This document shows, piece after piece, positions 1-64,000 of a stretch of DNA of 64,000 bases. Source of the DNA: Lepisosteus oculatus (lineage: Eukaryota > Chordata > Actinopteri > Semionotiformes > Lepisosteidae); the NCBI RefSeq assembly GCF_040954835.1, contig NC_090703.1, positions 12,209,001 to 12,273,000 of the forward strand. The letters are read 5' to 3'. How positions within the stretch are numbered: position 1 is the stretch's first letter; each line of letters opens with the position of its first letter. A program made the position numbers and the translations under genes. The notes beneath the pieces are model-generated. The model was not told the DNA's origin. It searched no databases and was given only the letters and a program-made list of their open reading frames with translations.

Positions 1-1191
1 GCTTTCTTCTGCATGGGTATCATCATGCTGCCTGCCACAGCATTGCTATTCCGCAAACTGGGCATCTTCTTGCTGCTTGTGAAGTGTGTGGCTTGTGGAT
101 TTGCCACCTTCTTCTTTCAATCTCTCTGCTGCTTTTTTGGGCCCCAGAAGAACTGCGGGCAGATCTTTTGGCCTTGCACAACAGCAAGTGGGCACTATAA
201 GGCAGATTCAGAGTCTGGAAATCTTCTCTCTACTGCAGCAGCAGGATCCTCCAATTCTGCTGCCAATGGGGCTTTTGGGTGTGGAGGAAGGTCCAGGGTG
301 AGGAGGAGTTTTGGAAAAGCGGAGGGAGGAGGGCAGCTCTGCCCGAGTCAACAGCGCCAAAGGCAAAGACAGGGAGGCGGAGGAGGCAGGGAGTCTGAAC
401 AGTACGAGTTGCAGCCGCTTGCCTGTCAGCTCAGTGACAGTTTTGAAAATAGCACCTGTACAAGTAAGCTGTCCAACAGACCCTCTGTGCTGTCTGAGGA
501 AATACAGTTCCGCAGCCTGAGCCCCAGAAAAGACTTAGAGGAGTTTAATACAGAGGATGACAGTGAGGAATTAACCAGCAGGCACCTCAAAACCTTCCCA
601 CCTCCCCCAGCACTGCAGACCTCATCACCATACAAGGAGAACACCCTACGTCCAGTGGTAGTACCCCCCAGTGAAATGGTCCAGGAAAGGCTCTTGTGTA
701 GGAGGTGCAGGGGCCAGGCTGGAGGCATTAAGCACTGGAACGTCTCACTGTCATCCTCCTCAAGTATGGAAGATATCATCATCAGCAGTCAGCCCCCAGA
801 CATGGACCATCGGCACTCCCTTTCCATTGAAGGGGCAATGAGTAGCCCTTTTAAACGCCATCCCCATCGACGTCTTCTTTCATCCCAGTCTCAGAGCTCT
901 TTTGAGGGGCTGGAGGACTCAAATGAGACGTGCTTAAGTGATGTTGAACCTGGACCTGCTACCCCACAGCCCACAACTGAGGCTCAAGCAGAATCGCAAC
1001 CAGGATACCTCAATGGCAAGAGGGACACACTGCGCCTTTCCTTGAAGGAGACCGTGTTTGAGGCTTCATCCCAAGGCATCGGAAGAGGAAGGACAAGCCA
1101 GGGGGAGCTGCCTGTAATCTTGCCTAACAGCAAACCAGACCTTCCAGATATGTGGATCAAGAGGGAAGGACGAAGTGGGGATGGTAGCTGA
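1..1191 (+). CDS. disp2: Dispatched-family protein, C-terminal last exon (DISP2-like), partial
   Basis: This is the 3' coding part of a Dispatched gene, open from base 1 in frame 1 to a TGA at 1189-1191 (396 codons visible). Dispatched proteins are multi-pass, RND-transporter-like membrane proteins with a sterol-sensing domain. DISP1 releases lipid-modified Hedgehog from producing cells, while the role of DISP2 is less clear. The fragment starts in the last membrane helix (residues about 5-45, rich in L, F and V), followed by the family-typical Cys-rich end [15 protein letters not shown]. About 340 residues of Ser/Pro-rich cytoplasmic tail follow, ending with the conserved-looking block [18 protein letters not shown] and then [20 protein letters not shown]. 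The start and upstream exons lie outside the window. DISP2 is chosen over DISP1 because RPUSD2 and CCDC32 follow, as on human 15q15. The family is certain; the paralogue is less so. Confidence 0.88.
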
Positions 1192-2224
1192 TAATGATGG
1201 TTTACAATGTGTTTATGTTCATATACAGCATTTAAGCCACTGTTGTGTTGGATTCAGTATGGGCAAGTTTATTTTACTCAATGGTACTTTTTGGGTTGCC
1301 AACACCCCACCAAGCCAACCAGTGTCTGCTGTATTGAGTAAAATTACCAGCTTAGGCGATCAACACTCTTTATACTCAGCACAGTAAATTACTGTGACAC
1401 GGGAGTTGCTGGAATTTAAATTTGTAACATAAAAAAAGGCATATACTGATTGCTGTTTGTGGCACACAGCTCTTCTTAAAGATTTCCCAAACAGATTTGG
1501 TTTCTCTATAACCACATATAACTGAGTGGACCAAACATGGAACCATGGAAATGTATGGGTGTCTGTATTGCTGTGAGAAAACTATTGATCAAATGAAATT
1601 TGAGAGTTCTGGATTGGATACGGTCCTTGGAATTTTCTGAGAGATGTCAAATATTAGCATAACTTCCTAACACTGAGAACTGGGATTACTCAGTGTCACT
1701 ACTGACAGTTCTGGTGGACAGAAGAAAATTCTCTTTTTCTGAATACTACACCTTGAAAACCCTGGTTCCAATGCACCTGAAGTCCTCAAACAGCACGGCA
1801 TTTTAGTGACACAAGGAAGAAGACCACTCACAACTGTTTGGAGGGATCTGATGTTCTGGCGAGTTTATTAGCCAGTACAAAAGGAGTTAAAAGTTCAACT
1901 ACATCAGCCAATACCCAAGTAATGTCATAAAATACTCCACTAAAGCCAGACAGCATTTAGATTTGTGAGAACTCAAATATCTAAAGGTTTAGAAGACTTA
2001 AATATTTTTCCAAGCTACTCATGCCTTATTGATGTAGTAGTAAAAGGTTTTTACTTTCTGAACTATTTTTGGTATTCCAGACCTTACTGAAAGGGTAAAA
2101 AATATAAACTGCATTTAATAGATTCCTGCATGTTGCCCCTCACCTTTGTGTTTTCCTAACTTGGATGCTGGTACGATGTAGACCCAAAGACATACAGTAC
2201 ACATGATGGATATTGGTTATAATC

Positions 2225-2325
2225 CTACAGTAAACAGCTGAAGAAGGCTGTACAGCCGAAACATTGTTTTCTTTCTTCTCTTTTCAGCATGGAATAAACC
2301 TATTACTTATCCTACAGTATGACTA
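2225..2325 (+). repeat. Penelope-like element terminal repeat (pLTR) remnant
   Basis: This ~100-bp segment is shared with copies at 14.05, 37.4, 39.0 and 58.5 kb. It has the order GAAGAAGGCT / stem / GCCGAAAC, a long pyrimidine tract ending TTCTCTTTTCAG, GGAATAAACC and TTACTT. The 14.05-kb copy directly follows Penelope-like coding sequence, so the shared unit is read as that element's terminal repeat. It lies on the sense strand downstream of DISP2 and could supply its poly(A) signal (AATAAA 2293-2298). Confidence 0.6.
2238..2269 (+). ncRNA. Hammerhead-ribozyme-like core in the pLTR
   Basis: Seen: CTGAAGA (2238-2244), one extra A, a perfect stem GGCTG/CAGCC (2246-2257), GAAAC (2258-2262), a very short stem-III-like segment, and GTT (2266-2268) as a possible cleavage triplet. 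Small hammerhead variants are known in the terminal repeats of Penelope-like retroelements. The extra A between the CUGANGA box and stem II departs from the canonical core, and no clear stem I is visible. Self-cleavage is therefore unproven. Confidence 0.45.
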
Positions 2326-4375
2326 AATACTGACAAGACCTCCTATAATTAGACTGGATGCCACGTGTGATGTCTCTATTTATTTTAGAAATCAAGCTGT
2401 TATTTCAATTTGAGCATTTTCATTAATTTCCCAGTTAACCAGCCTAAACCTCAGATTGCTACAAGTAACATTCCTGTCCTACACATGTGAGCATACCCTT
2501 GTACAAAACTCATTTGAAGCTCTCAATATGCAACATTTTATTTGCTGACAGTGTTGTTGCAAGCCCTAATCAAACATTTCCAAATAACCTGAGCTTTATT
2601 TTCATGCTTGTATATTTAGCAGACACAGTTCACACAAAAGCAATAACCTGGAGAACATTAAATGGCTCCAAAAAGACAGTATAAACCATAATTTGAAGCA
2701 TCTATCTACATATACAGAATAAAGCAAACAATCTGACTCTACACAGAATAGTCCCTAACTGTATCACATTCCCCCTTCTTTCTGTGAAGTCAACCTCTGC
2801 AACCATTGTAAAAGCCATCATGTCTGCAAGTAGCTAGATTCATGATGATCAATAAGCCAGGCAACATTCATAAGGCATTTATTTCTAAGCAGGGTATTGA
2901 CATCGGAGAATTGTTAGCACATTTTCCAGCTTTAACTAATGTTAAAGATTCACATTTTCAAATGTTCAGATTTTGAGTTGACAGAGTCCCAAGGCTGCCA
3001 CCTCCTGGCTGTCCTTTGTATTATTTCATATCAAACAGATAAAAAAAATATATTTTTTTTAATTGTAGAAATTGAAATAATTGATACAGTATACATAACA
3101 CATAGTACTGTTTTATACCGAAAATGTTTAAGTGAATAGATTTGCCCAGTAACTGTTAGCTGTACAATACCTACTGTACAGGATGTGTCCATGTTATTAT
3201 TTGTATATCAGTGTGCCAAAGTGGATCCTAATACTTAAAACCCCTTTTTGTATGTACGACGGTCCACTTTTTAACTTTTTAACACAAGATAGATAATATT
3301 TACTCTCAATTTCCTACAAATGATGGTTCAGGCCAAAAAAAGGTGAATTTATCTTGGTGCAAATGAATCAATAGTATTATTTAAAAAAACATTAGAGGCT
3401 ATGTTTTTTATTAACAAAATGTGTTTAGGTTTAAATATATTTTTCATAAACTGAATATATATATATATTCTGAATTAAAATGATACCACACAAAGATGGT
3501 GCTTTGTGATAAGTAAAACTAAATATTCCATAGACATGTCAGCTGATGCGGAAAATTCATATTTCACTCTTATAAATTTTATGAAAGGACTCTACCTCAG
3601 TTTTCATTTATCTGACCCCTTGCCATTATCAGCAGGAAATTCTCATCAATGCAACACAATAGCAACTCGCTCTGAGCTTACAAAGATTTACTAAATCCTC
3701 GCCCTCGCTCTTTTGAAAAGGCTTCCATTCGTTTTTTTCAGCTGACACCTTGTGCAGCATGACTAAGAAAAGACTGTAAAGGGAGAAAGAAATTATTCAA
3801 ATATGAAGAGTGTATTCCCCTTTTCAAAACAAGCTTCCTTTTAAATGGGTTTGTTGAAATTAAAACATCTTTTTAAGCTTTTAAAATAGTAGCATTTCTA
3901 ATAATGTACTGCAGACATAAAATAGCCATTATGCTTGTTTTAGAATGTAATGCTGAAATTTCCCAAATTAGGGACCTGCATGATCATTAAGTCCGCTGTT
4001 TTGCAACACTGGTCCTGTACCATCTGGTTTTTGTTCCTGGGTAGTAAACCATGGGCTAATTGATTTTTTTAAAAACAATATGCTTCTCAAAAAGTTGAAC
4101 GGGATTTGTATGTGCCAACAATTTCTGGTGATTTAATATCAAACACTAGTTAAATATTGCCCAATGTTTAACCAGACAGACCTCTGTGTTTGATACACTG
4201 TCGATCCCACCTGTGTATGTCCATAACATTTAAGAAAGCTAACGAGAGAATGATTATGTTTCTGTTTGATAAAAAAAAATCCCGAAGTACAATATTTTTT
4301 AAACTAAGGCCTGGGTACAGAAGCAGGAAAACAAAAAGCAAAAGTAAATCATTTAAAGGCATCAGTAGCACCAGT

Positions 4376-4452
4376 AATTAAAAGCTCAGTTCTAATGAAA
4401 ACCAGGAGACACAAGAGTCTCCCAGGTCCAAGGTTGAGAACTCCTAGATTAA
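4376..4452 (-). repeat. Dispersed repeat fragment ('tcctgg-type')
   Basis: Read on the minus strand it contains GAGTTCTCAACCTTGGACC, then TGTGTCTCCTGGTTTTCATT and GAACTGAGCTTTTAATTA. Diverged relatives with the same order of blocks occur near 23.77 kb and 52.5 kb. It is a short non-autonomous repeat common in fish-like genomes; I cannot assign a class. Confidence 0.45.
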
Positions 4453-6396
4453 GTAATTCAATATATTTTGATAAAGAGAATGTGTGATTCTTAAGAAATG
4501 TTATTTGTGTCAAAGGTTTGCATTTAATATGTTCTGAATGTATTCTAAACACATGATGTTAGTTTGGTAGCTTTTTTAATCAGTAAAATGTATCTTGCAT
4601 AGATGTGCTGAACAAGGACCATTAAAAAACTGGCACAATTGAACTAGTCTGAGAAGCTAGTTTCCTTAATATAATTTCAGCTGATGCAGTGCACAGGAAT
4701 CCACCATGTATGGAATAAGTATGTTATGCAATGTACTGTTCACACTGGGTGAATGCATGGCTACAACAAGTACACAATTTGGATGTTCAAAAAGCAAGCC
4801 TTAGTACTTCCCTGGTTGGTGCAGTTTTATTTTAACGCAACGGATCTGCAAAAAGTACTGGATCATGCTGTACTCCTGAACCTTAGGACCACATAATTTG
4901 CATTTCTGAGACACAAATCAATCGTATGAACATACGCAGTTACATTCGTCAGCAAAACTGTTTCTTTTTTCCAAATCGGTATGGATTTCAAGAATATATA
5001 GTACAAGTGAGAGCGCAGCGTGCAATGTTTCTGCAGTAACTTAAGTCATCATTCCGAAAAAAGAGTGAGGTTTAGATTCTGCCAATGTCCATGAATGCTT
5101 TGTGAACATTAATTTTGAATTGCCCTAGTTAAGTCTAACATGTAGGCTTTTGATCTGCCTGAAATAAAACAACGAAAACCAGAGACTTAGAAATATGGGG
5201 AAAAGAAACAAAAGTCAAAACTGCTTCCTACATTCTGTAGGTGATACCCGAGTTCCGCTTATTTTTTGAAAAGCTTTAATTTAATATACACCGAGCAACT
5301 TATCACTTACAAAAGCAATTAGTTCAAAAGGTTATCATCTGGAAAAGGATTATTTTGTAATAAGTGCATTTAGTATTTTACCGATCAAACAGGACAAGTA
5401 CATTTGCTATGCTGATGAACTCTGGTCAATCAAGTAGGGGTCACTGTGAAAGTCAAATCATCAATTAATTTAAATTTAATTAATATCTGAATTAAATATT
5501 TTATTTTCATTAAAATATAGATTCATACATTGTTATGTTTCTTTTTGATGCTCAGTATTATTTGCAGAAGAAGATGTTAAAACACGTTAGTTTTTTTAAA
5601 CAAATGTGTCAGATTCAGTTGATTATTTTTAATATTGTAATGCTTATACTGAACTGTCAAAATAAAAGGTATTTTCTTGCAAAACAAAGTATGTGTTTTA
5701 TCATCATTCAAAGTAACATTTGGAGCAAACAAAACCCAGGTTTTAAGAGAAAACTAGAATTTAAACATAAGCAGCAAATCAGTTAGATTTAAACTACAAT
5801 AAATCAAGCAAAAAAAACATTTTCTTTTGGTAATTTATTGGATAGTGAAACTTGATATTATTAGAATTATACACAAATTAATCAATTTCTTATGCCCGGC
5901 CCAGAGCAAATCAGGAAAATTCTGTAAAAGTTTAATTTTTCAAACAATTTGTACCAGTTTGGACTGATTTTAGGGTACTATAAAATGAAAAAAATAAAAT
6001 CCTGTACATTTCTTTAGTGCCAGAGCCAATATTAAAATAAAAACATATAATCAACTCTAAACAGTTAAATTTAGTATACCACTAATTCAATTAAATGTAG
6101 TTTTATACAAGTGGCATTGGCTTGCTAGTGAAATAAAAATTAGAAGGATATGGCCTGATGAAATCCAGGGAAGAACATATTATGGGGAAAATCACACTGA
6201 ATACTGTATTAATTTTAGTGGGATTCACAGGACTTTCAATATGGTTGGCACTGTACAGATTAAGGACACAAATGTAATTGCGGAATTGGTAACTATTCAT
6301 ATAGCAGTGTTAATTCCCCGACAACCTTCTTACATTCCCAAAAAGAAAACAAATGTGCTTCTATATCCAAGTATTGACACACACAAACACATCTCT

Positions 6397-9173
6397 TCAG
6401 TCCTCCTGCCATTCCTCCTTGGCCCAGTCAGGCAATCGGGTGGAGTACTCAAAGTTAGGGCCTTTATACTTCAGGGCATGAAGGTACATTATCAGCTCCT
6501 TTTCTGTAGGATCTTTCCGCACAATTTTACACTCACTACATAAGGGGTCTTTAACAACTTTAGGAGATTCTGATCTCGTACCAGTATCATCCAGTTCTTC
6601 TCTTTGTACATTCTCTTTGTTCTTTGTACATCCTCTCTCTGAGCCCAAATTATCTGCAAGATCTTCTCTCACTTTGCTGTGCCCCACTTCCACAGTGGTA
6701 TCACACTGAGGTTCAGCAGCAGAAAATCCTGAATGATTCCCAGGCACACTGTCTGTGCTTTGAATACTCTTATTGGCACTATTAGTTAAAAACTTAGTTT
6801 TTCTTTCAGTTGTGCAACTGTCATCCTTGTGTAAATTAGACAGCTCTGCTTCGGGGAAATCACAGACACTTACCACCTCAGCCTTTTCATCGGATCTACA
6901 ACTTTTCTTGTCTGCCCCACACTTACTTTCAGCCACGTCACAGCTACTCACATGTGCCACACCTTCCTTCCCCTGCATCAGCGCGCCACCAGGCAGATCC
7001 TCTTCGGTGATGTCCAGAAGATGAAGGCTCTCCTTGGCCCGATGTTCCTCCACCAGGGCCCTGAGGAGCTGCTCGTCATCCACACCGATGTGGCCCCCCT
7101 TGCCTCTCTCAGGCCCCCACGCCGCCGAGCAGTATATGGGGTCGTTGAGGATGGGGTGACCCAGGAACTGCAAGTGGACGCGGATCTGGTGGGTACGCCC
7201 AGTCAGAGGCCGGCATTGCACCACGCTGGAGCGGCCGTCGGTGCGGAGCCTGTGGAACACCGTGCGGCAGGGCTTCCCCCGCGGGTCAACGCGGCACACG
7301 CCCACTTTGTAGGAAACCACCAAGATCGGCTCCTCGCACACCAGCTCTCCCTCCGGGAACACCCCCAACACCCGGCACACATACTCCTTTTCCAGCTGCA
7401 AGACAAGAGCACCCCCCTGAGCCTCACTGGGGATAACCTCCAAACCCTCCACGTCTCCGCGACTCATTTAAAATATTCCCATTCACAACTCGGAGGTTGC
7501 GCTTCAATCACAGTCGCAAAAACATACTGTGTTAGCAAAACGTGGATAACTACGTTCATAGGTTTATAAAAAAAAGCTCCTCTGTAAATCTAGTTTGAAC
7601 CCTAGTTTGACATACTGACAACGCAGTAAAGCTCCGCGGAGCAGCAGAGGACGGAACAGATTTCCGATGCCAGCAAAACAAAATTTGCAACTGTCCTAAG
7701 GGTACGACAGCAGTAGAAGGCGATGTCCCCCTGACTCACCTGCCTGTCGCGCACCAGCTGGTCCAGTCGTTGCGAGGCCTCCAGTGTGCGGGCGAACAGC
7801 AGCACGCCCGAGGTCAGCCGGTCCAGCCGGTGCACTGTGTGCAGGCTGCTCAGCCCCCGCTCCTTCCCCAAGATGAAGATCACGGTGTTGTGGCGGAAGC
7901 GGCCGCAGGGATGAACAGGCAGCGAGGCCGGCTTGTCCACCACCAGCAGCTCTCCGTCATCCACCAGGATCTCCATGGGCTTGGCACTCACTGGCGGCTC
8001 ATGGCGGTGCACGGTGTTCCTGAGGAAGTCGTTGTTCTGCAAGTGAGTTGGGGGCACACAACAGCCTTTACTGACTTGCTGAAGGATACAGATCAGGGCA
8101 TCAAAGCAACACAGTGTAGAGAAATCAGTTACCTGCTGGAATGTAGCCAGGGATGATATTGCTGCAGTAAATAAGACTGAATGACTTGATCATTTTTTAA
8201 AAAACAACTAATTTAAAACTAATTCAACAGAGGGTTGAAAAATTCTCAATTGTCTGAATTCAGGGCTTATTTACTACAGTTTTTTTGTGTGTTTAGTAAG
8301 TTAAAGAGGGTAGAGTTGCCAGTAAAACCTAGAGATTTTTTCCCTTTTCTGAGATGTCTTGGAACAGTGCACTATAAAAGCCAAAATTCAACGACAGGCT
8401 ATTAACTTCAGGGTGCAAAACGTACTGCTGGCGTGATTTCTCCCTGTACCTGAGAAAGGGTGCTATTCGTTTGAGTTTATTTTCATTACAGTAGAATAAA
8501 ACATGATGAAACATCACATGCACCATAGAAGACTTACCTTAAGAATTATATTAAGGTCCTCAACAGGCTTCTCATTCAGTCTGATTCGGCCTTTCTTGGC
8601 AGCCTGTATATAATACTCCAAAGGTTCAGCGCGAAACTCGGTACGAAACACTTCAAGCAGGCTTTTACCAACCCAGCGGCCCTTGCAGTAGGTCTGGAAG
8701 TCGAAATAATAGGGGTAGACCTTCCGGAGACCCCCCTCGAAGTAGTAACTTGTCTCTTTAAAATGCTCTTGGCTGAAGCTGACGCCGGGGTTTCGCTTCT
8801 GAGGCGGAGGCACATACCTCTCTCCCGGCGGAAGCTTCTTTCCTCCTCCGCCTCGTCGCTTCTTTCTGCGACTGTCATGTTCAGGCTCCTCGATCTCGGC
8901 GATTTTCCGTTTTGTTATTTCTATTTTGCCTGAAGCTGCGGTACCACTGTCCGCTTCACCTTTTCTTTCTACGGGATTACTAGTATCCATTTGCCCAAAT
9001 GGATGAACTGAGTTATGATGAATTGCAAGACTTTGTTTCAACCTTTTCCGGGGAGAGCTGGAAACCATGCAGCTTTTGGTAACTAGACTCCACACATTTT
9101 TGTAACTGGTTGGTACCGTCAAGACAGAAGAAAAAAACCGTTGAATCCGACCTATTTTAGTCCAGTGTTGCAT
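6397..9173 (-). CDS. rpusd2: RPUSD2, RNA pseudouridine synthase domain-containing protein 2
   Basis: A RluA-family pseudouridine synthase that isomerises uridine to pseudouridine in RNA. Three coding exons are read on the minus strand: 9173-8538, 8036-7740 and 7395-6397. Donors are AAG|GTAAGT and CAG|GTGAGT; acceptors are TTGCAG and CTTGCAG. Lengths of 636, 297 and 999 nt keep the frame and give 643 residues. Exon 1 encodes a basic N-terminus that may be organelle-targeting, a Lys/Arg-rich stretch and the family block [20 protein letters not shown]. Exon 2 carries [20 protein letters not shown] and the catalytic motif HRLDRLTSG, with the nucleophile Asp near residue 284. Exon 3 has the [20 protein letters not shown] motif, then a long poorly conserved linker, and ends with a conserved-looking tail around CSEC and [11 protein letters not shown]. 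It is longer than the mammalian protein (about 545 residues), mainly in that linker. The start at 9173 is the first in-frame ATG; a later ATG ([11 protein letters not shown]) is possible. Confidence 0.93.
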
Positions 9174-10198
9174 GTACGAATACTTACGTTTTGATGTCCA
9201 TTTACACGAAATGCATAGCTCGATACCCTGTTCGTGGTAGACAAGTTATATACTGCAATACTTAAGTTCAGTCGTGGTTATATTATGTTTAAAACTGAAA
9301 ACAGTTTTTCGTATGCGGTTCTGAATACAGTTCTGGACATGAGATTCACGTGTTCTCTTTCGCAAAAGATGTTCCAAGGTCCTAGTAGCAGTAGGAGTAG
9401 ATGTCGCAGTGTAATTACGTCATCAAGGACTATGTAGCTACGCCTTAAAAGAAAAGAACGTAGGAAATTTACAAACCGTTGGATGCCGTTCAACCCAGCT
9501 AGCAACTTTGGTTGCCAGTAGTTAATTATCCGATAACCTCAATGTTTGTTAAAATAAATTTCTTCAACAAGTTGTTTGGGTAATTTATTCCAGACTTCAG
9601 AAATCCTTTTGTAAAGCATCTCCTCAAATTCTTATACTCGGTTGATTCTTTAATCTGTCAGACTACCTTTGTCAATTTTGATTGAGAATTTTGAAATACT
9701 GAATGAGGTCCCTTTATAGTTTTCTCAAAACTAAAAATGTTTAGTTTTTGTTCTTGGAATGTCTCCGTGGTGGACATTCCTTTAATTGTGGGAATGTATC
9801 GGGTTGCTCTTTAGTAATATTTAGTCATTATTCTACGTGGAGTCTTACAGGCGTTACTGATGTACAATTTTAACACAAATTTGTACAATGTTAATGTAAT
9901 ATCCATTGATTTAAAGTCATATTGGTTTTATCTATACCGTTTGTTTTTTTATTTCTTCCCACATCTTTCAGATGTAAATTGTATCAATACAAACAACTTT
10001 TTATTAAGTACCTTCTTAAATCTTTTTTTTTTTACCAGGATGTAATACTTCACATTTGTCTGCATATGAAATGTCATCTACCATGTGTTTACACAGCCTA
10101 TTTCAGTGAAACACTTCAATTCCTAAGGCACAAAAGCAAAAAGACTGAAATTCATGAAGAACAAGACAGAGTGAAGAGGTCTTGATTAGAAATAGGGA
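9174..10198. other. Spacer between the RPUSD2 5' end and the pcmtl 3' end
   Basis: This holds the presumed RPUSD2 promoter (9174 to about 9450, with an E-box CACGTG near 9347) and AT-rich DNA with no ORF that I can support. The pcmtl 3' UTR probably ends close to 10200, so the two genes run in the same direction with about 1 kb between them. Confidence 0.5.
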
Positions 10199-10223
10199 AA
10201 TAACTGGAAAACCTTTAGATGTT

Positions 10224-10250
10224 TTTATTGACATATATTACAGTTTTATT
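10224..10250 (-). terminator. Two poly(A) signals for pcmtl
   Basis: On the minus strand AATAAA occurs at 10250-10245 and again at 10229-10224. They lie about 450-475 nt downstream of the inferred TGA at 10701-10699, a plausible 3' UTR length. Their position supports the short terminal coding exon at 10711-10699. Confidence 0.5.
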
Positions 10251-10698
10251 TACAATTAGTATGCATGGTTTAAGATACTATAGACCAAAACCAACAGATG
10301 CAGATGCTGCAATCTTAATAATCCGGACTCAAACAAATTTTCTCATTGTTTAAGATTCTGTTAGTCTTACTCTTTAATTGAGTTTCTGATCTATCCTGTT
10401 CTCCAAGAATACTTGGGTGTCCCTTTAAAAAATCAGAACACCGCTATTGTTTTCTCACTCTCATTCCTATCCACATCACATCCATTGTCCAAAAAGCACA
10501 GTATTAAGCCTTGTTACTATGGTTAATCTGAAATTAGTTTCAGAAATTGGAGGCAGCTGGCAAGAATTCTGCACAGTCATCCCACTGGAGTAAAGGGGGG
10601 GTGTAACACATTGTAGTCTGTGGTTGCAATAGTTTCCCTTCAGCAACTGCAGCACCAGAACCCCTCCCTGCAGAACCCCCCTCCGAAGGATATGTCTG

Positions 10699-10711
10699 TC
10701 AGAGCTCTCCT
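10699..10711 (-). other. pcmtl: pcmtl terminal coding mini-exon (RGEL-stop)
   Basis: Exon 12085-11916 ends in phase 2 (TGG CCC AG|GTATGA). Downstream, the acceptor TTTCTTCCGCAG is followed by A GGA GAG CTC TGA, which completes Arg and adds Gly-Glu-Leu-stop. One human PCMT1 isoform ends in RDEL through alternative 3' splicing at the same place. The exon lies about 1.2 kb from its donor, across a LINE tail. Reading through the donor instead gives RYDDGTV-stop. No transcript is available to decide. Confidence 0.6.
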
Positions 10712-13700
10712 CTGCGGAAGAAACACATAATAGATTGCCCATCTTGTAATGTAACGCACAAACAGCAGCAGATAGAAAAGAACAAACTAGCAAACACAGA
10801 TAGGAGTCTGTCATGCCGATGCTTTCTGAACATCACTTATGATGAATCAGTGGTGGCAGCAGCCATCTTCTACGCTGTTGTGTGCTTGGGCAGCAGCATC
10901 ATGACAAAAGATGCAAATAAGCTCCATAAACTCATCAAGAAGGCTGGCACTGGGCTGGGGGATGAGCCTTGACCCCATGGAGGTGGTGGCTGAGAGGAGA
11001 ATGCTGACCAAGCTCACAGCCATCATGAACAACACCTCTCATCCGCTTCATGGGACTGTTACTGGGCAGCAGAGCACTTTTAGCAACAGACTGCTCCAGC
11101 TACGGTGTTCAAGGGAACGTTTCCGCAGGTCTTTCCTCCCGGCGGCTGTCAGGGTAGGCTGCCCGTGGCTAGGACTTTCAGCCCTTCATTTGCTCCTCTA
11201 TGGACAGCATGTTTACTCCATTGTACTTTTTGGACAATCAGTCCGTATAAACCTATGCACATTTTGCACATATTTTATTGTTTTTACAGTGACTATGATC
11301 AGCACATTTTGCACACACCTATGTATTTATTTTTATTTATCTTGTTTGTCTTTTGTTTTATAACTATTCTGATGTCTGTTTTGCTTGTCTTGGGCTGGAC
11401 TGCTGTAACACATCAATTTCCCTACGGGATTAATAAAGTATTATCTATCTATCTGATCTCTGACTTTTGTTTTTTATCACCGAGGTAAAAGAAGCATCTG
11501 TACACGACAGCAGTATGTTCATGTAGAAGAACGAAAAACTGTCCATTTTGAAGCAGGTCAGTGGTAGGACTTTAAAGCCAGCTGACGGGAAAAATGTTTC
11601 CACCAGCTTGAAAGTGGTCATGCTGAATACACTGATTTGTAATGAGCATATTGTGATTCACCTTATATGTATCAAACACAACTTACTACTGCAGATAAAT
11701 GTAAGATACAAATTCATTAATTTAACTCAGATAAAAGATTAATCAGATTGATTTGGTGAATATGAATAGAAGAACAACAATCAAGAGAGACCAAGGATAC
11801 ATATGGAGGACAGATGGACTGCTGAAGGGTTGTATTTCTGAGCTCATGACGCTGACAGATGCAGCGCTCACAGCACGCATGAAAAGCACAGATTTACACA
11901 GTTCCATCATCATACCTGGGCCATTGATGATCCTTGTCAGTGAGGGGAACATAGATGACTCCCATCAGGGCCTTCCTGGAGAAGGAGCCATCACTCTGTC
12001 TGTCATACTGCTCCAGCACCTGGCTTCCTCCCTCGGGACCCACAGGCAGGACCAGCCTCCCCCCTGGCTTCAGCTGGGCCAACAGCTGCCACAAGGCACA
12101 CAATGGGTCATTTCTTCCCTCACAATATTTTCATATCCGTCTGTATATGTCGACTGAAATACACCGTCTTTCTTCCGTTCAGTTCCCTAATGGTGACAGT
12201 CTGCAAAAAGCTTCACCTACCCACTGCTGCCCACAGGTAAATCCTAAACTGCTACAGAAAAGCTACAGGTGGGTTTGCTCCCAAGCCTAAACACAGCTGT
12301 ATGTGTCACTCCAATACGAGAAGAAAGACATCCTGCTTAATTAAGGTGAGGTGGAACTGATGATAGGGGAGTACAGTGAGTTTATTAGTTTGGCTAAAAT
12401 ATTGTTTCACCAGGTGAAGACAATTACTCTGCATTGGAATAAGTGCAATCAACATAAATCCATCTTGCTGAATGTTGCCCAATTGTGCTCATTTTAACTC
12501 CATGGCAAAGCCTGCACAGGTCCACAAACCACTACTTCTAATTCCCCTCAGCCCAGTTCTTACTGCTTTGGGAACTGCAGCGGCTGCCGCGCCCACATGG
12601 ATGGCATCATACGGGGCTCCCTCTGGGAAACCCTGCCGACCATCTGCCACTGGAAAAGATAAACCGATCATAAGAAATGAGAGTCCAAGAGCTTGATCAC
12701 GTTTCTCGCTGCCGATCACACTGAATATTATGATCTGTTTGTCAGTTCCTATATAACATGAAGTTTTTCTTGCAATAGTATAGCAGGATGTATCACATGT
12801 CTCCATCTACCATTCGTTTTAGTTACTTTAAACAAAGGCAACTGGAAAAACTGAAAAGACAACACAATCCTGTTGTCTCACTGTGCAGCTACCTCTAAGA
12901 ATTTAAATTAAGTTATTTAAGTTATCATGGTATATTAGTGCCACAGATGTCACCCTGCAACTCACAACTGGCAACCCAATGAAGCTAAGCAGGTGTGAGC
13001 GTGGTCAGTACCTGGATGGGAGACCTCCTGGGAAAAACTAAGGTTTCTGCTGGAAGAGGTGTTAGTGGGGCCAGCAGGGGGCGCTCACCCTGCAGTTCAT
13101 GTGGGTCCTAATGCCCCAGTGTAGTGACGGGGACACTATACTGTAAACAGGCGCCGTCCTTCAGATGAGACGTAAAACCGAGGTCCTGACTCTCTGTGGT
13201 AATTAAAAATCCCAGGGCATTTCTTGAAAAGAGTAGGGGTGTAACCCTGTCCTGGCCAAATTTCCCATTGGCCCTTACCAATCGTGGCCTCCTAATAATC
13301 CCCCTCTATGAATTGGCTTCATTACTCTGCTCTCCTCCACACTGATAGCTGATGTGTGGTGAGCGTTCTGGCGGAGGTGGAGGGGAATCCCCATTACCTG
13401 TAAAGTGCTTTGAGTGGAGTGTCCAGAAAAGTGCTGTATAAGTGTAAGCAATTATTATTATTATTATTATTATTATTACTTACTCGGGGTAAGAAGAGCC
13501 ACTCTCATACAGGGTACAGATTAGCTGCAAAAGCAATTACATAGGCCCCCCCTAGGCAAGAGATTCCTGTTCTTACCAAGAAGCTTAACCCGTCCAGAGG
13601 TGAGCAGGTCTGGGTCATCGGCTTGGACATTTCGAATGGATTCCTCCACAAGCTCAGCAATGTGCTCAATTCCAATCACCCTCCCCGAACAACCCACCTG

Positions 13701-15685
13701 ACCAGGGACAGAACAGCCGGGGAGAGAAGGGTATGCTGAGAACATATACTGCACAACGAGCAGAAATTAAACTGGATATCACAGATGATCCTCTGTTTTT
13801 TCATCACCAGTGAATACCCCACTTGTGTTATTGACGGTGCCCTCACCCGAGCCAAAAACAGCCATCAGGATCATCAGCTCGATCAGGAACTCCCGGCCTA
13901 GCAACCGCATTCCTTTGGTGCTTCCCTACCACCCTAACACACTCTCTATCCCCAGGACCATTAACAACAACTTTCCTATCCTACAGGATGATCCCTCCAA
14001 TGGGGCCCTCTTTCCTGACCCCGACCACCTAACCTACGTAACCTTGACAATCGAAGAAGGATCCACAGCTGAAACGTTGTGTTTTCTTTCTTCTCTTTTC
14101 AGCACGGAATAAACTTATTACTTGTTCCTTTGCAGCCTATGCATGCTGTCATAGCTACACACCTGAACGACTTATCAAAAAATATTAATTTATCTGAAGA
14201 TGTTGCTTCAGATAGGCAGAGTTAGGGCCCCAGAAGGAAGGTACTGTAATAATACTTTCAAAGGCAGCAGTGAACTTTCAACATACCATTCTTGCAAAGC
14301 AGGCAGTGAGATAGCCACTGCCCGAGCCCACATCCAGGGCTGTGGCTCCTTCAGTCAGCTTGTCTCTCAGCACCTCCAAAGCATGGGCATGCTGCACAAG
14401 ACAAACACACTCACGTGCCGTTAACTTAATCTGAATGAAAGCCAAGGCAGAATACAGTATTTAAGAGACTTAAAACCAATTGCTGCCGAGATGTTTGCCC
14501 CTTTTCTCTAAAAAAGAAAAAAGGCTGAAAACATAACATCATCAAAAATAAACTCCCACTTGAGGAATGTCAAACATTTAAAGTCGAGACAAAGGCATTC
14601 CATTATGTCTTATATGAACCACTGAATGCATTCAATAAGTTTTTCATGATCCAATATACTGTAACATAACAAAGTGACAAACAATACAGGTTAAGCTATA
14701 CAGAAAGCATAGGTTGTCACAATGTTTTTTATTTTTACTTCAATCGTTACAGTAACACTTACAATGCCTTCACGATTTGTGATGGTATTTGACTTACCAT
14801 GTGTGGGGCACTAATGGTAGCCTTGTACCCTGCGACAACAAATATAAAGTCAATTAGTCACCGGTGCCTGTAATAGGGCTCCATTCAACTACCTAGATAC
14901 AGTATGTAAATGTAGAAATTACTTGGTACGGAGAAACATGGATTTCTAAATAAAATATATTTCATACTTTTCAATTACTAATAACCTTTAAAATCACAAT
15001 TTGCAAATAAGTCTCATAGCTAAAATTTACAGAAATTCATACTACATCTCAAAGAGCGAAGCTAATAAACCAGTCATATGTAATCTGCAAAGCTCATCTG
15101 TGTAATTGTAAAGTATACCTATAGACTGTGGTGCATCCATATAGGGAAAGTCTTTAGTGTAGTGCCCACGGTCTGTGGCCAGCATCACATTAAACACGCT
15201 GTCAGATGTAATTACTCCGCGATCTTAAGAAAAAGATGTAAAAAAACAAACAATGAAATAAACACGCAAACAAAAAAGAAGAATCCTGTTTTCTTTTACT
15301 GAACAGTGAAGACACCCCTTCTTCCAAAGAGGCCCCAATCCATGTGTACATGTATCTCTGTACATCCCTTAATGAAACGGACTCAACAATGCATAGATCA
15401 GCGTGCAACAAGTACACAAAAGAGCTATGTGAACAACATACATTACGTCAAATACCACTGCGCTACTTGTCGAGGTGCGATTGTAATTTAAAGGCAATCT
15501 CAAAACCAAGTGGTAAGGTTATTTCCTTTTCTATCAGGACAATCATGCAGTGGTCATTCCAGGTTACCCTTGAGCCGGGTGATGAGCTCTGCATGTGTTC
15601 TGCCATTGGACAGGCGCGCCATGGTCCTGGACAGCAGCACACCCATTGGGAAAGCTACTGTAGCCAAGAGACTAACAAGTCGCAT
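10699..15685 (-). CDS. pcmtl: Protein-L-isoaspartate O-methyltransferase (PCMT1/pcmtl type) with N-terminal extension and RGEL end
   Basis: A PIMT enzyme that uses S-adenosylmethionine to methylate isoaspartyl residues and so starts repair of aged proteins. Eight coding exons are read on the minus strand: 15685-15568, 15223-15119, 14829-14798, 14391-14287, 13697-13577, 12649-12564, 12085-11916 and 10711-10699. All junctions are GT-AG and the 750 nt stay in frame (249 residues). Family blocks are MLATDRGHY (53-61), [20 protein letters not shown] (70-89), the SAM-binding [20 protein letters not shown] (103-122), VADGRQGF (161-168), [10 protein letters not shown] (174-183), [13 protein letters not shown] and [16 protein letters not shown]. 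Residues 1-21 add a hydrophobic segment; Met22 (ATG 15622-15620, ACCATGG context) would give 228 residues, the usual PIMT length. The last exon encodes GEL-stop, giving RGEL. The first seven exons are strong; the start and the last exon are inferred. Confidence 0.88.
10830..11455 (+). mobile_element. Non-LTR retrotransposon 3' end (LINE), truncated
   Basis: The plus strand reads like the C-terminal end of a fish LINE reverse transcriptase ORF, with frameshifts and stops: [52 protein letters not shown], then [20 protein letters not shown]. It ends with GGGATTAATAAAGTATT and a TATCTATCTATC microsatellite tail, typical of such LINEs. It lies in the last intron of pcmtl, antisense to the gene, and is 5'-truncated and dead. 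Confidence 0.8.
12955..13478 (+). mobile_element. 5S-rRNA-derived SINE, near full length
   Basis: The head matches a 5S rRNA internal promoter: GAAGCTAAGCAGG followed by GTCAGTACCTGGATGGGAGA. A body of about 400 bp shared with two other copies (18.0 and 34.8 kb) follows, then an L2-like tail (GTAAAGTGCTTTGAGTGGAG ... AAGTGCTGTATAAGTGTAAG) and an (ATT)n run at 13451-13477. It is inserted in a pcmtl intron, antisense to the gene. The head implies pol III transcription; the tail implies mobilisation by an L2-type LINE. Confidence 0.85.
13071..13084 (+). promoter_or_regulatory. CTCF-type motif inside the SINE
   Basis: CCAGCAGGGGGCGC fits the vertebrate CTCF core (CCASYAGRKGGCRS) at every position. 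The copy at 34.8 kb has CCAGTAGGAAGAAC at the equivalent place, and the 18.0-kb copy has lost the motif. Binding is inferred only. Confidence 0.5.
13800..14170 (+). mobile_element. Penelope-like element, truncated RT/EN fragment plus pLTR
   Basis: The plus frame contains [20 protein letters not shown] and [19 protein letters not shown], which resemble the YHP-containing segment after the reverse transcriptase core in Penelope-like retroelements. From 14050 it runs into the terminal repeat seen elsewhere in the window (GAAACGTTGTG, TTCTTCTCTTTTCAG, GGAATAAAC, GCATGCTGTCATAGCTACAC). The hammerhead-like core here is damaged. It is inserted antisense between two pcmtl exons. Confidence 0.6.
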
Positions 15686-16741
15686 TTCCCACACTGAGTC
15701 AGCCCTGCCAAACACACAAAACCAACAGTCAGAAACGTTAGACAGAAATCCGAGACCTGCCCAATGACCTTGAAATAATCCATTTCCCCCTTCCCTGACA
15801 CCAAAAAACACAGTTTGTGGGCACGTTCACTGTATGAAGACCTTACTGACACAATAAACGCTTTTATTGACACATTTCATCACATGGTTAGTTAAACTAT
15901 ATGGGATTTGTACATGTTTAAACGAAATCAAACACAAAAGCATCATAAGAGTAAATTATTCTTTCTGATTTTACTGTGTATTGATCACGTCTAATTTTAA
16001 ATGCTTGGATCTCTAACAATTCATCTCAAAAGAAAATAAATCACATAGCCTTACTGGGTATTTCTGTCTACATTGATGATGATCCACAACAGCAAAAAAA
16101 CAGAACTATCAAATAGACTTCTAACTGCGATGTGCTTATTGTGATACGTTGTCAAGTGGTTCCCATACACATACTGTATCACGGCCAGATGATACAACAT
16201 ATCTGAAGTCGCAGGATGGCTGTTTTGTTACAGTAGCACAGCTAACTTTGAACAGTAAAACGGGTGTTATGCGAGACCATGTCATGATGTAACTATATAA
16301 ACTGTGTAACTGAAACGAAGTTTCCAGCCAGTCGATATCAATTTTAACCGTCACGCAGAACTTGCAAAACTCTTTAACGAAACATTATTTTAATAATTCC
16401 CAATTAACGATATAATAAGCATTAGACTGTTGGTACCTATGGTAATATTTTACACAACGAGCTAGGGAAAAATTAAAATGACATTGTAATATTCGAAGAA
16501 TATAAAGATGTAACGGAACATCGCTGAAGTAGAACCGAGGATAAAATCAGTTTGAAACACCGGAAACGGACACTGAAAAAACACCACCGGTACTTCGTAA
16601 ATAAACTGATGTCAAAGGTGAATATTCTCCCACCACCAGTCACATTTCTGATGCGAACACCTCACCTGCACAGCTGAGCTGAGCTGAACTCCGCTTAAAC
16701 TCACCAACACTTTGTAATACTTTACGGCACTGAACCTCCAT
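15655..16741 (-). other. pcmtl: pcmtl 5' exon with an overlapping upstream ORF (spliced, inferred)
   Basis: A candidate first exon runs from at least 16741 to 16666 and ends CTGTGCAG|GTGAGG; the next exon begins at 15704 after TTTGGCAG. Joined, an ATG at 16741-16739 opens 41 codons that stop at 15657-15655. That stop is past the first pcmtl ATG (15685) and before the second in-frame ATG (15622). No transcript confirms this exon. Confidence 0.35.
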
Positions 16742-17539
16742 GGAAGGGGTGGGAAATGTTGCCTAAGAAAACTATTTTACCCAATAGCGTTACAGCTTCA
16801 AGTTAAACTGACAGACAAAGCGCCAAATCAGATTACCAAAAGTACCACAACCTCATACATGATTGGTTGCTTGGAATGTCATTCTACCCCTTCCCTGAGA
16901 TATGCTAAATCGTTTTGCGGGCAGATAACAGGAAGAAGGATTTCATTTAACATAAATAGAAAAGATGATTCCTTTGCAGTAGAATTGCTGGATTTTTGTC
17001 TTTGTTGTTTTATTATTAAACAAAGATATCTTGAATTGCTAACAGGAGGTAATTTTCGCTTTGTGTGTTTTTTTCTGTTACAATGCAAGTAAGAAAAAAA
17101 GCTCTACATTTCAGGTTAGCCATACTGATAGTTGCGATTGCTTCAAAACGATATTTTTATTATGCTTTTTTCATTTGGATATATATTTCAAATATTCTCG
17201 GAAGATCAGTGCGATGTGGTTAAACGCTGACCGTCACAATTATGCAGCTGGATAAAGACGACAGACCTATTTTGCTTTTACATTATTTGTAATGTTTATC
17301 TCAACGTTTCACGTTACACGCAAAAAGATAGGTAGAGATGTGCATCCACATTTGAAGTACATCAGATATCAGCCACTTTTTACATACATGCAAATAAATA
17401 TGCAGGTTATTCAAAACGATGATAAAATTAAGTGTTACAGATCAAATTCGAAATCCACAATTGTGAGGGATTCGTGGGGAAAATGCTGACAGAATTCTGC
17501 CCTTTCTTCTGATCTAGTAGACCCCGAAAGAGCGAGGGC
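16742..17539. promoter_or_regulatory. Divergent promoter region of pcmtl (-) and CCDC32 (+)
   Basis: About 0.8 kb separates the presumed pcmtl first exon from the CCDC32 start codon. CCAAT occurs at 16781-16785 and its reverse, ATTGG, at 16862-16866, close to the pcmtl side. No TATA box is obvious. The span also contains AT-rich DNA with no supported ORF. A shared control region is inferred from spacing and orientation. Confidence 0.45.
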
Positions 17540-19817
17540 ATGATCGACAGTCTGGAGACGCAGCGGCCGCGCTCCAGCGGCGATCTCTGGTCGGAGATCT
17601 GCTCGGGGCTGCCCGGTCACGAGGCCGGGGGTCAGGCAGGGGCAGAGTTCACAGATTCTTTCGAACCGCAGCCGCACGAGAATCTGCAGCACCCCGTCGC
17701 TAACGGGACCGAGGACGCCCCCCGTCTCAGCGCATGGGCGCCCATGGCTGACTCCGAAGTGTACATTGCCAGTCTGGGTAAGTGGGGTGGGACCTTAAGA
17801 CACCATGCACCGAGACGAGTTGCCCACTTGGATGGGCGAGGGGAAAGTAAAAAAAAAACAAACTAGTCTTTCGTTCGTATCTATGTATATACGCTCCTAC
17901 CCCGGTATCCGAACCTAATTCGTTCGTGGAAATCTGTTCGGAAGGCGGGAGATCGTAAATCGAAAATTAAAATTCCATTATTTCTTATAGTAATAATAAT
18001 TGCTTACACTTATATAGCGCTTTTCTAGACACTCCACTCAAAACGCTTTACAGGTAATGGGGACTCCCCTCAACCACCACCAATGTGCAGCATCCACCTG
18101 GATGATGCGACAGCAGCCTTAGTGCGCCAGACAACTCGCCACACACCAGCTATCTAGAGCAAAGTAATGTAGCCCATTCATAGAGGGGGATTATTAGGAG
18201 GCCACGATTGGTAAGGGCCAATGGGAAATTTGGCCAGGACGCTGGGGTTACACCCCTACTCTTTTCGAGATTTTACGTCTCATCTGAAGGACGGCGCCTG
18301 TTTACAGTATAGTGTCCCCATCACTGTACTGTGGCATTAGGACCCACATGGACCGCAGGGTGAACTAAGCAGCAACCTTAGTTTTCCCAGGAGGTCTCCC
18401 ATCCAGGTACTGAGCAGGCTGCTAGCTATGGGGAAAATTCCACCCTGTTCCGAACCGAAGACAAGTTCACTCCACCTTAAACATATAATACCATACAGAC
18501 CATTATAGCAAGCTTAGTGAACAATGCAGTTCTTCACCAAATAAGCCAACTATAGCTGTAAAATAATATAATATTTACATATTTCATTTTGTAGAAGATC
18601 GCTATCCAAACAATCGGCTAGAACAATGTGCACGCTGTTGTTGAATATTACGCTAAATAACCTTTTTCTCTCCCTTAAGACGCCATAATGAACAGCAACT
18701 ACAAAACAAACACAAAAACACTCGCTGTGATCATAAACAAAGCGCTTAACACCAATGTCTTGCACTCGCGCAGAAACAGACAGCTGTTGGTGGCGCTGAA
18801 CTCAACTGTTCGCAGAAGATTCTCGGACAAAATTGGTCACTTTCGAACTTCTAAATTGGGATTAGAGAAATTACGTTTTTATAACGAATTACAAATTACA
18901 CATTCTTCATGTTCGGATTAGCGAACATTTGTATACCGAACATTCTTATACCGGGGTATAAGTGTACTTTGTTTTTCTGCATTTTTTTTAAAGAGTTGTG
19001 CTGTCTTTTGTGTCTTTTTTTATCTCCTGTCTTCTCTCTCAAGAAAACCGTCTACGCAGAATTAAGGGCCAGTCGCAGGAAGTGACGTCACGTGAAATGC
19101 TTCGCACCCTCTCTCAAGCCAGGAAGGAATGCTGGGATAGATTCCTCCAGGACGAACAAATCTCAGACCTCTTTCAGGAAGGCAGTGACTTTGACCAGAG
19201 GTGAGTGGACAGTGGGAGTGTACCCGGCCTTTAACCTCTAATGACTAGCTCACAGATTTTAAACCACTGGCATTTGAAACTAAATGTACTAAAATAACTG
19301 GGTTTTTTTCCATCTGGCTGGTTGATTCTAGTCAATCTAGATCCAAAACAGAGTTTTGAACAATCTCAGTATTCCTAGGACAGATAGTTCATGCCTGTCG
19401 ACTTTGTGTTCTTTTGTTTTGTTTTTTCATGAAGGAATCAAAGTTCTAACTTGTATTAAAAAGTATTCATCATCATGAATCATCTTTGCGAGCTATTGAT
19501 ATACATTTTATATATGTGAAATGTGGCAGGATTTTTTCGAACCATCATGGCGCTGAGTACTGTAGGTTAACACTCCAGGCTAGTACCTGAGGCATGAGTG
19601 AACAGTGTGCAAACAGTCTTTCTCCTTTGTGCACAGTGCCCTGGAGCAGCTAAAACGCTGGCTCCAGCCAGAGAAAGTGGCCATCAGCGCTGAAGAGCTG
19701 CAGTACCTCCTATTACCAGAGGAGCCCAGAGAGACAGCAGGCACGGAGGAGGGGCTGAGAGGAGCTGAGGCAGAGGAGCAAGATGAAGACGAAGAGAACC
19801 AGGCACCAGAAAAATAA
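17540..19817 (+). CDS. ccdc32: CCDC32, coiled-coil domain-containing protein 32
   Basis: Three coding exons, 17540-17777, 19044-19200 and 19637-19817, give 191 residues (the human protein is about 185). Donors are CTGG|GTAAGT and CAGAG|GTGAGT; acceptors are CTCTCAAG and GTGCACAG. The frame is kept throughout (238+157+181 nt). Recognisable blocks are SGDLWSEICSGLP near the N-terminus, APMADSEVYIASLE at the first junction, LRRIKGQSQEVTSREMLRTL, ARKECWDRFLQDEQ and LEQLKRWLQPEKVAISAEEL; the end is very acidic. CCDC32 helps assemble the AP2 clathrin adaptor together with AAGAB, and its loss in humans causes a craniofacial and neurodevelopmental syndrome. The start is the ATG that opens the conserved N-terminal region. 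Head-to-head placement with pcmtl suggests a shared promoter region. ATTAAA at 19997-20002 is a likely poly(A) signal. Confidence 0.93.
17893..18963. mobile_element. Inverted-repeat (DNA-transposon-like) element filling CCDC32 intron 1
   Basis: TACCCCGGTAT (17898-17908) recurs inverted as ATACCGGGGTA (18948-18958). Inward of each lie TCCGAAC/GTTCG motifs: CCGAACCTAATTCGTTCG on the left and CGGATTAGCGAACATTTG on the right. The span looks like a non-autonomous element with decayed terminal inverted repeats. A 5S SINE is nested inside it. I see no transposase ORF. Confidence 0.5.
17988..18432 (-). mobile_element. 5S-rRNA-derived SINE, inverted, nested
   Basis: It is the reverse complement of the family at 12955. 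It starts with (ATT)n and the tail TATATAGCGCTTTTC, carries the shared body, and ends in the 5S-derived GGAGGTCTCCCATCCAGGTA. The far 5' head is truncated. It has inserted into the inverted-repeat element of CCDC32 intron 1. Confidence 0.85.
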
Positions 19818-19996
19818 GCATAATCTTGGCGGACTGCTGAACTGTCCTTCCAGTGATCAGTGTTACCATGTTCTGGCCAGGTGAAGAAAATTTAAATGAG
19901 CAGCAGACGCACTGCGGCTCTCAAACTGAAGGTTGACACAAAAGAATTTTAGCAATTCACATCCCTGTCGCTTCTTTCATCATTAGGCTTGGCATA

Positions 19997-20002
19997 ATTA
20001 AA
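19997..20002 (+). terminator. Likely CCDC32 poly(A) signal (ATTAAA)
   Basis: ATTAAA lies 180 nt past the CCDC32 stop codon. It is a common variant signal and the first reasonable one downstream. Confidence 0.35.
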
Positions 20003-22888
20003 TTGTGTACATACTGTATAACTGTTGAATCCCAATTCTATGACACTACAAGATTCTTCTATTACAGCCAGAGATAGTAAAAATCATTTTCAGGAAAGCT
20101 GTGGCATGTGCGGAGATTGAGGTACAGTAGATCAATTGGTATGGACAGACAGTATAGTACAATAGAATTTCAATTGACAAACTATAATAGATAGTTTTCA
20201 TAAAGGATCCCGTCCTACTGTACTGTTGGTAAAACTCAACTCAGATGTCTTTCTGTACTGTACCATTTTACTGGAGCTCTACAGATGGAGGTAGAACCGA
20301 AACGAATGTTATGCTTTTGTTAAAGTAAAATACTAGAAGGTGGCTTGATATTCAATGAAACAGATGTGCAGATGCACATTACATTACAGCTCCATGGAAA
20401 CAACACCCAGCCTTCTAACTTTCCTGGTGATTTTAAGGGGCTTAGTCATAGATGAGTCATTCTAGCATCCAGAGAGCTCCAAACTGAACTGGTGGAAGGG
20501 ATACTGTGCAGAACGAATATGGTCAAATCGCTGCACTCTGAATCATATTTAAAACCTGAGTATTACCAGTCTGTTACCATTAAAGACAGCATATTTTTAT
20601 ATGGACAGGACATACTTAATTTCTGCATTATTACGTATGAAACATACTTCATACACAATTTCTGTATATATTACATATATATATAAGTTATGTAATATGC
20701 ATTTGTATTTCAAACCAAAATGTGATTCCTTCCGGGCAGATGAGATGAAACTTGGAATGATATACAGTAAATAACACACTTATACTTAGCATCAGAATCA
20801 GATTGACTCTTATAATTGTGCCAAATTCACAAACTCAACAGGAAATTTGCAAAACTGGTGGTTTGGTGGTTCACTGACATTTAATTGAAGAGATGTGACA
20901 TATGCAAATCAATTCTTTGAGCTTATTAAAATGATCAACTAGCGGGTGTGCTGTGTAAGTTACAGGCTAGTATGCTGTGTGGACCACACAGGAAGCAATA
21001 TAACCTGTATAGCCGAAAACAGTGCTTTTTATCGATTCTGGTCCTGTCAATCAGACGTGGACCTCGCCATTGATCGGTCTGTTGAACACAACAATCAGCA
21101 TCCTTCCACATGTCTACCCCACACTCACTGATATCAAAACCTGGATTCATCGCTGGTTGCTTTCAGTCTTTTTGTTTCACCAGTTTTTTAACCATTCAAC
21201 AAATCAGGTCACCTCATCACCTTTGCAGAATCAAAACTCTCACTAATGAGTTGATTTTGTGCTTATATAACCAAGGCAGCCGAGTGTACAATATCACAGT
21301 CAGTAATGAATCATCAATTCTAATGCCATCAAAACATTTAATATCCAAAATCCATAATTTTATTTTTCTAAAGACTGACATGTATGGATAACATTTCTTT
21401 TGATGCTCTTTGTGTAATAATCAGATTCAGGATATGGAGAACTCTCATAAAGGTCTTCCACATGAATTGTTCATTGGGAATTGGGATTCATTAATCTTTC
21501 AAAGTTTCACAGAAATACGTTTATTATTACAGATTGTTTTTTGTATCAAAACTAATTATGGATTATAATTTATTTTGGAATTATGAAAATCATACATTTG
21601 GTTTAATATACTGAAAGGGAATCGATGCTGGTTTTGGTCTGTTGATCCCACTGACACACTGGAAAGGATAATCTAATTTAACCTATTGAAAACATATGTT
21701 GAGATGCTGTCTCGTTGTACAATGCACACATGATTTGTCAGCTGTTTTAAAATGTTGGGTCATAATGATTCATGTGCCCAAGAAGTCAGTGTTTCCCCTT
21801 TCTTTATCAATAATTGTGTAATTTCACAACACTAGACACTCAGTTTGCTGTCCTTTTGTTTGCCACCAGGTGGCAGCGTACTTGAGCAAGAACTGTAGTA
21901 ATGCCTAATCCCTGTACTGTAGGTGATTTGTGACTATAACTTGTAAATGGACAGATTGTCTCCATTTCACTTTCAATTCTCAAATTGATACAAGAATAAA
22001 AGTGATAATTCAGAAGCCTTGTTCTCCTAGGCCCTTAGGTATGTGGGCCTTTGTTTTTTTTATTTTTTTGCCCTGTGCTGAAACACTAGGAGGTGCCTTT
22101 GACATATAATTCACCCTTTTCCCAATGGTTTTTGATTGATTTGCACAATACCCCGTCTGAGTCATCCTAGCTGCTGTGTTGAAGTTAAGAACAGTAGGAA
22201 TACTGTATACTGTATGTTTTCTTTGAAATACAAAAAAGAACTTGTATTTCTTTTTTTAAGCATGAGTGTTTTCAATCTTCACAAAATGCATTCTTGATAA
22301 AAAGAGACTGGAGAGGTGAAATAGTAGATGTGGGGCATAAGAAGACTGAGGGTGAGGGGGGAGGTGAAGAATTTTTTTACTGAACCTGTGTTGATTAACT
22401 GATAACCAGCAGGATCAATACAGGAATCAAGGAGCTTCTTGTTTTGAAATTCTGCGATGTAACAGATTGAAAGGTTCCATCTTTACTTGCCTTTGTAACG
22501 TCTTTAAAGTGCAACATATGCAACCTGTGTTATATGAGAAAGTGTAGTGTTACCCATTTCTTTGAACTTGGAATATCCCTTCTGGTTTATCATTCCAACT
22601 TTAACCTAATGAAGCTTTATTAACTCTTAACTAAACCAACTTTGATTTTAACTGTTTTTTACACTTCGGATTTAGTCACCCAAATAACATTTTTGTGTGC
22701 CATTTCCAAGAAAAATACACAGCAGAACTTGTTATCTTTCTGACAACTCTTAGACTTAGGTGTTTATGTTGACACTCAATTTACATGTTTTAGACAATGT
22801 GGGAAAGCAATTAAATAGTCAAACAGTATGCTAGCGTATACAGTAAAATTTAAATCAACAAATGTTTTGTGCATAATATAATAGACTT
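20003..22888. other. Intergenic, no gene seen
   Basis: AT-rich sequence with only short random ORFs. Apart from the CTCF-type motif at 21863 and short AT runs near 20670, I see no feature that I can support. Confidence 0.5.
21863..21876 (+). promoter_or_regulatory. CTCF-type motif
   Basis: CCACCAGGTGGCAG matches the CTCF core consensus CCASYAGRKGGCRS at all 14 positions. It sits about 2 kb past CCDC32, at the edge of the gene-poor half of the window, where a boundary would make sense. The motif alone does not prove binding. Confidence 0.5.
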
Positions 22889-23170
22889 GTAATGCCTTAT
22901 TTACAATATTGTGTAAACTTTTTGACACCACATTATAGAAAAGATACTGGTGCTCTGGAATCCGTCCAGAGAAGAGCAACCAGATACATTCGAGGGGTTA
23001 AGGGAATAATCATGGACATACATTTAAAACCAAGGACCGGAGGCACTTCTATTCCAAAAGGGCTGTGGGAGCCCTGAACATGCATCACAGCCATGTTGTT
23101 GAAGCCAATAGCCTGTCATCTTCCAAAACATGGCTGGATAAGATCCTAAAGTCAATTAACTATTACTAAC
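22889..23170 (+). mobile_element. CR1-like LINE reverse transcriptase, 3' fragment
   Basis: The translation includes YLQYCVNFLTPHYRKDTGAL and ESVQRRATRYIRG, the common 'leYCvqfWsPhyrkDi..lErVQRRaT' block near the end of CR1-type reverse transcriptases. After a frameshift near 23030 it continues as FYSKRAVGALNMHHSHVVEA and SKTWLDKILKSINYY-stop. It is a short dead fragment. Confidence 0.8.
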
Positions 23171-23764
23171 TAATTAGTAGTAGTAGGTAGGTAGGCCCCC
23201 TTTTCAGGCCATAAAGGCCCATGGTGAATGGGGGGCCCTTGCCATCTGAGCTACCAGAGCTCAGTAGGAGCAGTAGCAGTAGCAGTAGCAGTAGTTACTA
23301 CTAACTACCAAAGGGATTAGATTAGCTGCATCTCTGCATGCTCTCATTTGTAGCCAATATTATATTTTTATTATTAATGGTGTGCAGTCACTGCAGGACA
23401 CTCCCACAATAATGATCTTTTTGTCCCTTTGGATAAATTCACCTAAATCATTGAAGCTATACACCTCAGTGAGAGGAGAACTGCAACTCATTATCTGACC
23501 ATGGGTCCGTGTCAGTTTGTACCATGAGAACATACAGTAGGTTACACACTACATGAGGCCATTCGGTCCATCTACATGTGGTTTAATTTAAGAATGGAAA
23601 AGAAATGAACAGACAGTTCAATTAGCGGTGTTTGATGAGTCAAACTATCGAAGTGCAGTTTGGATGAGAACCAGGAAAGACAGGAAGTGAGAAAGGCAGC
23701 GAAAAGGAAGAGGAAGAGGAGGGTGGGGAGGAGCTGGCTGCTTACAGTTAATTTCCGGGTGGTT
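23171..23764. other. Simple-sequence patch and intergenic DNA
   Basis: Contains GTAGGTAGGTAGG near 23185 and an (AGTAGC)n/(GTA)n tract at about 23265-23310, with AT-rich DNA between. No gene is supported. Confidence 0.45.
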
Positions 23765-23870
23765 CCCCAAACCATGGGCCCCTAGTCCTGGTCCAGGAGG
23801 CCTACTCACCCGCTGATTTCCCTGCCAGCTGAGCTTGATTTTTTACATCAATCAATTAACCAATTAAACC
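23765..23870 (+). repeat. Dispersed repeat fragment ('tcctgg-type')
   Basis: CCTAGTCCTGGTCCAGGAGG, later GCTGATTTCCCTGCCAGCTG and GAGCTTGATTTTTTA, follow the block order of the copies at 4.4 kb and 52.5 kb. It is moderately diverged. Confidence 0.4.
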
Positions 23871-24737
23871 AGCAAGCAGTTTGTTCAGAATAATTGCAAG
23901 GTTAGAGATGATTTTGCTTGCGAAATGAAACGGAAGGCAACTTCCAACATGTTTAAGAGCTGAAAATAATCAACCTGGCAAAATGTCTCCAACTTTTAAG
24001 TCTATTAAGGGTTAAATATCTGAGAGCTCAGCTAGAAAGAAAACCACGAACCTCTGCCCTTTTCCAATGTGAACTAGATGTACAAGTTGTTGTTTTTTAA
24101 TTTTATTTATCATAAAAAACTAATCAAGTGTTACTGTAAGATGTGGATTGCCCTTTACCAGTCTAAAAACAAAATGATGCTTTCTGGATTAAATTGAAAC
24201 ACGCTCTAATGTTGCTGCCTAACAGTTAACATTAACCTAAAGACCAAAAAAGCACTTCAACCTGTATCCATTTAGAGGTATAAAAAGTTTTCCTGGGCAG
24301 AGTGGTGTGGGTTTGAAAAGGTCTCTTCAGTGCCAGTGTTAATTACTCGTTGTCAATGTACCAGTGAATTATTTTAAATACTATCGAAAATCTATCTTGA
24401 AAATAAAATTGGTGATAATTACAGTAATACTTGTAATTGAATTACCTTACCTACCCTGATAACTGGGAGGGCACAAACCTACACAGATCTCCCAATCTGC
24501 AGTACATCGGTTGTTATAGCATCTTATTTAAAATATCTTTATAGAGATTTACATAAGTAACTCAGGATTTTCACCTGCACTTATTTGCTCAATTTTCTAC
24601 TGCACTATTAAAGCAAATTAAACATGGAAAGTTCAAAAACCATTATGGGAAACCTTAAGATCAACATTTTTTTCTCGTCATTTGCATTTTGAACTTGATT
24701 AGATATTAAAACAGCTTTGAGATGAAGTGCTGTAAGC

Positions 24738-24830
24738 AGGGGCGTAGCCAGGAATACATTTTTGGGTGGGCCTGTGCAAAAATGGGTGGCCCGGACTCTA
24801 ACTGACCGTCCTGCCAGCATAGGGGCATCC
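24738..24830 (+). repeat. Possible DNA-transposon terminus
   Basis: CAGGGGCGTAGCCAGGAATA followed by GGGTGGGCC resembles the end of hAT-type DNA transposons in vertebrate genomes. No matching inverted end was found in the window, so it is likely a solo fragment. Confidence 0.35.
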
Positions 24831-26640
24831 CTTCAATTTATCAATTAATCCTCGAGCTATATAATCAAACATCATAACACCATAATTAACGGAACCTCAT
24901 ATATATTCTCTCACACACAGACACACAGACAGGTTAAGCAACAATTACCTAGGCTGCCGAACGCTACTGTGCCACGACGGACACACACACAATCAGTGCC
25001 TACCTCTGTTGTGAGGTTTTGGCCTTCTAGATCAGACGCAGGCGTCGGGGCTTGGAATTAAATATGGCGATAATCTCGTCACTGTCTAGAGAGTCGGCAA
25101 ATTCACGTTCAAATGACAGCTAGTTTGCAAAAGCCTCTCATATAAGGGCTTTGTCTTTAGCTAAAGAAAAGCTGCAAGAGCCAATTTTCACTTGTTGCTC
25201 GTAACAGTTCTAAGTATTTCGTTTGTCTGCTTTTAGATTGTTCAGTAGTTTTACGAGTTATTCTGAAGTTAATATTTTATTCCAAAACACAATGAACACA
25301 AGGCAAAAGGCAAGATTCAAAATCCGTCCAAAATATTGTATTCAAAAGACCAGTGATCAGTTTCTCACTGTCTCCTTAAATAAACACGCGCACCAAGGGA
25401 CGTGTTCAAAAAGGCTTGAATCTGCAACTTAAAGAACAAGACCACTGTTTTACTTTTTATACAAAGCACATTCGTTAAAGTAAAAATGAACCAATGTGTT
25501 TTTTAAGGGGCACTACAAACAAGGTTGTCGCGGGTAGTAAATAACACATCCGAGAAACAACACCGGAAAGTCCACCGTCTCACACCTGCGAACCGCGGCA
25601 ATACTGGAAAAATATGTTTTTATTTTCACATAACAGAAATTAACATATATCTGAATTCTTTAATAAACTGTCATTATCCGTGTGTTTGTATTTACATGGG
25701 TCTTATGCGCAAACATGAAGCGATGAGCTCACAGTCCTTTTATCTTTGCCTTTGTGCCGGTTTGTGTCACTGTAAGTAGCGTTTGTGCGGCTTTCGTTTC
25801 CGAGATACAGCGCCTTGTTTTTTCCGGTAATCACATGACTACCTACAAGGAAGTTTACAGGTACCAAGAAATTCGGTACTTGAACTCCTGATTGTGATGA
25901 AAACAATGGGGGCAATTTGTTTTCCGAGTCCTTCTGGTAGTGGGTGGATGTTTCATTATATTTCAATATGGCCCTTTCTTTTCCTGGCTGTGATATCACT
26001 CTGTGATGTACAAAACAGCAAATTCACGACCACCAGATCTTTCAGTTGTGATGTTTTGATCAGTTGACCACAGACTTTGCAGCCTTTACACGAATAAACA
26101 GTCTTACATTAAGGGAGGAGTTACTATGTTAGTTCATTGGGTTCGGTGTTTTCTTTTAATTTTTAACCATGTTCTCGAAAATGTATTGCTTGTGTACTCC
26201 TTTCATTGGTGAAAAGACACTAGTTTCCAAATTATCGCTGGTACAACACGAGAGCCCATATTTACATTTTTAGGTATTAGTTTCAAGATCGATATAATTT
26301 AACAATAAAAAAACAAAATTGAAACACGAGCATAATAATATAATGATAATAGACTTTACATTTCTATTCATTTTTAAGTACAAAGCAGAAGGTGTTTCCC
26401 CTACCTTAAATATACGATTAAAAGTGTTCAAATACCATATACTCATTACTGAAAAGCAGCGTAGACAGTTATATTGCAAATAAAAATGTATTTATTTCGA
26501 AGAGCACTGAACATTGTGAATCAATAAAGACGTTTAAAAAATAAGACGATGTAGTTATTCTGCAAATAAGAAAAGCATTTTAAAAGTAGATTCTCATTGA
26601 CAGTAAACAAGCCGATCCACCCGGCGCTGCTAGCTTGAAC
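24831..26640. other. Intergenic, no gene seen
   Basis: Holds a short CA-rich patch at about 24910-24990 and scattered small ORFs without recognisable domains. Nothing else is supported. Confidence 0.45.
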
Positions 26641-26656
26641 AGCTCTCAGACCCGTG

Positions 26657-26772
26657 ATTGGCTAAATCCCCGAACAGTTCCGGCCGCGATTGGGTGAAGA
26701 GTGAGAATCGACACTCTGATTGGGTAAAGCGCCACAGCGGAAGTTCTGTGTGTACCGTGTGTGCTGTATAAG
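26657..26772. promoter_or_regulatory. Triple CCAAT-box array with a TATA-like element
   Basis: Three inverted CCAAT boxes (ATTGG) at 26657-26661, 26689-26693 and 26719-26723 are spaced 32 and 30 bp apart. A TATAAG follows at 26767-26772. Arrays of NF-Y sites about three helical turns apart mark G2/M and some other promoters. No ORF of note lies downstream on either strand, so the target is unknown. Confidence 0.45.
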
Positions 26773-26984
26773 CACGCTGGATATACAGTAACACATCCAT
26801 TTGTTTCCAATTACTGATTAATCTAAGAGCAGTCGCACTGAGGTCAAAACTGAAAAGCAGATAAAGAATGTCATGGCATCCACAGCGCCTTCATGACTCC
26901 GATAGCATGTCACCATAGGAGTGCACGCATCACCATTGCCACTGGCGCATCAGTGTCATGGCGCCACTGTTGTGACATTACATA

Positions 26985-27545
26985 CATCGCGATATAACAT
27001 ACCCAGGCAAAACGCCCACCCCCATATCGTAACACGGAGTCCACGTATCGCGATATGACATATTCCGACAAAATGCCCCACCCCTATGTCGTGACATGAA
27101 GCCCGTATATCGCGATATGAAATACCCCGACAAAATGCCCCGCCCCTCTATGTCGCGACATGAAGCCCGTATATTGCGATATGACATACCGCGACAAAAT
27201 GCCCCGCCCCCTATGTCGCGACATGAAGCCCGTATATCGCGATATGACATACCGCGACAAAATGCCCCGCCCCCTATGTCGCGACATGAAGCCCGTATAT
27301 CGCGATATGAAACAACCCGACAAAATGCCCCGCCCCCTATGTCGCGACATGAAGCCCGTATATCGCGATATGACATACCGCGACAAAATGCCCCGCCCCC
27401 TATGTCGCGACATGAAGCCCGTATATCGCGATATGAAACAACCCGACAAAATGCCCCGCCCCCTATGTCGCGACATGAAGCCCGCATATCGCGATATGAC
27501 ATACCCTGACATAATATGCTGACCCCATGTTCTGATACAAAGTCC
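26985..27545. repeat. 63-bp CpG-rich minisatellite, about 8 units plus decayed flanks
   Basis: The TGTCGCGACATGAAGCCCG block recurs at 27151, 27214, 27277, 27340, 27403 and 27466 (exact 63-bp steps), with diverged units before (27087, 27024) and after. Each unit has two perfect 12-bp palindromes, ATATCGCGATAT and ATGTCGCGACAT, and the GC tract CCCCGCCCCC. Units alternate between GACATACCGCGAC and GAAACAACCCGAC versions. Since 63 is divisible by 3 and the unit lacks stops, long ORFs appear on both strands. These are treated as by-products. Confidence 0.9.
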
Positions 27546-28014
27546 ATATATCGCGACACTTCCTATCTGGGTATTTCATGTCCTGATATGAGACCTTTGT
27601 TGCGACAGCTGTGCCAGGGTGGATGGAAGCAAGGTGCCAGTCGTGATATACACTGCCGCGATATACATGGGGTCCCTATCATGACATGCTGCAGAGGTAT
27701 TGTCAGGATGGTATCCCACAGTAATGCGTCTGGCAACAGCCTGTCACGGTAGGGAAAGGAAAAGGAAAACGTGCACTAGAAAGTAAAAACCATAGATCTT
27801 ACAATCACAGTGGTTTTACATACATTACAACCACAGGCTTATGTCATAGATGGTTAACTTGTTGGCATGCGTGCTCATGTCATAGTATTATTCAGATCTA
27901 AGGAGGCTCAAGGAGGCTCAATCAAATCAATCTCATATGTTTATGGAGATTGATTGTCTTTAAAATGTTAAGGATAAGAGCTAAACTGTAACAGCGCTTG
28001 AACTCGGCAGACGG

Positions 28015-28071
28015 GGGTCACTGGAGGTCAAAGTCACCGTGCATGGTCACGTGATCACGACTGTGACGTCA
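28015..28071. promoter_or_regulatory. Nuclear-receptor DR4, E-box and CRE cluster
   Basis: GGGTCA-4 bp-AGGTCA (28015-28030) is a DR4-type nuclear-receptor element and runs straight into AAGTCA. CACGTG follows at 28048-28053 and a perfect CRE, TGACGTCA, at 28064-28071. Such density suggests a promoter or enhancer. Activity and target are unknown. Confidence 0.4.
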
Positions 28072-28161
28072 CGACCCCGAAAATACAAGGCAGAAATACA
28101 AATTTCAGAAACGAAAGCAGCACATAAGCTACTTTCAACGGCACAAACGTAGCACTAACGA

Positions 28162-28344
28162 ATGAGGTGGGTTTCATTGTTTGTGTTGGCTGTAGGAGGG
28201 ACAACTTCACGGAGCTTTTACTTTGCCTTTAAATATTCAGCGGACTTGAGCATGACATACCAGAAGAACGTGCACGCACGTCTGGGTTTCAGAGTTTGGA
28301 GTAAATGCATCGCCCCAAGGGTAATATCGAGTGAGGCGCCATGA
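28162..28344 (+). CDS. Small ORF of 60 codons, unrecognised
   Basis: It starts 90 bp after the DR4/CRE cluster with a hydrophobic N-terminus (MRWVSLFVLAVGG) that could pass for a short signal peptide, and ends at a stop in 28342-28344. I do not recognise the protein and see no second exon. It is listed only because of its position after a promoter-like cluster; chance is the more likely explanation. Confidence 0.12.
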   Translation: MRWVSLFVLAVGGTTSRSFYFAFKYSADLSMTYQKNVHARLGFRVWSKCIAPRVISSEAP

Positions 28345-31300
28345 GAATAAAAACTGCGAAGGTATTAAAATATTAAGTTCTGAAGATCTTGTTTGATCCT
28401 TCATGATGCTTTTAAACTTGAATGAAACCCACGAAATTAGTTGAATATTTTCGATGCTAAAAGACACCCGATTTGGAAATTCCTGACTTAACACTGAATT
28501 GTTATAATCGCATTACAGTGCTAACCAATTCATCTTACCTTTAATTGCCAGAATTGTCTGCTAATAAACACGCCAAATACATACTTTGGATGTATTTGCT
28601 CTGTAAACGCCGTTCACTTTAAAATACTGCAGGGCATTTAGAGGGAATCTGAATAGTTATCTGTAAAATGCACACTCGAATCTAACCGTCAATATTATCT
28701 TAGTGTTATTCATGCATTCCAAAACTTGTAATTTCTTTACAGGAGTAATTTTAGAACCTCTTCGTGCTGAACTCCTACAGGTCGAGCATGTATTGAGCTG
28801 CTACAAGCAAAGGCGTGCACCTCCCCTTGCGTTCCAAAACTTGTATTCGGGAACCCAGGTTGTACTCCTTAAAACCCAAGATGTCTGTAGCATCTCATGT
28901 GTCTTTATTTGTTTCGGGACTGGTCTGCTCATCTACAGGCGGCTTTTTGAAAAACGCAAATATATGCATTTGTTTTGCCATGTTGGCTAATCAACCAAAA
29001 ACCTAGCGCTAGTTAGCTCTGAGAGTCTGACGACAACGATAGCCAATTAGGCTACGGCTACGCGTGCACCGCCCCACTACATTTACATATTTTTCTTATT
29101 GGTCACAAAAGATACAGCGAGCCAATAGCAAATCACAAACGATGATTAAAACGATCAAATTAAAAATCATGTAACGAAAACAAGAGAAAAAAATCTTAAA
29201 ATCCGTCCCTGAACTGCCGTATAGCATAACCTGTAGAATCCAAAATAAAATAATATAAATCCGTGAGTTTTTTGCAGTAGTTTCTGAATAAGTTTAGATT
29301 TTTAAGTTGTTTTACAATGCGTGCACAACAAAGTTGTTGACAAAATAAATATTACCAATCAAAGGAATTATAGCAACCACGCGCCGGCAGATGGGGCTGC
29401 TGCACAGTGACAGCCTGAGTGACACCCGTATTTGCATAAAACAACAAAAAAGTTTGATAGAATATTCCGATTGCCCCGTTAGCGATGTCGCGTGTGCTAG
29501 TTCTGAGTTAAGTGTTGATCTAATTGTATGCACTGTTTATGCGGAGCTCTTACAGAGTATAGAAGGGTATTTGGAAAATGATTGGAGCTGTCTCACGGGA
29601 GACATCGTTTTGCCAGCTCGACGCCGGAGTTCAGTTTTACTCAGAGAAGATTAATAACATTGCAGAAACGGATCTTGAGCAAATGCTCATTTGCTTCATT
29701 TCTCTGGTCTTACGCAGGGTCCAATAAACGTTACGACATTATACATGGTTTCCAAAGAAAACAATATTTAATTACTAAAAACTTTGATCTGCACAGAAGG
29801 TTTTAAGGAGATTTTATTGGGTATTGAGTTTCTTCAACTAACTTGTCCTTCAGAACGAAGTCGGACCATTTATCCTTCTCAGGTGGCTCAGGTGGCATCT
29901 GACAATATCCCGTTAATGCTGACAATTCAGCATTTCAATCATTAGAGAATGATAGTAGACTAAATCTATTCCGTACTGAAGTACACTTTTCTAGGTGACG
30001 ATATCAGAAATAAAATAACCTTCTGCCTTTTCGTACAGAGCCTATCATCACCCCCAGCTCGGGAATCCATTAAGAATCGGACAGCTGTCAGCAGAATTCA
30101 GTGATATCTGTGATGTGAGAAAAAAAAGCCTGCAAATGAGACGCCCTAAGAAAGAAACTACCGCCTCAGGTGGTGACTCATCTATAGTCCGCTGAAAAAG
30201 TTAATTATTTCCCTGGCGTGCTTATTACAACGGTAAAGATGTTTTTTTTTTCCTTCTGGCCAACGAAGCCAGAGCCAGAACCTCGATAAGTTGCATTGGT
30301 GTTGAGTCTGGCACGATGGATGCAATTAACTATCAGCTCCACAAGTTGGTAGAGTCTTTCGTCACAGTTGTCAGATCAGCACCAAGAGTGCAGACAGCTC
30401 CTCAACCCCAGCTCTAGGCACTGAAGATAAAGCAGATTCAGACACCTCTACTTGACTAGCAGGTAGATGTTTTGTTTTTATTATTTGAACTTCATAAAAC
30501 TGTTAAAGGCTCTTTATAAAAATGGTTTGTTTCAAAAGTAAAATGCCTTTCGGATTCGAACATTTAAATTTATACCGTGCGGCAGTCTGCAAGTGGCTGT
30601 GAGACTCGACGAATCAAAAGACAATTGAGAGCATCTTGAAGGTAAAACTTTCCCCTTGTTTTTCTATATGCTTGCATGCATTTCAACCGCGGTAGATTTT
30701 AAAGATCTGATCGGTTCCACTTAAGTTTTATGCAAAGAATATGTTAGTCGAACCCGAATGCAAGAATAATGGAGAATTCTAGAATATAATCCATCGTTTA
30801 ATTCTAATTCATAACTAGGTGCTTCGAATACTCGTTTCAATTCCAATCGTTGACAACTATTGAACCGTCTATTGCCCTTATTAATAAGGACCGTCTGAGT
30901 TGTGCCATTAGGTTTTAAGGCGTTGAATTAGTTTGCTAATCAACTGAGGCTCTGATGTTTTGCTGAATTGATCAATTTAATAGAGAAAATGGTTTTAACG
31001 AGTCGCAGATGTATGATACTTCCATTTTGTCTGCATAAATTAAAGTGTGATCGGTATTTTACCCATAAAAGCTAATGATAAAACAACAGTTCTTCTGGTA
31101 TTAAAGTCAGAGAAGCAGAAGAAACACATAATAATCAGGGGAAAAAATCTATGCTAAATAATAACTACGACGAGTATGGTAAAAGCTTGCATTCAGTAAA
31201 GCACATTTCCTATCCCAGAATCGTGAAAATATGGTGCTCAGAAGAAACACATCTGTTCATTCTAGGAACGTATGTAAAACTTGGGAAAACAGGGGGGTTA

Positions 31301-34300
31301 AAATTTTGTCTTGTGCTTGTCTTCCAACAACATGCTCACTTATGCTGAGGACAGTGCGTCTCACAGAATAATAATAAAAATTGTCTTTTTTTATCACCAA
31401 CACAGATACAGACAGTCCCATCTTCCAGAGTCTTGATGTCAGAGTCATTTTTCATAGTTAATCATTAATTCCTGTATACTGGACCAGATAATAGCCCACA
31501 GTATGACAAATAGACCACTTATTGAAAGTAAGGTTTTTATTTTAATTAGTAAGGACATTCAGTCAAACATTCTGCACTAGACAATGTAACACAAATGTCT
31601 AAAGAAAACGACCATCTTCACACAGGATTGTTACAGCACAATTTTATTAATCTAGCTTTGAATTTAAAGTGTGCTGTGATGATGTTAAAAGGTAGCTGCT
31701 ACTGTAACCAAAATAGTCTACATTACTTCAAATAAACAATGAACTAAAAACAATTGTGCTGATGTACCATTTAAAATCAGAAAGTGCCTGTAAGAAATAT
31801 TTTTCTGCAAATTAAAAATCTACATTATGTAGAAGTTTAAATCTAATTTTATTATAGAATCATAAATAATGTTTTTATGAGGTGCTTTTTATGGCATCTT
31901 CAGAATAATACTGCATCATATCAAAGTGCTCTAGTCTTATCTGAGCTAAAAGCCTAGCACTATACATGTATATTGTAATTCCAAGGTGTTCTACTGAACT
32001 ATTGTTCAGGCACATCCTCTGAGAAAAAGTTTATAATGAAAACCTAAATTATGCAGCTTCCAGGATAAGAAAAACTCTTTCTTGATTTTGAGATTTCTTA
32101 TACCCTAGTAAGTCAAAGATATGAAAGCAATGACCCTGTGAATTAAAATACTTTCACAAAGAACAGAAATGAAAGAACACCTATAATAAATGAAATGTAT
32201 ACATCTTCACCATGGACAGGAAATCAAACATCTCCAGAGCAATGCTGATTACATTAAATGAAGATGCAACAAGATAAACACACACGTAAGCATCGGTGGA
32301 TTAATAAGTCTCCCTCAGTAGTAAAACTTATAAAATTGAGAAAATACAAACAGCACATTTCTCCTTTGAATATATACCTTTTTAATGAAGGTATACTGTT
32401 GTGTTACATAATAATATTCACTCCAGTTTCTGGAGAGGTGCCGTGTCTTCTTGTTTCCGTTGAAACTTGGATTGACTTGATTTGCGTCAATTGTTCAAGT
32501 ATTCTATATTACCACTGCTTCTCACTAATGATTAGACACTACCTATAAATCCTAGGGGACTGTGACTCTCCAGTGCCAGGAGAGAATATCACCAATTTAT
32601 GTGTTTATTTGTATGCCATGTTTGACGTACAGATTTCAAAGTGTTTAAAATAAATCAAATACACTTCATTAAAACTTAATGTTACACAGTTAAATCAATA
32701 GAACAAAATACATTCAGGTTATAGTAGGAACTTATTTACTGTGATTCCTTAAAACACACTTTAATAAGACTTGGATCATTAGACTACTGGTAATCGAGTT
32801 AACAAGATGGGCCTTCTCTCTTTTTAATCCTCGTATTGTAACAGGCTCACAGTGCTACATTCTTATGGATACAGGATAAAAATATTCGGCACACCCAGAA
32901 GCCAAGTGCCATAACAGGAGTCTTTTCTAGGTGAGAGACAAGCTGAATAAATTAAATCATAAATCAAAAATAAAGCAGTAGTCCTTCTTTTACAGTGTGA
33001 GAAAACTTACAAAACCCTGCTTTTCTCTAGATACACTTCTTTGAGTGTCCCTCTCTGTAAACAGCCAGGCACCAAGGCTGCTGACCAGTTCCAAAAGACA
33101 AAGTCTATCTCCAAAGAGTCTTTTAAAAGATTCTTCTAGAATGAACTCATACTTCAATAATTTGCCCACAAGCTCATCAGTCACTTCCTTCCTTTCTTTT
33201 TTGTTCCCTTCTCTCTCTGGCACAGCATACAGTAGAGGATCTGTTGGCATCCTAGGGATCTCCTAGCGATGAGCCTTGAACGTTTCTGCTTCCTTGTTTT
33301 TAAAGGTTACCCAATCAATTGCCTTCCTTCATTTAGTCAGATGATTGAAGATGGCAGGTCATTTGCCGTTGCTTTCTGGGCACCAGAAATACCAAATAAC
33401 TTCTCTGAAGTTACCGCTCTCTATAATTATTTTGATTTAAATTTCAGAATGATAGAGTTCCTTCTTTCCACATGAAAAAGCATGGACATTGAGCCTGTGA
33501 GCTCTTCCCTTAAGTGTTCCATCTGTAGCAGTGACACAACAGGCTAATACGACATCCGTCTCACCAGAGTCATGTTTATTCAATACACTCTTATTACACT
33601 AAATGCAGAAGGTGTTTACACATAATTGGTCAATGTAGATGCACCAAGTGCTCTGCCACACATTTTCTCAAGCAATGAGTTACAATGAGATGGTCTGGGA
33701 AGAAGCATTAGTCAACAATTAGCCAGTAGACATTAATATCTAACAAACATGTAATATTAAAGAACATTCTATAGACAGACATAATGGATATTTGGAAGTT
33801 TTTTATTTGTTCCTTTAAATTTCTATATTTATTGTTCCATGTTTGTCATTCATTCTGTTATACCTGTTTCTTATTCAACAAAACAATCACCAAAACATCA
33901 CCATGACAAACTGCGTATCTGTTTCTCAGTAAAAGCCACTAGTTCTAGCTTTCATGGCCTTGAGTAGTTTGTGGATACAATGTGATTTATGTTTCTAAAA
34001 TGAATTGCTAAATGAGTACATCTACGTTAGGCCAAAAGAAGTGGTCCATTAAATTAAAATGGTAAGCAGCAAAGTCACACTAGTGGAATTATTTTTAAAT
34101 TTTCCCTAATGAATAACAGGATAGCAGATGGAGGAAAAATTAACCGGTCAACTTCGTAACATATCACTGCAGCCTATCAATCAAATTCTGTTGACGGGGT
34201 AGCTGTGTGCGGGGAGTTGGCAATGGGTTCATGCGAGAAAAATGTTGGCAAATTACATGTGCCACTCCAGAAAAGGAGAGAAAACGTGTTGTCATGAAAC

Positions 34301-34784
34301 ATCTGTGCCAGTGATGGGTAAATAACTCACTCAGAGCTCCATATGGTTACAGCAGAAGTATGACTGCCCTGTCAGGGCAGACACTGCAACTATAATGGTG
34401 TGTCAGTCTTATACTCTGAAGACGTGCTCACGGTTTAGCCCTGGAATTTATCTTCCAGGTCTGGCATAAACACCACTTTTACGGTCACTCACATCTCTCA
34501 CTACTCAATCATCCTCTTGTTATTGATCTCAGTCTTGTATTAAAAAAGTAAATAAATATTTTCCACTCACCCAACACCATAAATGAACTGCAAACATACA
34601 TCAGGTCAGTTTTAGACTTAATTTATTTTAAGGGATAAGATAAAATATGTAATATTACAACACAATATTTTAGAATCTCCTGGGAACATTCAGCAAATGT
34701 GTATTCTTGCATGTAAAGAGGAAGAATGAATAGTGTCATAACACAAAATAGGTTTACTGCTGCTTTTATGGAATCTGAAGCCTG
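28345..34784. other. Intergenic, no firm gene
   Basis: Mostly AT-rich. Noted items are an octamer motif ATTTGCAT at 29430-29437, CCAAT boxes near 29100-29125, and two small ORFs: 33 codons at 30316-30417 and 86 codons on the minus strand at 33250-32990. No repeat class is assigned to the rest. Confidence 0.4.
32990..33250 (-). CDS. Unrecognised ORF of 86 codons
   Basis: The translation is Glu/Lys-rich at first, then has an amphipathic stretch (LVGKLLKYEFILEESFKRLF) and a hydrophobic one (LCLLELVSSLGAWLF). The composition looks more protein-like than neighbouring ORFs. I do not recognise a family, and no splice partner is evident. It could be an exon, a decayed gene or chance. Confidence 0.18.
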   Translation of the reverse strand: MPTDPLLYAVPEREGNKKERKEVTDELVGKLLKYEFILEESFKRLFGDRLCLLELVSSLGAWLFTERDTQRSVSREKQGFVSFLTL

Positions 34785-35015
34785 GCCAGTACCTGGATGG
34801 GAGACCTCCTGGGGAAGCTAAGGTTGCTGCTGGAAGGTGTTAGTGGGACCAGTAGGAAGAACTCACCCCGTGGTCTGTGTGGGTCCTAATGTCCCAGTAT
34901 GGTGGGTGCTGCATAGTGGTGGTGGTGGAGGGGAGCTGTTACCTGAAAAACTCATTGAATAGAGTGTCAAGAAAAAAGCTACTGCATATAAGTGTAGGCA
35001 ATTATTATTATTAAC
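34785..35015 (+). mobile_element. 5S-rRNA-derived SINE, internally deleted
   Basis: Begins GCCAGTACCTGGATGGGAGA like the 5S head, keeps GCTAAGGTTGCTGCTGGAAG and GTGGGTCCTAATG, and loses most of the body. It ends with CATATAAGTGTAGGCAATTA and (TTA)n. The CTCF-type site of the 13-kb copy is mutated here. Confidence 0.8.
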
Positions 35016-37410
35016 TTTAAAGTTTCCTTTTCTTCAATATCAACTTGTTGCTTTAGTTTAAACAAGCCCTGGAAATAATACAAGTCACCGATGACTCAAG
35101 AGTGATACATGGTCAGATTTGCAGAGTGGCACAGCTTCTTACAGATTCCCCTAGGCCAGATCTACAGTGGTCCAAGAAAAATGTCCTGTTTCTAAACAAA
35201 TCCATTTAAGTCATTCTTGTGGCAAGGGAAATAAAACTGCTCTCCACAATACGGCTTGGAGAAATTCTAGTCCATGCAAAAGTGTTAAATCATGTCACAA
35301 ATAAGTTAGAAATGTAATGAGCATTTCTTACATGTTCAAAATTAAATACAAGCTTAAATACCATATCCAAGCTTATGAACCCCCTTTATTAAATTAATAT
35401 ATTCCAGTATTAATTTAGCAAAAATGTAAAAGGCTTCATCAGAGCATTATATTCACATATCAGATTTTCTTCATGCCCACTAACAAATGTATTACTAATT
35501 GACTGCTAACTGAAATTCCAAAAATGTGTAACTTCACTTCAGTACTTATTTAATCAGCCAATTAGCCATGAAAATTGTATTCAAATCTCTTTATATATGA
35601 CGATATAGAAACATTTTTCACATATACAGTACAATATTCATTATTGAAAATTATAGATACCCTTTAAGGAATATTTAACAGCCAGACATTACAAAAAGAG
35701 AAACAACCCTACTTCTTACCCAAATCAACAAAAAAGGTCTAAGATGGTGTTACAAACCAGTCACATTCATTTTCCAATAGTGTACCTAATATTTGCCACA
35801 CGTTATGTTGGCATAAGATATAGTACACCTTCTAAAAACATACATATAAGGTATAATAAATATGTATTGGAAATAAATATAATCTCATAAATCCAAACCT
35901 TAAAACCCTTAGACTTAAAATCATACATTTTGAACAGCTACTACACTCCATTATATAAAATGGTTTGACAATACTGTCATCATTTTTTATTAATCAGACA
36001 ATACTTTCTTTTCTCCTGAAGACAGGTTAGACAGCATAATAAGGCTTTTCTCAAGAAGCTTTTGATTATTTCTGCAAAAATGTGAATGTTGCATATTGCA
36101 GTGTGCAGGAGTTTTTTTTATGTCCTGACTTCAGAGACATCTTAAAACACTGAAACGTCGGTTTCAATTTTTTTAGCATTGATAATCTCAGAAGAAAAGA
36201 AATCAGACTTTGCATTAATAGTTCCAGTTTCCAATAAACGTTACTCTGTTCAAATCAGTTAAAGTTAGTATCTGACTGGGTATGGGGTCCACAGACGTAG
36301 GTCTACCATTAAGAGTAATTTACTACTTACGAGTAATTTACTACTATTTAGAGTAAGTATAGGTATATGGGGCTAGAATTAGAATTAGGCTTAGTGAACA
36401 GACTAGAGTTAGCCAAACAAAGACTACAACTTAAAAAAGCTATTTATCACATAGTTTGTGTAACATTTTACTTCTTCATTCTTCACTTCTTGAGTTTCCT
36501 TGTTTTCATATTTAGCTGAAACAGTTCCATATAATTGTCCAAATAGTGAACAATGTCTGTGTTCTACAAATGTATTGTGTGAACAGCACTACAGTTTGCA
36601 CTTAGCTAAATAAGAAGATCACAGTACCATTGTATACTGTGATAAGTACTCATGGCCATGTTTGAATAGCACACTACTATCTATCCCCATGCCTGAAACT
36701 AATACAATTCTGTGGCCATGGTATTTTGCCTAATTTACATATGGCAGCACAAATACACATTAGCATAATCAGATATTACCAGACAAAATGTAATTGTTTC
36801 TTATAAAGAATTGAATCCCAAGGGTGTGCATCAGATCAAAGAATACTTAGGACTTTCAGTAATTCTAAGGTCAAAGCTCAGTTGATTGTCTTATTAACAT
36901 TACAAAGAAAGTTATCAGAATGACCGCCGAAAAGCATCTTCCATCTTTTTATCACAATCCTTATTAGCAAATTAATTTTCCCATGTTTCCCAACCCTCAA
37001 CCCACAGTCAGGAGTTTCACATTAGATTAATTAAGTTAACCAAAACTGTATATTAAAAATCTATATTTAATAATGTGCTGCATCTGTAAAATTAAGTATT
37101 AAGCATGTAATATTTTCAAAAATGACACTGGATGGATATGGACTGTGTTACCCAAATTGTTAGAGGAGCCTTCAGGAAAGAAAATTGTTTATGATTACAG
37201 TGAAACTTTGCCAAAATAATTTTTAGTATTGAGATGGAAAGCTACGATTTCTAGAATTACAGTCTAGATATGAAAATAATGAGGTGGAGAACAGGAACAG
37301 AATAGACACAGACAACACCTGGATCTCTGAACAAAATCACATTTTTTATACCGTTAACATATGATTGAAAACCTGTAAAAGAATAAATTGAAGTAGTTCA
37401 AGTACAGTAG
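35016..37410. other. Intergenic, no gene seen
   Basis: AT-rich. A short local duplication of GAGTAATTTACTACT occurs near 36313-36345. No gene or repeat family is recognised. Confidence 0.45.
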
Positions 37411-37575
37411 GTAGCGGTGTCAGCATGTGTAGGCTACAAAGCAACAAGTAAAGGTTTATTCCATGCTGAAAAGAGAAGAAATAGAACACCTTCTTTGAAC
37501 AAGGCTCCACAGCCAAAATGATGTGTTTCTTGTCTTCTCTTTTCAGCCTGGAATGATCCTTTACTTGTTCCTTAC
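37411..37575. repeat. Penelope pLTR inverted pair
   Basis: The left arm (AAGTAAAGGTTTATTCCATG CTGAAAAGAGAAGAA) is the reverse complement of the right arm (TTCTTCTCTTTTCAG ... GGAATGATCCTTTACTTGTT). Together they make a foldback unit flanked by CAGCATGTGTAGGCTACAAA. On the plus strand the ribozyme-like core is damaged (GCCAAAAT in place of GCCGAAAC). Confidence 0.65.
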
Positions 37576-39018
37576 AACAATAAATGTTGACCATGAATAA
37601 CCTCATGCACCTCTTTATATGTGTTGAAATGCTGCAGATCTTTTAGAAACCTAGAAATGTCAAATAGCTGCTTGGACCATAAAAGTATGCAACAGCCAAG
37701 TAATTTGGTCAACAGAACAAAAATGTATATCTTTAAATGGCTTGGCTCAACTGAAGTATATGCTATATTCCGATTCACAAATGTAAAATGCATATTGTTT
37801 ATAAATTGATTATTTGAGGATTTCTCAAGCATAATGACAGGGAACAATGAACTTTTAATATTACTTAATTTTTTAATTAATTGATATTCTTTTAGGATAA
37901 ACATGCGATTGATCATTAATGAAGGTTAATTTGGGTTATTAACACTTAATTTTCAGTTTACTGTATATAACACATATTCAAGAATATAAGCAGCCTTTAA
38001 AATGCCTTAAATGGAGTGATACTCAAAACTGTTACAGCAATCTCAGTATCGATATCAAAGTTAAAACAAATATGAGAATATTAGTATAACACAGTGTATT
38101 TATATCGATTTCTGCAAATTATGGATCACGTTCGTCCAAGAGAGTTTATCATGTTGTTCTGAGAGTATTCATGACAGTGAAAAATTCTCCATAGAGAATT
38201 GTGTCAGTCTTAAAATGTCAGTGCATTAAAATTCAAAACACTTTGGACTTCAAGCAACATTAATAAACTGGACACAAGTAAGAAAAAATATATCTGGAGT
38301 TGAATATAAAAAGGGTAACTACAAAAGTGTACACTGCGATAGATCACTCATTTTTCCAAGCAATCAGATAAAGACAACACACTGGTAATACCTAATAAGA
38401 AAATAAAAAAGGTGAAGATAAGAATGTTTTTCTTGGTGTCTTGAGTAGCAGAAACAGTGCTGATCACAGGATTGGACCTTGTTACAACATATCAGTACAA
38501 AAAACACACAAACTTACCCTCTAATTAGCACATGAATTTGCCATTTTTCTACGGAGTGAAAAGATATAAACTCAAAATATATACATTCAATTACAAGGCT
38601 CAAAATAGCCTTCAAAAAACAAACTCACTTTTTCTGCAAAAAGCTTCTCTAAGAAGCTCAATTACTTTATAGTTTTAAACCAAGTTCAGCTTCCCGAAGG
38701 TGTACCATTACATTAAAAGGTTTCTGAAAGTCTTATTACATTTTGCAAATGCAAATAAGTATACCATGTCAGTGATCACATTTAATTTTTTCTTTTTTAT
38801 ATATATTTTCATGCATACAGATTTCTTTATACCAAGGAATGTATTACAAATTTACAAAAAAATGTAGTCACGAATCCATTTTTTTTTCTTGTTAAAACAG
38901 CTGTTAAATTTAAGGTCATGCTGTAATAATTAATGCTTACATTCCGAACCAGCAGAGGCATATAACCACATTTCCCTAAATGTGTATTTTTCTAAATATC
39001 AAATATCTGCTAATATGG
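37576..39018. other. Intergenic, no gene seen
   Basis: AT-rich DNA with random small ORFs only. Confidence 0.45.
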
Positions 39019-39212
39019 AACAATTAAAGGTTTATTCCATGCCGAAAAGAAGACACAAAGTTCAGTGTAGAGCCTTCTTCATAACAGCAAACAGATGTGT
39101 GTCACATGAAGAAGGCTCCACAGCCGAAACTTAGTGTCTCTTTTCTTTTCAGCATGGAATAAACCATTACTTGTTCATTTGAAGCCTACACATGCTGATG
39201 TAGCTACCGGTT
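39019..39212. repeat. Penelope pLTR inverted pair with hammerhead-like remnants
   Basis: The left arm is inverted (GGTTTATTCCATGCCGAAAA ... GAGCCTTCTTCAT) and the right arm direct (ATGAAGAAGGCTCCACAGCC GAAAC ... TTTTCAGCATGGAATAAACC), about 30 bp apart. The right arm keeps the stem and GAAAC, but the CTGA box reads ATGA. It ends with CACATGCTGATGTAGCTACC. Confidence 0.7.
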
Positions 39213-39667
39213 TGAACTTCTTCTGCCTGCTAATATGTCAGTCCATTCAGTCTGACAGACGGATATCCATTTACAATAATGGACAGTGATGGTCCTCCTG
39301 TCTTCTTCTCTTTAAGCTGTCTTCCAATCTAAGAAGAAAACATTCTGTAAAACCTAAAATGCGATGTGATGTTTGGCTTAATCCTAAACTCTTTAGATAA
39401 TTTATCCATTTACTCTTGCACTCCTTATTATTATAGTACAAAAAAAACATTTCATGTTGCTGAATTGATTTCAATCAGATGTTGCCTGAATTTATGTGAT
39501 ACATCTCTCTACTTAAGAGAGTAAGAGTAAGAGATTTAAAGTACTGAAGGTACTGAAAACATTGAGAGCTTTGTGAATCTATAAACGGATATCAATCCCA
39601 CTGATGGATTACAGTACTTTCAGTCTTTCTTGTGTAGCTAAGAGATTTGAGCAACTTATTTAAGGAG

Positions 39668-39676
39668 TATAAAAAG
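39668..39676 (+). promoter_or_regulatory. TATA box, candidate promoter of the GPCR gene
   Basis: TATAAAAAG lies 400 bp upstream of the receptor start codon, on the same strand, which would give a transcription start near 39700. A pyrimidine-rich TTCTAG at about 40029 could mark a 3' splice site before the coding exon. Confidence 0.4.
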
Positions 39677-40075
39677 GGCTTATCGCAAATATATTAGTTT
39701 ATCTGAATGTTTCCTGCACTTTAAAGTATTAAAATCAAGACACAGCGAGAGATGATATGGATGAGAACATTTAGCTGTGGCCTTGTCAACATTTCAACTA
39801 ACACTTATGTGTAGATATTCCTTACTAATGGGAATCACTACAAATATTAACAAGAAGTTGATCATTGCTGCTCACAAAGTATGACCAAGACTTTTAAAAT
39901 GTGATACTTTTGAGTCACATTTGTTTTTCAGTGACTCCACATTCTTTATAACTTTCAATGGTTGATCTTGTGTTTTGTTAACATATTACACTTTTTTAAT
40001 GTAAGTTTTATTTTATGTTGTATTCTAGGCAGGTGTTACCAATTTCCTTTTTACCTGGGCAGCAGAGGGAGTGTC

Positions 40076-41203
40076 ATGATGGAACTGGGTTTGCTTAGAA
40101 ATGAGTCCCAGGAAAACACTTCTCTCTCCTCTTCCTCCTTCGCTGGTCTGGACCTCCTGTTTGACCTGAAGCCTGTTTTCATACCGCTGTATGCATTGCT
40201 GGTACTGGTTGCCTGCTGTGGGAACCTCCTGCTCATCGTGCTCATTGCCATTAATAGGAAGCTGCACAGCACCACCAATTTCCTCATCGGGAACCTGGCG
40301 CTCGCTGACCTGGTCATGTGTCTCTTCTGCGTCCCGCTCACTGCCTCCTACGCCTTTGAGCTGCACGGCTGGCTTTATGGGAGCTTCATGTGTCATTTTG
40401 TCATGCTCATGCAGTCCACCACCGTGTTTGTGGCCGTGCTGTCCCTCACTGCCATTGCAGTGGATCGCTACGTGGTTGTGGCGTATCCCATTCGAAGACG
40501 AATTGGCTGGCGCTGCTGCATCTATTTGGTTGGTACGATATGGCTTTGCTCCTTGGCCCTCTCGTCTCCAACCTTTCTGCACACCAGCTACCTAGATCTG
40601 AGCACTACAGGATACACCATGGCAATCTGTGAGGAGTTCTGGAGAGACCAAGAACAGCAAAGGCTGATCTACTCCTGTTTTGTACTCCTGCTGTCCTACT
40701 TTATCCCTCTCTCTGCAGTCTCTATCTCTTACTGTGCCATCTCCAACCATCTGCGCAAACGGAGCATGCCAGGGGCTGCCGTAGCAGCCTCCTCTAACCG
40801 AGAGAAGTGGGCGCACAAGAAACACAAGACCTTCCGACTCCTGCTGGTGTCTGTGCTCTGCTTTGCTTTCTCCTGGCTCCCCCTGCAAGTGGTTAATCTC
40901 ATCAGGGATCTGGATTCAGACTTCACCATTCTGGGGAAGAATTACATCAATGTGATCCAAGTCTCCTGCCATCTGGTGGCCATGAGCTCTGCCTGCTACA
41001 ACCCTTTCATCTATGCCTCGCTGCACGATAAGTTCCGCTTCTACCTGGGAAGATATTTCTACCCACGCCAGCGGCACAGCGGAGGGAGCAGTGTCCACAC
41101 CTCCCAGCGCATCCCACGTGTCCACACGTGCTCCACCCTAGCAGACATACCGATGGTCATCACAGACAAGCTGGTACTGGAGGGACGCTTCTCATTTAAC
41201 TAG
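40076..41203 (+). CDS. prlhr2: Prolactin-releasing-peptide receptor-like GPCR (PRLHR family)
   Basis: A class A GPCR of the PRLHR/GPR10 family, receptors for RF-amide prolactin-releasing peptides. It has a single coding exon of 375 residues (human PRLHR has 370). The extracellular N-terminus has two N-glycosylation sequons (NES at 9, NTS at 14). Seven helices fit. TM1 has GN at 49-50. TM2 carries NFLIGNLALADLVMC, with Asp78. The disulphide pair is Cys106 and Cys185. DRY is at 130-132 and NPFIY at 309-313. The PRLHR-type signatures ICEEFW (184-189) and HLVAMSSACYNPFIYA are clear. TM6 has SWLP where CWLP is usual. The C-terminus ends RFSFN without a PDZ motif. The start at 40076 is chosen for length and because an acceptor-like site lies just upstream; a longer frame from 39962 would add a hydrophobic leader that is probably not translated. 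The paralogue (PRLHR2 rather than PRLHR1) is inferred from location. Confidence 0.9.
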   Translation: MMELGLLRNESQENTSLSSSSFAGLDLLFDLKPVFIPLYALLVLVACCGNLLLIVLIAINRKLHSTTNFLIGNLALADLVMCLFCVPLTASYAFELHGWLYGSFMCHFVMLMQSTTVFVAVLSLTAIAVDRYVVVAYPIRRRIGWRCCIYLVGTIWLCSLALSSPTFLHTSYLDLSTTGYTMAICEEFWRDQEQQRLIYSCFVLLLSYFIPLSAVSISYCAISNHLRKRSMPGAAVAASSNREKWAHKKHKTFRLLLVSVLCFAFSWLPLQVVNLIRDLDSDFTILGKNYINVIQVSCHLVAMSSACYNPFIYASLHDKFRFYLGRYFYPRQRHSGGSSVHTSQRIPRVHTCSTLADIPMVITDKLVLEGRFSFN

Positions 41204-42529
41204 AGCCTCCACCCCAGCAAAAACCAGCCATCTGGGTTAACCACTTACCACCACGACAACACTTTTATTGAAAGAATTGTAAAGGGTTAAAAATAATCGA
41301 AAAATTTGAAAACATTACAAAGGAGACTTTTTGTGATATTCTGATGGCTTCAAAGCTCAAGAAACATTTAGGTCAAAATTCTTTTGAGATGCGCTGTGCA
41401 TTCCAAGCTGAGACAGGAGCCGAATGATTTTTCATGAAATGCTGAATACCAGTAATTGAAAATTCTGTTTCTGCATCTCTCATTGTAGTGGCTAATAGCC
41501 TGAACATTCAAGAGCAGCAGTGAGAGGAAAAGCCAGTATTGACTGCAGGAAGCAAAGTGGTGAGGCAACTGACCCAAGCTGACTTTACTGGAAGGAAACT
41601 GAGGACCTTAACAGCTCAGTGTGAAACCTATAGGAAAAACATTGAACTACTGTGACAATTTAAAAGAGAATGACGCAAGCTTTTAAGGACAGAATTTCAG
41701 GTTAGTCAATCACAGTGTTGTGCTCCGACACGTATACTCTGCGTATTTTGATTGGATCTCAGAAAATGTAATGTGGGATGTTACTTGTTAAAAGCAAATT
41801 GTGCCTTATTAATTACAAATGAGTGTATTCTACAGTGCAAAGCATAAGAAAAATGAGTGCAAACAATGATTAAAGGACAGTTTAACAATTAATTATATTA
41901 AGCGTTATTAGTGTAATTGACATTTATAAGTGTGCTAGTAAGTGTGCTACCACAACAATTGCAACCATAGGCTATAGGAAATTGGTTTAATCTGTACATC
42001 TCTTATCACAATCAGCCTGTGACACACAACACTAGGTATACACAACCAGCTGTTTACCATGTTTCTGTTGTCCAGCTTTCTAACATGATTCTAACTTGTC
42101 TGTTGTATTAAGATGCAACATCTTAATACTGTCTTATTTATCATGACTACAGGACCACTGTACTTAAAATATTTAGCATCCAATACAAGAATACTTAGAC
42201 CAAAAGTGCAAAACACTACATATCATCTACAGCTAAAGATGCTATTTAAAAAAAGTTAAATAATTCACAGATGTATTAGGATCGTTAAATTGTAGACAAT
42301 CCCATAAAGCAAAGAATAGCAAAAAAGATCAATTTGAAAGCTAATTATTTGCCTATATTATTCAAAAGCACACAGTCAAAGTTTCTAGAAATAAATTGGT
42401 ATCTCTACCAGGAACTAAATTCCAGATGTGTTTACAACCAACTATCCAAGTTCAACAGTCAAATTGTAATTATGAATTTACAATAAAATTTGAAACAAAC
42501 TTATCTAGCTGAAAATGTTTCAGTGTGTC
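41204..42529. other. GPCR 3' flank, no further gene
   Basis: Probable 3' UTR of the receptor followed by AT-rich DNA. An AATAAA occurs at 42482-42487, but the true polyadenylation site cannot be chosen by eye. Confidence 0.4.
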
Positions 42530-42669
42530 CTCTAGTGTATTTTAGTGCTTGGTTCATTGTATTATGTACAAGTTTAACTACTTTAGGAAAAATAGTTTGA
42601 GCACTCTGGTACTTATACTTTTCTGTTTTACTAAAGGTATGCTAAACAGAAAACATTTAATTTGAATGC

Positions 42670-43262
42670 AGATCTTGTAAAAAAAACAACACAAAACTCA
42701 ATGGGAACTTTCTCAATTATAATTGTACTTTCCATGGATATTGTTGTGTAAATGTGAACGGGTAGCTTTACCATTTTTATACAGCAAGAAAGTACAAATT
42801 ACATCACTGGGGGTGAGTGTGGTTAGGAGGGTACCGGAATTGGCCAATTTAGGAAAAACTGTGAATGTCTTGATCATTAGTACAGATACGAAAACCTGAA
42901 TCATGACAAAATCATTATTTTTTCTCTGGGGTCAACTTGGTTTACCTCTGGTTTTCAATTTGTGACAACCATATATGATCTTTAAATTGAACACCACTTT
43001 AAGATGCAAGGTCATTACAGGTTATTTTGCCATGGTGCACATCTTTCTAACTTGTGGAGAAAGCCTTATTTAGCCACACATGCTGTTTTTACTAGGTTTG
43101 TTTCCTTTCTCTCAGTTTGGAAAATGGATGTAAAGTCCTCAGATCTCTAGCAGACTTTGAAGAGCCACTCAATGTGCAAGAGCATGCAATTAATTACTAA
43201 ATCAATCTTCTCCGCCTACAGATGAAATATAATTAGCTATGTGGAAACAACAATACTTATAA
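42670..43262 (+). repeat. Duplicated non-coding block, copy A
   Basis: This block matches 44870-45500 in the same order and orientation. Shared segments include TAATTGTACTTTCCATGGA, ATTTTAGGAAAAACT-type, GGGGTCAA.TTGGTTT, GCTGTTTTTACT, GAAGAGCCACTCAATGTGCA and AAATCAATCTTCTCCGCCTA. It has no open frame and no transposon hallmarks. Confidence 0.8.
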
Positions 43263-44869
43263 GGTTTTTAACTATTGCATATTCTGATCCTCAAAAATAA
43301 TGGAACACTCATGCAAACTGATTTAATCAAATCCAAATTCAGGAAGGTCTCCCTCACCTCTGCTGCACTAACTCGGAATTCTCTACGATATATGTCCTTC
43401 CTCCACTCCATCCCCAAATTCATTGTGGAACAAAACTTCTGGATTGCAGGAATAATAACCTGGTTGACTCAAGCACTTTGCCAATGTATCACTGAGCAGT
43501 AAGGTTGCCCTCTATCTGCATTGTTGGGGCCTTGTTGTGTTATAGGCATGATCACACTTTCACTGCCTCACCTGTTCTCATGAGCAGTGGAACAAGAAAA
43601 AAGACACACAATTTCTTTAAAAAACAGGTGTGCAGTGTTCAAATGCATTGATAAGAATTCTGTATAAAAAGATGTTCAAAAAGACAATAAAATACAACCA
43701 TCCCCCTTTTGAGTGATGAAGATTGCATGGTCACTGTTTGTAAGATTGAAGACAGCCTCTTTGTATGAGGAGTGGACCAGAGAATAAGATATTCTGTTTC
43801 AATAATCAGGCCACATCCTTGAAGGCAAAGAGCCTTTGCACAGACCTAGGACTGTCATGCCATTCTCCTGCAGCATGAGGTACAGCAGGAGGAACCCCAA
43901 GAAGAAATAAATTGCATTTCAGCAGATTGACTGTATCACTGTGTCTGCATGAAAATGATCAGCATGCTTGGAGGCCGTTCAGGGCTAACATTGACAGCTG
44001 ACAGTTAACATCTGTCACCATGGCAGTACACACAACAGCTAAAATGGAGTGGTGAGTGGCTTGGTCATTGATGAAAGCCACTTTACCCTTTACAGACCTG
44101 ATGGAAGACAAGATGTGGGTAGATGGTTTATTTGGCAATGGTTTTAATGTGATTATTAGATCTCGGAGAACATAATGAAATTTCTTATTAACCACTCCAC
44201 GTTGGATCTTGGTAACAGGGAGAAACATTACGCCTTTTAAGAACGGGTGAGAAATATCTAGTAGATTGTACAGTACATTTGTGCTTAGTGGCTGAAAGAC
44301 TACCACTATCAGATCCACCATGTAATGAATTACTGCAAAATCTCAACAAAGAAGTCTAAAGAAGTTAAGAAAACAGATAAATCCTATTTAACTCTACAAA
44401 GAACTCTTTTGTTTTGACAGGTTTTTGTATACGCACATTTCGGCAGAGCTTGTGTATCTATCACCACTTGTGATAGTATCATAAAATAATTGTCAAAATT
44501 TCTCAGAGTTCTTTGAATTGTTGGAACTTGACCTGTTCCGATTCTGAAAAGGAAACGGAAAAGGCTAAATGAGCGCTAATGATTTGGCAATATGGTTCCA
44601 TTAGGTTCTTTAAAGCCACACTTGCACCAAGTATTCAGAAATAGATTAACAGTTTTAACACAAATTAAATTTTCTACATCATCACATACAACTTTTTGTG
44701 TAGCAGTGAAATCACTTGGGCCTTTTCTAATCAGATTTTAATGTGTCTTGTGGTGTAAATTAACGCCCAGTGTGCCATGCTCTATGTAATATGTTCAGCT
44801 TTTGAAGAAAAAACAAATTCTGTCTGTACTAGAGGTATGATAAATAAAAACTCTGTAACCAAATCCAAG
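43263..44869. other. Sequence between the two duplicated blocks
   Basis: AT-rich, no gene recognised. A 120-codon minus-strand ORF (44321-43959) is present without a known domain. The part next to 44740 is weakly similar to about 42530, so the duplication may start earlier. Confidence 0.4.
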
Positions 44870-45500
44870 TCTCTTGTAAAGAAAACAACACACATGTAAA
44901 CAATGAAACTCACTGGGAGCTTTCCTAATTTTAATTGTACTTTCCATGGAAATGACTGTATGAATATGTACGAGTATCTATACCATCCTTACTAAGAACG
45001 AAAGCATGAATAATAATAAAGCATGCCTAATATGAGTGCAGATATGAAGTTAACAGAATAAGCCATTTTAGGAAAAACTAAATGCCTTTATCACCAATAC
45101 AGAAGATAGGACCTGAATCATGTGATAAAACAATCATTGTTTTTTTCACTGGGGTCAAGTTGGTTTGTTTCTATGGTGTCCAGGCTAGAACCACTGTGTT
45201 TCATCTTTATAATAAACAATTTACACACTGGGATGATATGAGTTTATTTTTCCATGCTGCATTTTTTAGCTTTGTTGTGGCAAAGCCCTTGTTCAATCAC
45301 AGATGCTGTTTTTACTTGTTTTGTTTCCTTTTGCTCAGTTTGGACGTGAGTGTAAAGTGCTCAAAACTCTTAAATTAGTCTTCTCCTGCTTGCAGACCAT
45401 GAAGAGCCACTCAATGTGCAAGTACATGTAATTACACCTAAATCAATCTTCTCCGCCTACAGATAAAAATATAATTAGCCATGTAGAATCGGCAAGGAAT
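44870..45500 (+). repeat. Duplicated non-coding block, copy B
   Basis: This is the partner of copy A at an offset of about 2.2 kb. The best-kept part is at the right end: GAAGAGCCACTCAATGTGCA at 45401-45420 (43159-43178 in A), then AAATCAATCTTCTCCGCCTA CAGAT and ATAATTAGC.ATGTAG. Spacing between matching segments differs by small indels. Confidence 0.8.
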
Positions 45501-48500
45501 GCTCATAAGATTTTTAATTTGCACATTATCTTTCTAAAAGGAAGAGAGCAATTAGTATGCATCCCTATTCAAATGGTAAATAATGTATTTAAATGATAAC
45601 AGGCAGAAATAAGGTACACAGCTAACACTAGGTTCTAACACAAGGACTGGGTTTAAGGTCTGCGTAGATCAATTTTATTTGTGAATTGTTTTTTTGTGAA
45701 ATACATCATTTGTAAGCTTTAATAAATCTTGTGCAATGTCATTGGCACTAAAATGATTTTCACTGTCTTATCATTTCTCTATGTTTTAGTGCTTCTTTTG
45801 TCTTTTTCCAAAAATAAAATATTTACATGCTATAGACATGACATTCACAGCCTTGTTCTAATACATACTGGGTTATGGAAAGTAAAAAAAAAGAGACTTG
45901 GAAATAGCATTTCACTTTCATATCTTCTCAAGTAAACAGACAATTGACAGAATAGGTCAGACATACTGTACTGTGTTAGCTATGTTGATCATAAGCTCTT
46001 AACAGGATCTGAGCTAAAAAGATTTGTAAAAAAGTCATTTAAAAACATTGAGATGCATAATCAGAGAGTTCATTACAGAGTGACCCCCAGTGACACCTGT
46101 GAAAATCTCTAAATTAGCTTCCAAGCTTATACAAAACCAATTATTAAGAATAATAACACCTCCTGCAGTTGCCTGTTGATTTTAGCAGTAATCATGAGTC
46201 CAGCTTTTAACAGGTTCAGGAAGCTTACCATGTATTGTGCCATCTCACTTAAAACAGTAGACATTGACATGGGATTATAAGCCCTGACACTGCCATCTCT
46301 CTGGATGCCAGATCATAGTACTGGAAGTATCATCCTCTTTATTTGTCAGTGTGCCACATTCTCTAGATTTTGAAAAACACAAGAGAAGGAAAGGCCGTAG
46401 ACCATGGCACTGAACACAGCTCTCCGCTGGGAGAATCGTCAAAAGGAAAGAAGGGATGTAGCTACTTTTAGTCTACATTGCAAGTACATTGTTAATTGAT
46501 GGAAGAGCTGGTGATCATTTTAATCAGGCTTACTTTCAGTGTTTTGCCATTGTTTCACTGATGAGAATATTTCTCCTCGCACCCCTACAATCGAGTCGTT
46601 TTCTAAAAATGATCCTGTGGCGGCTGAAGCTGAAGAGGCTGATTGTGAAATTGCTCCGGCTGATTGAAAATGACAGCTCCGCTGCTTCTTTTCTGGCAAT
46701 CTAAAAGCAGTTTAATTCCCATCAAACTCCTGCCACGTCTCTGAGAAGTTCAACCCTTTCTTTATCCAGTGAAGCAGGCCAGCAGCTAGGCTTTCAGATA
46801 AATGCAGCGATAGCATGTGAAATGTCCTTGGAAATATCAAGGGAAGTGTTAGCATTGAAAATATTAGAGCAAAAACAGGATGCTCAGGATGCTTCCCTAC
46901 AAAGCCATGTTAAAAGAACACAGAATAAAAGGATATTAGATGGTTAATAAAGGCTAGTAAAGAAGGTACAATAAATTTTCAATATACAGTAAATCTAATT
47001 GTACAAGCAAACATTAAATGTGTGAAGGACACAAAGGTTAAACACATACCTGCAGAGAAAGTGATGGATACATTACCTTTTTTTAAGAAGATATTACTAC
47101 CGTTTTCTTTTAGTATTTTAGTGCTATGTTTAGTACTAAAGTTTTTTCATTTGAAAATTTTAGGAACACACCTGTATTAAACCTCATTTTTAATGCCTGC
47201 AGCCACAAACAATTCAAAGTTTATTTTTTTCCTTTTATTCTTTCAATGTCCCATAGTATTTAACATTTAAAAGACAACTGGTTCTAAAAACTAAAACAAG
47301 GAGGCTGTAAAAATCTGGGCGAACGGGGAGGATACTTCCCTACTGAAATCACATTAAGCAGCTTGAATAGCAGTTGATACTTCAAATCAGTTTAAATGTG
47401 TTGGATTATAATTAAACCGACATAAATGAACAGCTTGGTCTATTAGAATCCATTAAACATTGCTTTTTCATTTACATTACCATGCTATTTAGGATGTTTA
47501 ATGTTGTTGAAGTGTTATTTAATTTTTCTGACATTTTTAATGTTGATTCTTAGACACTCTAAACCCAGTTTTCACTTTGCATGCTAGAGACTTAATGCAT
47601 AATAGGGGAGTTTGATCATTGTAAATTAATATTGTTGTTCCTTATGCAGTGTGAATGTTTCCCCGATCCTCCCTCACTCAAGGCACTATTACAGCTTAGT
47701 AACATATCAGCTAGACAGCTCCATACTTGTTTTTTTGCCTCATTAATCATAACAATGTTGTGTCACCATGTCATCAGAGAGTGAATACAAAACCAGACAT
47801 TTTACACATCACATGTGCATTTACAGGCTGAAAACCAAGAATTTAGAATATTTTAAGGACTTAAAAACAGGGAAATTCTCTATGGAAATTCTATAAATCC
47901 TTATTCATGAATATTTTAATTTGTTTAATGGTGAATCAGTTAACAGTGAAGATGATAATGGTGATGTACAGATACACAATTTTTAGAGTGATGAATGAAC
48001 GTTCATGTTTTCGACCCATATCTTTGGTTAGTATGAGTTTTAAAACTTAAATATCGTTGGTTGACTTTATCATTAACCCACCTGCATGAGTCTGAACACT
48101 CCACACTAGCAGTTCTCTCTAAGTGGGAGCTGATTGGAAAGTAATATTCTCTATATTGGAGTTCAGCAAGAGCTATGCTTGGATAAGAGCTCAGCTCATC
48201 CGTCCTTGTGAAAATGAGACAGAGAAATGGTTTTGTTCTCATAGCCTGATCTCTAAAAAGATGTATTTTTCTCTACGGTGCCTTTTAACATTAATACCTA
48301 GAAAAGCAAAATCAGGCAATTTGAAACAACATGTGGATAAACACATTTTGGAGTCAAATGGTGTAATTGAACAGACAGATTACCAAAGCCTGAGAAAAGT
48401 ATATACATGAAACCCTGACTATGAGAAAAAAAGATTTTACTGCCATGCAGAGTTCTAAAATCAGTCTGTTTCTGTAAAGTTGATTTTTCCTTAAAGCAAC

Positions 48501-50735
48501 ATTTAATAAAAAAGGGATCCAACCAGGAAAGAAGAAAATGAATTGCTCATTACAGTACCTGGAATTTTAATATGCGAATACCTGCACTGTATATGGAATG
48601 GGAAATAGTTTTTCATTTTTTTCATAGATTCACAAGGAATAACAACTGTCAACAATTAATGGTATTGAAGAGGTTTATTGAATATTTAGTTTTAGTAAGA
48701 TAAGGTCAGATTTGGCTTAACCTTCAGGGCTGAGGGCCAGCCTCCTGGCTATAGGATGAAGAAGCTCGGACCCTCATTCCTAGAGAAGACTTAACCAAGG
48801 GAAGCTACAAAGGTGGATATGTGATGCAGGAGATGATTGAGAAGGAGAAAATGCTCACATACAGTATTGATAGTGTTTTATTTAGGAAATGATGGGTAAG
48901 AGTGAATGTAGCTGCTGTTCATTCTACTTTAATGAACTAAAATTGTACTGTGCAACATCAATTTCTAAAACCTGTGACTGATAACTAATATTGGCTACTG
49001 GAATAATGTATGCATGCATATTGGCTCAGCATTTTCTGAAACATTTGCACATAATGAAATCTTATTGTGCAGAATTGATTTTCTCCCTGAGCTGCACTTT
49101 TCAGTAGGTTAAAGCAAAATTTTGTAAGCACTGATATAACGAATTGTGGAAACTGAATTAACTAATTTTACAGTTAAATATTTCAGTTCGAAACACAACT
49201 GCATTGAATCTGAGCTCTGAGCTCAACTTCATCAAGAGACAGCACTGTCACCTTAAAGGATCAATAGCAAAATATTTTATATTTGATAGCTGTAACTGCA
49301 TATAACCAAGAGAAGGTAAAATATCCCTCCCTGTAGATGTCCTGATCTAGCCCTTAACCATGCAATATTCTTTCAGAGCAGTTCTCAATTTAAGAAATAT
49401 AGGTAGATATTGCAGTGAATAAAGGCCTCATGTCTACAAGCAATCTCACATATCCTCTTTATTCTATAGCTAAAGTCACTATAACAGGCAATAGGGAGGG
49501 TAAGTTTTAGATATTTATATTTAATTTTCTACCTCATGCACCAATGCACTGATTGTAAGAAAAACTACAGCTCTACATAGCATGTTATCCTGGTGTCCAG
49601 GCAATTTTTTACATGCTGCTTCTTTTGAATAGTGGCTATTATGAGGCAAATAAATTGAAAAAAAAAAACGCTCAACAGTGCTATCAAATTAGAAGTCTCA
49701 GCATCTCATGTTCCTCGATGAAAATACAAACCAACTGCCAATTGCAATTTAGGAATTATTATAATATGAAAGCTCTCAGAAGCACTTCTTAAGAATGCTC
49801 TTGTTCTAATGAAATGTTGTTGATAATATACTTAACAGTGGGAGGAGGGTTTATACATTTGTGTTTGTATGTTGGAGCATACAAACACAAATGCACTAAA
49901 AGTTACAAAAGCCTAAAGTTACAAGAGTAATTCTAATTAAGACCGATGGTAATGGAAACCCATTAGTCAAATTTAAAGAAATTACAATGAGGAAGAATTG
50001 GCAATTAGAAAATTGTGGCAATTATTCTGTTACATACGAATGCAGGAAAATTCTGTGCATTTTTTCTACAAGTTTTTATCTTCTTCCATGAAGATTAAGG
50101 CATAGTGACAAGGCATTCACAGAGACAGTTATTATTAAATCTTATTCCAGCTGAAATAGAAAAATGTGTGTTTGCTTTATAAAATATGTTCAAGGATAAG
50201 AAATGTCTGAATGCCTGTTGTTGCTTATTTCAATTAAACCTTCATTTTGCTTCTGTGGTTTCCTTCTGTTCCTAAAAATAAACAAGTAAATGAAAAATTT
50301 TACTGAAATAGATTTCAAGGAACCAAAGTAATGTACAGAGATGTCATTAAACTTCTTAAGTCAAGTTGCTGTGATCTTGGGTTGCTTTCACACTTTACAA
50401 GCTTCAGGGTACGGATACTGATACGGATAATGGCGGAAAGAGGCAATGAGACATTCCTTATGCTACATGTGCACAAGGGAATAGGGAAAATTGGCTGCAC
50501 CTGTGCACAGCCGCACCTGTAAAAGGCAAACAAAATTAACAAATGTATTTATTATTAGAATTTCAATTCAGGTTAAAATAATAACAATAGTCTGCATTCT
50601 TAGTAATGGCCATGATCATAGCCATGTTAGCTGCTGGTAAGGAGGAAGGCGGACTGAGTAAACTGATTCGACCAGATGTTGGTTTTCCTCTGTTACTAAC
50701 GGGACAAAGCAGGAACCTATATTTGGCTTGACTGA
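45501..50735. other. Gene desert, part 1
   Basis: No gene recognised. Stretches near 46600-46740 (GC-richer than the surroundings) and 47330-47650 (rich in TAAT homeodomain-type cores) look like possible conserved non-coding DNA. That is a judgement by eye only. Confidence 0.35.
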
Positions 50736-51175
50736 CTACAATAATATAATAATAATAATAAACTTTATTTTATATAGCGCCTTTAAAGGTGGCTTCTCAA
50801 AGCGCTTTACAGGATGACAATAACAATAAATAAGAAGACTACAACAATAAATAAGAAAATTTCACAAGACAGGACACAATTATAATTACAACAATACAAC
50901 AATAACAATAGAGGAGACCGTGGAAGATGGTATTAAGAAGAGCAGAGGGGTGAAGAATGGAACCAGTTAAGTAAAGGCTTTACTGAAGAAGAAAGTTTTG
51001 AGTCTGGATTTGAAGGAGTTTAGAGAAGGTGACTCTCTAATATCCTTGGGTAAAGAGTTCCAGATCAGTGTGTTCTGGTTACTGACTAGACACTTCTAGA
51101 GGGCCCTTATAAAGAAATCTGCATATCACGCTACCAAATCAGGGGGAGATCTGTTACATCCTCCAAGGTATTAAC
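50736..51175 (-). mobile_element. Interspersed repeat with an L2-type tail, inverted
   Basis: Starts with (ATA)n, then AAACTTTATTTTATATAGCG, CCTTTAAAGGTGGCTTCTCA and AAGCGCTTTACAGG. This is the inverted form of the tail also carried by the 5S SINE. It continues into GTTTTGAGTCTGGATTTGAA and GGTAAAGAGTTCCAGATCAG, phrases common in fish repeat families. The tail suggests an L2-related element. Confidence 0.55.
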
Positions 51176-52499
51176 AAAGTCAAACCAACAGGGGCAAACC
51201 AAGACTACAAGTGGACCTGATTTAAGTATTCAAACTCTTCAAAGGCACTAACAAATGAAGTGAGTGTATTCACAACCAACAGTGAAAAAGAATCAAGAGG
51301 ACACATGTGAAAACATGTGGAAGACCATTTAACTCTGACAACAGCATTTGCTTCTTTACCTAAAGGGTTGTGAGAGTATGGAGTAAACTATCCAGCCATG
51401 GTGTCTCTGACTTCAAGATACAGTTGGATGACATCCTTGGTCAATAACAAACTGGTAACCAAATAACCAAAATGGCTGTGTTAATTTGTAACTTTTCTTC
51501 CTTTCTTACACAGAAGTACATCTTCTCTGAATCAGAGTCTCTCACCCTCTTTCACTGTACCTGGTGTGACAGGCTGTGCAGGAGCAAAAATTACATATTT
51601 TACATAGCTTTTTACCCCATATAAATACATACGTAACCAATACAAAACTCTCCACGTTAACATGTCAGTACACAAGAAAAAGAACCTGTCCCCTGGAGAA
51701 GGATGACATTTAAACTCCTATGGCTGAAACATTTGTCAATGGATAAATACCATACTTAATGAAGCCCTTTCATTTAATGACTGGTCAATATAAACAGGTC
51801 AATAATTCCCCAGAAGACTTATATATGGTGAATATTCCAATTTTATTAAATAACAAAAGACTTGAATTAAGTGATCTGACCAAACAAGCCAAAAAAAAGT
51901 CTTTAGATTCACAGTGTACCTTACACTGTGATATTTTCACTTCACACAAAAACTGGACTGCAGCATTTGAGCTATGTGGTCGATACCGACAATGGAGATC
52001 AAAGGAAAAACAAATTGCCCATACTGACACACAATCCACTGCAAGCTGTTTTCCATCTTCTATGAAGAGCCTGTATGATTAGCTAGTTCTGAAGCTATGT
52101 ACTTTTAACAATAACATATAATAATGATAATAGTATGGGACAGCTAAACAAAAGACATTAAGAACTTCATCTCTGAAGGTGTCAATCAGCAGCACTGTAA
52201 AAATATCATCTTTTTGCTTGAGAGACCACATTTTTTTGCAAATCTATCTTTTCATTCTAGGTATGAAGAAAGGACATTGTACAAACTGTTCAAGAACACA
52301 GTTTGCCTCCTGTGACATGCCCAGTTTGCAAGTTATCATGAGGTGTTAAACGTCCTAAAGAAGAACATTATTCACAGAAACAAGCCAAATAACATAAGGA
52401 TTACTTTGCTGCATTCAAAAGGGAGCATAGTAAAGATTAGAAATTTTAGATTTAGCAGGCAAATTGGAAAGATGACTTATAAAATACCAAACGGTCTCA
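51176..52499. other. Intergenic, no gene seen
   Basis: Contains a 107-codon ORF (51759-52082) with no recognised domain and AT-rich DNA. Nothing else is supported. Confidence 0.4.
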
Positions 52500-52690
52500 G
52501 GCCAGGTGTGTCAAATCTGTTCCTGGAGGTCTAAACCTGTGTCTGCTGTGTTAAGTTTCCTGGGTTTCTTCAAAACAGCAGCACCTGAAGAGCTGTGAGA
52601 AGCTGTTAAACTGGTCTAGTTAAGACAGTAACCAGCTGGTTCAAAGTGTTAAGGACTGAGCTGGAATGAAAACCCACAGTCAGCTGGATA
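52500..52690. repeat. Dispersed repeat, foldback arrangement ('tcctgg-type')
   Basis: The left part, GTGTCAAATCTGTTCCTGGA GGTC ... TGTGTCTGCTG, matches the family at 4.4 and 23.8 kb. The right part, GACTGAGCTGGAATGAAAAC, is the inverse of that family's GTTTTCATT..AACTGAGC end. The copy may be a rearranged or foldback version. Confidence 0.45.
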
Positions 52691-55600
52691 CATTTATCTT
52701 ACAGAGTTTTAAATGTATATTTCAGAACTGCTACACTCTTAAGCAGCCTTCAGCATAGCTATTTGTCTTGCTTTACTGGGGTCCCACGACTCACAGCAGA
52801 ATGTTATAGTCAAGAATGGACATGCTTGTAGAAATATCATGGCAATTTCTGAATCTGTGCCTGACTGCAGGCAACTCCTCATGTGTCCCTCAGCTTTCAT
52901 AAATAAAACATTCATAAGAGAAAAGCCGCACAGGAATAGCTATTACGTGTGCATCTAAGAGCCAGAGAAGCTATAATATCCTAGCAAAAAAAACAATCTG
53001 TTTGATGATGGGGTCACAGCAGAAACAACATGGAGAGAACAAGAGGCATTAAATCGAAACTGTAAAAAAAATGAAAAAGTGAAAAGAAAATACATAATGT
53101 TTTCACAGATCTTTCTCCATGTGAATTTGCTGTTTGTTTGGCAAATTCTGAAATCAAACCACTCTGCTCAAGACTTCTCACAGATATTTGCCATTGAAAT
53201 GAGAAAGACCACTGTTTCACCTCCTACTGCTGTTGAGATTTGAAGGTTAGCAAAAAAATGTTACTTTGTACAGAAGTACTAGGGCTCCCTAAAGGTCTTT
53301 GATAATAACAGAAACACTTACGCCTCCTGGAAGAAGTGAGTGGGTCTGCTGCTTCCTGATCTATCACCTGTGGGGGCATTTATGTCACCATGGAGATGGA
53401 GAAAGCTCACAGCAGTGAGCAACACAGAAGGACATGACCCTGCCTATTTTCTTAAGCCTACACTGAAACAACAAAAAGCACATGCACTCTGCAGTTTTCA
53501 GAAAAACTGCAAAAAGGAAAGAACAGAAGCAATCTGGTGAGATTTATTTTGTGTTTTCAGGGATGCCTAAATAATAGCAATAACACTGCTAAAGGCAAAG
53601 TTTATTTTCACAGCTAACATATACTCACGTGCAAACAGTAACTTGATTGGCCAAGTGATCGATACTGAACATATTCTCACTTATACACATGTTGCTACTA
53701 ATCAGAGAGAGGATGTGAAATATCTTACCAGACACCAGACTAGGTACAGCTATATACAGTAGAGAAACAGACACAAGGCAAACACTTTATTGTGGGCTCT
53801 TTCTCTAGCTATAGACCAGGCCTTGCAATTTACTTCAATAGACACAATCATTTTGCTGCTCCTGATTCATTCCTGGGGTGCTGCTAAGTTCTTTCATCAG
53901 AGACACCTCCAGAGAGATTAGAGGACAATCTCTTTCTGCTTCTCTCTCTTTCCCCCTGGGGACTGCAATGACACTCAGCTCAAGTGCATAAGTAGTAGGG
54001 GTGATCATTCTCTGCTTGATGGGATCACTGAAACTGAGAGGAATTACCGAGGAAGGAATAAGAAGGGGGATTCCAAACATTGCATTCGGCAGAATGGACT
54101 TCAAGACTTCAAATACTGAAAAAATACCTAAGGCACGAAATGGATCTTGAACAAGCCCACAAGCACCAAGTACTGTACATCTTGTGCCACAGCTTAGTGT
54201 TAATACAATGATATGCATGTTCTTATACTCCAGACCTTCCCTAATTAATTGTTTCAAAGATTTATTTAAATGTTTTTCATGTTGCTAGATAAAGTGCCTT
54301 GCAATAGTATTTACCCCCTTTCCAACAATGTTCTATTTTGCTGGATGACAAATTATGTATACAGATTTTGTTCAAGTGAATATTTTTCAGTCAAAACCTG
54401 AATACTCAACCTGAACACTATTATAGGTTAAAGAAGTTAATTGTTAGCAAAAATAGCAGAGAATGTTTTTAAAGGATTAACAATAAATAAAATAAATGAA
54501 ACAAAAAAACTCTGCAGAAAGACTGGATCACAAAACTCACATAAAACATGTACTTTCTTTCAACTGCAGCACAGGCCTCACAAGGAAAATAAATACAGGC
54601 TAGGGTTACTAGAATTGTCTCCTGTAATGAAGTAATGTACCTTTTCCTTGAATGCCTCCATTTCATAGATTCACTAACTGGACATAAAAGGTTAGCAGAG
54701 TTAGTATCTAATGTAGGCTATTTTAAGACTCGTACATGCTGGGAACATGTCCTTTAAAAACAAATAACATAGTTTGCCTTTGTCATAAATAAACAATCAT
54801 CCGCTCCTTGAAAAAAATATAAAAGGTCCTTAAAGTCCTCAAACATTGGCATGAATTTCAAATGCTGTCAGAATATGACAGCAAACTATGTGGGGGCAAT
54901 TTCCAGCCCTACAGAGCTGTTACAGGTCTTTCCATTTGATTGAGTCACCTGCTTGTTTTCAATAGGAAGCTACTGTATGCTCATTATCATTTAAGCAAGG
55001 AAAACCCAAAGCCCACAAATATTTATTCCTTGTTTCCATACCTACAAGGATCAAAACTGTGGGCAGACATTTCCAGTCATAAACACATGGATTAGTGCTG
55101 GGCACAAAGTGTTCAATTCACAATCTTATTGCTACACAACATATCCATTAAACTGGCTCCTAATTTGTAGAAATCCAGCTTCTTGGTATATAAAAATAAG
55201 TCTTTCCTTAGTGCTGAAGATATGTTCCAGAGAAAGGAGCACTGTGGGAATCAGTGCTAATAGTGGCAATTACAGCCTGGATTTAATGGGTATGTGTTCC
55301 AAGAAGTACTATTTCCTACGTATGAGCAACATATGAGGGCTCATACAGAAAGGAGTTTATATTTAAATTATAGTTAAAGACGAAATACTTCACATTTGAT
55401 GACTCATCAATACATTCAAAGTTTATGTAGATTTATTACCATATTTCCTCCTCCTTGGCAGCAGTGGAAGACTGATGGGAAGAGTTGCATGTGCCAGGGA
55501 GGACCAGGCTGTGGTTCATTCTGGGGGGCTGAAACTTCTTTTTGATGTGGGAAAATTAGTACAAATGGCATTGGCTGAGCAGTAACCATACATATTTTAC

Positions 55601-57635
55601 CATACTCTCATTGTCCAAGAGCTTGCGCACTGTTTTTTTTTTTTACAGTTTGTCTTTAGCATGAATAGTATCAAGATGTACAGCTATAGCCTATACTGAG
55701 TGGGCTCTAGGGTTTTTAGAGGTATATTTGGAGATATCTGGCCAAATAATGGCCAAAGGACAAAGAATGCTATAGTGAATCAGTGCTAACAGAAGTAGCT
55801 TTAAATAAGGCTCTGTGTACCCATTTTTGTAAAAAAATACACTCAGCCTGTTTGCAACTGGCAATTATTTATCATGCCACCTTCCTTGCATTGCATAACA
55901 ATGCATTTCTTACGAAAAATCCTGCACATTTGCTGGCCTTGATGGGTCACCGGAGTGACCTCAAACCCATTTAACCATTATCAGCCATTTCATGGTGAAT
56001 GCTTGAACCTCCCAATTATACTAACTCACAACATAACCAAGAAATGCCTGGTTATAGGTTTTAACCTGCACAAATGGCTAGAGGAAACATGCCATCATTT
56101 AGAAGCTCTTTTTCAATGAGCATCAAAAGATCTAACTAAGTGTTAGATCATCCCTTGATTAATGACCACTGTCGGGATGGTTAAATATGTGCAAGATCTT
56201 TCAAGTCTTTATCTTGAATAAATGTGTCTCTGCAGTTTCAGGCTTATTTTGAATCCGGGGCTACTACTGACATTTCAGCATGTTGCCAAATGCATCTCAT
56301 CTTGGAAAGCAAGCCACTTAGGATATTTTTAATCCTTGTACAGAATGATGGCAACATGTCCTTTCAGGCTTAATGCTTCTTCTTGCTACAGAGCCAAGCA
56401 ATCTGTCAGTGGTACACATCTGTAGCTGGATTAGTGTGTTATAAGTATCTGCACCTGCTACGGGGCATGGAGGGTAGAGCTAGCCATGGCAATCCATCCT
56501 CTGCTGCAAAGCAACAGATTCCTTAGAGGTCCCATAATTACATTTTATTGAAAGGCAAGCACTGTAAATAAGTGCATAATTATGTCTAATACATGTAGCC
56601 TAGCCATTGTGTTTGGGAACCACAGCTATAATGAGAGACAGGAATAGAAAGGGAAAAAAAGAGGAGAATGAACATTGCATTCCAGACCAATTGTAGAATT
56701 TAAGGCTGAATGAAGGGCACGTGTAATGACAAGACAAAAAGTGGAAGTGATGTGTGCCAGTAACGTGCAGTTTTGAGCTCACTGAGGTTCCTGCCAGAAT
56801 GATATTTTAAAATGCAGGAAAGCTGAAAAGGGTATGGATATAAACAGTAGCATTCAAATAACAAATGTGAAGCATCTGCCAAAACAGTGTGCCCATCAAT
56901 ATGTAAACCCAAGTTTCCAAAAGGAAAGCAGAGCTGGGACACTCCAAAGTATACAGACCGCAGCCCTGGTAATCCCTAGACAAGTTTCCCCAGTCGCAGT
57001 CTAGAGGAAACAAAACATCACTCACAATATTGCATTTATATGCTGGCCATAAGGCTTTCTCTAATGAAACAGTCTGATCAACACCACAGAGCACCTCATC
57101 AAGCATTAAGTGTAACTGCGTCTGGCACAGAACAGGGCTTGACTAATATCTGTAATATCTGGTCTGCATTGAAGCTGACAGAACAGAGGCTGACTGCCAG
57201 AAAAAGACAGTTGCTTTCCAGTCATTCATATTTGTCAAGCATTCTGTAAGGGAGTTGCTGCCAGGAAAATGGCTTTTGGATTTCTACAATATGTAAATAC
57301 TTTAATTAATGCATGCAATTACAAATACATGCAATAATCTGGAAAGCCCAAAGATTGTGTCGTGTCCTTTTTAATGACCCGGTTGAAAAAGAGAGCAAAG
57401 AAATAAGTAAATAAGATGCTGCTTTAGGATGGGAAAATTTCACCATGCCTTTTCTCATCCTTCACCATCTCAGTGCAGTCTTAAAAGTATATAACTTCTG
57501 CTGAAGTTCAATAAGTGAAACAAAACCCAGTGAAATCCAACAGTAAATGATGAATGGAAAAAAATGAATCAACATTATTAGAAATCAAATATAAAAAAAA
57601 AACAGATTAAATTTGTCCCAAGGACAATCATCTCT
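52691..57635. other. Gene desert, part 2
   Basis: No gene recognised. The longest ORF (140 codons, minus strand 54257-53835) has no known domain. The region 56370-56540 is GC-richer and of even composition, and might be conserved non-coding DNA. This was not tested. Confidence 0.35.
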
Positions 57636-57740
57636 CCAAGGCTGGAATGGTTGCAATACAGAAGCAAAAATTGGTATTGAAAGCACAGCTTTTATTCACA
57701 GCTTCAAATGATCATCTCAAAATTACTTAACAGAAAAGGA
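57636..57740 (-). repeat. Short dispersed repeat, copy 1
   Basis: CTCCAAGGCTGGAATGGTTG CAATACA.AA.CAAAAATTGGTA, then ATCTCAAAATTACTTAA, recurs at 62069-62146 with a few changes and a 30-bp length difference. The family is unknown. Confidence 0.6.
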
Positions 57741-57745
57741 TGCCT

Positions 57746-57770
57746 ATAAAACCAGCTGAGCTGGTTTTAT
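57746..57770. repeat. Perfect 25-bp palindrome
   Basis: The arms ATAAAACCAGCT and AGCTGGTTTTAT flank a single G. It lies just after the short repeat at 57636. Confidence 0.85.
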
Positions 57771-58129
57771 CCAGCATCAGGGCTGGAGACCTCTGAAATA
57801 TAGCAAAATAACAGTAACATACAAGTAATACACTGTATAACCTAAAATCAACAAACAAATTATATGGTCCTCAAACTAGATAAAGGACTTAATCCTATCA
57901 CTCTTTAACACATTCTTATTCATAAGAAGGTCTACAAAAATCAAGAAAGACCACAATAAAAAACACAGCACCTTTCCACTCAATTGGCTGGGATACCTTC
58001 ATTTTTATTTTTAAAGAGTAGCTGAAAAAGGCAGTGCCAAGAATCAATTACCTTATGGATTGCACAGTTGAAACAGCCGAAACCTTTCAGATTAGAAATT
58101 TAAATGAGCAACAGCATCAGGAGAGGACC
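57771..58129. other. Intergenic, no feature seen
   Basis: AT-rich spacer without a recognised element. Confidence 0.4.
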
Positions 58130-58395
58130 AACAGCATGGCACTCAATTGGACTAATGAAAGGTGCTCTTCGTTGATTTTTCTGATGATCGGTTAATTAGG
58201 GCCACTGGTATGACATCCCATGTCATTAAAAGCGCATGGTTCGCTCATTATCTCCATGTCTCTGGGGAGCAAGTTCATTTGATTAATCTCCTGCACAGGT
58301 ACATAAATACGTCTAATGATTGGATTCACTCATGCCTTCATCCCTCTGTCCCTGAAGAACAAACCAGATACCATGTTTTTGGTGTTAAGTTGTGA
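58130..58395. promoter_or_regulatory. Candidate conserved non-coding element
   Basis: A 260-bp stretch of balanced composition without repeats, dense in homeodomain-type cores: ACTAATGAAAG, GGTTAATTAGGG, TGTCATTAAAAG, TTGATTAATC and TCTAATGATTGG. This is the texture of vertebrate developmental enhancers in gene deserts. No alignment was possible, so conservation is a guess. Confidence 0.35.
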
Positions 58396-58516
58396 GAAGA
58401 AATGTTGCCGTTAGCACCAGCAAAACCTTGCAGACAAAAATACCACAATAAAACCTAGACCTTTTAATTATGAGTTGTATTAATTGCCTTATTTTAATCT
58501 AAGAAGTTTGAGTAAG

Positions 58517-58634
58517 TAGCTGTGTCAGCATGCACAAGCTACAAAGGAACAAGTAAAGGTTCATTCCAGGCTGAAAGGTAAAAAAAAACATTTCTTTACT
58601 TTTCAGAATGAGATGAATCTTTACTTGTTCCTTA
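58517..58634. repeat. Penelope pLTR inverted pair, core deleted
   Basis: GCAAG CTACAAAGGAACAAGTAAAGG and TTCATTCCAGGCTGAAA are mirrored by TTTACTTTTCAGAATGAGAT and CTTTACTTGTTCCTT. The middle, where the ribozyme-like stem should be, is replaced by an A-rich run. Confidence 0.6.
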
Positions 58635-59749
58635 TTTTAAGCCAGCTACGCAAGGTATTAAGTTCTTAGCTGTTTCAACCTATCTTCACTTTTTTAAAAC
58701 TAATATCACAGCTCATTAATGTCTTGACAAAATGTAAGTACAGTACTTTGTCCTTTTACAAGAAAAAACATTTTCTGTGTGACTAATGATTCAAGACATC
58801 TTTAATCAAAATAAAGAGCTAATAAACCAAAAAAAAACTTTCAGTGCTTCCTAGGATCAAGAAAAGCAATCAGCATGCATTGAATTTTAAAAAATGAGTA
58901 GTTATGCCATTTTGTGTGAAGCAAAAATATACATATGGGACATTGACCTGTAAACCTGTTCTCTCTGAATGCCAGCTCATCTTCTATAGATGTCACATGT
59001 CTGTGCCCAAGTCATGTCAAGAGGCTATGGCACAACTGGTGAGCAGCTCCCAGCAGAACAGCAAATCTGTCTCTGTGCCTTGTGGCATAAGTGATGACAT
59101 CACCGAGGGCTGTGCCCCTACTCAGAGTAGCACCAAACCTCTTGAACGCCACTGCGGACCTTACAGCATGCGGAACATGAAGAGCCTACTTTCACATCCT
59201 TATTGTCCCTGTGTGGGTACAAGTGCTATTGCCGTGAGCCAACACATCACGCACAATTGGAAATTCCAAATTGGGTGAGATCATATTAAAAATTGTTCTT
59301 TTTTTAAAAAAAAAGAGAAAACCCATCACACAGTTTGCATTAGCCACCACCATTTTTTTTTACATGTTTCCTATGGTACCAGTTTAATTCCAACTGAACT
59401 GAGGAAGCTCAGGGTTCAACTGGATGGACTCTGGAGTATGTTTAAGAGATTCTGAATACTTAACTGGGTCCTCTTGAATCCTTTCAGTCTTGAACAGAAA
59501 TGGCCACACTTATTCTAGCCTGTCAGAGTAGTACATTCCTTTAAGACAAGGAATGTACGTTGTGATTCTTCTCTGTACTGATTACAGAGAGGCAATACCT
59601 GTTTTGTATAACAGTGACCAAATTTGTATAAAGCATTATAAACTAAGTCTTGTTAATGCATTGTACAAATTTACCATCATGCCCCGATTTACTTGATTCA
59701 TTTAGGTAGAATGACGGCTCTGGGTTTCTATCTTAATTGAGTTTGTATG
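58635..59749. other. Intergenic with an unsupported 124-codon ORF
   Basis: The ORF at 58904-59278 (+) is GC-richer than its surroundings between about 58980 and 59260 and holds TGATGACATCACC, a near-palindromic CRE-like site. I do not recognise the protein. Confidence 0.3.
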
Positions 59750-59945
59750 TACCCACTGTTTGCATGGGTTTCATCGTGCCATGATTTCCCCCCACAATCC
59801 AACTGGTTGGTAAACTGACTTCTGTAAAATTGGCCTTGGTGTGAGTGAGTGTGTTTATGTCTGTGTCTGTGTGCCCTGTGATGGACTGGCTTTCTGTCCC
59901 CAGTGTATCCTGCCTTGTACCCGTTGCTAGCTGGGATGCTAAAAT
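59750..59945 (+). repeat. Dispersed repeat ('ccctgtgatggactgg' family)
   Basis: GTGTGCCCTGTGATGGACTG GC..TCTGTCCCCAGTGTATCC TGCCTTG is a phrase found in many fish genomes as part of an interspersed repeat. The class is not assigned. Confidence 0.55.
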
Positions 59946-61429
59946 GTTTGCTTTAAATTTATTACTGAGCAAGACAATGGTCCCATCTCTTTGTTCTTGA
60001 AATGGCAGCCTCTCTTCAAAACTCCACTGTGCACTAAAAGCTTGATAAGAACAAGAAAATCATTCCCATCTCTGCTCCTTAACAGGCAGCCAGCTTTCAC
60101 AATTCCATGCACAAAAGGGGATATACTAAATAGCTTTTAAGCACTGCATTATTCTGCATAGTTGTTACATCATAGCAGCTCTTTTCAACTGAAGTACTGC
60201 ATCGTCATTATGGGCTCTTAGAAGACTTCTATCATTCACATAAAGTCTTAATGCACCTTCTGCATAGGAACAATAAGAGCTCAAAGCCAAGCAGTTTACA
60301 ATAGACATTCCACAGTTTTCAATGCTTCAGGGGAAGTAAAGCTGTACTCAAATGAGAGAGAGTTGGTTAAGGAGAGCTACTTCCCGTACAGGTATCTACT
60401 GCAACCCAGATAGTGGTACTCTGACAGGAGAAACCCTAGACAAAGTCAACAAGTATTTGACATTACACACACTGAATTTGTGTAGGTAGTTCGCTACTCA
60501 ATAAGCATTTAATGTTACACACGCACGTCCAATTTGCAAAGAGACGTGGATGCAAATACTACTTACAGTGATGTTTGGGAAGAAATTTTGTGTGGCAAGA
60601 AAAGATACTGTTCTTGTTTTGTTTTTATGTTTTTGAAACATTAATACAATCTTGTTGATAAAAAAGGGATACCTGTATTTATATACTATATAATCTATAA
60701 ATGATCATTTAAAAAGTCAGGTTTGAAATGTACATTCATTGGGATTTCAAATTGCAATCCAGCTCAGTGGTCACTAAAGTGAAGAGAAGGTGAGGCTGAG
60801 TAATGAGCGAGAATTCAGGACATCAGGAATGATTGACACTTGCAGACTGCTGCAGCCTTTCTTCAGTTTGAACATTTACAAATAACCCAAGATGCATGAT
60901 GAAGGTGTGTCTGTGTATCTATCAAGGTGGGTTTAAAAGAGGTTTACAGTCATCCTTTTCTGCCTAGCTGCTTAAGTATAGTACTCTGAAGATCCTGAAA
61001 ACACGATACCAAAAACTGGGTCTGTCTGCAAATGCTGTAGTATGGGATTAAAGCTTATGTATGTGCAATACAGCTGTATGTATGCGATTGCTATCTTCTG
61101 TCGGCCTATTCAGTGCTGGTTGTTTGTACAGAAGCAAAACTAAATCAGCACAACCTAACAATATTCAAAGATAGTTAGAAAACCTGCAACACACTGGTTG
61201 AAAAGACAATTAGAGTTTCAAACCATTTTGAACAAAGAATGCAATACAAGATTAGCAATTCAACCTTTTAAAAGCACATAAAATTCCCATGCACATTACC
61301 ATCAATACACATTTTTCTTTTTGTCAGCTCTGCTATAACCCTACACTCTAGCACTAAAGAAAATAAATAACTTCCATTACTCCTCCAAATTGTGCACTGG
61401 CAGGTCATCAGTTCAGATTTTGTTATGCT
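59946..61429. other. Intergenic, no gene seen
   Basis: AT-rich; no recognised feature. Confidence 0.4.
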
Positions 61430-62550
61430 TATGCAGGAGAAAATTTGGTTTTTATCCAATGCTGCCATTGCTTGTTCAAAGAACAAGACCTAACTACATA
61501 AAATCCATGTTGACTTTCCATATGAATAATTGCCTAGTTTATTTCTAATTATTAGTTTTTTAACATTCCATGTAAAACACATAAGATTGATTGGTCTATA
61601 ATGAATTGGTTCAGCTTTGACTCGCTTTTAATGTGATGAGCATTACACTATCAATTTTCCAGTCAACAGGTAACATTTCTTGTTTACTTAAATACTATTG
61701 ACAGAATACCTTGGGGGGCCTGGAGATTAACTTCTCTTAAGGCTTCTAGTAAAAGCTATAGTAATTCTGACTCATCCACTCTAATATTTAATATAAAACT
61801 GCTTTTGGTGATTCTATGTCATGTTAACATCTCTCTTTAGTGAACATTGGAGGAAATATTCACTCAATACATCAGCCATCTCCCTTTTGTTCTGAAAACA
61901 TTTCCATCTTTAAAATACTTTCATTCTTTACTGTTGTAATAAAAAAAAATCATAACTGTGCATCTAACTCATTCATTAGTTCCTTTATTTTACTGTGTAC
62001 TTACACTTACTTATTGTTCTTTTTTGATCCTTGCATGAAGTGGGTTATCTTTATACTTTACTTCAACTCTCCAAAGCTGGAATGGTTGCAATACAAAAAC
62101 AAAAATTGGTACTGAAAGCAGTCATCTCAAAATTACTTAATTGAGCACAATACCAGGATAATACCAGCAACTCAGCTTCAGTGGTCTCTAGGGTGTTTGT
62201 CCCAACCTATGTGAGGAAAATTAAAATCTCCCATAATTATTTCTTCCCTTACACACACATTCTTGGTTAAAATATACAAGGCAGCAAGATTACTGCAGTC
62301 TTTATGTGATGCCCTGTGGCATACTCCAATTACTATAAACTTTGATTAAGTGAGTTATTTAGGTTCTGAGAGCTTTGAGGAATCTAATTTATGTTCCTAT
62401 GCCTTGGTGTTCTTTTTAATATCTAGTGCAACACCTCTACCTCTTCCATCCTTCCTAGATGTTCAGAACACTATATATCCATTAATACTTTATTCTTTAC
62501 CATCAATATATGTTAGCTTTAATTCGGCAATTCCAATTACATCATAACTG
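61430..62550 (-). mobile_element. CR1-like LINE, endonuclease to reverse transcriptase, degraded
   Basis: On the minus strand, pieces in three frames follow the CR1 order. The endonuclease gives GRGRGVALDIKKNTKA, IGVCHRASHKDCSNLAALYI and the motif EEIIMGDFNFPHIGWDKHP. The linker gives REMADVLSEYF. Early reverse transcriptase gives LLEALRE, YRPINLMCF-type, KKLIIRNKLGNYSYGKS, then FFEQAMAALDKN. Many stops and frameshifts show that it is dead. A short unrelated repeat (62069-62146) interrupts it. Confidence 0.82.
62069..62146 (-). repeat. Short dispersed repeat, copy 2
   Basis: Same family as 57636-57740: CTCCAAAGCTGGAATGGTTG CAATAC followed by ATCTCAAAATTACTTAA. It sits inside the CR1 LINE, so it is either younger than the LINE or a segment captured by it. 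Confidence 0.55.
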
Positions 62551-64000
62551 GTTCATTTTTTTCTACTTTGTTCTTAATACAGTGTGACTTAAGCAGTACA
62601 GAGTCAGTTTTGCATAGTAAAAAGAATCACACAAACAGAGATGACACAGCACACTAGTGGATACAGACCATTTTTTGGTCTGTGAATCTTTATAATAGTG
62701 TAGTGAAGGCAAAGTAAGTGCCAATTAATTGTGGAATATAAAATGTCTAAGTTATACCAAAAACCATGCATAGAATCATAGTAGGTCAAAGATCTACTAG
62801 TTGAGTGTTTGAAATGCAGCACTTAGATAACATGGAAAAAAAAGTATCTTTCAAGGGGTGATAGCCCAAAACACTTTACGTATATAAAAAAAAGGTTTGA
62901 AAGACATTTTGAGATTTTTAGATTCATCTCATGAAAATCGTGTGATAAAAAGGGACAATTTTCAATAATTACAGCTGATGAAAAATGCATTCGGTACTTT
63001 GGAATAACATCAGCCAGTTTTCTCATTGACCTCAATGAATTCTAAAGAGTTTAGATTGTGTAACTGTCAATTTTTATCGTGAAATTAGCATTTCTTGCCT
63101 TCTATAAACTTCAAAATCACCCTACAGTGTCCTACGTTTATATTATCATTGCTGTAGGGGAGGTCTGGCATGCTGTATATGAGGACGATGACAATAAGCA
63201 GACCTGTTTTGTCTGTGATGGGGTATTATTATCAAGGCCTTTAAGGGGGTACACACCTTAGGACGTGACCAGTTTTGCGATCACTTATTTGTTCCAGCAA
63301 GACAACTTTCTCATATCCTAGTAGCATTGTCCCTAATAGTACACAGTGTAGATATAAAGAGACCAGTTGCACGAACAATATTTCATCTTTCATTTCGATC
63401 AAAGCTTTTTATTACATCCAACTTTTTCTCTAGGGAATAGTCTTTCTTTCTCAAGTTCCAGAAGCACTTCTTCTAGCACACTGTCACCTCAGTACAATAA
63501 AGAAAGCACAAAATATTAACAAAAATCACTAAATAATGAAATCATCCAGTAAAACTCACAACCCCCACTTGTAAACAAACAGTCAAGGCCCACTGAGTGG
63601 TTATGTGCTAGTATCTCCTTTTATCCTACGTGTGAATGAGATCACTCTCTACCAGATGCCAGTGAATATTATAATAAAAGGGAAGTGTGCGCATTTTAAC
63701 AGAAATGACTGCATTGTGCATGGTTAATATTTTACAGTTCATTGACGAAGTTCTTTTGGAAATTAGTTAGGTATTACATTTGTTCTTTATATAAAAGGAA
63801 TTATTCAAGAGAGACATGAACTGAAATACTGTACCAGGAACCAAAACCAGGTGTTTTTTTTATTAAAGGAAGAGTAGCAGATAAAGAAGAGAATTCAATA
63901 TCATGGAAGAAGTGAAGCGGCATCATCAATATGGGATAAAAACACAATACTTCATGAAGTAGTTTTTCCTGCTTCTTTCATCATGTGTAAAACAAGCTGC
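62551..64000. other. Intergenic to window end, no gene seen
   Basis: AT-rich DNA with only random short ORFs. Confidence 0.4.

Follow-up and report, generated by a model that had tools for sequence, protein, structure and literature searches.

A probable isoaspartyl methyltransferase gene of the gar Lepisosteus oculatus with a hydrophobic N-terminal run and an RGEL-ending last exon

Isoaspartyl damage arises in secreted and endoplasmic reticulum (ER) proteins too, and the repair enzyme, protein-L-isoaspartate (D-aspartate) O-methyltransferase (PIMT), is generally seen as cytosolic. Mammalian PIMT isoforms end in RWK or RDEL (PMC7696048, PMC9146343), the RDEL tail having been reported in 1992 (references in PMC7859441). 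Human isoforms VI and VII are N-terminally shorter, isoform VI through the use of an alternative start codon (PMC7696048), so that a choice among start codons has precedent in this family. The mouse record NP_032812.2 has been used from residue 59 to 283 (PMC7859441) and, since the standard domain was taken from residue 59, a mammalian N-terminal extension is also on record. In zebrafish, Pcmt ends in RDEL and is 85% identical to the human protein, while Pcmtl, for which a teleost duplication has been proposed as origin, ends in GDEL, is 69% identical to the human protein and, as a recombinant protein, methylates isoaspartyl peptides (PMC7859441). Neither zebrafish protein, as annotated, has a targeting peptide according to TargetP-2.0, and the same source allows for N-extended forms in zebrafish, for which experiments would be needed (PMC7859441). 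The KDEL receptor, which would have to recognize such tails, pairs the Asp at -3 with Arg169 in a salt bridge and the Glu at -2 with Arg5, whereas the basic residue at -4 sits by Trp120 and Glu117; cargo ending in ADEL or DDEL is mostly secreted (PMC8248988).

A gene of this type lies on the minus strand of the DNA analysed here, a 64-kb window of L. oculatus contig NC_090703.1 (64,000 nucleotides), in which eight coding exons with GT-AG introns (15704-10699) join in frame (Table 1). Exon borders were placed by eye, from a three-frame translation and the border sequences, keeping GT-AG introns and the PIMT frame, and the splicing itself is a prediction of this model. The spliced frame can be read through the DNA for 249 residues from Met1, or 228 from Met22, and the span given in the preliminary description (10699-15685) coincides exactly with its extent from Met1 to the stop codon. 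Neither end of the gar protein is new in kind, since the sources cited above record all three features for vertebrate PCMT1: a tail of RDEL, an extended N-terminus and alternative start codons.

Table 1. Features of the candidate pcmtl gene and its surroundings, numbered from the first base of the window.
Feature	Position	Strand	Basis or remarks
Tentative 5' exon, upper limit arbitrary	16666..16780	-	donors GTGAGT at 16704 or GTGAGG at 16665
Coding exon 1, 137 nt	15568..15704	-	splice signals and frame; ADSVWE upstream of Met1, hydrophobic run, ends ..ITRLK
In-exon Met codons of exon 1	Met1 15685, Met14 15646, Met22 15622	-	translation
Hydrophobic run, 16 residues (residues 3-18)	15632..15679	-	translation, hydropathy
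Putative signal-peptide c-region SRTMA (Ala at -1, Thr at -3)	15617..15631	-	rule of thumb
Coding exon 2, 105 nt	15119..15223	-	spliced frame; PCMT domain
Coding exon 3, 32 nt, apparently equivalent to zebrafish pcmtl exon 4	14798..14829	-	spliced frame; skipping shifts the frame
Coding exon 4, 105 nt, SAM-binding motif LDVGSGSG	14287..14391	-	spliced frame; structure match
Coding exon 5, 121 nt	13577..13697	-	spliced frame
Coding exon 6, 86 nt	12564..12649	-	spliced frame
Coding exon 7, 170 nt, ends ..DKDHQWP plus two Arg bases	11916..12085	-	spliced frame
Last coding exon, 13 nt, AGGAGAGCTCTGA: finishes Arg, then Gly-Glu-Leu-stop	10699..10711	-	spliced frame
Pair of AATAAA poly(A)-like signals with starts at 10250 and 10229, past the stop by about 450-470 nt	10224..10250	-	hexamer scan

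The translation matches the Pfam PCMT profile (PF01135) as a full-length domain (E 1.6e-80, profile positions 3-209 of 210), and the best two of 13 matched structure sequences are animal PIMTs (1i1n, E 2.2e-103, and 1r18, E 1.7e-72). It is identical to the human PIMT chain 1I1N at 155 of 221 aligned residues (70%), and both proteins have the LDVGSGSG motif and a C-terminal ..YVPLTDK..QW-R; 1I1N differs in being a 226-residue chain without the hydrophobic extension and in having Val at residue 120, where the gar protein has Ile. Identity to the fly PIMT (1r18) amounts to 124/216 for the gar protein and 122/215 for the human chain and, because the former is as close to the fly enzyme as the latter, the gar enzyme is not decaying. 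The gene thus probably codes for a PCMT1-type PIMT, and the isoaspartyl methyltransferase identity proposed in the preliminary description is borne out by the profile and structure matches. Residue 120, encoded in the exon at 13697-13577 (minus strand), is also the site of the human Ile120Val polymorphism, at which zebrafish Pcmt and Pcmtl are both said to carry Val (PMC7859441).

Compared with zebrafish through its published description, the gene is likelier to be named pcmtl than pcmt, because its 70% identity to the human protein is close to the 69% of Pcmtl and not to the 85% of Pcmt; pcmtl is the likeliest name and is used below. The exon structure resembles that of zebrafish pcmtl as well, with an apparently equivalent frame-shifting exon: skipping of zebrafish exon 4 causes a frameshift after residue 53 and a stop after residue 58 (PMC7859441), and omission of gar coding exon 3 is computed to shift the frame after residue 53 too, although the stop then comes after residue 66. 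When reversed, the published zebrafish exon-4 morpholino (PMC7859441) reads ATATG followed by GTAGG, which suits an exon that, like its gar counterpart, has ATG as its last bases ahead of a GT donor. Since the zebrafish numbering makes gar exon 3 the fourth exon, one extra 5' exon would be expected in gar, in agreement with a splice acceptor, ending TTTGGCAG, that directly precedes 15704 and because of which the transcript probably begins further upstream. Both proteins also have a DEL-like tail with one changed position, which is however a different one (GDEL in zebrafish Pcmtl, RGEL in gar).

On the chromosome, pcmtl sits between a pseudouridine synthase gene (6400-9245, minus strand; PseudoU_synth_2 in two of the three open frames tested), probably RPUSD2 by resemblance, and CCDC32 (17540-19817, plus strand; Pfam E 6.1e-60 after splicing by hand). 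In human, RPUSD2 and CCDC32 adjoin on chromosome 15, with PCMT1 on chromosome 6. Because the gar neighbours correspond to this chromosome 15 pair, an older vertebrate duplication would fit better than the teleost duplication proposed for pcmtl. An inverted pair of SINE-like repeats (13085-13464 and 17987-18363; three paired stretches, 90-96% complementary) has one copy in a pcmtl intron and the other in the first CCDC32 intron. Elsewhere in the window there are a long open frame on the plus strand (39935-41200) for a G-protein-coupled receptor (Pfam 7tm_1), whose closest solved structure is the prolactin-releasing peptide receptor (8zps, E 2.4e-85), and a tandem array at 26986-27515 (63-base unit, 8.4 copies, 89% matches) with several frames open on both strands; Rfam at gathering scores gave no match within the window.

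The first coding exon offers three in-frame Met codons, and Kozak's rule serves to rank them. Met1 lies in the context GAAATGC (G at -3, C at +4), Met14 is flanked by C at -3 and G at +4, and Met22 lies in ACCATGG (A at -3, G at +4), which by that rule is the best context and better than that of Met1. Scanning ribosomes should use Met1 part of the time, because it precedes the other two in the exon and its -3 base is a purine, and, with a weaker context at Met1 and the best one at Met22, leaky scanning would yield both forms. The 5' exon in Table 1 is a guess, four GTRAG donors being present in 15750-17200, of which 16704 and 16665 were tried, the other two lying at 16054 and 15846. An ATG at 16741 in this tentative exon opens a frame that differs from that of Met1, runs across it and ends at 15655, upstream of both Met14 and Met22, leaving 32 bases before the latter; as this upstream frame overlies Met1, Met22 would be favoured further if the mRNA begins upstream of 16741, whichever of the two donors is used. 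A longer coding N-terminus from an upstream exon was considered and is unsupported, since neither donor tried puts this ATG in frame with Met1. The main product would accordingly be expected to start at Met22, as a soluble cytosolic or nuclear enzyme that methylates isoaspartyl residues, with a minor 249-residue form made from Met1 through leaky scanning.

The hydrophobic start described for the Met1 form is present in the spliced translation, as a 16-residue run ahead of the PIMT domain. Its best 16-residue mean Kyte-Doolittle hydropathy (2.275) is reached within the first 30 residues by 16 of the 548 ATG frames of the window with at least 30 sense codons, and by 378 of the 98,903 stop-free sequences among 200,000 shuffles of the 60 bases that separate the Met1 and Met22 codons. 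So hydrophobic a run is rare among the shuffles, which weighs against Met22 as the main start, yet it is unusual rather than extraordinary. The position-free insertion energy is +0.45 kcal/mol for the 16 residues and at least +3.77 kcal/mol in each of 12 windows of 19 residues, suggesting that the run would be poor as a transmembrane helix, a candidate role that is considered unlikely, and could pass as the core of a signal peptide.

One explanation of these features is that Met1 is used and the run is a cleavable signal peptide, so that the enzyme would enter the ER lumen, be weakly retrieved through RGEL and be in part secreted. By rule of thumb, the extension can be divided into a short basic n-region, an apolar core of 16 residues and a c-region of five residues whose -3,-1 pair is valid, and a cut after Ala23 (TMA/R) would satisfy the -3,-1 rule. 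There are no N-X-S/T sites in the 249 residues, so lumenal glycosylation would be no obstacle. Human PCMT1 has moreover been found outside ovarian cancer cells, with effects that are blocked by antibody, in a paper whose main text makes no mention of a signal peptide, RDEL, an isoform or the term N-terminal (PMC8760697). Against this, the run is short, Pro13 in its core and Arg20 in the c-region, ahead of the putative cut, are unfavourable, the start context of Met22 is better and the tail lacks the acid at -3 (PMC8248988), making a secretory enzyme unlikely. The TargetP-2.0 result is silent on the Met1 form, because it was obtained on zebrafish proteins without the extension.

The same extension could direct the longer form to mitochondria, its first 32 residues acting as a presequence, or tether it to a membrane with the enzyme facing the cytosol. 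As in a mitochondrial presequence, residues 1-32 contain four Arg (positions 2, 20, 24 and 29) but lack Asp, Glu and Lys, with Glu33 as the first acid, and the charges on either side of the run are about equal, so that topology is not fixed by the positive-inside rule. Across 20 windows of 18 residues the hydrophobic moment stays low, however, never exceeding 0.95 on the Kyte-Doolittle scale, and the insertion energies given above argue against a stable membrane anchor; both variants are regarded as quite unlikely. As to the origin of the extension, that of mammalian PCMT1 is longer (58 residues by the mouse numbering). A putative human PCMT1 extension has VWE and VSLL in common with the gar sequence; its local alignment score is 27 in the coding frame, whereas the other two frames give 12 and 13. 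Shuffles matched the local score in 1002 of 20,000 cases and the global score in 174 of 20,000. This makes homology between the two extensions a lead that is suggestive only, and, since the putative human sequence aligns weakly in the right frame, coding upstream of Met22 would be favoured.

At the other end, the 13-nt last exon giving RGEL is present and in phase, as had been described. When AGs on both strands of the window were followed in the phase in which AG provides the first two codon bases, only the acceptor at 10711 led to a tail of four residues with EL at its end; when lengths of up to 13 residues were allowed in the same phase, EL-ending tails numbered 2 on the plus strand and 10 on the minus strand. 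Because no other site of this kind and phase occurs in the window, chance was rejected as the origin of RGEL. Acceptor strength alone would not single out 10711: it has 10 pyrimidines of 14 (range 8 to 12 among the remaining seven exons), and 7 of the 82 AGs scanned in intron 7 equal this mark, being YAG with at least 10/14 pyrimidines. The exon is accepted as most likely the counterpart of the mammalian RDEL exon, which presumably has the same coding length, and the mammalian PCMT1 RDEL isoforms likewise join a PIMT domain to a tetrapeptide ending in EL, differing in that they have RDEL where gar has RGEL.

A second C-terminal form is also possible, because the frame stays open past the donor of exon 7 to a stop shortly afterwards, ending in RYDDGTV, and intron 7 contains three AATAAA signals (11279-11337) of its own, among 11 A[AT]TAAA hexamers between 9200 and 12000. 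The stronger version of this idea, in which the RGEL exon is mostly skipped and RYDDGTV corresponds to mammalian RWK, would suit the two C-terminal forms of mammals, RWK and RDEL (PMC7696048). It is nevertheless decidedly unlikely, given that the exon 7 donor (AGGTATGA) is intact, that the 13-nt exon has the phase expected of it and a tail unique in the window, and that zebrafish Pcmtl ends in GDEL (PMC7859441). Intron 7 also harbours, at 10850-11460 on the plus strand, an apparent LINE-type 3' end, opposite in strand to pcmtl and near a TCTA repeat (judged by eye).

RGEL had been described from the outset as a non-standard retrieval signal, and the receptor contacts agree: the C-terminus departs from the KDEL-receptor ligand motif [K/R/H]DEL in having no Asp at -3 to pair with Arg169 (PMC8248988). 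It retains Arg at -4, Glu at -2 and Leu at -1, so that gar RGEL loses the -3 contact whereas zebrafish GDEL loses the one at -4. Weak retrieval is still conceivable, because three positions are kept and the main text of PMC8248988, which makes no mention of glycine, is silent on glycine at -3; weak binding of RGEL by the KDEL receptor is accordingly no more than predicted. A limited look at the KDEL and retention literature found no occurrence of RGEL as a retention sequence. The rGel of toxin papers is, we assume, recombinant gelonin and not the tetrapeptide.

Taken together, it is on balance probable that pcmtl encodes an ordinary cytosolic or nuclear repair enzyme, perhaps with a minor Met1 form, and that its RGEL tail is a decayed RDEL exon. 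The signal of the 13-nt exon would have decayed to RGEL in gar and to GDEL in zebrafish Pcmtl and, with RDEL so changed, the tail would no longer be a strong ER retrieval signal. The preliminary description had read both ends together as pointing to a PIMT of the secretory pathway; this found no support beyond suggestion, the points already raised against it being joined by the zebrafish Pcmtl tail, which differs from RDEL at another position. A secretory enzyme is possible and not favoured, and an exported form, if any, would be minor at most.

A further idea, given a slim chance, is that one mRNA specifies two enzymes, a cytosolic one from Met22 and a signal-peptide form from Met1 that, poorly retrieved through RGEL, would be released to repair extracellular isoaspartyl damage, dividing the labour with a Pcmt that keeps RDEL. 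A working signal peptide in fish pcmtl, if true, would provide one route for RDEL-type PIMT into the ER. If, as seems likelier, the tail decays in pcmtl while pcmt keeps RDEL, comparing both genes in a range of fishes would show whether the tail has any importance.
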